This document shows, piece by piece, positions 1-64,000 of a stretch of 64,000 nt of DNA. How positions within the stretch are numbered: position 1 is the stretch's first letter; each line of letters starts with the position of its first letter. The translations under genes were made by a program, and so were the position numbers. The DNA comes from a bacterium A37T11 (GTDB lineage: Bacteria > Bacteroidota > Bacteroidia > Sphingobacteriales > Sphingobacteriaceae): the NCBI GenBank assembly GCA_900109895.1, contig FOBR01000005.1:1-64000 (forward strand). The letters run 5' to 3'. The notes under the pieces were generated by a model that searched no databases, was not told the origin of the DNA, and saw nothing but the letters and a program-made list of their open reading frames with translations.

Positions 1-285
1 CTAGACTTCCACTTCAATATGGCCCTATCTGCAGTAAATATTGCTAAGGCTGCCAATTGGCTATCCATACCAAAAGAAGAAAGGGAAGCATTCTCAATGG
101 CTGATATTAAGACAATGAATCACAATGCATTACTATTAGAAACAATTTTTAGCAAGTTTGGTATAAACCCAGACTTACCTAAACCTGCGCAAGCAAGCTT
201 CATCGCCATTAAAAATCAAATGATAATGATGAAAAATCAAAAACATGTCAAAGAACTTATTTTATATGGCACTAAGGCCGCTTAA
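1..285 (+). CDS. C-terminal part of a transposase (runs off the left edge)
   Basis: The frame is open from base 1 and ends with TAA at 283-285, giving 94 residues with no start in the window. The segment begins LDFHFNMALSAVNIAKAA and continues with SMADIKTMNHNALLLETIFSKFG, which resembles the C-terminal end of IS4-like DDE transposases in Bacteroidota, where an F-F-N-x-S/A-L-A-N-AK segment follows the last catalytic region. No catalytic residue is visible because the upstream part lies outside the window. It points toward the truncated gene at 303-401, so the right end of an insertion sequence should lie between 286 and about 315. The family call is from memory of similar proteins and is moderate. 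Confidence 0.55.
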   Translation, partial: LDFHFNMALSAVNIAKAANWLSIPKEEREAFSMADIKTMNHNALLLETIFSKFGINPDLPKPAQASFIAIKNQMIMMKNQKHVKELILYGTKAA

Positions 286-302
286 CTATGTGAATTTTTT
301 AA

Positions 303-401
303 CTAACTGTTGTTACAATACTTAGGAAAATATTCTGAGATTATTTGTGCTTTAATTTTAGAAGATAATGTTTGCGTTTCAAAAAAATCTTTGTTATCCA
401 T
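303..401 (-). pseudogene. 5' remnant of a three-Cys-motif partner protein gene (TcmP-like), cut off by the insertion sequence
   Basis: On the minus strand an ATG at 401-399 opens 32 codons: MDNKDFFETQTLSSKIKAQ, then IISEYFPKYCNNS and a stop at 303-305. The pattern of FF, a spacer, then K-h-K-A-x-I-h-x-x-Y-F resembles the N-terminus of TcmP proteins, which are usually several hundred residues long. The frame ends just where the neighbouring transposase gene (stop at 285) should have its element border, so disruption by the insertion sequence is the simplest reading. It is preceded by a promoter-like copy of the cas13b operon promoter (570-600). The family assignment rests on a short stretch and is tentative. 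Confidence 0.42.
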
Positions 402-414
402 ATAGTTAGTTAGC

Positions 415-483
415 TTATAAATTTGCTTTAACAGACATCAAACTAAACTTACTAAACACCACAAACAACAATGATCCGATCAT
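415..483 (-). CDS. 22-residue hydrophobic micro-ORF, possible remnant or leader peptide
   Basis: ATG at 483-481 encodes MIGSLLFVVFSKFSLMSVKANL, then a stop at 415-417, 13 bp before the TcmP-like start. Its ATG sits at the same distance from the promoter copy (about 85 bp) as the start of the 113-aa membrane protein gene at 5842 sits from its own promoter. Both frames open with Met-Ile and a hydrophobic stretch. It may be a decayed paralogue of that gene, a leader peptide, or chance. Confidence 0.25.
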   Translation of the reverse strand: MIGSLLFVVFSKFSLMSVKANL

Positions 484-641
484 GAGTAAGGTGTTTGTTT
501 ATATTGGTATATCTTAGCGAAAATTTATTTCAATCCTAATTCTTTTTAGTGTCAACTTGTATCTGCGTTTAAAGGTATAAATATAAATGCAATATTGCAA
601 GAAAAATTTTCCAGTTTACGCGATTAGGCATTTTTTCGTGG
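483..641. repeat. Left copy of a diverged direct repeat bracketing the Cas13b-CRISPR module
   Basis: The core at 594-641 matches 5951-5998 in the same orientation at 43 of 48 positions, starting ATTGCAAGAAAA and ending TCGTGG. Similarity continues leftward in patches: ATCTGCGTT at 561, AGAATTA-like and ATAAATTT-like blocks on the minus strand, and CTCATGAT at the start codon. Spacing is near constant (85 against 84 bp from the ACGC block to the ATG). The shared part therefore covers promoter, 5'UTR and start codon rather than a random segment. Confidence 0.7.
570..600 (-). promoter_or_regulatory. Predicted promoter reading left toward the micro-ORF and tcmP-like remnant
   Basis: On the minus strand TTG (600-598), a 20-bp spacer and TACCTTTA (577-570) fit the Bacteroidetes -33/-7 consensus with one mismatch. 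Transcription would begin near 564. It is the counterpart of the cas13b operon promoter at 5928-5957. Confidence 0.45.
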
Positions 642-719
642 ATTAGCCCTGCGTAATTATCATATCCGCTTTTTAACCCAGTTAATTTCTTTTTCAGGCT
701 TATGGCCCGACAGCAAATT

Positions 720-1877
720 GTTGTGGGTATTCTGCAAATTTAGGGCAATAACAAATTGGTGTAGAAGTTTCCCAACGAGAATTAAGTTGTGTGTAACCTA
801 AAAAATGAGGGCAATAACAACGATTCCGTTTTATGCCCTGTTATTGCCATTGTTGTATGTACCCTAGAAAATGAGGGCAATAACAACTATGATCATTTGG
901 AGCGTTTTTCATTGCCTGTTGTATGTACCCTACAAAATGAGGGCAATAACAACGACGTGGTAAAAAGGGTTAAGGATATAGTGGTTGTGTGTACCCTACA
1001 AAATGAGGGCAATAACAACGCGGGTATTTGCCGTATGGTCTGAAAGTAAGTTGTGTGTACCCTACAAAATGAGGGCAATAACAACCCAGGCTGCCCGCCG
1101 TCTCATCGGTAAACGGTTGTGTGTACCCTACAAAATGAGGGCAATAACAACACGGCAGATTAAGTTTGACGGGCAATCTTAGTTGTGTGTACCCTACAAA
1201 ATGAGGGCAATAACAACTCTATTTTAAATTTTCCGTCCTCGATATACGTTGTGTGTACCCTACAAAATGAGGGCAATAACAACCTAAAACAGGTAAAAAA
1301 TACAAAGTATACAGTTGTGTGTACCCTACAAAATGAGGGCAATAACAACTTGCCAATGATAGTGAATATGACGGTGATAGTTGTGTGTACCCTACAAAAT
1401 GAGGGCAATAACAACGTCGCACTATTCGCCTGCAAGGTAAAGCTAGTTGTGTGTACCCTACAAAATGAGGGCAATAACAACATTATATTAAAACACCAGC
1501 GGACCAGCTGAGTTGTGTGTACCCTACAAAATGAGGGCAATAACAACCGCTTAATTTTAAGGAGTACTCGTACTTCAGTTGTGTGTACCCTACAAAATGA
1601 GGGCAATAACAACTTGGACAACATATCTTTTACAACTGATAGCGTTGTGTGTACCCTACAAAATGAGGGCAATAACAACAAGAAGCCCCGGCGACGCTCA
1701 CTAAATCAAGTTGTGTGTACCCTACAAAATGAGGGCAATAACAACAATCCCTCCTGTCTGCTATCAGGGCAGAAGGTTGTGTGTACCCTACAAAATGAGG
1801 GCAATAACAACATAGAGGGCTTGCAACATGGAATATCCAGTGTTGTGTGTACCCTACAAAATGAGGGCAATAACAAC
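720..1877 (-). CRISPR. Type VI-B CRISPR array, 18 repeats and 17 spacers
   Basis: Repeats of 36 bp start at 720, 786, 852 and then every 66 bp to 1842; every spacer is exactly 30 bp. In the crRNA sense (minus strand) the repeat starts GTTGTTATTGCCCTCATTTT and finishes GTAGGGTACACACAAC. The ends GTTGT/ACAAC are complementary, and CCCT/AGGG inside can pair around an A/T-rich loop, as expected for Cas13b crRNAs, where the repeat forms the 3' part. Repeats from 984 rightward look identical. Those at 786, 852 and 918 carry one to a few changes, and the one at 720-755 differs at 7 positions. Decay at the left end places the trailer there and the leader at the right, next to cas13b. The constant 66-bp period keeps all frames open, so reading frames inside the array are artefacts. 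Confidence 0.98.
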
Positions 1878-2027
1878 CTTTTATATTTCAGTATTTTACG
1901 ATGTAATTTGTGTAAATAAAACATAATAAGCCCCAAATTTACAATCCTATACCGAAGGAAAATACTTAAATACTGATTAACCTAGAATTTCAAAGAACAG
2001 TTGCCATGAGCGTATGACCTGAATTTT
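1878..2027 (-). promoter_or_regulatory. AT-rich leader between cas13b and the array
   Basis: This 150-bp AT-rich gap separates the cas13b stop codon from the first (newest) repeat and holds no gene. On the minus strand TAAATTTG at 1941-1934 matches the -7 element TAnnTTTG, which would start transcription near 1927, about 50 bp before the first repeat. No clear -33 TTG sits at the right distance, so the array may instead be read through from cas13b. Confidence 0.4.
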
Positions 2028-5000
2028 TTAAGTTATGGCTTTCGAAACCCAATTAATAACTAGTTTTTCCATAAACATCGCCAGTGGTGTATGATGTTCA
2101 TTCACCCAACCTTTTATATTTAGATGAGTGACAAATGCCGACTGTTGTTCTTGGGATATAGGTTGAATGCCAAGTTTGGATATGCCCGGCCATTGATTGT
2201 GAGAAAAACGATTCCTGATTTCTTTTAAACCATTAATCTCATCAGGAGTCAGAAGTCCTTTATCCGAAAGCCAGTCGGCATATGTATTAAACTGTACCTC
2301 ATCAAAACCTTTTCCATCTTGCATTCTTTCTATCGCTTTGTGCTGCTTTATATAGGACATGTCTTTGTCCGCAATAAACTGTTCGAGCAAAAATAGTTGG
2401 TCAAATATAGTTTCTCTGGCACGATCATAGGCAGCTAGTTCAAACTGGACCAAGTCAAAATCAATTTCATCACCTGTAATACTATTAACTAGTGCAGGTA
2501 ACCTGCGATCATGAATAATTTTTCTAAAAGTTCCAAAATCCTTCAGTGTCCATCGATACCAGGCTTTATTTCTATTATTTGTTTTTTTCACTTCCTGTAT
2601 CCACTTATTGCTATCCTGTGCAACAATCTTTTTATGGGTATGTGGAATGGTTTGCTCAAAAACCATAGGTGCATCTAATGGATTGTTGCGAGATGCGGGA
2701 TGTAGATTTTCAAGTAAAAATTCCCCTTCAAAAGCAAGTTCTGAGTTATTTTTAAATAGATGCTCGCACATCAGTCGTACAATCTGATCTTTGCGCTGAT
2801 GATGACGAATTATCTTTTCGTTTACCTCAGCGGGCTTTCCGAAACGTTGTTTTAGCGCTGTGTGAGTCAGCTTTAAAATATTGAAAGGTTCAGGCTCTTC
2901 CTGAGAGAAGGGTTTTCTATAGATGCGTTCAAACTTATAAAAAGGTTGGGTGTCCTGTTTCAATAGCCGGTCTAGCAATCTTCCGAATTTGTCCTCACTT
3001 TTACTGGCTATTCCTAATTTTTGAGCGATGGTTTTTTTTAATAAACTAGTTAACGACTCGTCAAATAGGGTAGTGGGAAGGTCAATAGGCATGGTCGATT
3101 TGTGTTGGAGCCACGCATTGAATTCAAAACCTTTGTTTATGCTTTGCTTCATTTTATAGGGCAATGGCCGATTGGTGGGGAGGATATATTTTGTTAACCT
3201 CTTGCCTCTTTCCTGGATTTTGACAATTAAGTTTTGGTCTATCCAATTTTGCTTTTTCGTTAGGTATTCACGATAGACACCCAAAATGTGATGATTATTC
3301 AAGAAAATTTCGCGGATTAGAAAGACATGCCCCGTTTGATGGTTAAATAGGCCTAGCTCATCACAAAGGTCTATTAACCTGGTTTTATCTAGGGCAAAAT
3401 AAGCCAGCGCACGTTGAATTTGACTATAATAAGCGGAGGTGATACGAGATTTGGTCCTTACATCTGCCACCATATCAAGCATGTCTCTGGCTATATAGGT
3501 GGCAATGTCACCTACTTTCGGCAGCTTGTTCCTATCTATTTTCTTAAGGCGGTATTCTACCTCTTTGATCATAGTCTTTATACGGAGGTGGATGGATTTT
3601 TCATCCGATACCTCATCAATATTAAGGAGATAGTTTTGTATTTTGGTGGGCAATTGATTAACATTCAGCTTTAAGTCTGTTGTACCTTGGAGTACAGCCT
3701 TTCGTTTTTCCAGATAGATTTTGTATTCTTCCCGCTTAGCCAATTCGCTTTTTGGAATTCTTCCTTTGACCATTTTGTCTTTATCCATTCGACGGGTAAA
3801 TGTCTCAGGTGAAAAGGTAAGTCCGTTTTTTATTTTAGTTAAAGGGGCTAGATGAAATAACTGATTTTTGAATTTCGTGATAAAGCTGCGTATTAAACGT
3901 TCAATATCATTACCGATAGGTTTATTGTCTTTGTTTGTGCCGAGAAGAGCAAGAACAACAAGCTTTGGTAACTCGTTTATGCTGATGAAGGCTGTAGGTT
4001 TAATATGGTTGACTTTAATTTTTCCGTCTGGTTGTTGTGTGATGTTGGATAATGGACGATCACCCGATGGGTAATCCACCAAAATGCCGATTTTATTATT
4101 TTTTATATGATAGTGGGGAGCGTATTGAGAAAAAGTCAATGATGCATGTGGGCTGCCTGCAGGAAGTTGCCGTTTAAGGGTAGTTAATAGCGTATCTTCA
4201 TCAGAAAATTCGGCCAATGAGCCAAATCCATGGATGTCAAATTTGATGATACGGGGCGACGTCTCACCTATGATGGTTTTATCGTATGGGGAGTAGGCGA
4301 TTTTTCCTATGGAAATCTGGAAACGTATATGGTTAAATGCCTTAGTCTGCTCTAAAAACCAAAGAGCAAAGTAAGGGAAACGGTCTTCCCTGCGTATGAG
4401 TGGAGCCATCTTGCCGAGTAAATCGTCTACATCTTTAAAGGAAGCTTCATCGGTATTTTTTAATATGTTGGTCAGTGCCTCGTCATTGATACGCTCAAAC
4501 ATTTCCTGATCTTTCGGTGTGAGGTGTTTGAATAGCGATTGAGGAATTTTATTTAATTCATTGAGCATATCCAATAGGAAGGATTGACCTGGATGATCAC
4601 TCGCTAGTTTGTCGTTTGGAAGTTTGACGGTAAATGCGGTAAATACGCGCAAGGTGGCTTTAAAAGGTTGTATAGTCTCATTTTTGAAGCCGTTGAAACG
4701 CTTCAAAAATTGGTAAGCATATTTTTGTTCCAGAAACAGGGTAGTGAAAAAGAAGAGACCTTGTGTAGTCAGCTCGTTAGAATGTGGGTCTTGATATAAG
4801 TTATGTGCTTTTAAAAGCGCAAAATCTTTTTCATGAAACCCATGCGCTATCTTTTCCTGTGTGCTTCTAAATCTTCTCAAAGTGTAATCTGGTGCTTTGT
4901 AAAAGAGGTGTTCAAAATAATGCCGGAGGTTAGGGTGGAGGTCTATTTTTCTGGGTACGATATTCCCCTGTTCATCTAAAGCGAGTGCGTGGGTATAGGC

Positions 5001-5474
5001 GTCTCTAAACTTAACCAGCTCGTAAAAAAGTAAGGTTATAAATTCATATAAGTCTTGAAAGAGAACGGGGAGTATATCATCGGTATCTTTAATTATATCT
5101 TCCGTATTGATAGACGGAACTTCAAAAATAGTTACTAGGGGTAAATACCGTTTCAGAGCGCGGAATACGTGTTCGCCATAAAGCCTATGCAGTGGATGAG
5201 CAGGATTCAGTACTTCTATAATAGTAGGACTTTTGTCTGTACCTTTTCCTATGTTGATCAAATAGTCGTTAGCAATATTTTCATCATCGTTTATGGGTTT
5301 TGCATTCTCAATTTGTTTGGAAAATTTGTGAGTCAGCGCATTGATGATTTGAAATACATTATGGCGCGCCATGTTTATATATACGCCAAAATATTGTGGG
5401 TCAGCTTCCAGAGTTCTGGTGCTTGCTCGTTTTTCTGATCCTGAAGTTGATTGTTCTAGTATGTTATTATTCAT
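2028..5474 (-). CDS. cas13b: Cas13b, type VI-B RNA-guided RNA nuclease
   Basis: This 1148-aa protein is the crRNA-guided, target-activated RNase of type VI-B systems. Two HEPN motifs are visible near the two ends: R157-DAYT-H162 (in KFRDAYTHAL) and R1087-NRFS-H1092 (in IRNRFSHNQWP). This terminal placement and the length are typical of Cas13b (about 1100-1220 aa) and differ from Cas13a and Cas13d. Central segments are lysine and arginine rich, as expected for crRNA binding and repeat processing. The gene ends 150 bp before its array, reads in the same direction, and starts 26 bp after the 113-aa membrane protein gene, so the two probably share a transcript. No cas1 or cas2 lies in the window, so spacer uptake would need proteins in trans. 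Both catalytic motifs are intact and no frameshift is seen. Confidence 0.96.
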   Translation of the reverse strand: MNNNILEQSTSGSEKRASTRTLEADPQYFGVYINMARHNVFQIINALTHKFSKQIENAKPINDDENIANDYLINIGKGTDKSPTIIEVLNPAHPLHRLYGEHVFRALKRYLPLVTIFEVPSINTEDIIKDTDDILPVLFQDLYEFITLLFYELVKFRDAYTHALALDEQGNIVPRKIDLHPNLRHYFEHLFYKAPDYTLRRFRSTQEKIAHGFHEKDFALLKAHNLYQDPHSNELTTQGLFFFTTLFLEQKYAYQFLKRFNGFKNETIQPFKATLRVFTAFTVKLPNDKLASDHPGQSFLLDMLNELNKIPQSLFKHLTPKDQEMFERINDEALTNILKNTDEASFKDVDDLLGKMAPLIRREDRFPYFALWFLEQTKAFNHIRFQISIGKIAYSPYDKTIIGETSPRIIKFDIHGFGSLAEFSDEDTLLTTLKRQLPAGSPHASLTFSQYAPHYHIKNNKIGILVDYPSGDRPLSNITQQPDGKIKVNHIKPTAFISINELPKLVVLALLGTNKDNKPIGNDIERLIRSFITKFKNQLFHLAPLTKIKNGLTFSPETFTRRMDKDKMVKGRIPKSELAKREEYKIYLEKRKAVLQGTTDLKLNVNQLPTKIQNYLLNIDEVSDEKSIHLRIKTMIKEVEYRLKKIDRNKLPKVGDIATYIARDMLDMVADVRTKSRITSAYYSQIQRALAYFALDKTRLIDLCDELGLFNHQTGHVFLIREIFLNNHHILGVYREYLTKKQNWIDQNLIVKIQERGKRLTKYILPTNRPLPYKMKQSINKGFEFNAWLQHKSTMPIDLPTTLFDESLTSLLKKTIAQKLGIASKSEDKFGRLLDRLLKQDTQPFYKFERIYRKPFSQEEPEPFNILKLTHTALKQRFGKPAEVNEKIIRHHQRKDQIVRLMCEHLFKNNSELAFEGEFLLENLHPASRNNPLDAPMVFEQTIPHTHKKIVAQDSNKWIQEVKKTNNRNKAWYRWTLKDFGTFRKIIHDRRLPALVNSITGDEIDFDLVQFELAAYDRARETIFDQLFLLEQFIADKDMSYIKQHKAIERMQDGKGFDEVQFNTYADWLSDKGLLTPDEINGLKEIRNRFSHNQWPGISKLGIQPISQEQQSAFVTHLNIKGWVNEHHTPLAMFMEKLVINWVSKAIT

Positions 5475-5500
5475 ATTTAGGCATGTTTTATGTGATTTTC

Positions 5501-5842
5501 TTATATCTGCATTAACCTATTGTAGATAAACTCCAAAGACAAGTTATAGCTATTAAGTAGTTTATAGATTTTGTGATTGTTCGTGCCTTCCAAATACATT
5601 TCTTCAAAATAGATGAGTGTGCTTGTTTCATGCTGATCGATTTGCACAATGTTTAGCTCTGGTATATCTGTTCTTTCTATCGAAATTTGTGTGTATTGGG
5701 AGGTAGCATATTGGGTAGTTAACATAAAGGGAGCTATTAGAAAAGATTTTAGAACCTTTATCGCTGAAACATGCTTCCTGACCAGAGGCCGGTAGTATAA
5801 AAGACTAAGGCCAGCACAAAGCAGAACGATTACGCATATCAT
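5501..5842 (-). CDS. Small membrane protein upstream of cas13b, candidate type VI-B accessory protein
   Basis: The product has 113 residues. It begins with a hydrophobic helix (about 1-17, MICVIVLLCAGLSLLYY), a basic turn (RPLVRKH), a second hydrophobic stretch (about 29-47), and a soluble acidic tail of about 65 residues. This suggests one or two membrane passes with a C-terminal domain. It is the first gene of the cas13b transcript: its stop is 26 bp from the cas13b start and a good promoter lies 85 bp upstream. Known VI-B partners are Csx27 (about 200 aa, several membrane segments) and Csx28 (about 180 aa, one membrane segment plus a HEPN-like domain). This protein is shorter than both, and its only R-x5-H (R18-H24) lies in the turn after the first helix. 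I recognise no family. Upstream stops in frame make ATG 5842 the only sensible start. Confidence 0.72.
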   Translation of the reverse strand: MICVIVLLCAGLSLLYYRPLVRKHVSAIKVLKSFLIAPFMLTTQYATSQYTQISIERTDIPELNIVQIDQHETSTLIYFEEMYLEGTNNHKIYKLLNSYNLSLEFIYNRLMQI

Positions 5843-5998
5843 GAGTGTGTTTTTTATAAGTAGTTAGTAATTGTTGTAAATTTATGCCTATATGTTGTAA
5901 TTCTTGTTTCAGTATGTTATCTGCGTTAAATTTAGATACTGGGATTGACAATTGCAAGAAAATTTTTTCAGTTTACGCGAATAGGTATTTTTACGTGG
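5842..5998. repeat. Right copy of the direct repeat bracketing the Cas13b module
   Basis: It pairs with 483-641. The core 5951-5998 begins ATTGCAAGAAAA and ends ACGTGG, with 5 mismatches in 48. Inside, TTTACGCG (5972-5979) and TTTACGTG (5990-5997) form tandem half-sites 18 bp apart, just upstream of the promoter; the left copy has TTTACGCG (615) and TTTTCGTG (633) at the same spacing. This layout fits an activator binding site. Confidence 0.7.
5928..5957 (-). promoter_or_regulatory. Predicted promoter of the membrane protein-cas13b operon
   Basis: On the minus strand TTG (5957-5955), a 19-bp spacer and TAAATTTA (5935-5928) match the Bacteroidetes promoter form, with A instead of G at the last position. 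The start would be near 5921, leaving a 5'UTR of about 80 nt before ATG 5842. The -33 element lies inside the conserved repeat core. Confidence 0.5.
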
Positions 5999-6105
5999 TG
6001 AACCGGTAGTTTGATAACCCGATGCGCATCATTATGTGTTGATGGAGGATGATAATATATACAGTCATAAGTTAATAAGCTAACTCCCATTTTGACAAAC
6101 TTATT

Positions 6106-6136
6106 TTTGAACAATGTCTCGTTTTAACTACCTTTG
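6106..6136 (+). promoter_or_regulatory. Predicted promoter of the aminotransferase gene
   Basis: TTTG (6106-6109), 19 bp, then TACCTTTG (6129-6136) is a near-perfect Bacteroidetes promoter. It predicts a start near 6143 and a 5'UTR of about 50 nt. The stretch 5999-6105 between this and the Cas13b-side repeat shows nothing else. Confidence 0.65.
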
Positions 6137-6192
6137 CATACCAATAAATTTCTAAGAAAGCGACCTAGCTTTGGCAAGTAATACAAAGAAAG

Positions 6193-7398
6193 ATGAACAA
6201 TAATTTTTTAAGTGAAGACGAAATAAATGCGTTACGCAGTCAAACAAGAGGATGCAAAGATATTATCCATTTTAATAATGCGGGATCTTCCCTAAATCCG
6301 GATGTGGTGATCGATACCGTCGTTGATTATTTGCAAGAAGAAGCTACATACGGTGGGTATGAAACGGAAAACAAGCACTATGAGCGCATTGAAGACACCT
6401 ACAGGTTTATTGCAAAACTAATTGGAGCGGAAAAGGAAGAAATTGCCTTGTTTGAAAACGCTAGCGCCGCATGGCAGACCGCTTTTAAAGGGTTAACCTT
6501 TGCAGAGGGAGATGAAATCATAACCAGCGAGCTGGAATATGTATCAAACCTAATTGGCCTGGCCGATATCCAAAAGAAAGGTGTTAAAGTCGTTGTTATA
6601 AACAACGATGAACACGGCGATTTTCCGTTAGGCAAGCTGGAAGCTGCCATTAGCCCACATACGAAACTGATTGCTGTAACCCACATCCCATCATCGGGTG
6701 GCGGTATGATACCGATCGAAGCGATCGGTAAGATCGCTGCAAAGCACAAGGTGCTGTACATGGTGGATGCTTGCCAAAGTGCCGGGCAATACCCCATTGA
6801 TGTAAAAGAGATTCAATGTGATATCTTATCCGCAACAGGCCGCAAATATTTGAGAGCACCAAGAGGAACAGGATTTTTATTTGTAAAGAAGGCTATCCAG
6901 GATCAGCTGTCACCAATGCTAACCGATTTTCTTGCTGCAAGCCAGGTGAGCCTGAACGGTTATACCTTGCGCCAGGATGCCCGGCGTTTTGAACTTTACG
7001 AAAAGAGCAGGGCATTAACGCTTGGCCTAGGCAAAGCTGCTGAATATGCGCTAAACATTGGCTTAGACCGGATATGGCAACGCGTGCAAGGGCTGGCTGA
7101 ATACACCCGCACAGCTTTAGGCAATATTCCAAATGTTAAAGTTCATGACCATGGTAGCGAAAAGTGTGGTATCGTCACTTTTTCAGTGGATGGATTCGAT
7201 AGTATGGTGGTTAAAAACAAGCTGGTTGAACATGGCATCAACGTATCTTTTGGAGGGGCACATGCCACACCTTTATATATGGAAAAAAACCAGCTACAAG
7301 GTATTGTAAGGGCTTCCTTTCACTATTATAATACCGAGGCAGAAATTAATAAAATGTGCAGTTATTTGATGGCGATATTTGGAGGGGGTACAATGTAA
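6193..7398 (+). CDS. PLP-dependent class V aminotransferase (cysteine desulfurase-like fold)
   Basis: The 401-aa protein has the fold type I PLP signature of class V enzymes: an N-terminal FNNAGSS substrate loop, the ENASAAWQTAF cofactor phosphate region near residue 90, VDACQSAGQ with the cofactor-binding aspartate near 192, and ATGRKYLRAPRG with the Schiff-base lysine at about 218. No desulfurase-type catalytic cysteine loop stands out near the C-terminus. The enzyme may therefore be closer to isopenicillin epimerase-like or EgtE-like C-S lyases than to IscS or SufS. The substrate cannot be read from the sequence. It is monocistronic under the promoter at 6106-6136. Confidence 0.85.
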   Translation: MNNNFLSEDEINALRSQTRGCKDIIHFNNAGSSLNPDVVIDTVVDYLQEEATYGGYETENKHYERIEDTYRFIAKLIGAEKEEIALFENASAAWQTAFKGLTFAEGDEIITSELEYVSNLIGLADIQKKGVKVVVINNDEHGDFPLGKLEAAISPHTKLIAVTHIPSSGGGMIPIEAIGKIAAKHKVLYMVDACQSAGQYPIDVKEIQCDILSATGRKYLRAPRGTGFLFVKKAIQDQLSPMLTDFLAASQVSLNGYTLRQDARRFELYEKSRALTLGLGKAAEYALNIGLDRIWQRVQGLAEYTRTALGNIPNVKVHDHGSEKCGIVTFSVDGFDSMVVKNKLVEHGINVSFGGAHATPLYMEKNQLQGIVRASFHYYNTEAEINKMCSYLMAIFGGGTM

Positions 7399-7662
7399 AA
7401 CTGTGAACGATACTTTTAATAAACGAAACATAAAAAAAGGGAGAAATGAAGAACACGGTCAAAATTATTCCGAAGAACAATATTGCATCGGACATTTTCG
7501 GTTATTATATACTTTTAATGCCGATTTTTTGAACGATATCATTCCTCTACCGACGGATTGGGAAAGTTGCTGGCAAAACGATTTGACTGTAAAGGAATCG
7601 GCATCGCCATGGATGAGAGTAATAGAATAGGTTGCCGGCTGCTACTGTTCATCTTTCTTGCC
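7399..7662 (+). other. Gap with no convincing gene; possible decayed short ORF
   Basis: ATG at 7446 opens 28 codons (MKNTVKIIPKNNIASDIFGY onward) to a stop at 7530. The next frame then continues as ERYHSSTDGLGKLLAKRFDC for about 50 codons without a start. Together they could be one gene broken by a frameshift near 7530, but I recognise neither part. An overlapping 83-codon frame (7379-7630) looks random. Confidence 0.25.
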
Positions 7663-8097
7663 CTACTTAATTTCTTTCAATAGCACTTCACCCTCATGGG
7701 CTTTATCTATGATCAGGATGGCTGTGGGCCTGGTTGTAAAGCTCTGCTTTTCGCCGGTCTTTACTTTGTAATTTACTTCTACCTGCCCCGATCCAGAATT
7801 TTTGTGAACTGAAATATCTTCAATCGCTGTGGCAACATCGGTCTCGTCCAGTACGATGGCCACCACATATTGCTTGTTGAAATCGATGGGGGTTGGGTTT
7901 CCTCCATCGCCCATGACTGCTGCTGCTCCGAAAAGTTCATGGAAGGTCTTTTCATCGGTTATTTTTGGATGATCAACCTTAGCAACGGTATTTTTTACAA
8001 AATAATGATTGGCGAGGGTGTAAGGGACTTCTTCTATCTTGTTCTGGCAGGCTGCCAAGTACCCTGCTATGAGGGTCAGTAATACTATTTTTTTCAT
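7663..8097 (-). CDS. Small lipoprotein with a PrcB-like region
   Basis: The 144-aa product starts with a lipoprotein signal, MKKIVLLTLIAGYLAAC, with the lipid-attachment cysteine at 17 followed by Gln. It is probably exported and anchored in the envelope. The core TDEKTFHELFG, followed by DFNKQYVVAIVLDETD and a VNYKVKTGE strand, recalls the PrcB C-terminal domain family, whose members have an F-x-x-x-h-V-h-x-h-h-G pattern after an acidic helix, but the match is loose. It reads leftward, 60 bp after the NTF2-like gene on the same strand, so the two may be co-transcribed. Function unknown. Confidence 0.7.
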   Translation of the reverse strand: MKKIVLLTLIAGYLAACQNKIEEVPYTLANHYFVKNTVAKVDHPKITDEKTFHELFGAAAVMGDGGNPTPIDFNKQYVVAIVLDETDVATAIEDISVHKNSGSGQVEVNYKVKTGEKQSFTTRPTAILIIDKAHEGEVLLKEIK

Positions 8098-8157
8098 TTA
8101 TGTATCCCATTTTATATAGCACAAATGTACAAAGAATGCCACAAATAAGTAATAGCC

Positions 8158-8586
8158 TTACTTGAAGGTGGTAACCACCTGGCTGACCTGATAGCCTTTT
8201 TCGTCCTTAGTGATGGTGACGTAATCTACTTTGGTGAAGCTAGGATATTTCATTTCTACTTTGGCAATGGAGCAGCCGTTGTTTTCATCTACAATACTAA
8301 AGGTGGTGGTGCACTGTTGCTGGATGTTTTTGTTGGCCTTTAATAAACCAATGGTCTGCGATTTATTAAATGTATTGGCCTTCCCGCTGCCGTTAATGCG
8401 CTGGGTGAAGCTATCGCTGAATAGCTGGTCCAAATGATCTGCCCGACCCTGGGTGACGGTGGCTACGTATTGCGCTAGGGTGTTGTTGACAGCTGAGACG
8501 TTGGATGGCTTACCGTCGGCTTTGCTAGCGGTAAAGCTGGTAAAGATAATAAATGCTGAGAAGAGGGGGGTGACGATCATTTTCAT
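8158..8586 (-). CDS. Secreted NTF2-like (putative lumazine-binding type) protein
   Basis: The 142-aa protein has a cleavable signal peptide (about residues 1-23, ending near SKADG). A compact domain of the SnoaL/NTF2 superfamily follows: an N-terminal helix NTLAQYVATVTQGRADHLDQLF, SDSFTQ, a middle helix KSQTIGLLKANK, and a C-terminal sheet ending VDYVTITKDEKGYQVSQVVTTF. These domains are small cone-shaped barrels often acting as binding modules; no catalytic residue can be named. A -7 element TACTTTTG (8655-8648, minus) lies 62 bp upstream of the start. Confidence 0.7.
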   Translation of the reverse strand: MKMIVTPLFSAFIIFTSFTASKADGKPSNVSAVNNTLAQYVATVTQGRADHLDQLFSDSFTQRINGSGKANTFNKSQTIGLLKANKNIQQQCTTTFSIVDENNGCSIAKVEMKYPSFTKVDYVTITKDEKGYQVSQVVTTFK

Positions 8587-9146
8587 GATTTCTTTTTTTA
8601 ATGTTGTTGTTATTTTTCTTATGTGTTGTTATCGTTATTTGTTGGGTCAAAAGTAGGTGTAGGGGGGATGCTGGCCTATAGGGACTAGGTGTGAAGGGGT
8701 AATTTGTCGGTAAATGGGGGTGTTTTTACGGTGAATTTTTTTATTAAAAGGGAAGCGACTTGATTGACTTACCACAAATTTTCTGATTTCGGAGTGCTTT
8801 TTTAGTTGTTCATAACCAGTAATTTGCTTCCAAAAAAAATCAAATGTTAAAAAAAGTTAAAACCTTGACATAACAACTTGTGTTAATTATTCGTTATATA
8901 ATACATTCAAAACCCATATTAATATTAATAAAGATAAGTGAAAGCGCATGAAAAAATTTCTAAATTACCTAAAAAGCTAAATCTATTTAGCTAGGGATCA
9001 AAAGTTCAGTTTATTATGAAAATGGCATTTGAAGGTTCAGATGCCATAGTGGATATTTATGTCCTTATGATCTAAGCTAAACAATTAACACATGAAAAAA
9101 AAAGATGGTCAAACACTCTTTAATTAAAACTTTTTATTAACCAACT
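8587..9146. other. Intergenic region of 560 bp between divergent NTF2-like and susC genes
   Basis: It holds the -7 element of the leftward NTF2-like gene (8648-8655) and a very AT-rich stretch upstream of susC. A short palindrome, AGCTAAAT CT ATTTAGCT, lies at 8975-8992 and a longer hairpin at 9022-9047. No FecI-type sigma factor, anti-sigma factor or hybrid two-component gene sits beside the SusCD pair, and no ORF is supported here. Confidence 0.5.
9022..9047 (+). promoter_or_regulatory. Hairpin in the presumed susC 5' leader
   Basis: ATGGCATTTG and CAGATGCCAT pair over 10 bp (one G-U) around a 6-nt loop, 100 bp before the susC start. No T-tract follows, so it is not a plain terminator. It could affect leader stability or be a protein site. 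Confidence 0.3.
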
Positions 9147-12100
9147 ATGTTAAAAAAAACGAACTATAAGGATCTTCTGGGAAAATCCCAAAGGTTCAAG
9201 CAATATAAAAGCTTAGTAGCTTTTATGTGTGTCTTGCTCGTATACCAATTACCAAACCTCGTGATGGGGCAGGATACCACTAAAAATACAAGTGCCAACA
9301 CCAGTCAATCAGAGATTACTGTAAACGGAAAGATCATTGATGCAGCCACCAAGGATCCGCTGGCCGGGGTTTCGGTGATGGTAAAAGGTACTACTAAAGG
9401 AAGCCAAACGAATGCCCAGGGGAATTATACTATTCAAGTTCCGGGATCTGCACGCCTTATTTTCTCCTATATCAGTTATCAATCGCAAGAGATACCCGTT
9501 AATAGCCGGGCAATTATCAATGTTTCATTAAAAGGGATCGATAATCAGCTTGATCAAGTGGTGGTAGTTGGTTATGGTTCATTAAAGCAAAAGGAAGTAA
9601 CTTCTGCCGTAGCTCACGTGGATTCGGCCCAGTTCAGACAAAGTGGCGCACGAAACCCCCTTGACCTCATACAAGGTAAAGTGGCTGGATTACAAGTTTC
9701 GCGTACCGGATCAAACCCAAATTCAGGAGTTGGGGTTCAGCTGAGAGGGGTGGTGTCTGTTACGGGAAGTTCGGGTCCGCTGTACGTTATTGACGGCATC
9801 CCGGGAGGAAATCCGGATTTGCTCCAACAAGACGATGTAGCGTCCATTGACGTATTGAAAGATGGGTCTGGCGCTGCTATCTACGGAACGAGTGCCAATG
9901 CCGGGGTCATTTTGATCACCACTAAAAAGGGAAAGGCGGGGCCTCCTGTGTTTACCTATAATAGTTATTTCAGAAAAGATTTTGTATACAATAGACCAGA
10001 TTTTCTTACCGCGGCAGAATTTAGGCAAAAAATTGAATCGGGTGAACTGGATGCTACGGACTATGGCCATTCCACCGATTTTTTTGATGCTCTTATCAAT
10101 AAAGATAATTTCTCAAATAACCATAATTTATCACTATCAGGAGGGTCTGAAAAAACCAATTACCGGGCTAGTATAAACTATCGTAATTTGGAGGGAATTG
10201 CGCTACAAAACGCTCGGAAAGAATATACTATTCGGATGAGTGTCAATCAAAAAGGATTTCAGGATAAACTGAATATGCAACTAAACTTGGCTACCAATAC
10301 CAACAAAGCAAATATGCTGGGAGGAGGTGGTTGGGAAAGTGAAGCGACTAAAAATCCTACGTTGTCAAATTTTAATGACGATGGGACTTATCGTTTTGAT
10401 AATACCAGCACCAACGAATATGCACGATTGTTTCAGGAAACCAATTATCGTAAACAAGAAACATCTTCTGCCGACACAAAGATTGATTTGGATATTATAG
10501 AAGGGCTCAAGGCAACAGTCTCTGGTTCCATACAACGTAATAGCTATATAGATGGCGCCTACCGTTTACGGGCAAGTGAAGATTCAAAAGAAAACACAGA
10601 CTTTCCCAACGGAGGTTATGCCTCTAAGGCTAACCTTTTATCCACTTCTTATGCATTTGAGCCAACGTTATCTTATAACAAAATGTTTGCTGATAAACAT
10701 AATTTAACAGCTATGGCCGGTTATAGTTATCGGTATTTTATGGAAGAAGGTCAAAGTGCAGATAACCGGGGCTTCTTAAATGATAACTTTAATGAAAATA
10801 ACTTAGGCGAAGGAGAGGCCTTAGCTTTAGGTAAGGCTAATTTGGATAGTTATAAAAACGATAATACACTCATTGCATTTTTCGGAAGAATTAATTACGC
10901 TTATGATGAAAGGTATTTGGTGCAATTCATTCTTAGACATGAAGGATCTTCTAAGTTTGGAGAAAATCATAAGTGGGGAAATTTTCCGGCTGTATCTGCA
11001 GGATGGAATATAACCAATGAAGATTTTATGAAAGATGTTAGTTTTATAAACTACCTGAAGCTTCGGGCAGGGTATGGAGTAACAGGAAATTCGGGTTTTG
11101 CCAACAATGCCTCACGGCTTACGTTGGGCACCGGAGGTAAATACTTATACCCGGATCTAGCTTATCGTCAAACTTATGGACCCGATAGAAATCCAAATCC
11201 TGATTTACGCTGGGAAAGTAAGCGGGAAACCAACGTTGGGCTTGATTTTGGTTTTTTGGATAATAAATTGACCGGATCAGTCGACTTTTTTAATAGGACT
11301 ACCAAGGATTTGTTGGATACTTATACGTCTCCTCAACCCCCCTACGTGAGAGATAATGTATATACGAACGTAGGTACATTATCGTCTAAAGGTGTGGAAT
11401 TAGCAATAAGTTATGCAGCTATTAAAAAAGAACATTTTAGTTGGAGTATGGACTTAACAGCAAGTACGTTAAGTAATAAAATGAATTCTTATTCAAACAG
11501 TACATATGTGGTTAAATATAAAACATTTGGCGGTATTGGTGGAGCAGGTGATTTAGGTGATGCTTTTACTACTTTTGAAGGAGGTAAAATTGGGCAATTT
11601 TTTGGAAAACGGTTTGCAGGTTTTACGGATGATGGTAAATGGTTATTTTATAATCACAATGGCGAAAAGGTGTTGAATGATCAAATAAATAATTCGCGCG
11701 ATGATTTAGGGGCAACTGACTATGCGGTAATTGGAAATGCAGTTCCAAAGTATTATTTTTCATGGACCAACAGTTTTACTTACCACAATTTTGATCTACG
11801 AGTTTTTATGCGTGGTAAATTGGATTATGATATCTTAAATACCACAGCCATGGCTTATGGGAATAAAGTTTGGAAGGGCAATCTGTTACGGGATGCTTTT
11901 GGAAAATATAAACAAATAGATGATACCTATATGTATTCAGATTATTATTTGGAAAGTGGTAGTCATCTTAAGATTGATGAGATAACGCTAGGCTATAATT
12001 TCAAGCCTAAAACCAAATATCTGAGTAATTTAAGAGTGTATGTTACCGGACAAAATCTTTTTACCATAACGGGATACTCCGGAAATGATCCGGATATGGT

Positions 12101-12215
12101 GTTGGACACGGGCCTGGGGAATGCCGACGTTAATGGTCAAAGGTTAGGAATAGATAGCAGAGGGCCATATCCTAATACTCGTTCTTTTTTATTTGGTATA
12201 AACGCAAGCTTTTAA
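9147..12215 (+). CDS. SusC/RagA-family TonB-linked outer membrane protein
   Basis: This 1022-aa protein imports large substrates, typically glycans or peptides, across the outer membrane using TonB energy. Visible in order are a signal peptide (about 1-41, ending VMGQ), a carboxypeptidase-regulatory-like domain (about 56-132, VNGKIIDAATKDPLAGVSV), a TonB-box-like DQVVVVGYG near 136-144, a plug domain with the SusC-typical YVIDGIPGG and a DVLKDGSGAAIYGTSANAGV segment, then a large beta-barrel ending in the aromatic FGINASF. It overlaps nothing; the SusD partner starts 2 bp after its stop, so they form one transcript. No degradative enzyme or local regulator flanks the pair, so the substrate is unknown. 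Confidence 0.95.
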   Translation: MLKKTNYKDLLGKSQRFKQYKSLVAFMCVLLVYQLPNLVMGQDTTKNTSANTSQSEITVNGKIIDAATKDPLAGVSVMVKGTTKGSQTNAQGNYTIQVPGSARLIFSYISYQSQEIPVNSRAIINVSLKGIDNQLDQVVVVGYGSLKQKEVTSAVAHVDSAQFRQSGARNPLDLIQGKVAGLQVSRTGSNPNSGVGVQLRGVVSVTGSSGPLYVIDGIPGGNPDLLQQDDVASIDVLKDGSGAAIYGTSANAGVILITTKKGKAGPPVFTYNSYFRKDFVYNRPDFLTAAEFRQKIESGELDATDYGHSTDFFDALINKDNFSNNHNLSLSGGSEKTNYRASINYRNLEGIALQNARKEYTIRMSVNQKGFQDKLNMQLNLATNTNKANMLGGGGWESEATKNPTLSNFNDDGTYRFDNTSTNEYARLFQETNYRKQETSSADTKIDLDIIEGLKATVSGSIQRNSYIDGAYRLRASEDSKENTDFPNGGYASKANLLSTSYAFEPTLSYNKMFADKHNLTAMAGYSYRYFMEEGQSADNRGFLNDNFNENNLGEGEALALGKANLDSYKNDNTLIAFFGRINYAYDERYLVQFILRHEGSSKFGENHKWGNFPAVSAGWNITNEDFMKDVSFINYLKLRAGYGVTGNSGFANNASRLTLGTGGKYLYPDLAYRQTYGPDRNPNPDLRWESKRETNVGLDFGFLDNKLTGSVDFFNRTTKDLLDTYTSPQPPYVRDNVYTNVGTLSSKGVELAISYAAIKKEHFSWSMDLTASTLSNKMNSYSNSTYVVKYKTFGGIGGAGDLGDAFTTFEGGKIGQFFGKRFAGFTDDGKWLFYNHNGEKVLNDQINNSRDDLGATDYAVIGNAVPKYYFSWTNSFTYHNFDLRVFMRGKLDYDILNTTAMAYGNKVWKGNLLRDAFGKYKQIDDTYMYSDYYLESGSHLKIDEITLGYNFKPKTKYLSNLRVYVTGQNLFTITGYSGNDPDMVLDTGLGNADVNGQRLGIDSRGPYPNTRSFLFGINASF

Positions 12216-12217
12216 TT

Positions 12218-13870
12218 ATGAAACAGATAATAAAAAATAGTTTTTGGGTTTTACTTCTTTTTTGTGGTAATGCCTGTACTAATCTTGATGAACACGCATA
12301 TGATGTGATCATTGCTAACGAATTTTATAATAACAAAGATGAAATCTTATCAGCGGTATTGCGTCCTTATACACATGCCAATGCTTGGACTACACCATCC
12401 GGACAGGACGGTTGGTGGCGTTTGGCTGAACTTTCTGGTGATCAGTTAGCGTGGCCTACGAAAGGCCGCCATGGTGAAGACAATGGCAAGTGGAAAAGGC
12501 TGCACTACCATACTTGGACCGTGGACGAAAGTGGAATTGCCAATGCATGGAAACTTATGTACTGGGGAGTTGGGCTCTGTAACGATCCTATACGAAAACT
12601 AGATAGTTTGGATTTGGCCAAGGTTGGGATCACAGAGGAGGAAAAGACCTCTTACATGGCAGAATTAAAATTACTTCGAGCATTTCACTACCTGAAGCTT
12701 TTGGATCTTTTTGGAAATGTTCCTATTCAGACTACTGTCCCAGACAATCTAAATGCTGAACTTCCTGAAACGAGTAGTAAAGAAGAAGTTTATAAATTTA
12801 TAGAAGATGAAATTAAAGACAATATAGCAGATGTACCCGTCTTGTCGCAAGAAATGAAAGGTCGTATGACAAAGGCTGGTGGGTATGCTATGCTTACTGA
12901 GCTTTATCTGAATTCAGAAGCATGGATTGGTACTCCACGCTGGGACGACTGCATTGCTGCTGCTGATCAAATTATTAAAGGTATAGGCGGAGCGCAAAAT
13001 GGTAAGATGACATTAGATTCTAATGTAACAGATACTTATAGCAATACAAATGACATATCATCAACTGAAGTTATCTTTTCGGTTGCTTATGATTATAAAA
13101 CCGCTAACTTTCCAATAGGTCTGGAAGAGTTTTTTCATTTTAAAGAAAAGGAAATTGAAGGTTTTGGTCGCAATGGCAATGATGGCGTAGTTTTGATCCC
13201 TGGAGTATATACAACTTATAAAGATAACGATATGCGAAAGAAAAGCTGGTTTCTGATTGGACAACAGTATAAGTTTGCAGATGGTACTGAAGTTACGGGC
13301 TCTGAAGAATATGATGGTAAGCCTTTGGTATTTGTTGATTATATTCGTAAAGCGTCAAAAGGTGGTACCGCTTCTACCATGAGTGAAGGTGAAGAAAACA
13401 GTGGTGTACGATTTCATAAGTATAAATTAGGTAATTCCATAGCAGGCATTGTAAATGGTAAAACAGTACAGCCTGATGTTAATTATAATAATAACGATTG
13501 GGATACGTACCGACTTAGCTGGATTTACTTTGCAAAAGCAGAGGCCCTGATGCGGAAAAATGGAGGCATTGCCACGCAAGAAGCTGTCGATCTGGTAAAC
13601 GCTGTTAGGAAAAGAGCTTTTCCGGCTAAGTCCTGGAAGGCTAATAAATATACGACTGCTACGCTAACTATGGATGAGTTGCTGGCGGAACGCGGTCGGG
13701 AATTCATTTTTGAAGGCTTCCGAAGGGATGACCTGATTCGTTTTGGCAAATTGACTACCGGAACTTGGTGGGATCACCAGCCGTCGCAGGACTTCCGGAA
13801 ATTATTTCCTATTCCTCAACAGCAAATTTCATTAAACCCCAAACTAACACAAAATCCGGGGTATAATTAG
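12218..13870 (+). CDS. SusD/RagB-family surface lipoprotein
   Basis: The 550-aa product is the substrate-binding lid partner of the upstream SusC. It has a lipoprotein signal with cysteine 20 (LLLFCGNAC), then the SusD N-terminal region with NEFYNNKDEIL and the TPR-like helical scaffold (ELKLLRAFHYLKLLDLFGNVPI is typical). The C-terminal RagB/SusD part has WIYFAKAEALMRKNGG and LLAERGREFIFEGFRRDDLIRFG, which are hallmark segments, and ends PIPQQQISLNPKLTQNPGY. Full length for the family. Stop and start of the pair are separated by 2 bp, and a strong hairpin follows the gene. Confidence 0.95.
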   Translation: MKQIIKNSFWVLLLFCGNACTNLDEHAYDVIIANEFYNNKDEILSAVLRPYTHANAWTTPSGQDGWWRLAELSGDQLAWPTKGRHGEDNGKWKRLHYHTWTVDESGIANAWKLMYWGVGLCNDPIRKLDSLDLAKVGITEEEKTSYMAELKLLRAFHYLKLLDLFGNVPIQTTVPDNLNAELPETSSKEEVYKFIEDEIKDNIADVPVLSQEMKGRMTKAGGYAMLTELYLNSEAWIGTPRWDDCIAAADQIIKGIGGAQNGKMTLDSNVTDTYSNTNDISSTEVIFSVAYDYKTANFPIGLEEFFHFKEKEIEGFGRNGNDGVVLIPGVYTTYKDNDMRKKSWFLIGQQYKFADGTEVTGSEEYDGKPLVFVDYIRKASKGGTASTMSEGEENSGVRFHKYKLGNSIAGIVNGKTVQPDVNYNNNDWDTYRLSWIYFAKAEALMRKNGGIATQEAVDLVNAVRKRAFPAKSWKANKYTTATLTMDELLAERGREFIFEGFRRDDLIRFGKLTTGTWWDHQPSQDFRKLFPIPQQQISLNPKLTQNPGYN

Positions 13871-13883
13871 TGAACAAAATGGT

Positions 13884-13921
13884 ATTCTTGGCCAGCCCTA
13901 TAGCTAAGGCTGGCCAAGAAT
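13884..13921 (+). terminator. Perfect 14-bp stem-loop after susD
   Basis: ATTCTTGGCCAGCC (13884-13897) and GGCTGGCCAAGAAT (13908-13921) pair perfectly around a 10-nt loop, 14 bp after the susD stop. There is no T-tract, so it may be a processing or stability structure rather than a strict intrinsic terminator. The rest of 13871-14166 has only a -7-like TAAATTTG at 14119-14126 ahead of the next gene. Confidence 0.6.
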
Positions 13922-14166
13922 GTAATAAGCGGCTTGCTTTGCTAAGTAAAGTAGTAACTACGTTGGCTTATTAAAAACCAATGGTCTGGGCTGAACAGCT
14001 AGTCCAAATGGTATGCCTATATGCTTTTAATGTATGCGATTGTGTTACTGAACGAGTCAATGATACAAATGAGTATGTATTTGCAACAAATTCAAAAGTA
14101 TTCATAGTCTGAAGGGTGTAAATTTGCATAGTAATGTTTACACTTAGTAACTAAAATATAACTACA

Positions 14167-15123
14167 ATGGCATCAATAAAAATCTTAAGACAAATTAGGA
14201 AAAGCATTTATAAACCTTCGCTGGCCGCCATACTGGTATGTAGCTTGTTCATTACTTTTTATGGCTGCGGCAAACCCAGCGATAATCCTATGCCCGATGT
14301 CGATAATCCTTCTGGCTGCGCTATTGCCAGCGATGTGGATCAAACTGTGGGACTACGCAATTTTGAGTATAATGATAAAGGCCTCCTTACAAAAATGACA
14401 GCGCCCAATTATTACTACGGAACTTACGTTAGAACGATTACCCCAAGTAAAGTCACTGAAACTTTTCCTGGTTATGACACGTACTATACATATAGTGGGG
14501 GCAGCGGGAATATTTATGATGGTGATCCAAAAGTTCTTCACCAAATGTTACTTAGGGACACAGCCTTGTATCAATACTTTTATGACGATAAGAAACGACT
14601 GTCTTATATTTATATTCCGACAATTGCTAATGGTTACTTGCCTAACTCATTTATGATAGTATACAGAACTGAACTTAAATTTACCTATGACGCCAATGAC
14701 AATGTAACGCAAATAAGACTTGTAAAAGATTACTGGGAAAAGGTAGTTGTTTATCCAAGTAACGAGTTTAGGTATGATTACCTACAAATAGGTGATCAAT
14801 ATTTGGATATAACGTATGACGATAAGCCATCACCTTATACGGCGATCTCTAAATATTGGGCATTTATCGGATCTGATTTTTTACATTATAAAATATATAG
14901 TCTAAACATGGTACGTTTTTGGGCAAATGTCTGCTCAATCCTGAGTAAAAATAACCCGCAAAAAATAACCGGTAAACTAAGGTATGACACTTACGACCCC
15001 GTGCAAGCACCACTTAATACAATTAACGCTTCCTTTACCTATAAATATAATGCAAACAATTTACCAGTTAGCATGGCGCTTGATGGCCAGGAGATAAATT
15101 CTTTTACTTACAATTGCAAATAA
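14167..15123 (+). CDS. Secreted lipoprotein with RHS/YD-like strands, unknown function
   Basis: The 318-aa protein carries a longer-than-usual signal (basic residues up to about 18, then the hydrophobic LAAILVCSLFITFYGC) with the lipidation cysteine at 36 (YGCGK). The mature part repeats pieces such as NFEYNDKGLLTKMT, FYDDKKRLSYIYI, FTYDANDNVTQIRL and FTYKYNANNLPVSMAL. These are beta-hairpin units resembling YD/RHS repeats and the DUF4595-type lipoproteins of Bacteroidota. A cell-surface role is likely, but no activity can be named. A -7-like TAAATTTG lies 41 bp before the start. Confidence 0.65.
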   Translation: MASIKILRQIRKSIYKPSLAAILVCSLFITFYGCGKPSDNPMPDVDNPSGCAIASDVDQTVGLRNFEYNDKGLLTKMTAPNYYYGTYVRTITPSKVTETFPGYDTYYTYSGGSGNIYDGDPKVLHQMLLRDTALYQYFYDDKKRLSYIYIPTIANGYLPNSFMIVYRTELKFTYDANDNVTQIRLVKDYWEKVVVYPSNEFRYDYLQIGDQYLDITYDDKPSPYTAISKYWAFIGSDFLHYKIYSLNMVRFWANVCSILSKNNPQKITGKLRYDTYDPVQAPLNTINASFTYKYNANNLPVSMALDGQEINSFTYNCK

Positions 15124-15261
15124 TGGTAGGGTTTATTGTTAAATCAATTTGTTTTATAGATAGGGAAGAAGCACTAAACAATGCTGGAGGTATTAAGTTC
15201 GAACTAGTCAGCCTTATCGGGGTATGGACATGGGTGGCTATCCATTGGGCAATCACAAATG

Positions 15262-16125
15262 CTACCACTCAGAGGGGGAGGATGTTTCAATTTCTTCATC
15301 CGTTCCTTTAAAATAAGGGTTTTTACTTTTTACCAATGCATTGATGATAAATTTATGTAGGGGTAGTAGCTGTTGGATTTGGCCGGTTATTCCTGTAACA
15401 TCGCTGCCGAGTGTATCGGGGGCTTCCAGGCTTTTTTTGGCTTTTTGAATTTGTTCTTTATAGTTGTCTGGAAGGGCTTCCCGATAGCCAAATAGTGTTT
15501 TTTGACCCGAATCGTCTATTGTATATAATTTGCCGTCGGATATCTCGGCCGTCAGATTAAATGGCGTGCTTACAGGTTCGTCCTGATAGTATAAGAATGC
15601 CTCATTGCACTCAGTATTTAGTTTAAAGGCATAAACTTCTTGCTTATTGGGGCCGATAGTTCGGCTGAGATAGAATGTTCGCGGACTGTTGAATGGGGCT
15701 TTTATGGTATTGCGGTGTGATAGGCTGCTTTCTCCTGGAAGGTAGAGGTATTGCATGCTGTCTGGTTGATAGTGATCCAATATACGAAATGCGATGTTCG
15801 TATTTTGACCAAATTCATTAAATGTAAAGGTGACGTCGGGTTTTTCACTTTTGCCTTCGTAAACCAAAAAACAGCTTTGGCTGGTGGGCATGTGTTGTTT
15901 TAATACGATTTTTTTACCTTGTGCCTCCCATGTTCCCAAGATTAGATTGTCTATAGCACCATAGCTCATGCTCAAGGCAAACTCATGGTGAGGTGTGAGA
16001 TATAATTGGCTGGCTAATTCGGGCTTTGACCCATTATAAGCTCCTGCAATAGAATCAGTCTGCCCAAATGCTGAAAAGGATGGTATACACATAATTGCGC
16101 CAATAAACCTACAAAGAAATCTCAT
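15262..16125 (-). CDS. Exported protein of unknown function
   Basis: The 287-aa product has a signal peptide (about 1-21, ending SAFGQ) and a beta-rich mature region. The start GAYNGSKPELASQLYLTPHHEFAL and LGTWEAQGKKIVLKQ read like a lipocalin-like or copper-resistance (NlpE-like) beta barrel in which a W follows a G-x-x-x-h pattern, but I cannot assign the family. Its start codon overlaps the stop of the flavin monooxygenase gene by 4 bp (ATGA type), so the two are translated from one leftward transcript. Confidence 0.6.
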   Translation of the reverse strand: MRFLCRFIGAIMCIPSFSAFGQTDSIAGAYNGSKPELASQLYLTPHHEFALSMSYGAIDNLILGTWEAQGKKIVLKQHMPTSQSCFLVYEGKSEKPDVTFTFNEFGQNTNIAFRILDHYQPDSMQYLYLPGESSLSHRNTIKAPFNSPRTFYLSRTIGPNKQEVYAFKLNTECNEAFLYYQDEPVSTPFNLTAEISDGKLYTIDDSGQKTLFGYREALPDNYKEQIQKAKKSLEAPDTLGSDVTGITGQIQQLLPLHKFIINALVKSKNPYFKGTDEEIETSSPSEW

Positions 16126-17153
16126 TTATGTAATTCAAGTGTTTTGATTAATGGAATAACTTTTTGTCCTATTAATGTGATGGAACGCAACAGCTGATCA
16201 TGGGTGAGCCCTGCATTATCCATCTGAAAGGTAAAACGATCAACGCCGCCTAATGCTTCGCTATGCCGCATTAATTTTTCTGCTACCTGCTCAGGGCTGC
16301 CCAAAACCAATACACCGTCAGGTGAAACCATGGAGTCGAACTGCCTCCTGGTTACCGGGGGCCATCCGCGTTCTCTGCCTAGCTTGGTCCACAGTTCGGC
16401 ATAACCTGGATAATAATCTGCTATGGCTTCCTCATGGGTGGCCGCTACGTAGCCTGGTGAATGCAGGCCAACCTTCAATTGTTCTGGTGCAAAACCGGCT
16501 CGACGACCAGCCTCCCGGTACAAATCAACCAATGGACGAAAGCGAGCAGTTTCTCCACCGATAATTGCCACCATGAGTGGTAGCCCCAAAGTCCCGGCCC
16601 TGACAAATGATGCGGGCGTGCCACCTACGCCGAGCCAAATAGGTAATTTTTCTTGCAGGGCTCTTGGATAAATCGGTTGATTTTCAAGTGCTGGCCTAAA
16701 TCTTCCTGTCCAGGTGACAAATTCCTGGTCGCGTATTTTTAATAGGAGTTCCAATTTTTCTTTGAACAGTGCATCATAATCGTTCAGATCAAACCCAAAT
16801 AGGGGGTAAGATTCGATGGCTGATCCTCTGCCAACGACTAGCTCAGCCCGACCTTTTGATAGGAGGTCAAGGGTGGCAAAGTTTTGGTAAACACGTACCG
16901 GATCGGAGGTGCTGAGTACTGCTACTGCACTGCTTAAGCGTATTTTTTTGGTTTTTGCTGCTGCAGCGGCAAGAATGACTGCGGGAGCTGAATCCAGGTA
17001 TTCTTTTTTATGGTGCTCGCCGATACCAAAAATAGCTAGCCCTGCCTGATCTGCTTGCACGATCCTATCCAATAATTGCTCCATGGCATCTACGCTGCTC
17101 AGGGTATTTCTGCCGTACATGGCAGAGGCAAAACTATCAATTCCAATTTCCAT
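16122..17153 (-). CDS. LLM-class flavin-dependent oxidoreductase (bacterial luciferase-like)
   Basis: The 343-aa protein belongs to the bacterial luciferase-like monooxygenase family of TIM-barrel enzymes that use reduced FMN or F420. Typical family segments are FGIGEHHKKEYLDSAPAVILAAAA near residue 45, VLSTSDPVRVYQNFATLDLLSKGRAELVVGRGSAIESY (the phosphate-binding and RAE/GRGS signature) near 80-115, and PIWLGVGGTPASFVRAGTLGLPL. Substrate unknown; relatives act on alkanals, sulfonates or xenobiotics. The gene is first in a two-gene transcript with the exported protein at 15262 and lies 58 bp from the LysR gene on the same strand, which may control it. Confidence 0.88.
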   Translation of the reverse strand: MEIGIDSFASAMYGRNTLSSVDAMEQLLDRIVQADQAGLAIFGIGEHHKKEYLDSAPAVILAAAAAKTKKIRLSSAVAVLSTSDPVRVYQNFATLDLLSKGRAELVVGRGSAIESYPLFGFDLNDYDALFKEKLELLLKIRDQEFVTWTGRFRPALENQPIYPRALQEKLPIWLGVGGTPASFVRAGTLGLPLMVAIIGGETARFRPLVDLYREAGRRAGFAPEQLKVGLHSPGYVAATHEEAIADYYPGYAELWTKLGRERGWPPVTRRQFDSMVSPDGVLVLGSPEQVAEKLMRHSEALGGVDRFTFQMDNAGLTHDQLLRSITLIGQKVIPLIKTLELHK

Positions 17154-17211
17154 TAATTCTCATTTTAATAATATACGGGTATAAACTTTCAAAGACGAAT
17201 ATAGCAATAAA

Positions 17212-18123
17212 TCAACCATTTCTTCCTGGTGCAAATTCCTGACAAAGCATTCCTTCAATTTTTTCAATCTCATCCATGAAAAGCGATTGTTTTCGCTTGC
17301 CAAAGTATAAGGTATTTTCTATAGGCCTGTAACCTTCCCATATTTTTTGGATGTTGCCATTTCTTATTGTCTCATAGCATAAGAATTCGGGCAATACGGC
17401 CAGGCCATTACCTTCAGATAAGCAACGGATGATGGAAAATTTATTGGGGACAATATAGTTGGGTAGAAAACCGGGTCGCTCACCAAAATTTTCAAGCCAG
17501 AACAAGTTTAATACGCCCAAATCCGCAGCGGTGTTATACCATAATTGTGATCTTAGCCACTTTTTGAAAGGTTCCTGGTTGCCTTGGCATATAGTTTGAA
17601 AAGCCGAAACATCTGTGTCGCGGCCAGCTACAAGCACCATTCGTTCAGCTGTAAATGGCTGATAGATCAATCCGTTGGCAGTACTGGTACAGCTAGTTAA
17701 TATGAGGTCTACGGAGCCGTGCTCCAAAGATTGAACCAATTGCTCGTTACTTCCAAACTGCATGATCAGATTAAAATCCAACGTAGGGATATGTTTTTCC
17801 AACGCCTGCTGAAAAGTTTCCACGCACATGCCCACACTAACAGTAGCCCTGTCTTTGCCCGATTTGCGCTGAAACCGGGTTTCGATATCTTCCAAGCATA
17901 GCAACGAGTTCAATAATTGCTGATAAAGCAATTTACCTTTTTCGGTTGGGATCATTTTGCGTGCTGTACGTTCAAACAGGGGAAAGCCTGTGTAGGCTTC
18001 CAGGGAATTGAGGTGCAGGCTAATGCCCGGTTGCGAAACAAAAAGCTGTTTGGCGGCTCCACTCATAGTGCCAGTTTCATAGATGGCTCTAAACGTTCTG
18101 AACCATTCAAGATTAGCTTGCAT
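17212..18123 (-). CDS. LysR-family transcriptional regulator
   Basis: The 303-aa protein has the N-terminal winged helix-turn-helix of LysR regulators (residues about 4-63: FRTFRAIYETGTMSGAAKQL, FVSQPGISLHLNSLEAYTG, PLFERTARKMIPTEKG) and a periplasmic-binding-like effector domain from about 90. It is divergent from the MdaB-type quinone reductase at 18218, the classic layout in which a LysR protein controls its neighbour, and 58 bp from the co-oriented flavin monooxygenase. A palindrome, ATGCAAATTTACAT (18145-18158), in the shared 94-bp gap is a candidate binding site. Confidence 0.9.
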   Translation of the reverse strand: MQANLEWFRTFRAIYETGTMSGAAKQLFVSQPGISLHLNSLEAYTGFPLFERTARKMIPTEKGKLLYQQLLNSLLCLEDIETRFQRKSGKDRATVSVGMCVETFQQALEKHIPTLDFNLIMQFGSNEQLVQSLEHGSVDLILTSCTSTANGLIYQPFTAERMVLVAGRDTDVSAFQTICQGNQEPFKKWLRSQLWYNTAADLGVLNLFWLENFGERPGFLPNYIVPNKFSIIRCLSEGNGLAVLPEFLCYETIRNGNIQKIWEGYRPIENTLYFGKRKQSLFMDEIEKIEGMLCQEFAPGRNG

Positions 18124-18144
18124 GTATAATAAAAATTATAGTTA

Positions 18145-18192
18145 ATGCAAATTTACATTATTTTTATTGGATAGTAAAACATGATATGTTTG
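18145..18192. promoter_or_regulatory. Divergent control region between lysR and the quinone reductase gene
   Basis: Rightward, TATGTTTG (18185-18192) fits the -7 element of the reductase gene. Leftward, TAAATTTG (18155-18148, minus) fits the -7 of lysR and lies inside the near-palindrome ATGCAAATTTACAT. This would allow LysR to autoregulate. No strong -33 elements are seen. Confidence 0.45.
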
Positions 18193-18217
18193 CGTCTTTA
18201 TTAATGTTAACAAAATA

Positions 18218-18820
18218 ATGGTAAAAATATTTGTCATAAACGGTGGACAGCACTTTGCCCACTCGTTAGGGAGGTTTAACAAAACACTTTTGGAACTTGA
18301 TCAGTCGTTTTTCGTAGCTAATAATGGGTTTGAATTGCGTATTACCGATATCAATGATCCGTATGAGCTAAATAAAGAGGTTGATAATTACGTATGGGCC
18401 GACGTGATCATTTATCATACGCCCATTTGGTGGTTTTCTTTGCCGTACAAGTTGAAAGAGTACATAGATAAGGTGTTTACTGCCGGACACCGCAAAGGGA
18501 TGTTTCGTAGTGATGGCCGTAAGTCAGAAAATCCGGACGTGAACTACGGAACTGGTGGTACTATGCAGGGTCGCAAATACATGGTCACTACCACATGGAA
18601 TGCACCTGAAACAGCTTTTACGCTTCCCGGAGAATTTTTTAACCAGACCAGCGTGGATGATGGGGTGCTTTTTGGTTTTCACCGGATGAATGCTTTTCTT
18701 TCTCTGCAATGCATACAGGGAATACATTTTCACGACCTGGAAAAAAATGTGACGCAGGAGCGGATAGATAGGTATAAGAATGCTTACCTGCATCACTTGA
18801 TTGATAAGTTTGGAAACTAA
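18218..18820 (+). CDS. MdaB-type NAD(P)H:quinone reductase (flavodoxin-like)
   Basis: The 200-aa protein matches the MdaB family of FAD-dependent quinone reductases that reduce quinones by two electrons and protect against redox stress. It starts with a flavodoxin-like strand, IFVINGGQHFAHSLGRFN, and has DPYELNKEVDNYVWADVIIYHTPIWWFSLPYKLKEYIDKVF, the family signature with the P-I-W-W-F flavin contact. GTGGTMQGRKYMVTTTWNAP and DGVLFGFHRMNAFLSL follow. Full length for the family. It is divergent from a LysR regulator and ends before a bidirectional terminator. Confidence 0.88.
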   Translation: MVKIFVINGGQHFAHSLGRFNKTLLELDQSFFVANNGFELRITDINDPYELNKEVDNYVWADVIIYHTPIWWFSLPYKLKEYIDKVFTAGHRKGMFRSDGRKSENPDVNYGTGGTMQGRKYMVTTTWNAPETAFTLPGEFFNQTSVDDGVLFGFHRMNAFLSLQCIQGIHFHDLEKNVTQERIDRYKNAYLHHLIDKFGN

Positions 18821-18832
18821 GGTATTGTTATA

Positions 18833-18869
18833 AAAACACCTCGCATTTCTAATATGCAAGGTGTTTTGT
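18833..18869. terminator. Bidirectional intrinsic terminator between convergent genes
   Basis: AAAACACCTCGCAT and ATGCAAGGTGTTTT (18833-18846 and 18854-18867) pair over 14 bp with one mismatch around a 7-nt loop. A-rich and T-rich flanks on both sides suit both the quinone reductase (+) and the TonB receptor gene (-). Confidence 0.75.
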
Positions 18870-18907
18870 TAATTATCGCTTTTGTAGCTTAATACTGCTT
18901 GATGAAT

Positions 18908-21475
18908 TTAAAAAGAATAGCGTAGTGTGACCCCATAGGTGCGTGGATCACCTACCACACCAGCATATTGCCCGTAACTGCCTGGTGCTGCTAACAGTTG
19001 TTCGTAATAATCTTGGTTGAAAATGTTCCTTGCCCAAACATAAAAGGATATACCGTTATTAGCCCTGTATCCCAATCGTCCATTGGTTAGTGAATATGCA
19101 TCAATATTCAGGTATTTGGAGGGGGTTGCATTCGATGAAAACTTTGAACGAAAATAAACATCTACGCCTAAAAAGAAATTTCCTTCTAATCCTAAAAGGC
19201 GTCCTTTAGTGGTACCTTCGGCGCCCACTGATCCGGACCATTTTGAGATTCCTGGTAATTCGCTGCCAGAAATATCCACAAAGTTAGCGCTTCCAACATC
19301 TTCCAGTGGCACAGGTGCATTGGTAAACTTCACATATTTGCCATCGGTATAAGCAACGGCTGCATTGAGTGTTAACTGGGTAAAATGGATATTTCCGTCA
19401 AATTCTACTCCTTGTACACGTACTTTTTCTGCATTGGCCAGGTATCCCCGGTTTACGGCTGGATCAGGGGTTTGTACCTGGGTTTGGTAATCTTTAACAT
19501 CAGTTCTAAATACGGTCAAGTTAATTACTGAATTGGATGATGGCCTGGTTTTAATGCCTAATTCTTTGTGATCTACGTGCTCAGGCTTTACTTTGGCTAA
19601 ATCTAGTAAGATCGTTCCGTCCTTATCTTTAGGCAAACCACCTACATTTACTCCAATGGGTTTGTAACTGATGGAATAGGTGGCATAGGCATTAATGGCA
19701 TTGTTTGCTTTGTATTGCAAGGTTAATTGGCCTGAAAAATTGTCTTCGGAATAGTCGGTGTTAAATGCTTGGTTGGAATAAAGGTCGTTTTTTAGCTTTA
19801 ACAAGGCGGCGTCAGAAGTTTGTAATCCGCCATAGGCTTGCCTGTCGTAGTCTACCACTTTCTTGTCGTAGTTGTAACGAATGCCTGGCAAAATATGTAT
19901 GGCATTAGTGATAGCCCAATCGGCCTGGCCAAACACGGCTAAGCTGGTACTTTTGATGCGGTTATTGGTTTTTATGCCGAAATTATCAAATAGTCCTGGG
20001 GTTTTCCATATGTCATCTTTGGAAGTTTCGGCGAAGCGCCATTGGGCTGATCCAGCCTCTTCTGTCTGCACCGGATCAGACTTTAAATCCTGCCAAAGGC
20101 CAAATACGCCAATCACACCACTAACTTTAGAGGTCAAATTGCCGGAGTAACGTATTTCCTGCGACCATTGATCATGTTTTGAATTTCCGGAAGAAATAGT
20201 AAAAACAGGTAGGCCAGTATAGTCGCGGTCATTTAAAGGTGTCCAGTTCCAATAGCGCCAAGCCGAAGTGGACGTCAGGGTGCCATTACCAATTTTGATA
20301 TCAACATTGGCTGAGGCACCACCTAACTGATTATCGGCTTTGGAGGGTGTATCTAAGTCTACTTTACGCTCAAAGGCACTTGTATAGGGAACTGTGTAAT
20401 TCAGATCGGCAATGATTGCATTGAATTGGCGAAAGTCTTTCCGTTGGGTAGTAACTACGCCGGCTATGGGCCAGCCATATCCGTTGGGTTTTTGGTCGGT
20501 GATATCTCCGATCAAGGTTACCCTAACATTGTCTGCCGGAGTATATAATAATTGAGCGCGCCCACCAATGTTGTTGATATCATTGATTGGCAATTGGGTA
20601 TGGACATTATAAAATAAGCCATTACGCTGCGTTCCTGAGAATGAAACTCTGGCAGCCAGATTTTTGGTAAGTGGGCCGGTTAGGGAAGCCTTTGCCTGAA
20701 TATAGCCGTAGTTGCCATAACTTAATTCTGCTGTTCCACTGGGCTGGAAGCTGGCTGGTCGGGTGGTAATATTAAAGGCTCCTGCGGTGGTATTTTTACC
20801 GAAAAGGGTGCCTTGTGGTCCGCGCAAAACTTCAATTCGTTCAATATCCACAAAATCTAACGCGGTAGCTGCTGGGCGCGCATAATACACGCCGTCTACA
20901 TAAAACCCTACTCCTGGGTCAATACCATCATTGGTGAGGCCAAAAGTAGATCCCAGCCCACGGATATTGAGGGTGGTATTACGGGCATTGGAAGCGTATA
21001 GTTGCACCGTTGGTATAAGTTCTTTTAGCCTGTTCACATTGAATGCACCTGCGTTTTCGGCTGTTGATCCTTGTACGACAGAGATAGGAATGGGTACTTC
21101 CTGTGCAGATTCAAGCCGGCGGCGGGAGTAAATAACCACGTCTTCCAGCTTATCCGAAGAGGGATTCAGTTTAATAGTAACGTTTTCTTCGGTGATTAAG
21201 ATTTCCTTTTTCTCATACCCTATAAAAGATACGATTAAGGTGAAAGGTAGTTTTTGGCCGGTTTTAAGAAAAAACTGTCCATTAATGTCAGTTACCGATG
21301 TGTTGGTGGTTCCTTTTATGGTAACGGTGGTGCCCGCAAGCGATTTATCCGTGAGGGCGTCAACTACGGTGCCCGTAATATTTGCATTAATAACCGGCTG
21401 TTCTTGTGCCGTTAGGAATAGCGGGATAATAAAGACGGAGGTAATTTTGAGTAATTTGTAAAATACTGTTTTCAT
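18908..21475 (-). CDS. TonB-dependent receptor with N-terminal carboxypeptidase-like domain
   Basis: The 855-aa outer membrane receptor has a signal peptide (about 1-23, LTAQ), a carboxypeptidase-regulatory-like domain (about 33-110, GTVVDALTDKSLAGTTVTIKG), and a plug with the classic IERIEVLRGPQGTLFGKNTTAGAFNI, followed by a 22-strand barrel ending YGVTLRYSF. The plug signature and size fit siderophore or small-nutrient receptors rather than the longer SusC type. There is no SusD partner, no sigma/anti-sigma pair and no periplasmic binding protein beside it, so the ligand is unknown. Confidence 0.93.
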   Translation of the reverse strand: MKTVFYKLLKITSVFIIPLFLTAQEQPVINANITGTVVDALTDKSLAGTTVTIKGTTNTSVTDINGQFFLKTGQKLPFTLIVSFIGYEKKEILITEENVTIKLNPSSDKLEDVVIYSRRRLESAQEVPIPISVVQGSTAENAGAFNVNRLKELIPTVQLYASNARNTTLNIRGLGSTFGLTNDGIDPGVGFYVDGVYYARPAATALDFVDIERIEVLRGPQGTLFGKNTTAGAFNITTRPASFQPSGTAELSYGNYGYIQAKASLTGPLTKNLAARVSFSGTQRNGLFYNVHTQLPINDINNIGGRAQLLYTPADNVRVTLIGDITDQKPNGYGWPIAGVVTTQRKDFRQFNAIIADLNYTVPYTSAFERKVDLDTPSKADNQLGGASANVDIKIGNGTLTSTSAWRYWNWTPLNDRDYTGLPVFTISSGNSKHDQWSQEIRYSGNLTSKVSGVIGVFGLWQDLKSDPVQTEEAGSAQWRFAETSKDDIWKTPGLFDNFGIKTNNRIKSTSLAVFGQADWAITNAIHILPGIRYNYDKKVVDYDRQAYGGLQTSDAALLKLKNDLYSNQAFNTDYSEDNFSGQLTLQYKANNAINAYATYSISYKPIGVNVGGLPKDKDGTILLDLAKVKPEHVDHKELGIKTRPSSNSVINLTVFRTDVKDYQTQVQTPDPAVNRGYLANAEKVRVQGVEFDGNIHFTQLTLNAAVAYTDGKYVKFTNAPVPLEDVGSANFVDISGSELPGISKWSGSVGAEGTTKGRLLGLEGNFFLGVDVYFRSKFSSNATPSKYLNIDAYSLTNGRLGYRANNGISFYVWARNIFNQDYYEQLLAAPGSYGQYAGVVGDPRTYGVTLRYSF

Positions 21476-21637
21476 AAAATTAAATTTTAATTATTGTATG
21501 TGTTTATTGTGCCGAATGTTCTTTTCATTTAGTACGGCGACAAAAATAATAAATTAAGAATATAAAGTATATATAATTAGTAGTTTTTATTTGTTGGTAT
21601 AAAATCTGTTTTTAGTGCAATCAAATAAAAAATTAGC

Positions 21638-21645
21638 TATCTTTA
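21638..21645 (+). promoter_or_regulatory. -7 element that decides the start of the DUF1080 gene
   Basis: TATCTTTA matches TAnnTTTG with one change and predicts a start near 21651. That would leave about 7 nt before ATG 21658 but about 34 nt before ATG 21685, whose downstream sequence is a better lipoprotein signal, so the second ATG is preferred. Confidence 0.45.
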
Positions 21646-21684
21646 GCACCTTATTTAATGAATGTGCCAATTTTAAAAAATAAG

Positions 21685-22542
21685 ATGATTTATAGAAACT
21701 TAATTAAATTAACAGCTATGGCAATAATTGCTGGAGGAATGGCTGCCTGTGGTGGCGCTATAAAACAGGGTACGGAAACGGCAAGTGACTCTACGGCTAA
21801 TTCCGCAAGTGCCGATACCGTTCCGGCTTATACTGTTTTGAACTTGCCCATGGTAAGCTTGGAAAATTATAAAACAGATGCCGATGGGTTTATTAATTTA
21901 TTTGATGGTAAATCGCTGACAGGATGGCGGGGTTATGGCAAGGATACGGTACCTGAACTTTGGACCGTGGAAGATGGCGCCTTGAAGTTTAAGGGGCGTG
22001 AAGGGGCAAATGAAAAGAAAGATGGTGGCGACATTGTATTTGGCCATAAGTTTAAAAACTTTGAACTGGAGGTGGAGTGGAAAGTAGCAAAAGGGGCCAA
22101 TTCTGGAATTTTTTATCTGGGGCAGGAAATAAAAGGACAGCCAATATATATATCGTGCCCGGAATATCAGGTTCTGGATAATGAAAATCATCCGGATGCC
22201 AAGCTGGGCGAGAATGGAAACCGAAAATCTGCTTCCTTATATGACATGATACCTGCCAATCCCCAAAATTCAAAACCATTTGGACAATGGAATCTTGCAA
22301 AGATTAGTGTGCAAAACGGAAAGGTAACCCACTACCAAAACGGGGAAAAGGTACTGGAATACCAGCTATGGACACCAGAATGGACGGCTTTATTGCAAAA
22401 GAGTAAATTTAGTAAGGAAAAATGGCCGTTAGCTTTTGAGCTGCTTAGTAATTGCGGAGGGGCAGAACATGAAGGGCTCATTGGTTTTCAGGATCACGGT
22501 AATGAAGTGTGGTTTCGTAAGATTAGAGTTCATATATTGTAG
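21685..22542 (+). CDS. DUF1080 family lipoprotein (3-keto-disaccharide hydrolase-like)
   Basis: From ATG 21685 the product has 285 residues, with a lipoprotein signal (MIYRNLIKLT, then AIIAGGMAACGG) and lipid cysteine near 22. The mature domain opens with the DUF1080 signature FINLFDGKSLTGWRGYG and continues with DIVFGHKFKNFELEVEWKV, ANSGIFYLG, EYQVLDNENHPDA and NGKVTHYQNGEKVLEY. The family adopts a concanavalin-like jelly roll; members cleave 3-keto-glucosides in Bacteroidota. An upstream in-frame ATG at 21658 would add 9 residues but sits too close to the predicted promoter. The oxidoreductase at 23695 (Gfo/Idh/MocA) may act in the same 3-keto sugar chemistry. Confidence 0.88.
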   Translation: MIYRNLIKLTAMAIIAGGMAACGGAIKQGTETASDSTANSASADTVPAYTVLNLPMVSLENYKTDADGFINLFDGKSLTGWRGYGKDTVPELWTVEDGALKFKGREGANEKKDGGDIVFGHKFKNFELEVEWKVAKGANSGIFYLGQEIKGQPIYISCPEYQVLDNENHPDAKLGENGNRKSASLYDMIPANPQNSKPFGQWNLAKISVQNGKVTHYQNGEKVLEYQLWTPEWTALLQKSKFSKEKWPLAFELLSNCGGAEHEGLIGFQDHGNEVWFRKIRVHIL

Positions 22543-22549
22543 CATAAAG

Positions 22550-22606
22550 AAGCCTGGAACAAATTTTAACTTCTATGCTTTTGCTAAAGTATCCGGGCTT
22601 TAATTT
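22550..22606 (+). terminator. Weak terminator-like hairpin after the DUF1080 gene
   Basis: AAGCCTGGA (22550-22558) and TCCGGGCTT (22592-22600) pair with one G-U around a 33-nt loop, followed by TAATTTAAT. The long loop makes it weak. Confidence 0.35.
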
Positions 22607-22629
22607 AATATTTGATTAATTTTGTCGCC

Positions 22630-23601
22630 ATGTTTATTAAAAGAAATAAAACCAGAAACTATGCTAAAAGGCTATTGATGGCCTTTTGCATTATTTTTTC
22701 TTCAATAGAGCTAAGTATCGCACAGGTAACTTCCCTTTTTTCTGAAGGGGTTCTTGACACGAAGGTGAGTATGTATGGTGTAGACCTTAGCCCCCTGACG
22801 GATGAGGCTAATGGAACTACGATGAAGGAACGCATGGAGGTGCTCAAAAAAAAGATACCTGCTGCAAAGGCGGAGGCTTTGAAAACAAAGATCGAGTCAA
22901 ATCCGATGATGGGACTTGCGATGGTGTTGTTACCTCCCAGAGGCACGATTTACCTGAAAAAGGATGTCGTTTTGGGTAAAATATATGGGCTTGGATATTA
23001 CTTGGAACATTATCATAACCTGCAATCGGATGAAGGGGTGATCTACATGTCATCATTGGAAGAGCCTCTAACGGAAGCTACGGCTTCTTATCAACCTTCA
23101 AAAGGGTATGAGAAGGTCTATTCTGGTAATAAAATGATTCATGCAGATCAATTTAACATAACGAAAGAAAGTGGTTCTGTCACCGTAGCGGGATATCCAT
23201 GTCAACGATCGATCTATACTGCGAAAAATCTGAATGCGGAAGCTCCTTCGTCAATGGCGGGTATGACGACTCCTATAGTGCACAAATTAGTGGTATATAC
23301 CAGCGACAAGGTGTCAAAAAGTATCAATTTTTCCCATCCATATTATCTTCCGGAAGATCATGGCATCTTGCGCATTGACGCCTATTATGACGAAAGTAAA
23401 GAACCCAGCGCGGTTTATGAGGTGACCGCTGTGAAGCCTCAAACGGTGACAGATGAACTATTGGCGGTAAAAAAATCAAAGCCGCTCTATGCCATAGACG
23501 ATGTAACATATGGGATGAAGGTTATGACAATCATGTTTGGAGGCCTAAGCTCATTGAAGGATGACCAAGATGCGGATGACGATACTGATGCAGAGGAGTA
23601 A
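22630..23601 (+). CDS. Exported protein of unknown function
   Basis: From ATG 22630 the product has 323 residues. It starts MFIKRNKTRNYAKRLLMAFC, then IIFSSIELSIAQ gives a signal peptide cleaved near residue 32. The mature part has beta-rich segments (GTIYLKKDVVLGKIYGLGYY, SGSVTVAGYPCQRSIYTAKN) and an acidic tail (DDQDADDDTDAEE). The GDF-like strand pattern around YPCQ resembles GLPGLI/DUF4412-type Bacteroidota proteins, which carry a G-Y-x-C-K segment, but the assignment is loose. An upstream ATG at 22612 lies before the -7 element TAATTTTG (22617-22624), so ATG 22630 is preferred and the mRNA would be nearly leaderless. Confidence 0.6.
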   Translation: MFIKRNKTRNYAKRLLMAFCIIFSSIELSIAQVTSLFSEGVLDTKVSMYGVDLSPLTDEANGTTMKERMEVLKKKIPAAKAEALKTKIESNPMMGLAMVLLPPRGTIYLKKDVVLGKIYGLGYYLEHYHNLQSDEGVIYMSSLEEPLTEATASYQPSKGYEKVYSGNKMIHADQFNITKESGSVTVAGYPCQRSIYTAKNLNAEAPSSMAGMTTPIVHKLVVYTSDKVSKSINFSHPYYLPEDHGILRIDAYYDESKEPSAVYEVTAVKPQTVTDELLAVKKSKPLYAIDDVTYGMKVMTIMFGGLSSLKDDQDADDDTDAEE

Positions 23602-23694
23602 TTAAAAATTGGTGAACATAAGCACCCGTTTTTAAAGGTTTTTTTATACTTTAGGCAGCTGAAAATTATAAAATACAAATAACAGCTATATTTC

Positions 23695-24867
23695 ATGAAG
23701 AGAAAACTAAGAATGGGAATGGTAGGGGGCGGGACAGACGCCTTTATAGGGGCAGTTCACCGTATTGCAGCCCGTATGGATGGCTTGGCAGAGTTAGTAT
23801 GTGGCGCATTTAGCGTAAACCCTGAAATTTCAAAACAGTCTGGAGAAGCCTTTTTTATAGATCCAGCCCGTGTATATGCCAGTTACCAGGAAATGATCGA
23901 AAAGGAAAGTCAACTTCCGGAAGATGTAAGGATGGATTTCGTGACGATCGTTACCCCCAATTTCGTTCATTATGATCCGGCCAAGCTGGCACTGGAAAAT
24001 GGATTCAACGTCGTTATTGAAAAACCTATGACCTTTAGCCTGGAAGAAGCTAAAGAATTGCAGGCCCTGGTAGAAAAAACTGGTCTTTCACTGGCCCTGA
24101 CCCATACCTATAGTGGCTATCCAATGGTGAAGCAGGCGAAGGCAATGGTCAAAGAAGGTTTGCTGGGTAAGGTCCGAAAAGTCATTGTAGAATATCCCCA
24201 AGGGTGGCTTAGCCGTTTGAGTGAACGGGAAGGAAATGCACAGGCCGCTTGGCGTACCGATCCTAAAAAATCAGGTAAGAGTGGAGTTATGGGAGACATA
24301 GGTACCCATGCCGGCCATTTGGCCGAATACATTACTGGACTTAAAATTACCGAGATCTGTGCAGACCTCACCACCTTTGTAGAAGGACGCTTACTGGATG
24401 ACGATGGCAATGTACTGCTCCGTTTTGACAATGGGGCAAAAGGGGTATTGATCGCCTCCCAAATTGCTGCTGGCGATGAAAATGCCCTGCGCATAAGGGT
24501 ATATGGTGAAAAAGGCGGCCTTGAATGGGCCAATGAAGACCCCAACAACCTCGTTGTAAAATTATTGGATCAGCCGCGGCAGATATACCGCACTGGCAAC
24601 GCCTATACGGCACCTTACACTTTAAGCGGTTTTGCCACACATAATACCCGCATCCCTGCCGGACATCCGGAAGGCTTGTTGGAAGCCTTTGCCAATATTT
24701 ACCGAAATTTTATTCTGACCGTATCTGCTAAAATAAATGGTGAAACACCCACACCCGAAATGCTTGATTTTCCTCGTGTGGAGGAGGGTGTTTGGGGCAT
24801 GGCTTTTATTGAAAACGTGGTGGCCAGCAATGAAAGTAACGAGAAATGGACAAAGTTTGTGATCTAA
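23695..24867 (+). CDS. Gfo/Idh/MocA-family NAD(P)-dependent oxidoreductase
   Basis: The 390-aa enzyme has an N-terminal Rossmann domain (MGMVGGGTDAFIGAVHR with the glycine-rich loop), VTIVTPNFVHYDPAKLAL, and the diagnostic EKP (VVIEKPMTFSLEEA, near 112-114) that holds the catalytic lysine. The C-terminal alpha/beta domain contains GDIGTHAGHLAEYITG with a likely catalytic histidine. These enzymes oxidise sugars, inositols or amino sugars, and in Bacteroidota a common product is a 3-keto sugar. The DUF1080 gene two positions upstream would fit such a pathway. The next gene starts 11 bp after its stop. Confidence 0.9.
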   Translation: MKRKLRMGMVGGGTDAFIGAVHRIAARMDGLAELVCGAFSVNPEISKQSGEAFFIDPARVYASYQEMIEKESQLPEDVRMDFVTIVTPNFVHYDPAKLALENGFNVVIEKPMTFSLEEAKELQALVEKTGLSLALTHTYSGYPMVKQAKAMVKEGLLGKVRKVIVEYPQGWLSRLSEREGNAQAAWRTDPKKSGKSGVMGDIGTHAGHLAEYITGLKITEICADLTTFVEGRLLDDDGNVLLRFDNGAKGVLIASQIAAGDENALRIRVYGEKGGLEWANEDPNNLVVKLLDQPRQIYRTGNAYTAPYTLSGFATHNTRIPAGHPEGLLEAFANIYRNFILTVSAKINGETPTPEMLDFPRVEEGVWGMAFIENVVASNESNEKWTKFVI

Positions 24868-24877
24868 GAAACGTAGC

Positions 24878-25639
24878 TTGCAAAAAGCGCTAATCGTTAT
24901 TCTAGGGCCTACCGCTTCTGGCAAAACGTCATTAGCGGTAGCCCTCGCGCAGCAGTTGGATGGTGCGATCATCAGTGCAGACTCCCGGCAGATATACCGG
25001 GATATGAACATAGGCACAGGCAAAGACCTGGCTGTATATGGGGATGTACCCTATTTCCTCATTGATATTCTGGATGCCGGGGAAAACTATAGCGTGTCGC
25101 ATTACATGCACGACTATGTGAAGGCCTTGGCAAGCGTCCGTGCTTTAGGAAAGCAACCCATCCTGTGTGGTGGTACAGGCTTGTATATCCAAGCGGTACT
25201 GCAGGAATTTAATTTTCATATTCACCCAGGCGAGCAGACAGCTAAAGCAGTGGTTAAACCAGATGAGTTAATCTTTGGCATCAAGCTGCCCTTGCATGAA
25301 CGCCGTGCCCGCATTACACAACGGTTACATAAACGTTTGCGAGAAGGGCTCCTTGATGAGGTGGCCGCACTGCTAAAAAGGGGCATCCCCGCAGAACAAC
25401 TTATTTTTTACGGCTTGGAGTATAAGTATGCCACGCTTTACTTGCAAGGGCAGCTTGACCAAGATACCTTTTTTGCTAGACTAAACTCCGAGATACATCG
25501 CTTTGCAAAACGCCAAATGACCTATTTTCGGAAGATGGAGAAGGATGGCATCCATATCCATTGGATAGACGGCTTAATGCCGCTGGAGGAGATGGTACAA
25601 TCCATCTTACACCATCCCGAAGCCATCTTTCAGAACTAA
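24878..25639 (+). CDS. MiaA-type tRNA prenyltransferase, shortened form with TTG start
   Basis: The 253-aa protein has the P-loop GPTASGKTS (10-17), the SADSRQIYRDMNIGTGKD segment with the catalytic aspartate, FLIDILDAGENYSVSHYM, GGTGLYIQAV, and near the C-terminus the tRNA-binding RFAKRQMTYFRKM. MiaA adds a prenyl group to A37 of tRNAs. Usual length is about 290-320 aa. Here the segment with D-P-x-x-A and D-x-x-R-x-x-R-A-L-E that should follow GGTGLYI is missing, and the chain passes in about 20 residues to IFGIKLPLHERR. The first codon is TTG at 24878, 11 bp after the previous stop. It could be a second MiaA-like paralogue with changed tRNA recognition. Confidence 0.78.
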   Translation: MQKALIVILGPTASGKTSLAVALAQQLDGAIISADSRQIYRDMNIGTGKDLAVYGDVPYFLIDILDAGENYSVSHYMHDYVKALASVRALGKQPILCGGTGLYIQAVLQEFNFHIHPGEQTAKAVVKPDELIFGIKLPLHERRARITQRLHKRLREGLLDEVAALLKRGIPAEQLIFYGLEYKYATLYLQGQLDQDTFFARLNSEIHRFAKRQMTYFRKMEKDGIHIHWIDGLMPLEEMVQSILHHPEAIFQN

Positions 25640-25659
25640 AATTCGTACCTTCGCACCGT

Positions 25660-27513
25660 ATGTCTGATATTATACAACTGTTACCGGATTCGGTGGCCAA
25701 TCAGATCGCAGCAGGTGAAGTAGTACAACGACCAGCTTCTGCGGTGAAAGAACTGATGGAAAATGCCATTGATGCGGGTGCAGACAAGATACAATTGATC
25801 ATTAAAGATGCTGGGAAATCGTTGATCCAGGTGATAGACAACGGGTGCGGTATGACCTCTGCCGATGCGCGGATGTGCTTTGAACGGCATGCGACCTCCA
25901 AAATACGGAAGGCCAGCGATCTCTTTGCTATCCGTACCATGGGGTTCCGGGGTGAAGCCATGGCTTCAATCGCTGCTATTGCCCATGTAGAACTTAAAAC
26001 ACGCCGGCATGAGGACGAATTGGGCACCTGCGTAGTGGTTGAAGGTACTGCAGTACTTAGTCAGGAACCCGTCGCAGCACCTACAGGCACCAGTATCCGG
26101 GTCAAAAACCTATTTTTCAATATACCTGCGCGGCGCAATTTTTTGAAAAGTAACCCGGTTGAAATGCGCCATATCATTGACGAATTTCAGCGCGTGGTAT
26201 TAGCTCATTCAAACGTATTTTTCAGCTTACACAGTGATGACAATGAGGTATTCCATTTGCCAGCCGAAGGCCTGAAGCAACGGATCATTCATTTATTTGG
26301 AAACGGCTATAACCAGCGCCTGGTACCGGTTGAAGAAGATACCACCATCATCAGCCTGAACGGATTCATCGGCAAGCCCGAATTTGCCAAAAGGACCCGG
26401 GGCGAGCAGTTCTTTTTCGTTAACAAGCGGTTTGTCAAAGATCCTTACCTCAACCATGCCGTACTCAGCGCATATGAAGAAATCCTTCCAGCTGACAGTT
26501 ATCCCCTTTACGTGCTGTTTATCGGGATCGATCCGGCTGAAATTGATATCAATGTGCATCCAACCAAAACGGAGATCAAATACCGGGATGAACGGTCTAT
26601 TTATGCCATTGTTAAAGCCGCAGTAAAACGATCACTGGGTCGCTATAATATTACACCTACCCTTGATTTTGATCAGGAAACTGGGTTTAATCATCTTCTT
26701 TCATACAAAGCTCCTGATGAGATCGTGCCGCCTACCGTCAGTTTTAATCCACGGTTTAATCCCTTTGATAGTGAGAAAAGCCCTGCTCCTCGGGTTTATG
26801 ACAACGCAGGTGCTTATGGGACGCGCCATCCGCATATACCTCAAAATTGGAACAACCTGTATAGCATTACACAAGAAGAGGCCGTAAAGCAACTTCAGCT
26901 GCACGAAAAGGAAAGAAAAGAAGACGAAAGCTACCAGGAGCGAACAGACTCCAAAATCTTTTTTCAGCTTCACCGCCGTTATGTCATCACGCAGATCCGT
27001 TCGGGATTTATGCTTATTGATCAGCAGGCAGCCCATGAGCGCATATTATTTGAACGATTTTTGCAGCACCTGGAAAACCAGCAAGGTGCCAGCCAACAAA
27101 GTCTTTTCCCGCAGACCGTAACACTAAATGCCGCAGATTTTGCGTTAATAACCGAATTGCTTGCGGATATACAGGCGTTAGGGTTTCAGATACGCCCTTT
27201 CGGAAAGCAAGCTTTTGTAGTGGAAGGAATACCAGCCGATTTAACCGGTATTCATGAAACGCAGGTACTGGAACAATTATTGGAGGCCTTTAAGAACGAT
27301 CAGGGCGAACTAAAACTTAATAAGCGGGAAAAATTGGCTCGCAGCCTGGCAAGGAATGCTGCTGTAAAGGCAGGAACCTTACTTAGCCAGGAAGCTATGG
27401 CCGAAATGGCCGATCAGTTATTTGCCTGCAGTAGTCCAAATGTTTCCCTGAGCGGAAAACCGATTATCCTGACCTATTCCTTGCAGGAGATCATGGATCG
27501 GTTCGGTATTTAA
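25660..27513 (+). CDS. mutL: DNA mismatch repair protein MutL
   Basis: The 617-aa protein links MutS mismatch recognition to strand incision. The GHKL ATPase motifs are ENAIDAGA, VIDNGCGM and ATSKIRKASDLFAIRTMGFRGEAMAS, followed by the transducer domain with DINVHPTKTEIKY. The C-terminal dimerisation domain holds DQQAAHERILFE, the Bacteroidota version of the endonuclease metal motif DQHA-x2-E-x4-E, with Gln in place of His. The frame is open further upstream to 25561, but that extension overlaps the previous gene, and the protein homology starts at MSDIIQLLP, so ATG 25660 is chosen. TACCTTCG ends 7 bp before this ATG, giving a nearly leaderless transcript. Confidence 0.97.
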   Translation: MSDIIQLLPDSVANQIAAGEVVQRPASAVKELMENAIDAGADKIQLIIKDAGKSLIQVIDNGCGMTSADARMCFERHATSKIRKASDLFAIRTMGFRGEAMASIAAIAHVELKTRRHEDELGTCVVVEGTAVLSQEPVAAPTGTSIRVKNLFFNIPARRNFLKSNPVEMRHIIDEFQRVVLAHSNVFFSLHSDDNEVFHLPAEGLKQRIIHLFGNGYNQRLVPVEEDTTIISLNGFIGKPEFAKRTRGEQFFFVNKRFVKDPYLNHAVLSAYEEILPADSYPLYVLFIGIDPAEIDINVHPTKTEIKYRDERSIYAIVKAAVKRSLGRYNITPTLDFDQETGFNHLLSYKAPDEIVPPTVSFNPRFNPFDSEKSPAPRVYDNAGAYGTRHPHIPQNWNNLYSITQEEAVKQLQLHEKERKEDESYQERTDSKIFFQLHRRYVITQIRSGFMLIDQQAAHERILFERFLQHLENQQGASQQSLFPQTVTLNAADFALITELLADIQALGFQIRPFGKQAFVVEGIPADLTGIHETQVLEQLLEAFKNDQGELKLNKREKLARSLARNAAVKAGTLLSQEAMAEMADQLFACSSPNVSLSGKPIILTYSLQEIMDRFGI

Positions 27514-27554
27514 GGAAGAAATAATAAAACAACACAAATATTACATAGATATAG

Positions 27555-28289
27555 ATGGCCATTTCTGCTTCACCTTTTACCAGTATTCCTCCCGTTGTTA
27601 AAAATTTGCTGATTATTAATATCATTTGTTTTTTTGGCGACGCATTCATCTTTCCGGGAGCTAATCGTTTGTTTGGCGTTTACTATCCCGACTCCCCCTT
27701 TTTTCACTGGTGGCAGGTGATTACCTATATGTTTATGCACGCTGGTTTTAGCCATATTTTTTTTAATATGTTTGCGCTGTTTATGTTTGGCCCCGTGCTT
27801 GAGCATTTACTGGGTGCTAAGCGGTTTATCAATTATTACCTAATCACTGGGTTGGGCGCTCTGGCGCTGCAATTTGCAGTGCAGGCTTTTGAAGTCTATC
27901 AAATTACCGGTACCGTATTCGCTCATGATTTTATTTCCTTAGACCTTGATAAGGGAATGGCCTATGGCAAAGTTGGCTTAACCGAAGATCAGGTCGATAC
28001 GCTAGGCTCGATCTACGGTGGTGGTTTGGTAGGTGCTTCTGGTGCAATCTTTGGTTTATTGGTGGCTTTTGGGTATCTATTTCCTAATACAGAATTATAT
28101 TTAATGTTTATCCCAGTACCCATTAAGGCCAAATATTTTATTCCTGTATATATTATTATTGAGTTATTTTTAGGGGTATCACAATTTTCCGGAGACTCAG
28201 TTGCCCACTTTGCACACCTGGGTGGGGCACTATTTGGGTTTCTTTTAATTAAAGCCTGGGGCATTAAGCGGCCAGGGCAATGGTATTGA
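27555..28289 (+). CDS. Rhomboid family intramembrane serine protease
   Basis: The 244-aa protein has six predicted membrane segments. The rhomboid hallmarks are WQVITYMFMHAGFSHIFFNMFALFMFGPVLE (loop 1 and the H-x2-x-N region), GASGAIFGLLVAF with the nucleophilic serine, and VAHFAHLGGALFGF with the catalytic histidine. It would cleave membrane-bound substrates in the cytoplasmic membrane. It follows mutL by 41 bp and is followed 37 bp later by a second rhomboid, so the pair probably shares a transcript. Substrate unknown. Confidence 0.9.
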   Translation: MAISASPFTSIPPVVKNLLIINIICFFGDAFIFPGANRLFGVYYPDSPFFHWWQVITYMFMHAGFSHIFFNMFALFMFGPVLEHLLGAKRFINYYLITGLGALALQFAVQAFEVYQITGTVFAHDFISLDLDKGMAYGKVGLTEDQVDTLGSIYGGGLVGASGAIFGLLVAFGYLFPNTELYLMFIPVPIKAKYFIPVYIIIELFLGVSQFSGDSVAHFAHLGGALFGFLLIKAWGIKRPGQWY

Positions 28290-28326
28290 GGGTTGCATTT
28301 TTTGTTTTTGCTTTGTATATTGCGGC

Positions 28327-29181
28327 ATGAATAGGTCAGTTATTAGTGAATTGTGGCAAAAGGTATTCCGGTCAGGCAACCCGATTAACCTTATTATAGC
28401 CATTAATGTATTCATTTTTCTGCTTATCAACCTGAGCGATTTGTTTGTTAAGCTATTTTCTTTGCAATTTCCCCTGGGCGATTTTTTTTACTATAATCTC
28501 GCCATTCCGGCAAATCCCGGCATATTGCTTTATAAGCCCTGGACAATCATTACTTACATGTTTAGTCAGCGTGACCTTTTTCATGGCTTATTTAATATGC
28601 TGTGGTTGTTTTGGATGGGGCAGATTTTTCTTAATTTTTTAAATAAACGCCAATTTGTATTTGTCTATTTGGCTGGCGGATTGGCCGGGGCCGTTCTGTT
28701 CCTGCTGTTCTATAACTTCATTCCCGCCTTCAAAAATGACGGCAGCAGCTGGCTTATCGGCGCTTCTGCCAGTGTCAATGCGGTGGTATTTGCAGCGGCC
28801 ACTTTGGTGCCAAACTATACCCTAAGGCTGATGTTTTTTGGAGATGTGCGCCTCAAATATATGGCGATAGCGCTGGTGTTTCTGGATATATTGCTAATGT
28901 CTGGTATGAATGCCGGAGGAAGTATCTCTCATTTGGGAGGAGCGCTGCTAGGATTTGTCTATATTAAAATGCTGCAGTCTGGAAATGATATGAGCAAACT
29001 GTTCTCAAAAAGAAAACCTAAGTTAAAAGTACTTAGGAATGAAGAAGTATTTTATGGAAGGATTCCAAACCAGGAATATATTGACAGCCTGCTGGATAAA
29101 ATTTCACAATCGGGCTATCACAGTCTGAGTAAAGCAGAGAAAGAGGCTTTATCTAAGGCAAGTAAGCAAGACCAGGATTAG
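28327..29181 (+). CDS. Second rhomboid family protease with a soluble C-terminal extension
   Basis: The 284-aa product carries PWTIITYMFSQRDLFHGLFNMLWLFWMGQIFLNFL, LIGASASVNAVVFAAATL (GASA with the active serine) and GSISHLGGALLGFVYIKM (catalytic histidine). After the last membrane helix about 65 hydrophilic residues follow (GRIPNQEYIDSLLDKISQ), a pattern seen in paired Bacteroidota rhomboids. The tandem arrangement with 27555-28289 suggests division of labour or a shared substrate. TATATTGC lies just upstream of the ATG, again a very short leader. Confidence 0.9.
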   Translation: MNRSVISELWQKVFRSGNPINLIIAINVFIFLLINLSDLFVKLFSLQFPLGDFFYYNLAIPANPGILLYKPWTIITYMFSQRDLFHGLFNMLWLFWMGQIFLNFLNKRQFVFVYLAGGLAGAVLFLLFYNFIPAFKNDGSSWLIGASASVNAVVFAAATLVPNYTLRLMFFGDVRLKYMAIALVFLDILLMSGMNAGGSISHLGGALLGFVYIKMLQSGNDMSKLFSKRKPKLKVLRNEEVFYGRIPNQEYIDSLLDKISQSGYHSLSKAEKEALSKASKQDQD

Positions 29182-29212
29182 AAATAAAAAACAGCTAGAC
29201 GGAAAACAGGAT

Positions 29213-30325
29213 ATGGGCATAAAAAGAAAGCCGGGTTTCTTTGGCAAGCTGATTTTGTTAGGTGGCTTGCTGTCTATGGGTGCTTTGTTGCTTAGTTACC
29301 TGGCACCTGTGGTGAACCCGAACCACTTTTGGCCGATTGCCTTTTTCGGTATCGGATACATGCCTATTTTAATACTGAACCTGTTGTTTTTAATTTATTG
29401 GGCCATACGCAAGCGGTGGATAGCTTTGTTCTCATTCGCGTTGATCCTTGCCGGATGGCCATTTTTAACCCGGCATATTGGTTTTCATGGGTCGCCTTCG
29501 GCAGCAGTGCTGGCAAATCCGGATACAGCAAACATCCGATTGCTGACCTATAACATCCATTTATTTAGAGGTGTGGATGATGACATGCACCTAACCAACA
29601 AAGATTCCATTCTTTCCATTGTGAAAGAAATTTCTCCGGATATTATTTGCTTTGAGGAATTCTATACCCGTATAAAAGGTAAGCATAAAACCATCAAGAG
29701 CGTGATGGAATCGGCAGGACTTTCCCATTATTATTTTTATCCTAATCAGAAAAACGACTATGAGCAAAACGGGGAGGCTATTTTTTCAAGATATCCCATT
29801 ATAGATACTGGGTATGTTAAATTGATGAACAGTAACCGTAGCAGCCGGATGATCTATGTGGATCTCCTACGCAATGGTCAGAAATTCCGCGTTTACTGCG
29901 TACACCTGCGTTCTATAGGTTTTCAGCCAGAAGATTACGAATTTATCAACAATGCGGATAAGACAAATGACGAAGTGATGGCCACTAAACGGATAGGTAA
30001 ACGGCTGAAATGGGCATTTACTGACCGGGGCGAAGAAGCTGTCAGCCTTCGGAAACATGCAGACAGTTGCCAGACCCCCTACCTCATCGCGGGAGATTTT
30101 AATGATACTCCGATGTCATATGCCGTGAGTCAGATCTCAAAAGGGATGAAAAACTGTTTTAAGGAAAAAGGAAGCGGGTGGGGGGTAACTTATAATGGCG
30201 ATTTTCCCAATTTCCAGATCGATTATATTTTAGCCAGTTCCCAGATTCAGGTAAAACATTACCAGATCATCTCCAAAAAAATATCAGACCACAACCCGGT
30301 GTGGGCCGATCTTTCATTAAAATAA
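29213..30325 (+). CDS. Membrane-anchored endonuclease/exonuclease/phosphatase family hydrolase
   Basis: The 370-aa protein has about three N-terminal membrane helices (residues about 10-90) and then an EEP-superfamily hydrolase domain. Metal and catalytic motifs are RLLTYNIHLFRG, ICFEEFYTR (glutamate), YCVHLRS, IAGDFNDTPMSYAV (Asp/Asn) and SDHNPVWADLSL (catalytic His). The superfamily includes DNases, phosphodiesterases and lipid phosphatases, so the substrate is open. It lies 31 bp after the second rhomboid on the same strand. Confidence 0.88.
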   Translation: MGIKRKPGFFGKLILLGGLLSMGALLLSYLAPVVNPNHFWPIAFFGIGYMPILILNLLFLIYWAIRKRWIALFSFALILAGWPFLTRHIGFHGSPSAAVLANPDTANIRLLTYNIHLFRGVDDDMHLTNKDSILSIVKEISPDIICFEEFYTRIKGKHKTIKSVMESAGLSHYYFYPNQKNDYEQNGEAIFSRYPIIDTGYVKLMNSNRSSRMIYVDLLRNGQKFRVYCVHLRSIGFQPEDYEFINNADKTNDEVMATKRIGKRLKWAFTDRGEEAVSLRKHADSCQTPYLIAGDFNDTPMSYAVSQISKGMKNCFKEKGSGWGVTYNGDFPNFQIDYILASSQIQVKHYQIISKKISDHNPVWADLSLK

Positions 30326-30367
30326 CCCTGAGTCTCATGTCTCACATCTATTTCGTAAATTCGCCCC

Positions 30368-31834
30368 ATGAACACAAATTTGGTCCTTTATAATACCATA
30401 TCACGTAAAAAAGAGCCTTTTGAACCCCTGCACCCACCTTTTGTAGGTATGTATGTGTGCGGTCCTACCGTATACAGCGATGTCCATTTGGGCAATTGCC
30501 GCACCTTTGTTTCCTTTGATCTTATATTTCGATATCTATTACATCTCGGTTATAAAGTAAGGTATGTGCGCAATATTACGGATGCCGGGCATTTGGAGGG
30601 CGATCAGGATGAAGGGGATGATAAATTTGCCAAAAAGGCACGGCTTGAAAAATTGGAACCCATGGAAATCGTTCAGAAATACACGTTGGGTTTTCATGAG
30701 GTGTTGCGTTTGTTTAATACCTTGCCACCTAGCATTGAGCCTACCGCCACTGGCCATATATCTGAGCAAATACAAATGATACAGCAAATACTGGACAATG
30801 GCTATGCATACGAAGTGAACGGAAGCGTATATTTTGATGTGGACAAGTATATACAATCTAAAAACTACACCATCCTAACCAACCGTAAGCTGGAAGACCT
30901 GCTTAATAATACGCGTGAATTGGGCGGGCAGGACGAAAAGCGCGGGCGCCTTGATTTTGCGCTTTGGATTAAGGCTAAGCCAGAGCATATCATGCGTTGG
31001 CCATCACCATGGAGTATCGGGTTTCCGGGATGGCACATTGAATGTTCGGCTATGAGCAGTAAATATCTGGGTGCTGAGTTTGATATTCATGGTGGAGGTA
31101 TGGATTTGGCCGCTACTCATCACACCAATGAAATAGCCCAATCCCAGGCTTGTAACCATGTCCAGCCTGCAAAATATTGGATGCATACCAACATGCTAAC
31201 TGTAAACGGTGCGCGGATGTCCAAATCTGCAGGCAATGGTTTTCTTCCACAAGAGTTATTTGCCGGCACACATAAACTGCTTCACCGGGGGTATTCGCCC
31301 ATGAGTGTTCGTTTTTTTATGCTACAGGCCCATTACAGGAGCACGCTTGATTTTAGCAATGAAGCGCTGGAGGCCGCTGAAAAAGGATACCGGCGACTGA
31401 TGAACGCATTGGCGGTTATCCCCAAACTTACGGTAACGGAAAATGGGGAAGGTGATTTTGACCTGTCTGCTTTTAAGGAGCGTTGTTATGCCGCTATGAA
31501 TGACGATTTCAACAGCCCCGTGTTAATTGCAGAACTATTTGAAGCGGTACGGTATATAAATAGTGTTTATGACCGTAAAGCGCAAATAAGTGCAACCGAG
31601 CTGGAAGAGCTAAAGACACTCCTGCAGTATTTCGTAGCAGATATCCTTGGCCTCATTGACGATGCAAATGCCTCACATGACTTTGAAAACGCCATGAAGC
31701 TTATCATTAAGCTTCGGGAGGAAGCCAAAATGAATAAAGATTACGCAACTTCTGACCGGATCCGCGAAGCACTAAAGGATATGGGAATCCAGGTGATGGA
31801 CTCAAAAGATGGGTCACTTTGGGCAAAAAATTAA
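30368..31834 (+). CDS. cysS: Cysteinyl-tRNA synthetase
   Basis: The 488-aa class I synthetase charges tRNA-Cys. Motifs are [17 protein letters not shown] (zinc cysteine and the HIGH equivalent VHLGN), [44 protein letters not shown] (zinc ligands), [19 protein letters not shown] and RMSKSAGN (KMSKS loop). The C-terminal anticodon domain ends with [11 protein letters not shown]-like residues. TAAATTCG ends 6 bp before the ATG, so the transcript would have almost no leader. Confidence 0.97.
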
Positions 31835-31838
31835 CAAG

Positions 31839-32705
31839 ATGTTCAAAAGGAAAAATTACAAGAGCCTTCGCTCACTATTGTTGCTTTGGCCGTTATGGAG
31901 TGTTGCACAAACCCCGGCCAAAGTAGGCAGCCTCATCACATCCGACAGGCACTATGCGAAGTTAGCTGCTGTAGATGGGCCATACAAGGTGTTTTTGGAG
32001 GCCTCAAACGATAGTACCATTTTTTTTAAGCCCGGCCCGGTAAGTGCCTTGCAATTTCTTAAAAACCGGCCCAATATTCCGGATGTAATGAGCTGGACAC
32101 CTACTTTTGCCGTAGTTGCCAAAAGCATGGAGTGGGGGGTGACGTCGGGCTCCGTGAGTTTTCAGCGCGTAGGGGCCCGTAAACGTTACGGACAATACCT
32201 CACTGTTTGGGAGCGGGATAAAAACAGTATTTGGAAGATGCTGTTGCGGGCCGAAATGGAACACCATGAACCAAAAAATAAGCTTGCACCGGTTTGGGAC
32301 GAGCCGGCTGATGATCGGTATGTAAAACTGAGGTCACAAGCCCGTCTTCAACAGCGCAACGAATTGGTATTTAGTACAGATCAATTAATGGGGACAATTT
32401 TAAAGGCTGATAATCCAACGGCTTACAAGGAGTTTTTGACTGACGATGCCCGTTTTTTATTTCCTTGGGAAGAACCCGTTCAAGGTAAACCCGCGATCCA
32501 GGCATTTCTCAAGAAGCGTAAGCTAGACATTAAGACCACGCCCATCAAGGTTGACCGACCCTATAGTGGCGAACTGGCTTACTCTTATGGCGATGCCAAA
32601 ATCATCATTGATAACCTGGTAAAACCTTACTATTACATTCGCATCTGGAAAGTACAAACTGACTTCCAGTGGAAGGTCATCCTGGAAATGTATATGGAGA
32701 AATAA
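31839..32705 (+). CDS. Exported protein with two NTF2/SnoaL-like (DUF4440-type) domains
   Basis: From ATG 31839, 5 bp after the cysS stop, the product has 288 residues with a signal peptide (about 1-23, ending WSVAQ). Two similar halves follow: about 30-145 (LITSDRHYAKLAA to VWERDKNSIWKMLLRAEMEH) and about 170-288 (LMGTILKADNPTAYKEFLTDDARFLFP to IWKVQTDFQWKVILEMYMEK). Each has the small alpha+beta barrel plan of SnoaL-like proteins ending in a W-K-h-h-h strand. Ligand unknown. An in-frame ATG at 31809 would overlap cysS and lacks a signal. Confidence 0.7.
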   Translation: MFKRKNYKSLRSLLLLWPLWSVAQTPAKVGSLITSDRHYAKLAAVDGPYKVFLEASNDSTIFFKPGPVSALQFLKNRPNIPDVMSWTPTFAVVAKSMEWGVTSGSVSFQRVGARKRYGQYLTVWERDKNSIWKMLLRAEMEHHEPKNKLAPVWDEPADDRYVKLRSQARLQQRNELVFSTDQLMGTILKADNPTAYKEFLTDDARFLFPWEEPVQGKPAIQAFLKKRKLDIKTTPIKVDRPYSGELAYSYGDAKIIIDNLVKPYYYIRIWKVQTDFQWKVILEMYMEK

Positions 32706-32709
32706 GCGC

Positions 32710-34122
32710 TTAGTTACTTCCTAAAATAATACCTTGTGAGTCATCCAGTGGTTTTGTCCACATCTTTAATTCGTCGCAGGTTTTATATTCATCGTCTATC
32801 TTAACGTAGGTTGTGCTGCGGCGGGCATCAAACCATTTGCTGAGAATTCGGTTCGTTTTTTCTTGTATAGCTACTTCTTTAATTTTGGCAAAATCCTGTT
32901 CAAGGGTAGCTTTATGTGGTGCTGATCGCGACTTTAAATAGGTAAAACGGTAACCGGTTTTGCCCTCTTGTCCCTGGCCCTGAGCAGTGAATTTGGCAGG
33001 CCGGGAATATTCGCCTGGTTTTAACGTGTCAATGGCGGCAAAAACTCCAGCGTCCAAATGATCTGTAGGAATATAGGAGGTAGCACCGTTTTCAGTGTGA
33101 GCAATCAGCATCCCCCCATTGTATTTGGTCTCCTTATCATCAGAGAAATGCGTAGCGGCCGTATAAAAATCCATTTTCTTACTGATCACTAAATTATAGA
33201 TACTATCTGCCTTCCGCTTGGCACGTTCCAACGCCGCTTCGCTCGGTTTAAACTTAATTAGAATGTGGCGTGCACGAACCTGCTCGCCCCGACGTTCAGT
33301 CACCTGCAGAAAATGGAATCCATATTCGGTTTCAAACACATCCGATAATTCGCCGGGTTTTAAGCGGAAAGCTACCGCAGAAAATTCCTTAACCATGCTG
33401 CTGCGGTCAAAGAAACCCAGGTCGCCGCCGTTGGGAGCGCTGCCCTCATCTTCAGAATAGAGGCGTGCCTTTGTACCAAAATCATCGCCGTTTTTTATTT
33501 CCAGGCGCAATATTTCGGCTCGGTTCTTAAAAATATCTTTTTCTTTTTTGGTTAAAATGGGGTCAATGTCAATCTGCCCTACTTCTACCTCCGTATTGTA
33601 GCTCGGTACACTATCAGCAGGGATTTTTTCAAAAAAACGTTTCACCTCCAGGGGTGTTACATCAATTTTGCCGGTAATTTGCTGCTGCATTCTCTGCGCG
33701 ATCATTTGCTCTTTAACATCATGACGCATTTCCTCTTTATATTGCAAAATGGACCTGTTTAGAAACTGTTCCAAGCGATCTTGACCACCGGCACGCTGAA
33801 TAGACTGACGGATGCGCATATTGATATTATCATCCAGTTCATCTTCGGTTACGTCGATTGAATCAATGGCTGCCTGCTGGGCCAGCAGTTTTTGCATAAG
33901 CATTTGCTGAAGTATTTGGCACTTAATAGACGGATTTTCCTGATTTCCCTGCATGATATATTGCGCATATTGCATATCCATCTCAGATTTGAGGATAATG
34001 TTGTTGCCTACTACTGCTGCAACCTTATCCACAACTTTACTTTCGGAGGGTTGCGCAAGGGCAGTAAGTATGCTAACCATACTAAAAATAAAAGTGGCAG
34101 CAATGCTGATGTGTTTGTTCAT
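32710..34122 (-). CDS. SurA-like periplasmic peptidylprolyl isomerase/chaperone
   Basis: The 470-aa protein has a signal peptide (about 1-23, TALAQ), a SurA N-terminal chaperone helix region (VDKVAAVVGNNIILKSEMD, CQILQQMLMQKLLAQQAAIDSI) and two parvulin domains. The first starts near TEVEVGQIDIDP, with DDFGTKARLYSEDEGSAPNGGDLGFFDR; the second has VRARHILIKFKP and ATHFSDDKETKYNGGML. Parvulin chaperones help outer membrane barrel proteins fold, which suits the many TonB receptors here. It is convergent with 31839-32705, only 4 bp apart. Confidence 0.9.
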   Translation of the reverse strand: MNKHISIAATFIFSMVSILTALAQPSESKVVDKVAAVVGNNIILKSEMDMQYAQYIMQGNQENPSIKCQILQQMLMQKLLAQQAAIDSIDVTEDELDDNINMRIRQSIQRAGGQDRLEQFLNRSILQYKEEMRHDVKEQMIAQRMQQQITGKIDVTPLEVKRFFEKIPADSVPSYNTEVEVGQIDIDPILTKKEKDIFKNRAEILRLEIKNGDDFGTKARLYSEDEGSAPNGGDLGFFDRSSMVKEFSAVAFRLKPGELSDVFETEYGFHFLQVTERRGEQVRARHILIKFKPSEAALERAKRKADSIYNLVISKKMDFYTAATHFSDDKETKYNGGMLIAHTENGATSYIPTDHLDAGVFAAIDTLKPGEYSRPAKFTAQGQGQEGKTGYRFTYLKSRSAPHKATLEQDFAKIKEVAIQEKTNRILSKWFDARRSTTYVKIDDEYKTCDELKMWTKPLDDSQGIILGSN

Positions 34123-34391
34123 TGACGTTATTCTCTATTGAATCCTGCAAAATTATCAGATAAAATCTATTAATCGTACTAAATTCGATATTTATTCCAT
34201 TATTATTCTTTTTCCATTCACCAGATTACAGTTTGCCGGCATACTATAAATAATAGGCAAGTAATCCAATCTGGTTCAACTAAAGTAATCAATAATCGCA
34301 GCTCCAAACCTACTTTAACCATTTTTAACATTTTTTGCCTCAAAAATGTTATCTTTAGCCCGATTTATTATTTTAAAAATATACGATAACT
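34123..34391. other. Divergent gap between the SurA-like gene and the Rrf2 regulator
   Basis: This 269-bp AT-rich region holds a -7-like TATCTTTA at 34350-34357 for the Rrf2 gene. No clear -33 element, ORF or RNA structure is seen. Confidence 0.4.
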
Positions 34392-34946
34392 ATGTTATCC
34401 AAGAAAACAATTTACGCCATGAAAGCCTTGGTGGCTTTGGCCAAGAAACAGGATGAAGGGCCTGTGATGATTTCACGCGTGGCAGAAGATGAGCATATTC
34501 CCAAAAAATTTCTGGAATTGATTTTGCTCGAATTGCGAAATGCGGGTATCTTATACAGTAAAAAAGGGGCAAAAGGAGGATATTTGCTTGCAAAAGATCC
34601 GGCCGAAATTAAACTTTCACAAGTATTGCGGGTTACGGGTGGCCCCATTGCCTTACTACCCTGTGTGAGCCTTAATTTTTACCAACCTTGCGATGAGTTT
34701 GAAGATGCAGAAACTTCGGGCATTGTCGATACCTTTGTAAAGGTAAGGGAAGCTTCTTTACAAATCCTTTCAGAAACCAGTATTGCTGACGTTATGGAGC
34801 GTGAGCGGATTTTGAAAGCTGGGCAAAAGAAAGTAAAGCCCGAAGCTTTAAAATCCAAAACCCCGGAAGTGGCAGAAACGAAGGTTAAAGCCAAGTCCAA
34901 CGGAAAAATAGCCCCAAAAATCGCAAAGAAAAAGCCAAAAAGTTAA
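34392..34946 (+). CDS. Rrf2-family transcriptional regulator with a lysine-rich tail
   Basis: The 184-aa protein has the Rrf2 winged helix domain: SKKTIYAMKALVALAKKQ, VMISRVAEDEHIPKKFLELILLELRNAGILYSKKGAKGGYLLAKDP, then ILSETSIADV in the dimerisation helix. Iron-sulfur Rrf2 proteins (IscR, NsrR, RsrR) use three cysteines; here only Cys91 and Cys100 are seen, so cluster binding is doubtful and a CymR-like role (cysteine metabolism signal) is likelier. After residue 145 comes a lysine-rich tail (GQKKVKPEALKSKTPEVAE onward) that may bind DNA non-specifically. It ends at a strong terminator and is followed by the sulfate assimilation operon, which it probably controls. Confidence 0.88.
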   Translation: MLSKKTIYAMKALVALAKKQDEGPVMISRVAEDEHIPKKFLELILLELRNAGILYSKKGAKGGYLLAKDPAEIKLSQVLRVTGGPIALLPCVSLNFYQPCDEFEDAETSGIVDTFVKVREASLQILSETSIADVMERERILKAGQKKVKPEALKSKTPEVAETKVKAKSNGKIAPKIAKKKPKS

Positions 34947-34956
34947 AAGGGCTTGT

Positions 34957-34999
34957 AAATTAACAGCGCTGGTATTCAGTGTTGTTAATTTTTAATATT
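34957..34999 (+). terminator. Intrinsic terminator after the Rrf2 gene
   Basis: A 15-bp stem (34957-34971 with 34977-34991, two G-U pairs) with loop GTATT is followed by TTAATATTT. It separates the regulator from the operon it faces. Confidence 0.7.
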
Positions 35000-35042
35000 T
35001 TTATAATTCTATGAGTTCAATAGGATTTATGTTTTAACTTCT

Positions 35043-35050
35043 TATATTTG
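35043..35050 (+). promoter_or_regulatory. -7 element of the sulfate assimilation operon
   Basis: TATATTTG fits TAnnTTTG exactly, 21 bp before the sulfite reductase start. No clear -33 TTG precedes it, which suits an activated or repressed promoter. The Rrf2 protein would be expected to bind in 34992-35071. Confidence 0.55.
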
Positions 35051-35071
35051 CAGTTCCGTTGATAGAGAGTT

Positions 35072-37180
35072 ATGCAAAGTTTCAGAACAGAGTTGGAAAA
35101 TCCCGTCGTTGAAAGGGATATTATTGACCTTGAAAAAAAGATACGTCAATTTCAGGAGGGGTTGATTCCGGAAGAAAAATTCAGGAGCCTGCGGCTAGCC
35201 AGGGGAATTTATGGCCAGCGGCAACAAGGCGTCCAAATGATCCGCATTAAAATACCTTTTGGCTACCTCACGTTCAAAAAGCTGTTGCGCATTGCTGATG
35301 TGAGTGATGAATACGCCACAGGAAATCTGCACCTCACCACGCGTCAGGATATACAAATCCATTTTGTAAGCCTGGATAAAACGCCTGAATTATGGGCAAA
35401 ACTGGATCAGGACGATATTACCCTGCGTGAAGCCTGCGGTAATACCGTGCGTAATATCACGGCATCGTATGCAGCAGGTATCGATCCTGATGAACCGTTT
35501 GATGTATCGCCTTATGCTTACGAATCGTTCACCTATTTTCTGCGTAACCCCATCTCACAGGATATGGGCCGCAAGTTTAAGATAGCCTTTTCTTCCTCCG
35601 AAAAGGATACCGCGCTGGCCTACATCCACGACGTGGGCCTCATACCCAAAATCAGGAAACAGGATGGACAGGAAATACGTGGCTTTAAGGTGGTTATTGG
35701 TGGTGGGCTGGGAGCCCAGCCGGCCATAGCCCACCTAGCCTATGAATTTTTAGAAGAAGACCAACTTATTCCTTTTATGGAAGCTCTGGTCAGGGTGTTT
35801 GACCGTTATGGGGAGCGCAACAACCGCAATAAGGCCCGCCTAAAATTCCTGATTGCTAAACTGGGTTTTGAGCAGGTGATAGCACTGATCGATGAAGAAC
35901 GGTTGGCGCTTAAGTCAACCAGTTATCTGGTGAACCGGAATATCCTCCCGGAAACGGTATTGCCGGATGCGCAGGAGTATCCGGAAGTGAATCTGGTCAA
36001 TGAAGCCAAATATCAGGCTTGGTTAAAAGCCAATGTATTTGAACAAAAGCAGTCTGGCTGGTATGCCATCAGTTCACGCGTTACCAATGGGGATATTAAA
36101 ACCGATACGGCTCGGAAATTGGTAGCTGCGCTTCGCGGTCATGTGGCCGATGATATTCGCATCACGCCCAATCAGGGATTGCTGTTTAAGTTTGCCCGCA
36201 AAGAGTCGTTGCCCTATTTGTTCACGGCGCTTGACAGTCTCGGCTTCGCTGAACCCGGTTTTGACAGCGTGGCCGACGTAACAACTTGCCCGGGTACGGA
36301 TACCTGTAACTTAGCCATTTCAGACAGTACACACATCAGCCGGGTGCTTGAACAAGTTATTGAGACCGAATTTCCCGAGCTGGTTTACAATAAAGATATT
36401 AAGATCAAACTAAGTGGCTGTATGAATTCATGTGGCCAGCACGGACTGGCCAATATAGGTTTTCACGGCAGTTCTATGAAAGCGCAAGGCAAGGTTATGC
36501 CAGCGCTGCAAGTGTTATTAGGTGGTGGTTCATTGGGCAATGGCGATGGCCGGGCCGCTGAAAAGATTATCAAGGTTCCCACCAAGCGCGGGCCCGATGT
36601 GGTGCGGATGGTGCTGGGTGATTATGAGCGGAATAGCGTTCATGATGAACGTTTCAATGACTATTACCTTCGCCAGGGCAAAGAATATTTTTACGATCTG
36701 CTGAAGCCTTTGGCCGATCAGTCATCCTTACAACCAAGCGATTTTATCGATTGGGGGCAGGAAGGTGAATTTGCGACCGCTATTGGCGTAGGTGAATGCG
36801 CCAGCGTGGTTATTGACTTGGTTGCTACCTTATTGGTTGAAGCCGAAGAACGCCTGCAATGGGCTGATGAAAATTTTGAAGCAGGCAGCTACGCCGATGC
36901 CATTTATCATGCTTATAGCGGGTTTATCCAATCTGCCAAAGCGCTCTTGCTGGACGAGAATGTGAACGCCAGCACGCAGATCAAAGTTTTGGAAGAATTT
37001 GATGTACGCCTGGTGGATACAGGCCGCTTTGCACTGCCAGGTGGGCTCAAGGAACAGGTATTGCGTATTAATAAACAAGAACCCAGCGAAAGCTTTGCAC
37101 GGCAATACCTTGCTGAAAGCCGTGATTTCTTAAAAAGAGCAGCGGAATGCAGGAATGCAGGTTTCACAGCCACCGCATAA
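35072..37180 (+). CDS. Siroheme [4Fe-4S] sulfite (nitrite/sulfite) reductase
   Basis: The 702-aa enzyme carries out six-electron reduction of sulfite to sulfide (relatives use nitrite). Ferredoxin-like half domains are visible (ARGIYGQRQQGVQMIRIKIP, TGNLHLTTRQDIQIHFV, and the repeat near 350). The cluster and siroheme ligands are TTCPGTDTC (near 406-412) and SGCMNSCGQHG (near 450-454). About 140 C-terminal residues after 560 form an added helical domain (VATLLVEAEERLQWADENFE, AIYHAYSGFIQSAKALLLD) that looks HEPN-like. The operon context with APS reductase and CysDN supports sulfite as substrate. It is the first gene of the operon; electron donor genes are not present here. Confidence 0.9.
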   Translation: MQSFRTELENPVVERDIIDLEKKIRQFQEGLIPEEKFRSLRLARGIYGQRQQGVQMIRIKIPFGYLTFKKLLRIADVSDEYATGNLHLTTRQDIQIHFVSLDKTPELWAKLDQDDITLREACGNTVRNITASYAAGIDPDEPFDVSPYAYESFTYFLRNPISQDMGRKFKIAFSSSEKDTALAYIHDVGLIPKIRKQDGQEIRGFKVVIGGGLGAQPAIAHLAYEFLEEDQLIPFMEALVRVFDRYGERNNRNKARLKFLIAKLGFEQVIALIDEERLALKSTSYLVNRNILPETVLPDAQEYPEVNLVNEAKYQAWLKANVFEQKQSGWYAISSRVTNGDIKTDTARKLVAALRGHVADDIRITPNQGLLFKFARKESLPYLFTALDSLGFAEPGFDSVADVTTCPGTDTCNLAISDSTHISRVLEQVIETEFPELVYNKDIKIKLSGCMNSCGQHGLANIGFHGSSMKAQGKVMPALQVLLGGGSLGNGDGRAAEKIIKVPTKRGPDVVRMVLGDYERNSVHDERFNDYYLRQGKEYFYDLLKPLADQSSLQPSDFIDWGQEGEFATAIGVGECASVVIDLVATLLVEAEERLQWADENFEAGSYADAIYHAYSGFIQSAKALLLDENVNASTQIKVLEEFDVRLVDTGRFALPGGLKEQVLRINKQEPSESFARQYLAESRDFLKRAAECRNAGFTATA

Positions 37181-37221
37181 AGAAACAATAAAAACAACAA
37201 CTAAACAAACGATACGAACAA

Positions 37222-37986
37222 ATGAACCATAGCCCCAAATTAACCTTGGTAGGTGCTGGCCCCGGGGATGCTGAACTCATCACCTTAAAAGGGGTTCGTT
37301 GCCTGGCTGATGCCGATGTGGTCTTATATGATGCGCTGGTCAATGAAGAATTGCTTGATTTTGTTCCCGTAAATGTTCCACGTGTTTATGTCGGCAAGCG
37401 AAGTGGCCAGCACAGTTATTCTCAGGACGAGATCAATACTCTTATCGTTGACTTTGCCAACCAATATGGGCATGTTGTCCGCTTAAAAGGTGGCGATTCA
37501 TTTGTTTTTGGAAGGGGTTATGAAGAACTTCGGTATGCCGAAGACCATGGGCTGCAAACTACCGTAGTGCCGGGCATCTCCAGCAGCATTGCCGTGCCCG
37601 AATTGCAAAAAATTCCGCTAACCAGCCGTGGGCTGAGTGAGAGCTATTGGGTCATTACGGCTACAAACCGGCATAAACAACTCTCAGCAGATATCTATAA
37701 AGCGGTCGAAACCAATGCTACGATCATTATTTTAATGGGTGTGGCCCGCTTACCAGAGATTCGGCAGCTTTACCTGGATGCTGGCAAAGGTGAAGTGGCC
37801 ATCGCGGTCATCCAAAACGGTAGCCTCCCGGAAGAAAAAGTGGTCGTTAGCAATATGGAAAATATTATAGAGGCCGTTAAAGACCAGCAAGTGGGTGCCC
37901 CTGCCGTCATTGTAATTGGCGAAGTGGTTAAGGAGCACGCTGAATATCAAAAAATCGTTGAAACCTATGTCCAGCACCCTTACTGA
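37222..37986 (+). CDS. cobA: Uroporphyrinogen-III C-methyltransferase (SUMT)
   Basis: The 254-aa enzyme methylates uroporphyrinogen III twice with SAM to give precorrin-2, the first step toward siroheme. Motifs are VGAGPGDAELITLKGVRCLADADVVLYDALV (SAM loop and tetrapyrrole-binding region), VYVGKRSGQHSYSQDEINTL, VRLKGGDSFVFGRGYEE and VVPGISSS, then PLTSRGLSESYWVITAT. It starts 41 bp after the sulfite reductase and its end overlaps the siroheme synthase fusion by 20 bp, so translation is likely coupled. Confidence 0.95.
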   Translation: MNHSPKLTLVGAGPGDAELITLKGVRCLADADVVLYDALVNEELLDFVPVNVPRVYVGKRSGQHSYSQDEINTLIVDFANQYGHVVRLKGGDSFVFGRGYEELRYAEDHGLQTTVVPGISSSIAVPELQKIPLTSRGLSESYWVITATNRHKQLSADIYKAVETNATIIILMGVARLPEIRQLYLDAGKGEVAIAVIQNGSLPEEKVVVSNMENIIEAVKDQQVGAPAVIVIGEVVKEHAEYQKIVETYVQHPY

Positions 37987-39460
37987 GCAAACAACCAACC
38001 GCTTGTTTCCGGTGTTCCTTAAATTGGAGACATTGCATACCTTGCTGGTAGGGGGGGGTACAGTAGGCCTTGAAAAATTAAATGCCCTGTTGGCAAACAG
38101 CCCGGACGCATTTGTGACCGTGATAGATCCGCATCCGTTACCCGGAGTGGCGGCATTGGCGGTAAAGCATCCAGGGGTCCATATCCAGCTTCGTAATTTT
38201 GAAGAAACGGACTTGCAGGGGCATGATATTGTGATTGTAGCCGCAGATGACAAAGCGCTTAGCGGTTCCATCAAAACGCTGGCAAATGGGCTCAACATTT
38301 TGGTAAATGTGGCCGACACCCCGGATTTATGTGATTTTTACCTGGCCTCCGTTGTACAAAAAGGTAATTTGAAGGTGGCCATCTCTACCAACGGAAAGTC
38401 GCCCACAATGGCTAAGCGCCTGCGTGAAATACTGGGTGAGGCCATCCCAATGGAGATCAACGAATCTCTAGATAATCTGGGGACCATCCGAAGCAATTTG
38501 AATGGAAATTTTGCAGCAAAAGTTAGAAAACTGAATGAGATAACCTCGGTGCTGGCTGAAGGCAAAAATGAAATAGCCCTACGGAAGATCAGCTTACAAC
38601 AAATTATGATCGGAATACTGGCGGCTTTGTCGCTAATGCTGGTTGGCCACATCCTATTGAGCTTTGTGCCGCTTAAGGCAATGGGGCAAACAGCAAGTAG
38701 CCTGATCAACAGCCTTGATATCACGTTTCTTTATTTCGTACTGGGCGGTTTTTGTGCGCAAGTCGTGGATGGGGCTTTGGGCATGGCATACGGCGTTAGT
38801 GCCACCACATTTTTGCTTACTATGGGTGTGCCTCCAGCCGCGGCAAGTGGCAGTGTGCACGCATCGGAGATTTTCACTAGTGGGGTTTCTGGGTTAATGC
38901 ATCTTAAATTTGGCAATGTGGCCAGTTCCCTATTTAAAAAATTGGTGCTTCCTGGGGTTGTTGGTGCTATTGTGGGTGCCTATATTCTTTCTTCTCTTGA
39001 AAATTACAATTCGTATATTAAACCGGTCATAGCTGCGTATACCTTATTTTTAGGGGTAAAGATACTTTTAAAGGCATTGGCGAAACGCAAAGTGAACAAA
39101 AAATTTAGGGCCGTCCGGCCGCTTGCCTTTATCGGTGCATTTTTAGATAGCATTGGCGGTGGAGGTTGGGGTCCAATTGTGACATCCACGCTCATTTCCA
39201 GGGGCGGCCACCCGCGCTATACGATCGGTTCGGTCAATCTCGCGGAGTTTTTTATCACGGTGGCTAGTTCCATTACGTTTATTTCCATGATCGGTCTTTC
39301 ACATTGGCAGGTCATTGCAGGGCTCATATTGGGCGGCATGATCGCTGCTCCGTTTGGTGCCATGCTCACCAAGCGTCTCAACGTGAAAACCGTGATGATC
39401 CTGGTGGCGATCATTGTGATGGTAACGAGCCTCCGGAATATTTATTCAATCATTTTTTAG
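37967..39460 (+). CDS. Fusion of siroheme synthase (Met8/SirC-type dehydrogenase-chelatase) and TauE/SafE (TSUP) transporter
   Basis: From ATG 37967 the product has 497 residues. Residues 10-160 are a precorrin-2 dehydrogenase/ferrochelatase: NAD loop VGGGTVGLEK (28-37), NVADTPDLCDFYLASVV with the conserved Asp117, and VAISTNGKSPTMAKRLREIL. After a linker (about 160-205) the chain becomes a TSUP membrane domain of about eight helices with the paired motifs GGFCAQVVDGALGMAYGVS (261-279) and GAFLDSIGGGGWGPIVTS (390-407). TSUP proteins move sulfite, sulfonates or sulfate-related anions. One chain would join cofactor synthesis to sulfur anion transport. An earlier in-frame ATG at 37916 lies deep in cobA and is less likely. 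No stop or frameshift lies between the domains. Confidence 0.9.
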   Translation: MSSTLTEQTTNRLFPVFLKLETLHTLLVGGGTVGLEKLNALLANSPDAFVTVIDPHPLPGVAALAVKHPGVHIQLRNFEETDLQGHDIVIVAADDKALSGSIKTLANGLNILVNVADTPDLCDFYLASVVQKGNLKVAISTNGKSPTMAKRLREILGEAIPMEINESLDNLGTIRSNLNGNFAAKVRKLNEITSVLAEGKNEIALRKISLQQIMIGILAALSLMLVGHILLSFVPLKAMGQTASSLINSLDITFLYFVLGGFCAQVVDGALGMAYGVSATTFLLTMGVPPAAASGSVHASEIFTSGVSGLMHLKFGNVASSLFKKLVLPGVVGAIVGAYILSSLENYNSYIKPVIAAYTLFLGVKILLKALAKRKVNKKFRAVRPLAFIGAFLDSIGGGGWGPIVTSTLISRGGHPRYTIGSVNLAEFFITVASSITFISMIGLSHWQVIAGLILGGMIAAPFGAMLTKRLNVKTVMILVAIIVMVTSLRNIYSIIF

Positions 39461-39470
39461 GGCTTTTGCG

Positions 39471-40196
39471 ATGGAAATACACACAGAAGGAAGCTTATTG
39501 TTGCACGAATTAACACAGGAACTGCCCGGACTGACAGCGCTTGATGGCCTGCAGGCACTTGTAAGCCACGCGGGCGAGGGGTTGGTGTTTTCAACGAGTT
39601 TTGGATGGGAAGACCAGGTGATCACCCATCTTATTTTTGAAAATAACCTACCCATTAAGGTATTTACACTTGATACCGGCCGTATGTTCCCTGAAACCTA
39701 TTATGTATGGGCACGCACACTTGAACGTTATGGCAGAGAGATCGAAGCCTATTACCCGCAAGCAGAAGCCTTGCAGCGGATGATCAGCCAAAAGGGCCCG
39801 TCGAGTTTTTACGAGTCGGTTGATAACCGCAAGGAATGCTGTGGCATCCGAAAAGTTGAACCCTTAAACAGGGCCTTAGAAGGACAGCAATGTTGGATCA
39901 CGGGCATCCGCGCTGAACAATCGGCCAACCGGCAAGACATGGTATCGGTTGAGTGGGACGCCGGCCATCAGCTGGTTAAATACCATCCGCTGTTTCAATG
40001 GACGCTTAAAGAAGTAAAAGAATATGTAAAGCAGTATAACATTCCTTACAATCCACTGCATGATAAAGGTTTTCCCAGCATTGGCTGCCAGCCATGTACA
40101 CGTGCGGTTGCGCCAGGTGAGGACTTTCGGGCAGGACGATGGTGGTGGGAAGACGCTTCGAAAAAGGAATGCGGTCTGCACGATGTTAAATCGTAA
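39471..40196 (+). CDS. cysH: Adenylylsulfate (APS) reductase, [4Fe-4S] type
   Basis: The 241-aa enzyme reduces APS to sulfite and AMP using thioredoxin. It has the PP-loop-like GLVFSTSFGWEDQVITHLI and FTLDTGRMFPETY. The cluster cysteines are CC (near 122-123) and C-x2-C (GCQPC, near 205-208), and the C-terminal catalytic ECGLH carries the nucleophile. The CC...CxxC set marks APS rather than PAPS reductases, which agrees with the absence of an APS kinase (CysC) gene or domain in the operon. It lies 10 bp after the transporter fusion. Confidence 0.94.
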   Translation: MEIHTEGSLLLHELTQELPGLTALDGLQALVSHAGEGLVFSTSFGWEDQVITHLIFENNLPIKVFTLDTGRMFPETYYVWARTLERYGREIEAYYPQAEALQRMISQKGPSSFYESVDNRKECCGIRKVEPLNRALEGQQCWITGIRAEQSANRQDMVSVEWDAGHQLVKYHPLFQWTLKEVKEYVKQYNIPYNPLHDKGFPSIGCQPCTRAVAPGEDFRAGRWWWEDASKKECGLHDVKS

Positions 40197-40218
40197 TTCG
40201 TAAATTGTAAATAAAAAA

Positions 40219-41124
40219 ATGAGTGTATATAAATTAGATTATTTAGATCAGCTGGAAGCGGAAGCTATTCACATCCTGCGGGAGGTGGCCGGGCAGTTTG
40301 AACGGCCGGCGCTGCTGTTTTCAGGAGGAAAGGATTCCATTACGCTGGTGCACCTTGCTGAAAAAGCTTTCAGGCCCGGCAGGTTCCCGTTTCCGCTGGT
40401 ACACGTAGATACGGGGCATAATTTTCCGGAAACGATCCAGTTTAGGGATGAGCTTATTGAACGGATCGGTGAGCGGCTCATAGTAGGGTACGTACAGGAT
40501 GCCATCGATGCAGGAAAAGTTGAGGAACAGACTGGTAAAAATGCCAGCCGGAATGCACTGCAAACGGTGACGTTGCTGGATGTGATCGCCGAACACCAAT
40601 TTGATGCCTGCATAGGTGGCGCGCGACGCGACGAAGAAAAGGCACGGGCAAAAGAACGGATCTTTTCGGTGCGCAATGAATTTGGACAATGGGAACCCAA
40701 GCGGCAACGCCCGGAATTGTGGAACATCTATAACGGGCGCATCCGCAAGGGTGAGAACGTACGCGTATTCCCGATCAGTAACTGGACGGAACAAGATGTT
40801 TGGAATTATATTCAACGTGAACAAATTGCCATCCCCGAAATTTATTTTGCCCATGAGCGGGAATGTATCGTGAGGGGCGGAAAACTGATGGCCGCATCGC
40901 CATTTTTAAATATGGATGCCGAGGATGTCCCTTTCCGTGCCAAAATACGTTTTCGCACCATTGGTGATATTACTTGTACTGCCGCAGTAGCATCAGATGC
41001 AGATACGCTGGATGCCGTAATCCGCGAGATCGGCGACTCCAAAATAAGCGAGCGGGGGGCAAGGATGGACGATCTGGTCTCTGAATCGGCCATGGAAGAG
41101 CGCAAAAAGAACGGATATTTTTAG
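40219..41124 (+). CDS. cysD: Sulfate adenylyltransferase subunit 2
   Basis: The 301-aa subunit makes APS from sulfate and ATP together with CysN. It has the PP-loop LLFSGGKDSITLVHLAEKAF and PFPLVHVDTGHNFPETIQFRDEL, CIGGARRDEEKARAKERIFSVR, and VFPISNWTEQDVWNYIQREQI, all typical and full length. It ends RKKNGYF, as most CysD proteins do. It is followed by cysN after 37 bp. Confidence 0.97.
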   Translation: MSVYKLDYLDQLEAEAIHILREVAGQFERPALLFSGGKDSITLVHLAEKAFRPGRFPFPLVHVDTGHNFPETIQFRDELIERIGERLIVGYVQDAIDAGKVEEQTGKNASRNALQTVTLLDVIAEHQFDACIGGARRDEEKARAKERIFSVRNEFGQWEPKRQRPELWNIYNGRIRKGENVRVFPISNWTEQDVWNYIQREQIAIPEIYFAHERECIVRGGKLMAASPFLNMDAEDVPFRAKIRFRTIGDITCTAAVASDADTLDAVIREIGDSKISERGARMDDLVSESAMEERKKNGYF

Positions 41125-41161
41125 AAACCCGATTTAGAAACCCGATAAAACACATCCATAC

Positions 41162-42418
41162 ATGGATATATTACGATTTTTAACCGCAGGCAGTGTAGAT
41201 GATGGGAAAAGTACGCTTATTGGCCGCCTGCTATACGATACCGACAATATTCTGGAAGATCAACTGGAAGCCATTGAACGGTCAAACCGGAAAAACGACG
41301 ATGGCAGCATCAACCTCGCCGTCCTGACAGACGGGCTAAAATCAGAGCGCGAGCAGGGAATCACGATTGATGTGGCCTATAAATATTTTAGTACCGCGAA
41401 ACGCAAATTTATTATTGCCGATACTCCGGGCCATATTCAATATACCCGAAACATGGTGACAGGAGCCTCTACGGCCAACCTGGCCATTATTTTAGTGGAT
41501 GCCAGGAAAGGTTTGGTTGAGCAAACACACCGGCACTCATTTATTGCTTCTCTGCTGGGCATACCCCATGTAGTTTTGGCCATTAATAAAATGGACCTGG
41601 TGGATTATGACCAGGCGGTTTTTGATAAAATTGCCAATGATTACCGCCATTTCGTAGAGCAGCTCGCTATTCATCAATATACATTTATACCCGTCAGCGC
41701 ACTTAAAGGTGATAATATTGCCAGCCGATCTGCTGAGATGCCCTGGTATGATGGCCCCAGCTTACTTGAGTTTCTTGAAGAAGTACCCCTGGCATCAAAA
41801 GGGGATGTAAACTTGGAAAATAGCCGTTTTCCGGTGCAGTGGGTCATCAGGCCCCATGCCGAACAATACCATGATTACCGCGGATACGCTGGGAAGATCA
41901 CCAGCGGCATCTTCCGTATTGGTGACAAAGTGACGGTGGAGCCTTCAGGTATTCCATCGCACATCAAAGCCATTGAAGTAGGCGGACAGAAAACCGAAGT
42001 CGCCTTCGCGCCCATGGCAGCCGTATTGCATTTGGAAGACGAAATCGATGTGGGCCGCGGTGATACATTGGTTAAAAGCGATGGCCAAGTATATGTTACA
42101 CAGACTTTAGAAGGCGATATCTGCTGGATGGACAATCGTCCCCTCAATCCCGATTTAAAATACATTATCCAACATAACAGTAAGCAGACCCTTTGTTACT
42201 TAAGAGACGTGCTGTACAAAGTTAACGTTAACAGCCTTGAAAAGAATTATACCGATACTTCATTGGGTCTCAATGATATCGGAAGAGTGGTTATCCAAAC
42301 GGCCGAACCCTTGGTGGTAGACCTGTATGAGGATAACCGCAGTAATGGATCTGCCATTATCATTGATGAGCGCAGTAATGTGACCGTTGGAGCAGTCATG
42401 ATCAGGTCGGCAGAGTAA
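41162..42418 (+). CDS. cysN: Sulfate adenylyltransferase subunit 1 (GTPase)
   Basis: The 418-aa GTPase drives CysD. G1 is GSVDDGKSTLIGRLLYD, switch region GITIDVAYKYF, G3 ADTPGH, G4 NKMD, followed by EF-Tu-like beta-barrel domains (WVIRPHAEQYHDYRGYAGKI). There is no C-terminal CysC kinase domain, consistent with the APS-type reductase two genes earlier. It is the last gene of the operon, ending 120 bp before a terminator. Confidence 0.96.
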   Translation: MDILRFLTAGSVDDGKSTLIGRLLYDTDNILEDQLEAIERSNRKNDDGSINLAVLTDGLKSEREQGITIDVAYKYFSTAKRKFIIADTPGHIQYTRNMVTGASTANLAIILVDARKGLVEQTHRHSFIASLLGIPHVVLAINKMDLVDYDQAVFDKIANDYRHFVEQLAIHQYTFIPVSALKGDNIASRSAEMPWYDGPSLLEFLEEVPLASKGDVNLENSRFPVQWVIRPHAEQYHDYRGYAGKITSGIFRIGDKVTVEPSGIPSHIKAIEVGGQKTEVAFAPMAAVLHLEDEIDVGRGDTLVKSDGQVYVTQTLEGDICWMDNRPLNPDLKYIIQHNSKQTLCYLRDVLYKVNVNSLEKNYTDTSLGLNDIGRVVIQTAEPLVVDLYEDNRSNGSAIIIDERSNVTVGAVMIRSAE

Positions 42419-42537
42419 TTTTTTCGTCAGATTGACAATTTTAAATTTTTAAAAAGCTGTAAAATTTTGCATCAATTATTTGCAGATTCCAATATTTCGT
42501 TTTATATTCGGTGACCCAATTACAAACCTGATATTTA

Positions 42538-42579
42538 AAGCAGGATAGGAGCACCCTTTCCTGCTTCTTTATTTTAATT
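42538..42579 (+). terminator. Intrinsic terminator of the sulfate assimilation operon
   Basis: AAGCAGGA (42538-42545) and TCCTGCTT (42559-42566) pair around a 13-nt loop, followed by CTTTATTTTAATTT. Confidence 0.7.
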
Positions 42580-42686
42580 TTGGCACAGTGTTTGAAGATC
42601 AATTGTAAGTTTGTCTAAATAATTTGCTAAAGCGGTTGAGCAGGCAAGATAACAACGATAAGTGTTATTAATTTGACAAACGAAAG

Positions 42687-42717
42687 TTGCAAGAGTTTAA
42701 ATTATAAGTTACTTTTG
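42687..42717 (+). promoter_or_regulatory. Strong orphan promoter upstream of a candidate small RNA
   Basis: TTG (42687-42689), 20 bp, TACTTTTG (42710-42717) matches the Bacteroidetes consensus well. No rightward coding frame follows; the only downstream feature is a strong terminator, so it should drive a short non-coding RNA starting near 42723. Confidence 0.65.
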
Positions 42718-42721
42718 TAAC

Positions 42722-42825
42722 GCAAACAGGTCGAAAGTGATCAGTTTAAAAAGTCTTTTCATAATTTAGGTTTATAATTGGTTAGTGAAAATCCCGGTGC
42801 CCATCACCGGGGTTTTTCTTTTTTT
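42722..42825 (+). ncRNA. Candidate intergenic small RNA of about 100 nt
   Basis: The predicted transcript runs from about 42723 to the T-tract after the stem CCCGGTG (42793-42799), loop CCCAT, CACCGGG (42805-42811), followed by G and a T5-C-T7 run (42813-42825). The body is AT rich, with a GGTCGAAAGTGATCAG segment near the 5' end. The operon upstream already has its own terminator at 42538, so this second promoter-terminator unit is independent. The terminator tail overlaps the 3' end of the leftward glutathione peroxidase gene by 2 bp. I cannot place it in a known RNA family. Confidence 0.55.
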
Positions 42826-43342
42826 ACAACTGACCTGTAATAGCCGGATCCAGCGGCGTTACTTTTGACCGAAAGCGATGAATCAGATGACCATTTTCAT
42901 CAATCAAGAACTTCTCAAAGTTCCAGGCGATCTCACCCGTAAAATCCGGATTTTCGGTACTGGTTAGGTATTTGAATAACGGGTTAATATCGTCACCTTT
43001 TACACTGCTTTTTTCGGCCAGCGGAAAGGTTACGCCATAGTTCTTTTCACAAAACTCGGCTATTTCCTCATTCTTTCCGGGTTCCTGACTTCCAAAGTTA
43101 TTGGCCGGGAAACCAATGACCACTACTTTTCCCTTGTATTTTTCAGAAAGTTCCTGCAGCGCTTTGTACTGCGGGGTAAACCCACATTTGGAGGCCGTAT
43201 TGACCAATAGCAACTTTTTTCCTTTATACTTGGAAAGATCAATTTCTTTTCCGTCAATGCCTTTAAATTTAAAAGCATAGACATCAGTGGGGGGAGGGGA
43301 GGTTAGGTTCATACAAACCATCATCATCATTACGTGTAACAT
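42824..43342 (-). CDS. Glutathione peroxidase family thiol peroxidase
   Basis: The 172-aa protein has the GPx catalytic set: NTASKCGFTPQY with peroxidatic Cys53, IGFPANNFGSQEP with Gln86, and WNFEKFLID with Trp140. It uses Cys, not Sec. The first 19 residues (MLHVMMMMVCMNLTSPPPT) are hydrophobic and may act as a short signal or anchor; bacterial members of this type usually take electrons from thioredoxin. It is monocistronic, and its 3' end meets the candidate small RNA. Confidence 0.92.
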   Translation of the reverse strand: MLHVMMMMVCMNLTSPPPTDVYAFKFKGIDGKEIDLSKYKGKKLLLVNTASKCGFTPQYKALQELSEKYKGKVVVIGFPANNFGSQEPGKNEEIAEFCEKNYGVTFPLAEKSSVKGDDINPLFKYLTSTENPDFTGEIAWNFEKFLIDENGHLIHRFRSKVTPLDPAITGQL

Positions 43343-43418
43343 CGTTTTTTAAATTAATGAGTTATTAAAATGAATGCATTAAACTATAAAGATAAGTAAT
43401 TTAAGCGTAGGTTTGTTT

Positions 43419-44279
43419 TCAAATCTCATAATTTAACTCCCGTTCAACAATGTATTTATAAAGCTCCTCGATGGGTTGCTGAATAATCTTTCCGGTTTGT
43501 ATCCGGTGCCGGTGGCATACCCCCTTTAGTTCTTCCTGAAAGAAATAAGCAATGGATCCCACAAAGTGGAAAATATATTCCCGGTATTCGTGATAATGAA
43601 TCAGATTTGACGTTAAAAACTTTTCAAAGCCAGTGACGATTAAATGATGGATATAGGGATGATCGCGGTGTTCTTGTAAAAAAGGAGCAAAGGAAGCCAG
43701 GTAAGTGTTGGGTGATGCCCGCTGGTAAACGTTTCTTATAACAATTTCTTTCGTCACACGGAAATTTTCGCGGAAAGCCTTGGATAATTCTACGGGCATA
43801 TCGCCATAAAGGAACTGGGTAACCAAATATTTGCCAAACCAGGCGCCTGAACCCTCGTCACCCAGAATGAAACCGATACCGGTTTTACTGGCCTTTACCT
43901 GGCTACCGTCAAAAAAAGAAATGTTAGAGCCTGTACCTAAAACAGCAATGAAGCCTTTGTGGTTGCCGCAAGTTGCATAGGCAGAACCTATCAAATCTGT
44001 TTCTACCGCAATAAAGGCTGTTGGGAAGAGTTGTGTAAGCGCATTGGAAACCATTTCACGCCGGTCAGGGTTGGTACAACCTGACCCGAAAAAGTAAATT
44101 TCTGATACCTGCTCAGCGTGGGCCGTCAATTCGGGGATGTTCTGCAGCGTATTGGCCATTTCTTTCTCCGTATTAAAGAATGGATTGAGCCCTTTTGAAC
44201 TAAATTTAAGCGGGGCTGCATCTGGCAAGGCCAGCATCCAGTCAGACTTATAAGAACCACTATCAACAACTAAGATCAT
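43419..44279 (-). CDS. BadF/BadG-family sugar kinase, N-acetylglucosamine kinase-like
   Basis: The 286-aa protein has the actin-like ATPase fold: MILVVDSGSYKSDWML (phosphate 1), VSEIYFFGSGC, GFIAVLGTGSNISFFDG (phosphate 2) and GFILGDEGSGAWFGKYLV. These match bacterial GlcNAc/glucosamine kinases in the BadF/BadG/BcrA/D family. It would phosphorylate an amino sugar from peptidoglycan or chitin recycling. It stands 52 bp before the efflux operon on the same strand and 76 bp after gpx; no sugar genes adjoin. Confidence 0.85.
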   Translation of the reverse strand: MILVVDSGSYKSDWMLALPDAAPLKFSSKGLNPFFNTEKEMANTLQNIPELTAHAEQVSEIYFFGSGCTNPDRREMVSNALTQLFPTAFIAVETDLIGSAYATCGNHKGFIAVLGTGSNISFFDGSQVKASKTGIGFILGDEGSGAWFGKYLVTQFLYGDMPVELSKAFRENFRVTKEIVIRNVYQRASPNTYLASFAPFLQEHRDHPYIHHLIVTGFEKFLTSNLIHYHEYREYIFHFVGSIAYFFQEELKGVCHRHRIQTGKIIQQPIEELYKYIVERELNYEI

Positions 44280-44330
44280 TTCAGCCTAAAACAAGCCACC
44301 AAACATACGAATATTTTGCAGTTAATTAAA

Positions 44331-45644
44331 TTAATAGTCCGGACTTAATATCCCTGCAATTTGTCGCAGTTCTATTTCGGCAATTTTGGCATTGTACTGA
44401 GCGGTGGTAAAGCGCGCACTGGCATCCACATAATTGCGTTGGGCCTCCCTAAACTCTAATGGAGCAATGCTACCGAGCTTAAATTTATCCAATGTAATGT
44501 CCATATTTTCTTTAGCAATAGCCAAATTCTTTTGCTCCAAATTTACTAAATCGAGGTTTACCAGGTAGGTTTGGTAAGCCGACCGCAAATTGGCCTGGAT
44601 ATTCTTTTCTGCCTTTTCTTTGCTTATTTGGGCGCTTTCTACCTGTATGCTGGCATTTTTTTCATTGCGCTGTTGCAGAAATCCATTAAAAATGGTAAGC
44701 GATGCCCCCACGGCATAGTTAAAATTATTACCCCTGGATTTGGTAGAAAAGCCCAGCTCTGTGCTTGAGCGATTGATGGTGTAGGATGAACTGATGCCCA
44801 CCACTGGATAACGGTTGCCTTTGACCAATTTACGGTTTAGTTCTGCCAGCCGCTGGTTAATGACGGCCGTTTGCAATTCAGGGTTGTGCTGGGCAGCTTG
44901 CTCGGCCAGGGCTTCGTGCTGCAGGTCTGTGCGTATGCTCATGCTGTCTGTTACGCTAAATTGCTCATTCACGTCGCGCGCCAGCAATTCATTCAGGGCT
45001 ATTTGCGTACTTCGGTAGGTGTCCTGTTGCCTTAGCAGGTTTGTGGTGTCGGTATTGAGGTCTACCCGTGCTGCCAATACTTCCAGTTTCGAGGCGCGGC
45101 CTATCTGGTAACGGTTTTCGGCAGTCTTCAACCTGAATTCAGAAAGATCAATGGCCTCTTTTAACGACCGCAATTGCTGTTGCTGCTGGGCCATGGAAAA
45201 ATAATTGCTCATCACGTTGTATACGGTAGCAATCACCTCCCGTTTAAGCGCCGCGTCTCCCAGCTTTTTATTTTCTTTCAACTGGTCATAGCGGGTAAAC
45301 ATCCGGAAACCATCAAAGAGGGTCCAGTCTAGGTTTGCTCCATAGGCTTGCGATGAATTGTGACCTCCGTCGGAAGTCCGGGTTTCGCCTGAAAGCAAGG
45401 TTTGGGTCGTGTTTTGTATACCTGCGCTGGCCGACACATCGCCCGTAATTTTTGGTAGCATGCCCGCATTGGCGATGTTTACGTTATTTTCATCGATCCG
45501 GAGATCGTTTGCCACCAGTTTAATGTCATAATTTTCTTCGAGCGCCAGCCGGATGGCCTCCTGCAAGGTCAATTTTTCTTGTGCGAACAACCCACAAATG
45601 CTGCCTGTAACCAGGCTAATCAGGATAAGGAATGTTTTCTTCAT
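44331..45644 (-). CDS. TolC-family outer membrane efflux protein (RND system)
   Basis: The 437-aa protein has a signal peptide (about 1-21, CGLFAQ) and two repeats of long coiled-coil helices typical of TolC-like channels (LTLQEAIRLALEENYDIKLV, YQIGRASKLEVLAARVDL, FKLGSIAPLEFREAQRNYVDA). It forms the outer membrane duct of the tripartite pump. Its start overlaps the RND gene stop by 4 bp, so the operon reads MFP, RND, TolC leftward. Confidence 0.93.
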   Translation of the reverse strand: MKKTFLILISLVTGSICGLFAQEKLTLQEAIRLALEENYDIKLVANDLRIDENNVNIANAGMLPKITGDVSASAGIQNTTQTLLSGETRTSDGGHNSSQAYGANLDWTLFDGFRMFTRYDQLKENKKLGDAALKREVIATVYNVMSNYFSMAQQQQQLRSLKEAIDLSEFRLKTAENRYQIGRASKLEVLAARVDLNTDTTNLLRQQDTYRSTQIALNELLARDVNEQFSVTDSMSIRTDLQHEALAEQAAQHNPELQTAVINQRLAELNRKLVKGNRYPVVGISSSYTINRSSTELGFSTKSRGNNFNYAVGASLTIFNGFLQQRNEKNASIQVESAQISKEKAEKNIQANLRSAYQTYLVNLDLVNLEQKNLAIAKENMDITLDKFKLGSIAPLEFREAQRNYVDASARFTTAQYNAKIAEIELRQIAGILSPDY

Positions 45645-48600
45645 GGAGCTGCTACTTCTTCTTCTACAGAACGGGCTTCCTGCAGCCTTTCATTTGACTT
45701 GAATGGGCGAGACCACATGCTATAAATTGCGGGGATGACAAATAAGGTTAAAATAAGGGAGAAGATGGTGCCCCCAACAATTACAACGCCCATACCGATG
45801 CGGCTGGTGGCAGCGGCTCCGAGTGCCAGGGCAATTGGCAAGGCTCCCAAAGCTATGGCCAGGCTGGTCATCAGGATGGGTCTTAGCCTCGCTTCGGCCG
45901 CTTCAACGATCGCATCGTGGATGCTTTTTCCCTCTTCCTTCAGTTGGTTGGCAAATTCGACGATCAGGATGCCGTTTTTGGTTACCAGCCCAATGAGCAT
46001 AATGGTGCCGATTTGGCTGAACACGTTCCAGGTTTGGCCGGCAAGCCACAAGGAAAGCATAGCACCCGCCACCGCCATCGGCACGGTTAGGATGATGATA
46101 AATGGGTCCAGGAAACTTTCAAATTGTGCCGCCAGGATCAGGTAAACCAGCAATAGTGCCAACCCAAATGCAAACATAGTGTTGGAGCCACTTTCCTTAA
46201 AATCGCGTGATTCGCCCGAAAGGTCGGTTGAAAAACTGTCATCCAATACCTTGGCCGCAATGCGGTCCATGGCGTCTATACCATCTCCTATGCTGTATCC
46301 AGGGGCCAGCCCGGCTGATACCGTGGCAGACATAAAGCGGTTGTTGTGAAAAAGCTGGGGCGGGCTGCTTTGCTCCACGGCCGTCACTACATTGTCCAAT
46401 TGCACCAACTTTCCGGTTGTGCTACGTACAAAAATATTGGTCAGATCCAGTGGTTTACTACGGTCAGCATCCGGAAACTGCCCGATAACCTGGTACTGTT
46501 TGCCATTTAATAAGAAATAAGCAAAGCGCTGCCCGCTGAGTGAAAGTTGCAGGGTCTGGGCCACGTCAAGTACGGACACTCCCAGGCTTTGCGCCTTGTC
46601 CCGGTTAATGCTTACGTTCAGTTCCGGACGGTTAAACTTCAGGTTCACATCCACGGTTGAGAACGTAGGGTCGGCAATGGCCATATCCATAAATTGGGGT
46701 ATCTTTTCCCGTAGTTTATCAAAGGTGGTGGCCTGGATCACGTATTGTACGGGTAGCCCACCTTTGCGGTTTACCGAGATGGTGGGCTGTTGCGTAAAAA
46801 AGGCCTTCGCTTCCGAGAAATGCTTGGATTCGCGCGTTAAGGCATCCGTGATCTGGTCTTGTGTACGTATGCGTTGGTCCGGGTCAACGAGCCGGATACG
46901 CAGGCGGCCGGTGTTGATGGCACCTGCACCACCCGCGTTGGGTGAGGTCATGGCCATATTGATCGATTTTTCCGGTACAGAGTCGTCAACCATTTTTGAT
47001 AGCCTGACCATAAAATTATCCATGTATTCAAAGGAGCTGCCTTCTGGCCCGGTAATGTTGGCATTGATCTGGCTGCGGTCTTCATATGGTGCCGTTTCCT
47101 TTTTTAAATTGACCCAGAAATAGCCTATCAGCGTCAAACAAATGGCTATCAATGGAAAGCTTATCCAGCGTATCCGCAAAAAACGGATGATCATGCGGGC
47201 ATAGCCGCTATTCATTTTTTGGAAATAAGGTTCAGTGGCTTCGTAAAATTTGGAATGTTTAATGCCGCCTTTCGGCATTAAGTAAGCGTTTAGCATCGGG
47301 GTGAGTGTGAGTGCTACAAAGGAGGAAATAAGTACCGCTGCCGAGATGACCACCCCAAACTCCCTAAACAGGCGCCCCACAAAGCCTTCCAGAAACATCA
47401 CCGGCAGGAACACGGCTGCCAGGGTAATGGAGATGGAGATTACTGCAAAAAAGATTTCATTAGCCCCATTAATGGCGGCCTGTATGGGGCTCATTCCTTC
47501 TTCCACTTTTTTATAGATATTCTCAGTAACCACAATCCCGTCATCCACCACCAGCCCCGTTGCCAATACAATGGCCAGCAACGTAAGTACGTTTACTGAA
47601 AAGCCGCAAAGATACATAATGAAAAAGGTGGCAATGAGCGATACCGGAATATCTATGAGCGGTCGGAACGCAATACCCCAGTTCCGGAAAAACAGGTAAA
47701 TGATCAGAATAACCAGGATCAGCGACACCAGGATGGTTTCGGCCACCTCGGTCACTGATTTTTTAATGAACAGCGTGTTGTCAAATGAAACCTCCATTTT
47801 TATATCTGAAGGCACTTCATTTTTTAGCTGTGCCAGGCGCTCATAAAAGGCATTGGCTATTTCAATATAGTTGGTGCCGGGTTGCGGAATGATGGCCAGC
47901 ATAACCACCGGACTCCCTGATTCGCGCACCATATTTTCCAGGTTTTCGGCCGAAAGTTCCGCTTTGCCGATATCGCTGAACCGGATAAGGCGGGTACCGT
48001 TGTTTTTGATGATCATGTTATTGAACTCATCCTCGGTTGACATATTTCCCAATGTCTTGACAGACAATTCTGTGCTGGATCCGACCACTTTTCCGGAAGG
48101 AAGCTCCACATTTTGGGCATTTAAGGCATCCCGAACGTCGAGCGGCGTGAGTCCGTAAGAAGCCAACTGCATGGGGTAGAGCCATAAGCGCATGGAATAG
48201 CGTTTCTGGCCGAAGATCTGTACGGCGCTAACGCCCGGCAGCGTTTGCAGGCGTTGAGAGATCACATTTTCGGCAATATCGTTCAGGTCAAGTACATCGC
48301 GGGTTTCGCTTTTGACCGATACCATAATAATGGGCTCTGAGTCAGCATCTGCTTTGGAGATGACCGGTGGGGCATCAATGTCTTGTGGCAGGCTGCGTTG
48401 TGCTTGCGATACCTTGTCGCGTACATCATTGGCGGCCTCTTCCAGGTTTTTATCCAGGTTAAACTCCACATTGATCACACTGGAACCCTGTGTACTGGTG
48501 GATGATATGTTTCGGATTCCATCCACTTGGTTGATTGACTTTTCCAGCGGCTCGGTGATCTGCGATTCGATAATATCCGGATTTGCACCTGCATAACTGG

Positions 48601-48745
48601 TGCGAACCGATACCACGGGAGGGTCGATGGATGGAAATTCGCGGATACCCAGAAAGGTATACCCGATAACGCCAAATAATATCAGCATCAGGTTAAGTAC
48701 GATGGTCAGTACCGGCCGTTTTATACTGGTGGTTGATAAGCTCAT
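45641..48745 (-). CDS. RND-family efflux pump inner membrane transporter (HAE1-like)
   Basis: The 1034-aa protein is a full-length AcrB-like proton antiporter. It starts MSLSTTSIKRPVLTIVLNLM and has the paired large periplasmic loops. GLVVDDGIVVTENIYKKVEE (TM4 region with the proton-relay Asp pair) and the second-half GLVTKNGILIVEFANQLKEEG, which are family hallmarks, are present. It is likely to export drugs, dyes or lipophilic compounds. It overlaps the adaptor gene stop by 4 bp (ATGA). Confidence 0.96.
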   Translation of the reverse strand: MSLSTTSIKRPVLTIVLNLMLILFGVIGYTFLGIREFPSIDPPVVSVRTSYAGANPDIIESQITEPLEKSINQVDGIRNISSTSTQGSSVINVEFNLDKNLEEAANDVRDKVSQAQRSLPQDIDAPPVISKADADSEPIIMVSVKSETRDVLDLNDIAENVISQRLQTLPGVSAVQIFGQKRYSMRLWLYPMQLASYGLTPLDVRDALNAQNVELPSGKVVGSSTELSVKTLGNMSTEDEFNNMIIKNNGTRLIRFSDIGKAELSAENLENMVRESGSPVVMLAIIPQPGTNYIEIANAFYERLAQLKNEVPSDIKMEVSFDNTLFIKKSVTEVAETILVSLILVILIIYLFFRNWGIAFRPLIDIPVSLIATFFIMYLCGFSVNVLTLLAIVLATGLVVDDGIVVTENIYKKVEEGMSPIQAAINGANEIFFAVISISITLAAVFLPVMFLEGFVGRLFREFGVVISAAVLISSFVALTLTPMLNAYLMPKGGIKHSKFYEATEPYFQKMNSGYARMIIRFLRIRWISFPLIAICLTLIGYFWVNLKKETAPYEDRSQINANITGPEGSSFEYMDNFMVRLSKMVDDSVPEKSINMAMTSPNAGGAGAINTGRLRIRLVDPDQRIRTQDQITDALTRESKHFSEAKAFFTQQPTISVNRKGGLPVQYVIQATTFDKLREKIPQFMDMAIADPTFSTVDVNLKFNRPELNVSINRDKAQSLGVSVLDVAQTLQLSLSGQRFAYFLLNGKQYQVIGQFPDADRSKPLDLTNIFVRSTTGKLVQLDNVVTAVEQSSPPQLFHNNRFMSATVSAGLAPGYSIGDGIDAMDRIAAKVLDDSFSTDLSGESRDFKESGSNTMFAFGLALLLVYLILAAQFESFLDPFIIILTVPMAVAGAMLSLWLAGQTWNVFSQIGTIMLIGLVTKNGILIVEFANQLKEEGKSIHDAIVEAAEARLRPILMTSLAIALGALPIALALGAAATSRIGMGVVIVGGTIFSLILTLFVIPAIYSMWSRPFKSNERLQEARSVEEEVAAP

Positions 48746-49839
48746 CGTTTACCTCCTTTTAAGGTGTTATTATCGTCGGGCATCTTCACTTTGACTTTCA
48801 CACTGTCTTTTAGTGACATCGTGCCTGAGGTAATCACGGTGTCGCCCACGGCAATGCCATTCGTCACCAGTACACTGGTGCTGGTACGGGTCTCGGTTTC
48901 AATCATCGTGGCCCTGGCCAGCCCGTTTTTATAGACAAAGGCTTGTTTGCCATTTTGCACCGGGATGACCGCCTCTGAGGGGATGAGCACGGCTTCTTTT
49001 ACTTGGCTGATGGGAATTTCTACTTGTGCAAATGCCCCCGGCACAATGGTTCCCTGGCTGTTGTCTGCCAGTGCCTTGATCTGCAGGGTTCGGGTGGCGG
49101 CGTCTATGCCCGGCTCAATAGCGTATACTTTGGCGGTGTATTTTTGATTGGATCCAGAAAGGTTGAAATGGATTTCCTGGCCTTTTTTCATTTGGCTGCT
49201 GTATTTTTCGGGTACTGCAAACAATATTTTTACCGGATTGGTGCTGAGCAGGTTGGCTACGACTGTTGTTGGGGTGAGGTATTCTCCAAGCGATACGTTA
49301 CGCAGGCCGATGCGGCCATCAAAGGGGGCTTTGACCTTTGTTTTGGCCAGTTGGGCGCGGATTAGTTGGGTTTGGGCTTTTGAAGATTCGTAATCTGCGT
49401 GGGCTACATCGTATTCCTGCACGCTGATGGCTTCTTTCTGCAAAAGGAGTGATGCTCTTCGTTCATTTTCTGCTGATAGTTTTTCGGTTGTTTCTGCTTT
49501 TGATAGCTGGGCCAGCAATTCGGAGTCGTCTATCGCAAAGAGTACCTGGCCTTTTTTTACTTGTGTGCCTTCGGCAAAACTGAGGTTCCGGATCAGGCCG
49601 CTTACTTCGCTTCTTATCTGTACTTGCTCATTGGGCTCTACTGAGCCGGATACGGTGACGATATTGGCAAAGTCTTGTCCGGAGACTTTTACTCCATTTA
49701 CTTGGACCACTCCGCCGGCAATACCTTTTCCTTTTGGTTCTCCTATTTTGGTTTTACCGTTTCTGCCGGATATCCAATAGGATAATGCACCTATGATAAT
49801 GATTAGGATTATAATTAGGTATATCGTCTTCTTCTTCAT
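48742..49839 (-). CDS. Periplasmic adaptor (membrane fusion) protein of the RND pump
   Basis: The 365-aa adaptor begins with a membrane anchor (about 6-23, TIYLIIILIIIIGALSYWI), then a lipoyl-like half-domain (EPNEQVQIRSEVSGLIRNLSFAEGTQVKKGQVLFAIDD), an alpha hairpin (about 110-165), the second lipoyl half (KVKAPFDGRIGLRNVSLGEYL) and a beta-barrel. First gene of the pump operon; no regulator gene stands next to it. The 110 bp upstream show no clear promoter. Confidence 0.93.
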   Translation of the reverse strand: MKKKTIYLIIILIIIIGALSYWISGRNGKTKIGEPKGKGIAGGVVQVNGVKVSGQDFANIVTVSGSVEPNEQVQIRSEVSGLIRNLSFAEGTQVKKGQVLFAIDDSELLAQLSKAETTEKLSAENERRASLLLQKEAISVQEYDVAHADYESSKAQTQLIRAQLAKTKVKAPFDGRIGLRNVSLGEYLTPTTVVANLLSTNPVKILFAVPEKYSSQMKKGQEIHFNLSGSNQKYTAKVYAIEPGIDAATRTLQIKALADNSQGTIVPGAFAQVEIPISQVKEAVLIPSEAVIPVQNGKQAFVYKNGLARATMIETETRTSTSVLVTNGIAVGDTVITSGTMSLKDSVKVKVKMPDDNNTLKGGKR

Positions 49840-49978
49840 ATGTTGTTTTAGTGCCTATATTACCTAGTTATGTCAGATATTTTTGTGAAAGTAGGTTTTT
49901 CACAGGGTAAATCTAACGGATATGCATAGCAATGCTGTGGTTGTAACCATCATTTTACGCTTTGGCTCACATCGTGCG

Positions 49979-50232
49979 TTATGATGTTGATTTTGTAGGT
50001 TGTATTTAAGCCTATGTTTGTTGTAGCAGTCGTTTTGACAACCTGCAAAATGACTTTGTATCTTGTCAAGGTCATGTTGTTCACTTTCAAGATGACTTTG
50101 ATACTTGTATTCGTGGCTATGTTCTTCTGCAACGTTCCTATTTTCCTTGTGTTTGTCGCTTTTTATTTCTTCAACATGATCTTGAGCATTGTATTTGCGC
50201 CTATGTTCCCCTGCAAAGTCATCAATTAATTG
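49979..50232. repeat. Degenerate 42-bp tandem repeat, six units, open in frame on both strands
   Basis: Units begin at about 49981, 50023, 50065, 50107, 50149 and 50191, each 42 bp and starting GT(A/G/C) with shared blocks such as CTATGTT, CTGCAA and GACTTTG. Because 42 is a multiple of 3, a plus-strand frame (50014-50229) reads as a hydrophobic 14-residue repeat (VFVAMFFCNVPIFL type). A minus-strand frame without a clear start reads as a hydrophilic His/Lys/Glu-rich repeat (EHRRKYNAQDHVEE type). Neither has a convincing start or a known domain, so it is listed as a repeat. Confidence 0.75.
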
Positions 50233-50314
50233 TTCGCCGTGACGTTGCAGTATTACAAAGCGTTAAATACATACTGCACAATTGGTGTTATTTTAAGATT
50301 TAGCACTCTGTTAT

Positions 50315-50410
50315 AAAAGCGGTGCTTCCCTCTGCGACGGGAACAAGCCGGCTACGTGCCTCGGTCACTCCGCCTATTGTTCCCATGTCGCATAGGGCAG
50401 CACCGCTTTT
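50315..50410. repeat. Large imperfect inverted repeat, possible extragenic repetitive element
   Basis: The left arm 50315-50346 (AAAAGCGGTGCT start, GGGAACAA end) pairs with 50377-50410 (TTGTTCCC start, AGCACCGCTTTT end), with a 2-nt bulge and two mismatches. The 30-nt GC-rich loop contains CTCGGTCACTCCGCC. GC content is higher than the flanks. It could be a terminator-like or REP/MITE-like element; multiple genome copies would be expected in the second case. Confidence 0.65.
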
Positions 50411-50439
50411 AATAAGTGGTAAAAATGTAAATCTCCTCC

Positions 50440-50712
50440 TTACATACTCCTAAAATTCATCCCACCCTTCCTATCTATGAGCGCATAGACTTCCTTTTGG
50501 GAGTACATCTTGCGTTTCCCCAGCAGGCAGATGGGGTGGAGTAGGCGGCCATCGATGTGGCGGCTGAAAGTTTTGTGACTTACGCCCAGAATGAGCCGGG
50601 CGGCTTCGCGTTTGATCAGGTCATCGCGCAGAAATTTTTCTTTGTGTGGGTCAGCCTCTTATTGCGGCAGGTGGTTTTTAAGAAGTACCAGAATTTCCAG
50701 GAGTATTTGCAT
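50440..50712 (-). pseudogene. Small helix-turn-helix (excisionase-like) protein gene with an in-frame stop
   Basis: The frame from ATG 50712 reads MQILLEILVLLKNHLPQ, then a TAA at 50661-50659, and continues in the same frame as EADPHKEKFLRDDLIKREAA, followed by RLILGVSHKTFSRHIDGRLL and HPICLLGKRKMYSQKEVYAL, to a stop at 50442-50440. The second part has a helix-turn-helix of the MerR/excisionase type followed by a K-R-x-Y-S-x-x-E-V wing. A single nonsense change explains the break. It could also be a shorter gene with a start downstream, but no good ATG exists before the domain. Confidence 0.55.
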
Positions 50713-51858
50713 AGACCATGCTCCAAATGGCTTTCGTTGCCATTTGGAGCATGGTCAAAGCCTTCCTCACTTCCTCATTTGGTATATGTAACTGGTAGCT
50801 ACTGCCCAGCATATCATATCCTTTTATAGTCAGGTAGCCGGCTTGGAACATCAAGGCTATTGGATCAAGGTCTTCCAGTGCCTGGCCATCGGTAAAGGTA
50901 TCTGACACGTCAATTGATTCCTGCAACACCGTTTCCAGGTTATCGTCCATTTTCAGTAATTTAAGAAGAAATGACTGCGTGCCGGTGCTGTACCAAAAAG
51001 TCTTGAAGACCACCTTATCCATCAGCAGCAATACCGAATACGGATTATACACAAAAACGTCTTTGCATCCCAGCTGTAGCCGTTATACCAGCTTTTAACC
51101 AATGCCAGAAGCTCTTCGTTGCTAATCTGATTGTTTTGGGCGGTTTTATGAATATATCCAGCAAAATTGCTTTCCAGCTCCTCTTGGGTATACCCGCAAA
51201 TGGCTGCATAAGGCGAATCATAACTTAAATCATTCAAATTATTAAATCCCGAAAATATGGATGTCTGGCTGATTTTGGTAATGCCGGTAACCACCAGTAA
51301 CTTCAAATAAGTCGCCGATGATTTCAAAGCCCCGTAAAACGTGTATAACACCTCCCGCATCGCATTGGCCAGGTCCAGGTCATCTATCTGGTCCAGAACA
51401 GGTTTATCATACTCATCCACCAAAACCACGACCTGTTTTCCGGTTTTAAGGTAAGGCATGCTAATGAGCCGCTCCAGCATAGTAGAAGGCGATTCTTCGT
51501 GATAATTTACATCAACCTGATGAAATTCAGCAATGGTTTTCAAAAAATTGGCAAGCCCCAATTTTAGTGTCTCTACACTCCCGGCATCCTTACTCATGTC
51601 AATCACAATGACCGGATGAGGCTCCCAATTGATCTTATCTTCGATATTAAGATTTTTAAACAGCTCCTTTTTCCCCTCAAAAATAGCCTTAAACGTACCC
51701 AATAGCAAACTTTTCCCGAAACGGCGGGGACGACTGAGAAAAAAGGTATCCCCGCCAGACAGCATCATCTGGTGGATATACGCAGTTTTATCCACGTATA
51801 CGCAATCTTTACGGATTAGCTTTTCAAAATCCTGTTGTCCGACGGGCAAATTCTTCAT
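50678..51858 (-). pseudogene. AAA-ATPase-like protein with PD-(D/E)XK nuclease family N-terminus, frameshifted and truncated
   Basis: The first frame (51858 to 51022) shows the AAA-ATPase-like domain of DUF1703-type proteins: LPVGQQDFEKLIRKDCVYVDKT, FLSRPRRFGKSLLLGTFKAIF (P-loop), VVLVDEYDKPVLD (Walker B) and LVKSWYNGYSWDAKTF. At an A5/T5 run (51053-51057) the frame shifts, and VYNPYSVLLLMDKVVFKTFWYSTGTQSFLLKLL continues in a second frame to 50678. The C-terminal nuclease domain is absent: the frame runs into a hairpin (50714-50756) and stops. These genes are common in Bacteroidota accessory regions and of unknown biological role. Confidence 0.8.
50714..50756. repeat. Perfect 18-bp inverted repeat at the junction of two broken genes
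   Basis: GACCATGCTCCAAATGGC (50714-50731) and its exact complement (50739-50756) enclose TTTCGTT. It lies where the ATPase-like frame loses homology and just upstream of the HTH gene start. It may mark a deletion joint or be a terminator; no T-tract follows on either side. Confidence 0.7.
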
Positions 51859-51997
51859 CCTGCCTCAAAAATACACAATCTATCCCAATCATTTAAAAGA
51901 GTAGCCCCAATCTAACCCATTTCCTCCTCCATCACCCACCAAATCAGAAATTTCGTATCCGGAGAACTATTTTTTAATAAATCCCTATCTTTACCCC

Positions 51998-52460
51998 ATG
52001 AACCAACTATCTTTTTTACCCACGCATAAGCAGCAGGAGATCGGGGCTATTTTGCAGATCATCCTGGCGGATGCCAAGCCCGAGAAGGTGATCTTGTTTG
52101 GCAGTCATGCGTGCAATACGTGGGTGGAGGATGAGTATACCGAAAATGGCATCCGGTTTAGTTACTCAGCGACTATAATTTTCTGGTGATGCTGGGTGAC
52201 CGGACCGAAAAGGAAGAAGTCATTGCCAGCCGTATCGAGAGCCACACGCAGCCTTTCAAAAATTCCGTTAGCCCGCTTATTTATAGCATTGACTATATCA
52301 ACCAAAGCCTGCGCGACGGGCAGTATTTTTTTATAGATATTATCCGAGAGGGTATTTTGCTGTATGATACTGGAAAGGCGATTTTTGCTGAGCCGAAGAT
52401 ACTGAAGAGGAACTGCGGGAACGGTCAATTTTTGAACGATTATTTTTCATAAATTAGCTT
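51998..52460 (+). pseudogene. Broken nucleotidyltransferase (MNT) gene, probably once fused to a HEPN domain
   Basis: The frame from ATG 51998 gives MNQLSFLPTHKQQEIGAILQ, then KVILFGSHACNTWVEDEY with the nucleotidyltransferase G-S-x(n)-D region, and TENGIRFSY. Near 52167 a one-base shift moves to the frame reading SDYNFLVMLGDRTEKEEVIA (second catalytic acid region D-Y-N-F-L-V) and IYSIDYINQSLRDGQYFFID. Another shift near 52400 gives TEEELRERSIFERLF. Full-length relatives in Bacteroidota continue into a C-terminal HEPN domain, absent here. In related proteins the first catalytic motif is G-S-x-A-R/x-G; here it reads GSHACNTW, also altered. Confidence 0.65.
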
Positions 52461-52506
52461 TGAAATCATTATTTTAGTACGTTTGTAGGCACAATACCCA
52501 CTTTTT

Positions 52507-54303
52507 ATGCATAAAATATACGTCAGTTTACTAGGAATGATTGTCGCACATAGTACCTTAGCTCAACCAAGCAGCCACATCGCTTTTGAAGTTTCTTTTA
52601 AAGAACCACAAGCCCATTACGCGGAGTTGAGCATGGAAATTTCGGGTATTAAACAGGATTATATCGATGTGAAGATGCCGGTATGGACTCCCGGATCTTA
52701 TTTAGTGCGTGAATTTGCGAAAAGTGTGGAAGGTTTTGCGGCGGTTGGGGCAAATGGTACGCCCATTAAAAGCTATAAGATTAATAAAAATACCTGGCGT
52801 TTGGAGTCTAAAAAGGCATCACTGGTAAAATTGACCTACCGGGTGTATGGTTTTGAGGTTTCCGTACGAACCAACTTTTTTGATGCCGACGGTGCTTTTA
52901 TTTCTCCGGCGAGTACGTTTATGTATGTGGATGGGCTCATTGATCATCCGGCGGAAGTGAAGGTTGTGCCTTATAACGGTTGGTCCCAGGTCTCTACCGG
53001 GATGGAGCCGGTGGCCGGCAAGCCTTATACGTATTATGCGCCTGACTTTGATATTTTGTTTGATTCGCCCATTGAAGTGGGCAACCAGGATATTTTTTCA
53101 TTTGAAGCGGCTGGCGTACATTATGAGGTGGCGATGGCCCGGGGTGGCAATTATGACAAAGAGCGCCTGAAAACCGATATGGCGAAGATTGTGGAATCGG
53201 AAACGGCCGTATTTGGCGAAAACCCCAATAAGCGCTATTTATTTATCGTGCATAACAACCAATCAGGGGGAGGGGGCTTGGAGCACCTCAACTCAACGGT
53301 TTTGGGGGCTACGCGTTTTGGCTATGGTACTGAAGTCGGGTATCAGGGATTTTTGGGTTTGGTAGCGCATGAGCACTTTCACCTCTGGAATGTGAAGCGC
53401 CTTCGGCCAAAAGCATTGGGACCATTTAACTACGATGCTGAAAACTACACGACCAGCCTTTGGATTGCGGAAGGGTTTACGGCTTATTACGATAACCTGG
53501 CGCTGCGCCGTAGTGGGTTTTTAGGTCCGGAACAATACTTAAATACGTTATGCGGCGATGTACAGGCGGTGGAGAACCGGCCTGGCCATAACGTACAGTC
53601 TTTAGCGGACGCAAGCTTTGATGCTTGGATCAAGTCATACAGGCCGGATGAGAATTCGGCAAATACGGGCATTTCCTATTATAACAAAGGGGCATTGATG
53701 GCGGCCATGCTTGACCTATCTATCATTAAGGCGACGGACGGGCAAAAACACCTGGACGATGTAATGAAAGCCATGTATGCCGAATACTATAAAAAGGAGA
53801 AACGGGGCTATACTGACCAGGAGTTTATAGCAATGGCCGAAAAGGTAGCCGGTATTTCGCTGGCAGAAATCTATGAGGCGGTCACCACGGCCGGGACACC
53901 CGATTATAATAAGTACTTGCATTATGCGGGGCTGGAACTGATCGATGCCAACGAAGGTTTAAAACAGCCTTACCTTGGTGCAAGCACCGGCCTGACGGAG
54001 GGCCGCCTGCTGATTACAACGGTAACCCGTGAAAGTGGCGCCTGGGTTGGTGGCCTGAACGTAAAGGATGAGCTGCTGGCGGTAAATGGGGTGCGCCTGG
54101 ATGCTGCTGGCAAAGAACTTGACCGCATCCTGGCGGCCAGCAAGGTGGGCGATACCATTAAGGTGTTGGTAGCCCGGGATGGACTGATCAAAGAGCTAAC
54201 CGTAACGCTAGGCCAGGATCCGAATAAACGGTACATGATCCGTCCGCTGCAAAACTTGTCAGAAGCGCAGAAAACGGTAATGCGGAAGTGGCTGTCGCTT
54301 TAA
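52507..54303 (+). CDS. M61 family metallopeptidase with PDZ domain
   Basis: The 598-aa protein has a signal peptide (about 1-19, STLAQ), an N-terminal beta domain (MPVWTPGSYLVREFAKSVEGF is typical of the M61 family), and the zinc motif VAHEHFHLWNVKRLRP (HExxH) with the third ligand in WIAEGFTAYYDNL. A C-terminal PDZ domain (about 485-570, YLGASTGLTEGRLLITTVTR) follows. Family members are glycyl/alanyl aminopeptidases acting in the periplasm. TACGTTTG (52478-52485) is a likely -7 element. Confidence 0.93.
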   Translation: MHKIYVSLLGMIVAHSTLAQPSSHIAFEVSFKEPQAHYAELSMEISGIKQDYIDVKMPVWTPGSYLVREFAKSVEGFAAVGANGTPIKSYKINKNTWRLESKKASLVKLTYRVYGFEVSVRTNFFDADGAFISPASTFMYVDGLIDHPAEVKVVPYNGWSQVSTGMEPVAGKPYTYYAPDFDILFDSPIEVGNQDIFSFEAAGVHYEVAMARGGNYDKERLKTDMAKIVESETAVFGENPNKRYLFIVHNNQSGGGGLEHLNSTVLGATRFGYGTEVGYQGFLGLVAHEHFHLWNVKRLRPKALGPFNYDAENYTTSLWIAEGFTAYYDNLALRRSGFLGPEQYLNTLCGDVQAVENRPGHNVQSLADASFDAWIKSYRPDENSANTGISYYNKGALMAAMLDLSIIKATDGQKHLDDVMKAMYAEYYKKEKRGYTDQEFIAMAEKVAGISLAEIYEAVTTAGTPDYNKYLHYAGLELIDANEGLKQPYLGASTGLTEGRLLITTVTRESGAWVGGLNVKDELLAVNGVRLDAAGKELDRILAASKVGDTIKVLVARDGLIKELTVTLGQDPNKRYMIRPLQNLSEAQKTVMRKWLSL

Positions 54304-54806
54304 AACGTAAATCGCACGGAGAACCCGAAGCCGTCAAACTTCAAATTAGCATCCGGCGCCAGATTTAAAGAAGGTTTCCAGTCAAGCCCGAAGTTAATAG
54401 GGGCATTTTTGATTTTGTAATCCAGCCCAACGACGCCTTCTGCGCTCAGGGCAAATTCATTGCTGCCTTCGCGGCCATCCGGATATACGATCTTATCTTT
54501 ATATGTCCCAACACCGGCACCTGCGCCATAGTACCAGCGCAGTCCTTCGACACTGGGAAACTCCCGATGAATTTCATAGAGGGCCATGAGCCTAAAGGTA
54601 CTATATTCATGATTGGAACGAAAGTTCATAATAACATCAATGGCATTGGCATCTGTTATAAAATTTTTAAAGGTGATGCCGTTGGCCACGCCAAACCGGC
54701 CACCTATTGCATGTTTGTATGTTTGCCCATCCTGTGCCAGCGCACGCTGGCCACTGAAGGCCAGCAGCCCTGCAGCGAGGGTATTGATGAATAGTTTCTT
54801 GATCAT
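54300..54806 (-). CDS. Small outer membrane beta-barrel protein
   Basis: The 168-aa product has a signal peptide (about 1-24, QRALAQ) and eight alternating strands: GGRFGVANGITFKNF, AIDVIMNFRSN, FRLMALYEIHRE, LRWYYGAGAGVGTY, SAEGVVGLDYKI, INFGLDWKPSLNL and the final FDGFGFSVRFTF with the terminal Phe used for barrel insertion. This resembles the OmpA-like or outer membrane protein beta-barrel family. Its stop overlaps the last codon of the convergent M61 gene by 4 bp. Function unknown. Confidence 0.8.
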   Translation of the reverse strand: MIKKLFINTLAAGLLAFSGQRALAQDGQTYKHAIGGRFGVANGITFKNFITDANAIDVIMNFRSNHEYSTFRLMALYEIHREFPSVEGLRWYYGAGAGVGTYKDKIVYPDGREGSNEFALSAEGVVGLDYKIKNAPINFGLDWKPSLNLAPDANLKFDGFGFSVRFTF

Positions 54807-54913
54807 GCCGCGAAGATATCATTCTCTTATCGTATTGTGCAAAAAACTTGGTTCGTTTTTCACAGATTGTACAATTTTAACTACCTTTTGCACACTACTA
54901 ACGTGTTTTGAAC

Positions 54914-54942
54914 TTGAAATGTAGCATAAAATGCTACTTTTG
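54914..54942 (+). promoter_or_regulatory. Promoter and perfect operator-like palindrome upstream of the symporter gene
   Basis: TTG (54914-54916), 18 bp, TACTTTTG (54935-54942) fits a promoter. GTAGCAT-AAA-ATGCTAC (54921-54937) is a perfect 7-bp inverted repeat that overlaps the spacer and the -7 element, the position of a repressor site. Confidence 0.55.
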
Positions 54943-54966
54943 CCAAGAGAGAGGAACAAATAGGCG

Positions 54967-56250
54967 ATGAAGTTACATACCAAAATATTTATTGGCATGA
55001 TCGTAGGGATCGGTGCAGGTCTCCTTGTTAAAAATTTACAGCTTGAGCCAACTACCCTGCAATCCATTAGTAGTTGGGTACAGCCCGTGGGCCAGATCTT
55101 TATGCGTATGATCTTTATGATGGTCATCCCACTGATACTGGCGGCTCTCATTTTAGGCATCGTAGAGATCGGAGACATGCAGAAGCTTGGTCGCATGGGT
55201 GGGCGGCTACTGATCTATACCATTATCGTGAGCTGCATCTCGGTAGTGATCGGTGTGACAGCCGTCGATCTGTTTAAACCGGGTACTCATCTCTCCACAC
55301 AAACACGCGACTACCTGGTGGCTGAATTTAAGGTTAATGCCCTGCAGGCAGAGGCAAACGCCAAGGAGGGCCAGGAGCGCTCCATTGGCGATATCATCAC
55401 CAACATCATCCCCAAAAATCCACTTGAAGATATGGTCCGGGCATTTGATCCTTCTTATACAGGGGGTGGCTTGCTCGCCGTGATGTTCTTCGCCCTGATC
55501 TTTGGCATTGCTATGTCTTCGGTTGATCAGGAGAAGGTGGCCCCGGTGAAAGCCTTTTTGGAAGGATTGTATGAAATTGTCATCAAAGTTATTGGCTATG
55601 CCATGGCGCTGGCCCCGTATGGAGTGGCCGCGTTGCTGTTTAATATGGCGCTGAATGTTGGGGCCAACTTTCTGCTGGCTTTGTTACAATATGTACTGGT
55701 TGTATTGGGTGCGCTGGCTTTCCACCAGTTTGTGGTATATGGCATCATTCTGAAATATTTTGCGGGCAGAAAGCCCTGGAAGTTTATGCGCGATATGAGT
55801 GAGGTTACCATCACTGCCTTCTCAACAAGTTCCAGCAACGCGACGCTGCCTACAGCGATCAGGGTTAGTATTGAAAAGCTGAAGATACCCAAGCCCATTG
55901 CTAATTTCGTGCTGACCATTGGCAGCACGGGCAACCAAAATGGTACGGCCTTGTTTGAAGGCATTACGGTATTGTTCCTGGCGCAGTGTTTCGGGGTGGA
56001 TCTAAGCCTGGCTTTCCAGATTACGGTGGTATTTTTGTGTATCTTGGCGGGTATTGGAACGGCAGGTGTTCCTGGAGGGTCACTGCCGGTGATCGTGACT
56101 ATTTTGGTCTCCATTGGTGTTCCGGGGGAGGCCATCGGGCTGATCTATGGGGTAGACCGTATCTTAGACATGTCGCGCACGGTGCTCAACGTCAATGGCG
56201 ACATTACTGCCGCAGCCTACATTCAGTATACCGAAGAGAAGCGCGCTTAG
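54967..56250 (+). CDS. Dicarboxylate/amino acid:cation symporter (DAACS family)
   Basis: The 427-aa membrane transporter has about eight helices and two re-entrant hairpins. Signature pieces are FMRMIFMMVIPLILAALILGI, TAFSTSSSNATLPTAIRVS (the serine-rich substrate loop of hairpin 1), TIGSTGNQNGTALFEGI (unwound TM7, sodium and substrate), AGIGTAGVPGGSLPVIVTIL (hairpin 2) and VDRILDMSRTVLNVNGD (TM8 substrate aspartate and arginine). It takes up C4-dicarboxylates or glutamate/aspartate. The promoter and palindrome at 54914-54942 suggest control by a nearby or distant repressor. Confidence 0.94.
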   Translation: MKLHTKIFIGMIVGIGAGLLVKNLQLEPTTLQSISSWVQPVGQIFMRMIFMMVIPLILAALILGIVEIGDMQKLGRMGGRLLIYTIIVSCISVVIGVTAVDLFKPGTHLSTQTRDYLVAEFKVNALQAEANAKEGQERSIGDIITNIIPKNPLEDMVRAFDPSYTGGGLLAVMFFALIFGIAMSSVDQEKVAPVKAFLEGLYEIVIKVIGYAMALAPYGVAALLFNMALNVGANFLLALLQYVLVVLGALAFHQFVVYGIILKYFAGRKPWKFMRDMSEVTITAFSTSSSNATLPTAIRVSIEKLKIPKPIANFVLTIGSTGNQNGTALFEGITVLFLAQCFGVDLSLAFQITVVFLCILAGIGTAGVPGGSLPVIVTILVSIGVPGEAIGLIYGVDRILDMSRTVLNVNGDITAAAYIQYTEEKRA

Positions 56251-56253
56251 CGG

Positions 56254-58302
<2,049 letters not shown>

Positions 58303-59880
58303 TTAATGGCTGGCGTGACTTAAGTCAACCTTAGCTTTAGAGGTTTTTATAATTAATAATAGCGGCACACATGCCAGGAACATGAGCCCGATGTATAAAA
58401 ATACATCCATATAAGACATGATGGCCGACTGGCTGGTAATGGTGCCGTCCATGGCGCGTATGGCAGCTAGTTTTGCCTGTGCCAGCGGCATACCATGGTG
58501 GGTGAAATTGCCAATGAGCGCCTGATATTTTTGTTGAAAGGCTGCGTTCTCTGGGACAATATTGGTGATCAAATCATTGCGGTGCAAGGCATTCTGCCTG
58601 CTCATAAAGGTGGTGATCAATGCTACCCCAAAAGATCCACCCAATTGACGCATCATCCCAGTGAATGAAGCACCCTGGCCAATTTCTTTTCCTTTTAATC
58701 CCGATAGCGATAGGGTAGTGATGGGTATAAACAACATACCGAGGGCTACACCACGTAGCATAAGCATCCAAAAGAAATCGTCTTTACCTGTATGCGGAGT
58801 GAGGAGGTAGTAGCCCCAAAGACTATATACAAAAAAGAGAAACATGCCGATCGCCGCAATGTACTGTTGCTTATATCCGCGTTGGATGAGTTGACCAATA
58901 ATGGGCATCATGACGGCAGTGGCAAGGGTAGCTGGAATCATGAGCAATCCTGCCTGGAAAGCCGTCCAACCTAAAGAGTTTTGGGTGTACAATGGAATAA
59001 TAAAAGTAGATCCATACAGGCCAAATCCGAGAATGAACGAAAAGAAAGTTCCAATAGCCAAAAACTTGTTTTTTAAAACCCGAAGTTCAACAATGGGATT
59101 TTTAAAGGTAAGCTCACGCCAGATAAATAGGTAGATGCTTATAGCAAAAGTGATACTTAAGCCTAATATGATTTTATCATTAAACCAGTCATCTTCCTGG
59201 CCGCGTTCAAGTACATATTGAAGGGAGCCAACCGTGGTCGCCAATAAGACGATCCCAAGCCAGTCTACCTCGCTGGCTGATTTTTTTTCGCCGTATTTTG
59301 GGCTCCTGACAAATTCCATGGCTAGTACCGCCGCGATGATACCCAAGGGTACGTTGATATAAAAGATATAGGGCCAGCTGTAGTTTTCTATAATGTATCC
59401 GCCCAGGGGAGGGCCTAAGGTTGGGCCTACAATAACACCCAAACCATAGATAGCTTGGGCCATACCCCTTTTTTCAACCGGGAAGACCTCGGTAATAATG
59501 GTTTGTGAGGTAACTAGTAACGCTCCGCCACCAACACCCTGTAAAAACCGGAAGAGAACAATCTCCCAGAGGGTATTGGCATTTCCACACATAAACGAGC
59601 AGAAGGTAAAAAGGATGATGGATGCCACAAAATAATTGCGGCGCCCAAACTGCATAGACAACCAGCTGGTCATGGGCACGATGATCACGTTGCCAATAGC
59701 ATAGGCCGTGATCACCCAGCCAATCTCATTGAGGGTAGCCCCAAGGTTACCCTTCATGTCATTAAGGGCAACGTTGATAATGGTGGTATCCACAACCTCC
59801 AACAGGGCACACAAAATTACTGTGATCGTAATGATCACCCGCCTGCTGCCATATTCAACTAATGATTCTTGTTGGGCCAT
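58303..59880 (-). CDS. DHA2-family MFS multidrug transporter (EmrB/QacA-like)
   Basis: The 525-aa protein has 14 membrane helices. The DHA2 signatures are LCALLEVVDTTIINVALNDMKGNLGA (motif D1 in TM1), GNVIIVPMTSWLSMQFGRRNYF (motif A) and RFLQGVGGGALLVTSQTIITEVFP (motif C-like). Central loops and GVALGMLFIPITTLSLSGL follow. It acts with the EmrA adaptor and TolC at 59918-62451 as a tripartite exporter. It is the last gene of the TetR-controlled operon, 37 bp after emrA. Confidence 0.94.
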   Translation of the reverse strand: MAQQESLVEYGSRRVIITITVILCALLEVVDTTIINVALNDMKGNLGATLNEIGWVITAYAIGNVIIVPMTSWLSMQFGRRNYFVASIILFTFCSFMCGNANTLWEIVLFRFLQGVGGGALLVTSQTIITEVFPVEKRGMAQAIYGLGVIVGPTLGPPLGGYIIENYSWPYIFYINVPLGIIAAVLAMEFVRSPKYGEKKSASEVDWLGIVLLATTVGSLQYVLERGQEDDWFNDKIILGLSITFAISIYLFIWRELTFKNPIVELRVLKNKFLAIGTFFSFILGFGLYGSTFIIPLYTQNSLGWTAFQAGLLMIPATLATAVMMPIIGQLIQRGYKQQYIAAIGMFLFFVYSLWGYYLLTPHTGKDDFFWMLMLRGVALGMLFIPITTLSLSGLKGKEIGQGASFTGMMRQLGGSFGVALITTFMSRQNALHRNDLITNIVPENAAFQQKYQALIGNFTHHGMPLAQAKLAAIRAMDGTITSQSAIMSYMDVFLYIGLMFLACVPLLLIIKTSKAKVDLSHASH

Positions 59881-59917
59881 TATATTTTTAATATATTTTT
59901 TTACTTTAAGCTTCTGC

Positions 59918-61018
59918 TTATTTCAAATGAACATCTACCAATACATTCATCCCTGTGCGTACTTTATTGAGTAGGGAATCTGAGGGGTCTGCAAAATCAA
60001 TCCGGATGGGCACACGTTGTACCACCTTCACAAAGTTGCCTGAGGCATTGTCTGGAGGCAACAGCGACAAGCTGGCACCTGTAGCTGGCGAGAACGAGCT
60101 TACTTTGCCCTTAAACTCATGGTCTGGGAAGGCATCAATCTCCAAACCTACTTCCTGGCCTACGGACATCTTGGTTAGCTGCGTTTCTTTAAAGTTGGCA
60201 GAGACCCATTTTTCATTATCAGGAATGATATTAAATAGTGACTGTCCGGCTTGAACAAACTGTCCGGGTTGTAGGTTTACGCGATCCAATTGACCGTCAA
60301 CTGCTGCAGTAACAACCGTATAGCTCAAATTGAGTTTAGCTGCATCCAGGTCAGCTTGACGCTGCTTGATGCCGGCGTTGGCTACCGAAACTTGTGCAGC
60401 CGAAACGTTCTTTTGGGTAGATACCGCAGATCGTTGTTTATCAGCCGATTCTTTTTGCGCCTGTAAGATAGCTAGTTCCTTTTCTGCCGATTGTTTGGCA
60501 GCCAATGCTTGCTCGTATTGTTGTTGGGTAATGGTGTGGTCAGCGATCAGGTTGGCATAGCGTTTAAAATCGTTGTCGGTACGCCATACGTTTACTTTGG
60601 CAGCGTCGATCTGCGCATCTACCGTCAGGATGTTGGCTTGTGAAGTAGTGATGTTTGCATTGGCTACCGGAATGCCTGCTCCGGCAACGCCGGCGCTGCT
60701 TTGTGCTGAAACCAAGGCAGCTTCTGCTTTTTCAACTTCGATCTGATAGTCACGGCTATCCAGTATAATGAGTGTGTCACCCTTATGGACATACTGGTTG
60801 TCTTTTACTCGGACTTCCTGAATATAGCCAGGTACCCGTGGGATGACCGGGCTGATGCGGGTTTGCACTTGGGCGTCATCGGTTTCTTCGTGTTTTTGTG
60901 CGTGAAGGTATTTGATGGTACCATAGACGGCACCTAAAATAATGAGGGTTCCAAAAATGATGGCAAACCGTTTGTTCCCTCCTTTTGGTTTTTCCGCTGC
61001 TTGTTGATTCTGATCCAT
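59918..61018 (-). CDS. EmrA/HlyD-like membrane fusion protein
   Basis: The 366-aa adaptor has one N-terminal helix (FAIIFGTLIILGAVYGTIKY, about 17-36) and a lipoyl half (TDDAQVQTRISPVIPRVPGYIQEVRVKDNQYVHKGDTLIILDSRDY). A long alpha-helical coiled coil (about 85-230, rich in Ala, Gln and Lys) follows, then the second lipoyl and barrel region (VTAAVDGQLDRVNLQPGQFVQAGQSLF). It bridges the DHA2 pump to the outer membrane TolC partner. Confidence 0.93.
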   Translation of the reverse strand: MDQNQQAAEKPKGGNKRFAIIFGTLIILGAVYGTIKYLHAQKHEETDDAQVQTRISPVIPRVPGYIQEVRVKDNQYVHKGDTLIILDSRDYQIEVEKAEAALVSAQSSAGVAGAGIPVANANITTSQANILTVDAQIDAAKVNVWRTDNDFKRYANLIADHTITQQQYEQALAAKQSAEKELAILQAQKESADKQRSAVSTQKNVSAAQVSVANAGIKQRQADLDAAKLNLSYTVVTAAVDGQLDRVNLQPGQFVQAGQSLFNIIPDNEKWVSANFKETQLTKMSVGQEVGLEIDAFPDHEFKGKVSSFSPATGASLSLLPPDNASGNFVKVVQRVPIRIDFADPSDSLLNKVRTGMNVLVDVHLK

Positions 61019-61056
61019 GATATTCTTAAAATTCTTATATGTAGAGATAGTGCTTT

Positions 61057-62451
61057 TTATTTTTGTGTGCCGTTGGTGTTTACGATCTGCTGCGCATCCA
61101 GCAACACGCCTGCCGTTTCGTTTAGTTTTTGGCGCGATACTTCTGCATCTGCCTTTGAGTATTCATAATTAATAGATGACTGAAGTCTCGCTACATCTGC
61201 ATCCAGCAAGTCTGTAGTTGTGGCCAGCGCATTGTCATGTTTGTTTTTAGTGATGCGGTAGTTTTCGTTGGCCTGCTCTACGGCACGTTGGTATACCTCG
61301 ATTTTTTTAAGGCTCTTTATATAGTCCTGGAAAGCTACGTGCACCTGGCTGCGTACATCGTCACGCATTTTTTCATATTGCCAGTTTGCCTGTAGCTCGC
61401 GTTGGCGGGCTTCCTTTACCTTGGCTCCGTTTTTATAAAGTGAGGATAGGTTATAGCTCAGGGCAAGGCCGGCATTGACCGCGTTGCTAAGGGTCATAAA
61501 ATTGGGCACCTTTGCGGCAATATATCCACCATTCAATGACAAAGTGGGCAAATAAGCACCTTGTTCTACTTTAACAGATGCTGCATAAGAAGCAGTCCGT
61601 TCATGAAGGGCTAAGTAGTCTGCACGGTGGTCCAGAGCGGTCTGTTCCCAGATATCGATCGTTTCAGTGAGCGGTCCGCTGGTCTGCGAGAGGCTGTCTG
61701 TCTCCAACTTGATCTTGCCGTCCAGTCCCAGCATCAGGTTAAAATTGTAGTTAGCCGTTTCCAGATTGTTTTCCGCATCAAGCAGGGATAGTTCAACATT
61801 ACTTTTTTGCAATTCTGCTTTGAGCAGGTCGTTGCGCGCCAGCAATCCGTTTTCTTCCATACGGGCAAAGTCTTTTTCCCGCTGTTCGGCGGTTTTAAGA
61901 TTTTCAGCCACCAACCTCACCGCTGCAGTGGCTTTATAAAGGTTATAGTATGCCTCAATGGTGTTTTGTACCACAGCCTCCCGGTCATGCTGTGCATCCA
62001 GTTCGGCTGCTTTAGCCAGGAATTGTGCAGATTTAATACCATAAGTTATGCGCCCTCCTTTATATAAAGGAATGGATACATTGGCCATGCCAAACATCGC
62101 TTCCTTGACATTGGGCACACTGCTTCCGCTATTATCGTCGTCTGATGCATCATCAGTGTTATTATCACTTTCATTTAAATGCAGATTGGGCTTATTCATA
62201 CGCAGGTATTGGCCGCTCAATGAAATGTCAGGCAGGCGGTCATTTTTGGCATTGGTGACTGCTGCTTCTGCCTCTGCTTTTTTGGCTAGAGTAATTTTGA
62301 GATCTTTACTGTTTTCCAGGCTCAGGCCGATAGCTTCTTTTAGGGGAAGGTGCCGTACTTCCTGGCCATTGGACAATCGTGGTATACCAATGGCAAGCGA
62401 TAAGAGGATGAATACGTGTATTCCCTTACTTTTGTACTTCTGATACTTCAT
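61057..62451 (-). CDS. TolC-family outer membrane efflux protein (EmrAB-linked)
   Basis: The 464-aa protein has a signal peptide (about 1-29, RLSNGQ) and the duplicated TolC helical hairpins (HLPLKEAIGLSLENSKDLKITLAK, YNLYKATAAVRLVAENLKTAEQREKDFARMEENGLLARNDLLKAELQ). It provides the outer duct for the EmrAB-type pump. Its start lies 26 bp inside the end of tetR, implying coupled translation. Confidence 0.93.
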   Translation of the reverse strand: MKYQKYKSKGIHVFILLSLAIGIPRLSNGQEVRHLPLKEAIGLSLENSKDLKITLAKKAEAEAAVTNAKNDRLPDISLSGQYLRMNKPNLHLNESDNNTDDASDDDNSGSSVPNVKEAMFGMANVSIPLYKGGRITYGIKSAQFLAKAAELDAQHDREAVVQNTIEAYYNLYKATAAVRLVAENLKTAEQREKDFARMEENGLLARNDLLKAELQKSNVELSLLDAENNLETANYNFNLMLGLDGKIKLETDSLSQTSGPLTETIDIWEQTALDHRADYLALHERTASYAASVKVEQGAYLPTLSLNGGYIAAKVPNFMTLSNAVNAGLALSYNLSSLYKNGAKVKEARQRELQANWQYEKMRDDVRSQVHVAFQDYIKSLKKIEVYQRAVEQANENYRITKNKHDNALATTTDLLDADVARLQSSINYEYSKADAEVSRQKLNETAGVLLDAQQIVNTNGTQK

Positions 62452-63070
62452 GGGATAAATAGGTGGTAAACATTATTTTTAATACATTTTTTAATTTTTC
62501 AATGACTTCATTTTTAAAAGTCTTGTCATCATCCTGAATAATTTGATAGCTCTGGCAAAGGTGATATCGGTTGGCAATAGCCTGCTTAGCTGTCCCGATC
62601 AGGATGGTAGTTAATAGCCCAATATCTGCATCCTTCTTGAATATACCTTTTTTTTGCCCGCTGCTTACGGCAAGTTTAATGACCTGCGAATTTCTCTTTT
62701 TTAATTCAGTGATCATTTTATACACAAAATCGTCACTTATGGATACCGACTCGCGTGCCATAAGGATATGAAAATCTCTGTTTTTCATGAGTTTGTCAAA
62801 TATATACTCAGTCAAACGTTTTAAAAGTTCGATTTCATTTTCATATTTATCGCGTATGATCTCCGCCAGTTCTTTGCGGGTATTGGTGCCATGCAAGTCA
62901 AAAATAGCTTCCAGAAGTTTTTCTTTTGATCCGAAATAATAAGACACCATGGCAATATTGATATCCGCATGTTTAGCAATATCCCGCACAGAAGTCCTGT
63001 CATAACCATTTTGGGCAAAAAGCTCCAACGCTTTATCCATGATCTGAAGTTGCTTTTCTGTATACTTCAT
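62426..63070 (-). CDS. TetR-family transcriptional repressor of the efflux operon
   Basis: The 214-aa protein has the TetR N-terminal HTH (QIMDKALELFAQNGYDRTSVRDIAKHADINIAMVSYYFGSKEKLLEAIF) and a helical ligand domain. It is first in the operon tetR-tolC-emrA-emrB, and two TAAAC-N4-GTTTA sites lie over its own promoter (63097-63133). Ligand binding by an exported toxic compound would release repression of the pump and of itself. Confidence 0.93.
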   Translation of the reverse strand: MKYTEKQLQIMDKALELFAQNGYDRTSVRDIAKHADINIAMVSYYFGSKEKLLEAIFDLHGTNTRKELAEIIRDKYENEIELLKRLTEYIFDKLMKNRDFHILMARESVSISDDFVYKMITELKKRNSQVIKLAVSSGQKKGIFKKDADIGLLTTILIGTAKQAIANRYHLCQSYQIIQDDDKTFKNEVIEKLKNVLKIMFTTYLSHEVSEVQK

Positions 63071-63096
63071 TTTTGGAAATTTTCCTTTTCAGCGTG

Positions 63097-63133
63097 CAAA
63101 ACTAAACAAATGTTTAATTTAAACAAGCGTTTA
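63097..63133 (-). promoter_or_regulatory. Promoter of the efflux operon with twin operators
   Basis: On the minus strand TTG (63126-63124), 19 bp and TAGTTTTG (63104-63097) form a Bacteroidetes promoter; transcription would start near 63090, about 20 nt before the tetR ATG. TAAACAAATGTTTA (63103-63116) and TAAACAAGCGTTTA (63120-63133) are two copies of TAAAC-N4-GTTTA, 17 bp apart, and cover the promoter. This is a typical TetR operator arrangement. Confidence 0.7.
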
Positions 63134-63254
63134 GTTTTAAGGGTTATTCTTTCTTACGAAGGGATGATAAATGAGGTTAATAGTGGCTTTTTAGAATATT
63201 ATTTTGTCGTTTAATGATCAAAAATAGGGCCTGGATGTTTATTGTTAATTTAAT

Positions 63255-63262
63255 TACCTTTG
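63255..63262 (+). promoter_or_regulatory. -7 element of the last lipoprotein gene
   Basis: TACCTTTG lies 26 bp before ATG 63289 and predicts a leader of about 20 nt. No clear -33 element is at the right distance. Confidence 0.45.
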
Positions 63263-63288
63263 TCCCCAGTTAAAAAATAGGGAAGGGG

Positions 63289-63963
63289 ATGAAGTATAAA
63301 ATACGGTATTTTTTGATGATCTTGGGGGTTTGTAGTCTTTGCGGATGTTTTGACATCGTAGAGGAGATCAATCTGGCAGCCGATGGGAGCGGGCAGATGA
63401 TCGTTACCCTCAACCTGAGCCAAAGCCGCTCTAAGGTAGCCTCCGTTTTGCTGCTGGATAGTGTAAATGGCTATAAAATTCCTAAGCCAGCTGAAATCCG
63501 TAATCACCTTGAACAATTGGCCTCCAGATTAGGTAAAATGCCAGGTATTAGCCAAGTGAATTATACTTCAGACTTTACCAATTATATCGCCAACATCCGC
63601 TTTTCCTTTGCCAGCGTAACTAGTCTTAACCAAATAAGTCAGGTCATCTTTAAGGAATTGAAAATACCTCATACTGATGCAACTTCGTATAAATTTGACG
63701 CTGGAGCGCACATTTTCTCGCGCAATTATGCACATATGGCACAGGCATCAGCATCTTTTAATAAACTTAAGGCTAAAGACCAAGCGCTTTTTAAAGGAGC
63801 AGCTTATACCAGTATATACCGATTTAGTGTTCCGGTGGTATCTGTGAGCAACAAACAGGCAAAAATTTCGCCTTCTAAGAAGGCGGTGATGCTCCGTACA
63901 GAACTGCTTGACCTTATCCAAGGCAATGCCACTATCAACAATCGTATTCAATTAGCAAATTAA
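63289..63963 (+). CDS. Lipoprotein of unknown function
   Basis: The 224-aa product has a lipoprotein signal, MKYKIRYFLMILGVCSLCGC, with the likely lipid cysteine at 20 (CGC-F). The mature part EEINLAADGSGQMIVTLNLSQSRSKV recalls Bacteroidota lipoproteins related to the LppM/DUF3153 type. In those an E-x-h-x-h-x-x-D-G-S-G-x-h segment starts an alpha+beta domain, and SYKFDAGAHIFSRN and FKGAAYTSIYRFSVPVVS could be later strands. Function unknown. It is followed by another gene after 5 bp, probably in the same transcript. Confidence 0.75.
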   Translation: MKYKIRYFLMILGVCSLCGCFDIVEEINLAADGSGQMIVTLNLSQSRSKVASVLLLDSVNGYKIPKPAEIRNHLEQLASRLGKMPGISQVNYTSDFTNYIANIRFSFASVTSLNQISQVIFKELKIPHTDATSYKFDAGAHIFSRNYAHMAQASASFNKLKAKDQALFKGAAYTSIYRFSVPVVSVSNKQAKISPSKKAVMLRTELLDLIQGNATINNRIQLAN

Positions 63964-63968
63964 TTAAC

Positions 63969-64000
63969 ATGACTAAGTATTTCCTGTGGGCTATGGCCCT
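63969..64000 (+). CDS. Start of a gene cut by the window edge
   Basis: ATG 63969 follows the lipoprotein stop by 5 bp and reads MTKYFLWAMA, a likely signal peptide start. The close spacing suggests co-transcription with, and perhaps a paralogue of, the lipoprotein before it. Nothing more can be said. Confidence 0.5.
   Translation, partial: MTKYFLWAMA

Follow-up and report, generated by a model that had tools for sequence, protein, structure and literature searches.

A compact type VI-B CRISPR–Cas13b locus with a clean repeat array in a Sphingobacteriaceae-type genome where no cas1 was found

The window, a stretch of 64,000 nucleotides, contains a bona fide type VI-B CRISPR locus that consists of an array and cas13b only. 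The array is probably read leftward, its memory is probably fixed, and most likely either the locus was transferred recently or its host recently lost Cas1; we give this reading as a whole a probability of about 0.78. Judged from its sequence, the locus is a fairly ordinary RNA-targeting VI-B system, and its unusual side, the part worth following, is the missing Cas1. The features are as follows.

466..649, plus strand: copy of a dispersed intergenic repeat, left of the array
720..1877, minus strand: CRISPR array in which 18 36-nt repeats alternate with 17 spacers, each of 30 nt; the repeat reads GTTGTTATTGCCCTCATTTTGTAGGGTACACACAAC in crRNA sense
720..953, minus strand: leader-distal (oldest) array end, with repeats at 720, 786, 852 and 918 carrying 7, 2, 2 and 1 substitutions
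1878..2027, minus strand: inferred leader, bounded by the array and the stop codon of cas13b, with the motif TTCTTTGAAAT
2028..5474, minus strand: cas13b, 1148 aa, HEPN motifs R157-x4-H162 and R1087-x4-H1092
5501..5842, minus strand: 113-aa ORF in front of cas13b, probably left over from the N-terminal part of an unrelated exported protein of ~400 aa
5951..5998, plus strand: partial copy of the dispersed intergenic repeat, right of the locus

Results

The effector is a Cas13b

A first-pass annotation, made from the letters alone, had assigned the 1148-aa ORF to type VI-B and called for a search with Cas13b models. The search confirms the assignment. The protein matches NCBIfam NF038190 (VI_Cas13b) with an E value of 7.5e-243 and 808.8 bits, where the cut-off is 150, and the PADLOC Cas13b model with an E value of 1.9e-178. 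Among proteins of known structure, it matches PbuCas13b (6dtd; E 7e-38) and PspCas13b (E 3e-22) by sequence. The two R-x4-H motifs lie where they had been placed, near both ends of the protein, and read RDAYTH at 157-162 and RNRFSH at 1087-1092. In an alignment of 13 homologues, one row of which is a partial protein, R157 and H162 are invariant, and R1087 and H1092 are nearly so.

The AlphaFold2 model of the protein (mean pLDDT 74.8, pTM 0.61) has a Cas13b fold. Specifically, a fold search with the predicted model returns 6dtd with a Z score of 27.6 over 861 residues, followed by 8wf9 (24.7) and 6aay (20.1). Cas13bt3 and Cas13h1 score lower (Z 13-19), and Cas13a and Cas13d score ~8 or less. 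The rmsd between the model and solved Cas13b structures is large (~10 Å), so the domains are placed differently or poorly. Thus, the ORF is the Cas13b of a bona fide type VI-B locus.

The array and the locus are intact in sequence

The repeats start at an exact 66-bp period from 720 to 1842, and every spacer is 30 nt long, in agreement with the 18-repeat array described at first reading. The 36-nt repeat with pairing ends and the ~30-nt spacers are those of a type VI-B array. From the array to position 6193 there are only cas13b and the 113-aa ORF; the locus is free of cas1 and cas2, as had been noted and as is typical of type VI-B.

The first-pass annotation had also called the system intact, and the sequence agrees: the frame of cas13b runs uninterrupted for 1148 codons, both HEPN sites are kept, and 14 repeats are identical, whereas neglected arrays, such as those of loci L025 and L082, are visibly decayed. 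These features argue against the locus being a relic that has lost expression of cas13b or transcription of the array. Such a relic would be consistent with the lack of Cas1 and of a recognisable accessory gene, with the gene remnant in front of cas13b, and with a sigma-70-type promoter scan that found no more matches than in shuffled sequences, although the sigma-70 model is ill-suited to Bacteroidota. On balance, we consider a relic improbable.

Array polarity and leader

Counted from the cas13b side, the first 14 repeats do not differ from one another, and substitutions number 1, 2, 2 and 7 in repeats 15-18, respectively. The substitutions are confined to the left end of the array, which marks it as the old end and places the leader in the 150-bp interval that separates the array from the stop codon of cas13b. 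The minus-strand repeat has the features GTTGT, a TTTG core, GGTA and ACAAC in common with related VI-B repeats, each read with its cas13b. It is also predicted to fold better on the minus strand (-11.0 kcal/mol, z -2.59) than on the plus strand (-8.9 kcal/mol, z -1.62). Both the orientation and the polarity of the array agree with those of related loci. A leader at 1878-2027 and crRNAs transcribed from the minus strand are thus well supported predictions, consistent with the leftward transcription proposed before.

Because the repeat is almost a palindrome, it can fold on either strand, and crRNAs might in principle be read from the plus strand with a leader left of position 720. We rejected this as very improbable, because the decayed repeats are at the left end and because the minus-strand repeat resembles related VI-B repeats read with cas13b and has the better fold.

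A leader-repeat hairpin has been described for VI-B (PMC13187072). As in that system, the guide-repeat array of the window adjoins the leader, but no such hairpin is predicted here: the mean pairing of the first repeat is 0.00 with the leader and 0.66 with itself.

The motif TTCTTTGAAAT occurs in three VI-B leaders, namely that of the window and those of loci L023 and L077. For its looser form, the expectation by chance is ~0.02 per 300-nt flank, and the motif lies at variable distances from the first repeat (120, 86 and 37). Separately, three loci (L023:7499-7534, L024:7856-7891 and L077:6976-7011) have a leader-side repeat that is decayed in its 5' half and preserved in its 3' half. This repeat precedes the first intact repeat by exactly one repeat-spacer unit, and is perhaps a way to stop formation of a crRNA with a leader-derived guide.

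We infer the working of the locus from these features. The array would be transcribed leftward from the leader adjoining the cas13b stop codon, and Cas13b would cut the transcript into spacer-repeat crRNAs. On meeting a complementary RNA, Cas13b would cleave RNA by its paired HEPN site. The decay gradient shows polar growth of the array, by addition at its leader end.

The small upstream ORF is probably a gene remnant

The 113-aa ORF has a hydrophobic N-terminus and is co-directional with cas13b, which it precedes by 26 bp. No NCBIfam, Pfam or PADLOC model matches it; as a control, PADLOC recognises the Csx27 of locus L026 with an E value of 1.7e-63. The ORF was therefore rejected as Csx27 or Csx28 for want of a match to VI-B accessory models. 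Type VI-B1 (Bergeyella zoohelcum, Csx27) is similar to the window in its Cas13b fold (6aay, Z 20.1) and 36-nt repeat, but csx27, inconsistently present within VI-B1, is absent from the present locus and is present in related loci L026, L046 and L077. Type VI-B2 (Prevotella buccae, Csx28) is similar in its Cas13b, both by sequence (6dtd, E 7e-38) and by fold (Z 27.6), but csx28, said to be universal in VI-B2 (PMC8209922), is not recognised in the locus, and the operon has no further gene.

The best relative of the ORF among 191 family genomes searched is a 400-aa protein of genome G141 with a signal-peptide-like start, which has a second family member in genome G106. The ORF aligns to residues 8-93 of this protein with 38% identity over 86 columns, with gaps in the aligned part, and a tblastn E value of 1e-9 against the window. 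The remaining ~300 residues are absent from the window. On this alignment, the ORF is probably a gene remnant. What had been described as a small leftward membrane gene is thus present as an ORF with a hydrophobic start, but it resembles a truncated piece of another gene.

The position of the ORF close to cas13b, its direction and its hydrophobic start would fit a real membrane accessory that modulates Cas13b, as a new counterpart of Csx27 or Csx28, and Csx27 occupies the same place in the three related loci named above. However, none of the other Cas13b loci fetched has a homologue of the ORF, its best relatives are the N-terminal parts of 400-aa proteins in genomes where Cas13b was not found above the cut-off, and the remainder of such a protein is missing here. 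We regard an accessory role as very improbable.

Two related Cas13b loci (L079:4767-6329 and L080:4933-6249) have a divergent gene of 520 and 438 aa, respectively. The two proteins are homologous to each other (E 6e-25) and show a weak CorA-like match along with two hydrophobic helices in the C-terminal part. The gene is possibly a membrane accessory of its Cas13b clade; in PMC12669027, CorA is mentioned only in connection with type III. In another locus (L084:3364-5960), PtuA/PtuB-like (Septu) genes lie between the VI-B array and cas13b.

No cas1 is found in the genome

A search with the PF01867 profile finds no cas1 in the genome of the window (5.09 Mb, a 60-contig draft, 97.5% complete). 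With this profile, cas1 is found in genome G649 and in 9 of the 14 control genomes, and not in genomes G101 and G626 or in Pedobacter cryoconitis (G394). Overall, cas1 is present in 9 of the 18 genomes with Cas13b over the cut-off, 2 of which are <90% complete; it is undetected in eight Cas13b genomes besides that of the window. VI-B loci are described as lacking adaptation genes, and most of their hosts are said to carry another locus with cas1 and cas2 (PMC8209922). That VI-B is usually said to borrow Cas1, yet half of the sampled Cas13b genomes show none, makes a general question testable.

Repeat decay was scored as substitutions against each array's own consensus in 14 arrays, with end repeats left out. 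The fraction of intact repeats is 0.81 for the window and 0.26, 0.17, 0, 0.42, 0 and 0 for the other arrays in cas1-less genomes, vs 0.95, 0.42, 1, 0.60, 1, 1 and 1 in cas1-bearing genomes. Thus, among the sampled Cas13b genomes, the state of the repeats follows the presence or absence of cas1: arrays in cas1-less genomes tend to be decayed, and those in cas1-bearing genomes do not (7 vs 7; Mann-Whitney P ~0.004, in a small sample, post hoc and uncorrected for phylogeny). The window is the exception among the cas1-less arrays, with repeats as clean as in the cas1-bearing group. Substituted repeats in systems without adaptation modules have been noted for type VII (PMC12669027); we found no direct VI-B precedent in the literature for repeat decay after loss of cas1.

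Clean repeats without cas1 would fit if the locus arrived recently by horizontal transfer, if cas1 was lost recently, or if cas1 lies in sequence that was not assembled. Because the genome is a draft and position 1 of the window is base 1 of its contig, with the array beginning 720 bp from that contig end, cas1 could be missing from the assembly.

A known case of acquisition in trans is Flavobacterium columnare, where a II-C system has been shown to supply spacers to VI-B (PMC8092290). Like the locus of the window, the F. columnare VI-B locus has Cas13b only, without csx27 or csx28; its transcription from leader to array is the direction predicted here. F. columnare has a Cas1 elsewhere in the genome, whereas none was found in the genome of the window. 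Trans acquisition may nevertheless continue in the present host if Cas1-Cas2 of another CRISPR locus lies in an unassembled part of the genome or was on a lost plasmid. The clean repeats, the incomplete draft and its break beside the array, and the F. columnare precedent are in line with this. The PF01867 search, positive in control genomes and negative across 5.09 Mb, and the eight other Cas13b genomes likewise without cas1 argue against it. We consider continued acquisition unlikely, and the earlier proposal that spacers are acquired in trans is not supported by the assembled genome. With no Cas1 found in the present genome, the memory is probably fixed for now.

Locus L079 has a 756-aa reverse transcriptase-Cas1 fusion (745-3015) on the same 10.8-kb contig as its VI-B array and cas13b.

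Distribution and origin

Cas13b over the cut-off occurs in 3 of 400 family genomes, including that of the window, which adds a diverged Cas13b from a family where it is rare. The nearest relative found is the Cas13b of P. cryoconitis M2T3, with which it pairs at 45% identity (support 100/99); this genome is listed as of the same family, consistent with the Sphingobacteriaceae-type host proposed at first reading. P. cryoconitis was also the sole match in a scan of genome contigs, and searches of plasmids and phages gave no Cas13b match. Another genome of the family, G101, has a distant Cas13b in another part of the tree, beside that of G626.

The locus of P. cryoconitis M2T3 (NZ_JACHCC010000016.1; L021/L024) is similar to that of the window in having cas13b followed by an array, a similar repeat and no cas1 found in the genome. 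It differs in that its array is strongly decayed, with a mean of 3.05 substitutions per repeat, and in that its upstream gene, which bears no relation to the 113-aa ORF, encodes 269 aa with a match to a zinc ribbon.

The rarity and patchy distribution of Cas13b suggest horizontal transfer, a history that here rests on patchiness only. Most likely, the locus came recently by such transfer, or the host recently lost Cas1. More tentatively, many VI-B systems in Cas1-less genomes may arrive with a ready array, hold a fixed and decaying memory and be replaced by transfer, with the window caught shortly after arrival; we think this generalisation somewhat less probable than not.

The 48-nt direct repeats that flank the locus were rejected as attachment sites. 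They belong to a dispersed repeat, and so are no evidence for a mobile cassette. This intergenic repeat of ~184 bp has 12 matches in the genome, including those in the window and others on contigs C17, C20, C34 and C44, and is clustered on contig 17.

Spacer matches and neighbouring genes

The search of the spacers against phage and plasmid sequences suggested earlier yielded no target: nothing beyond chance was found in INPHARED phages, PLSDB plasmids, 196 family genomes or eight IMG/VR scans. In the IMG/VR scans, eight spacers were each represented by a single pattern, exact or codon-degenerate, which makes this a weak negative. Three candidate matches were rejected. One, a 20-nt match to rho that recurs in many genomes, includes 15 nt from spacer 9, the other 5 nt being repeat, and was judged to be chance; a 25/30 match in genome G139 falls in an unrelated gene; and a peptide-level viral match of spacer 4 has only 20/30 identical bases.

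Farther to the right in the window (9147-13870), two adjacent genes encode proteins of 1022 and 550 aa, which look by eye, from their translations, like a SusC/SusD-type outer-membrane pair.
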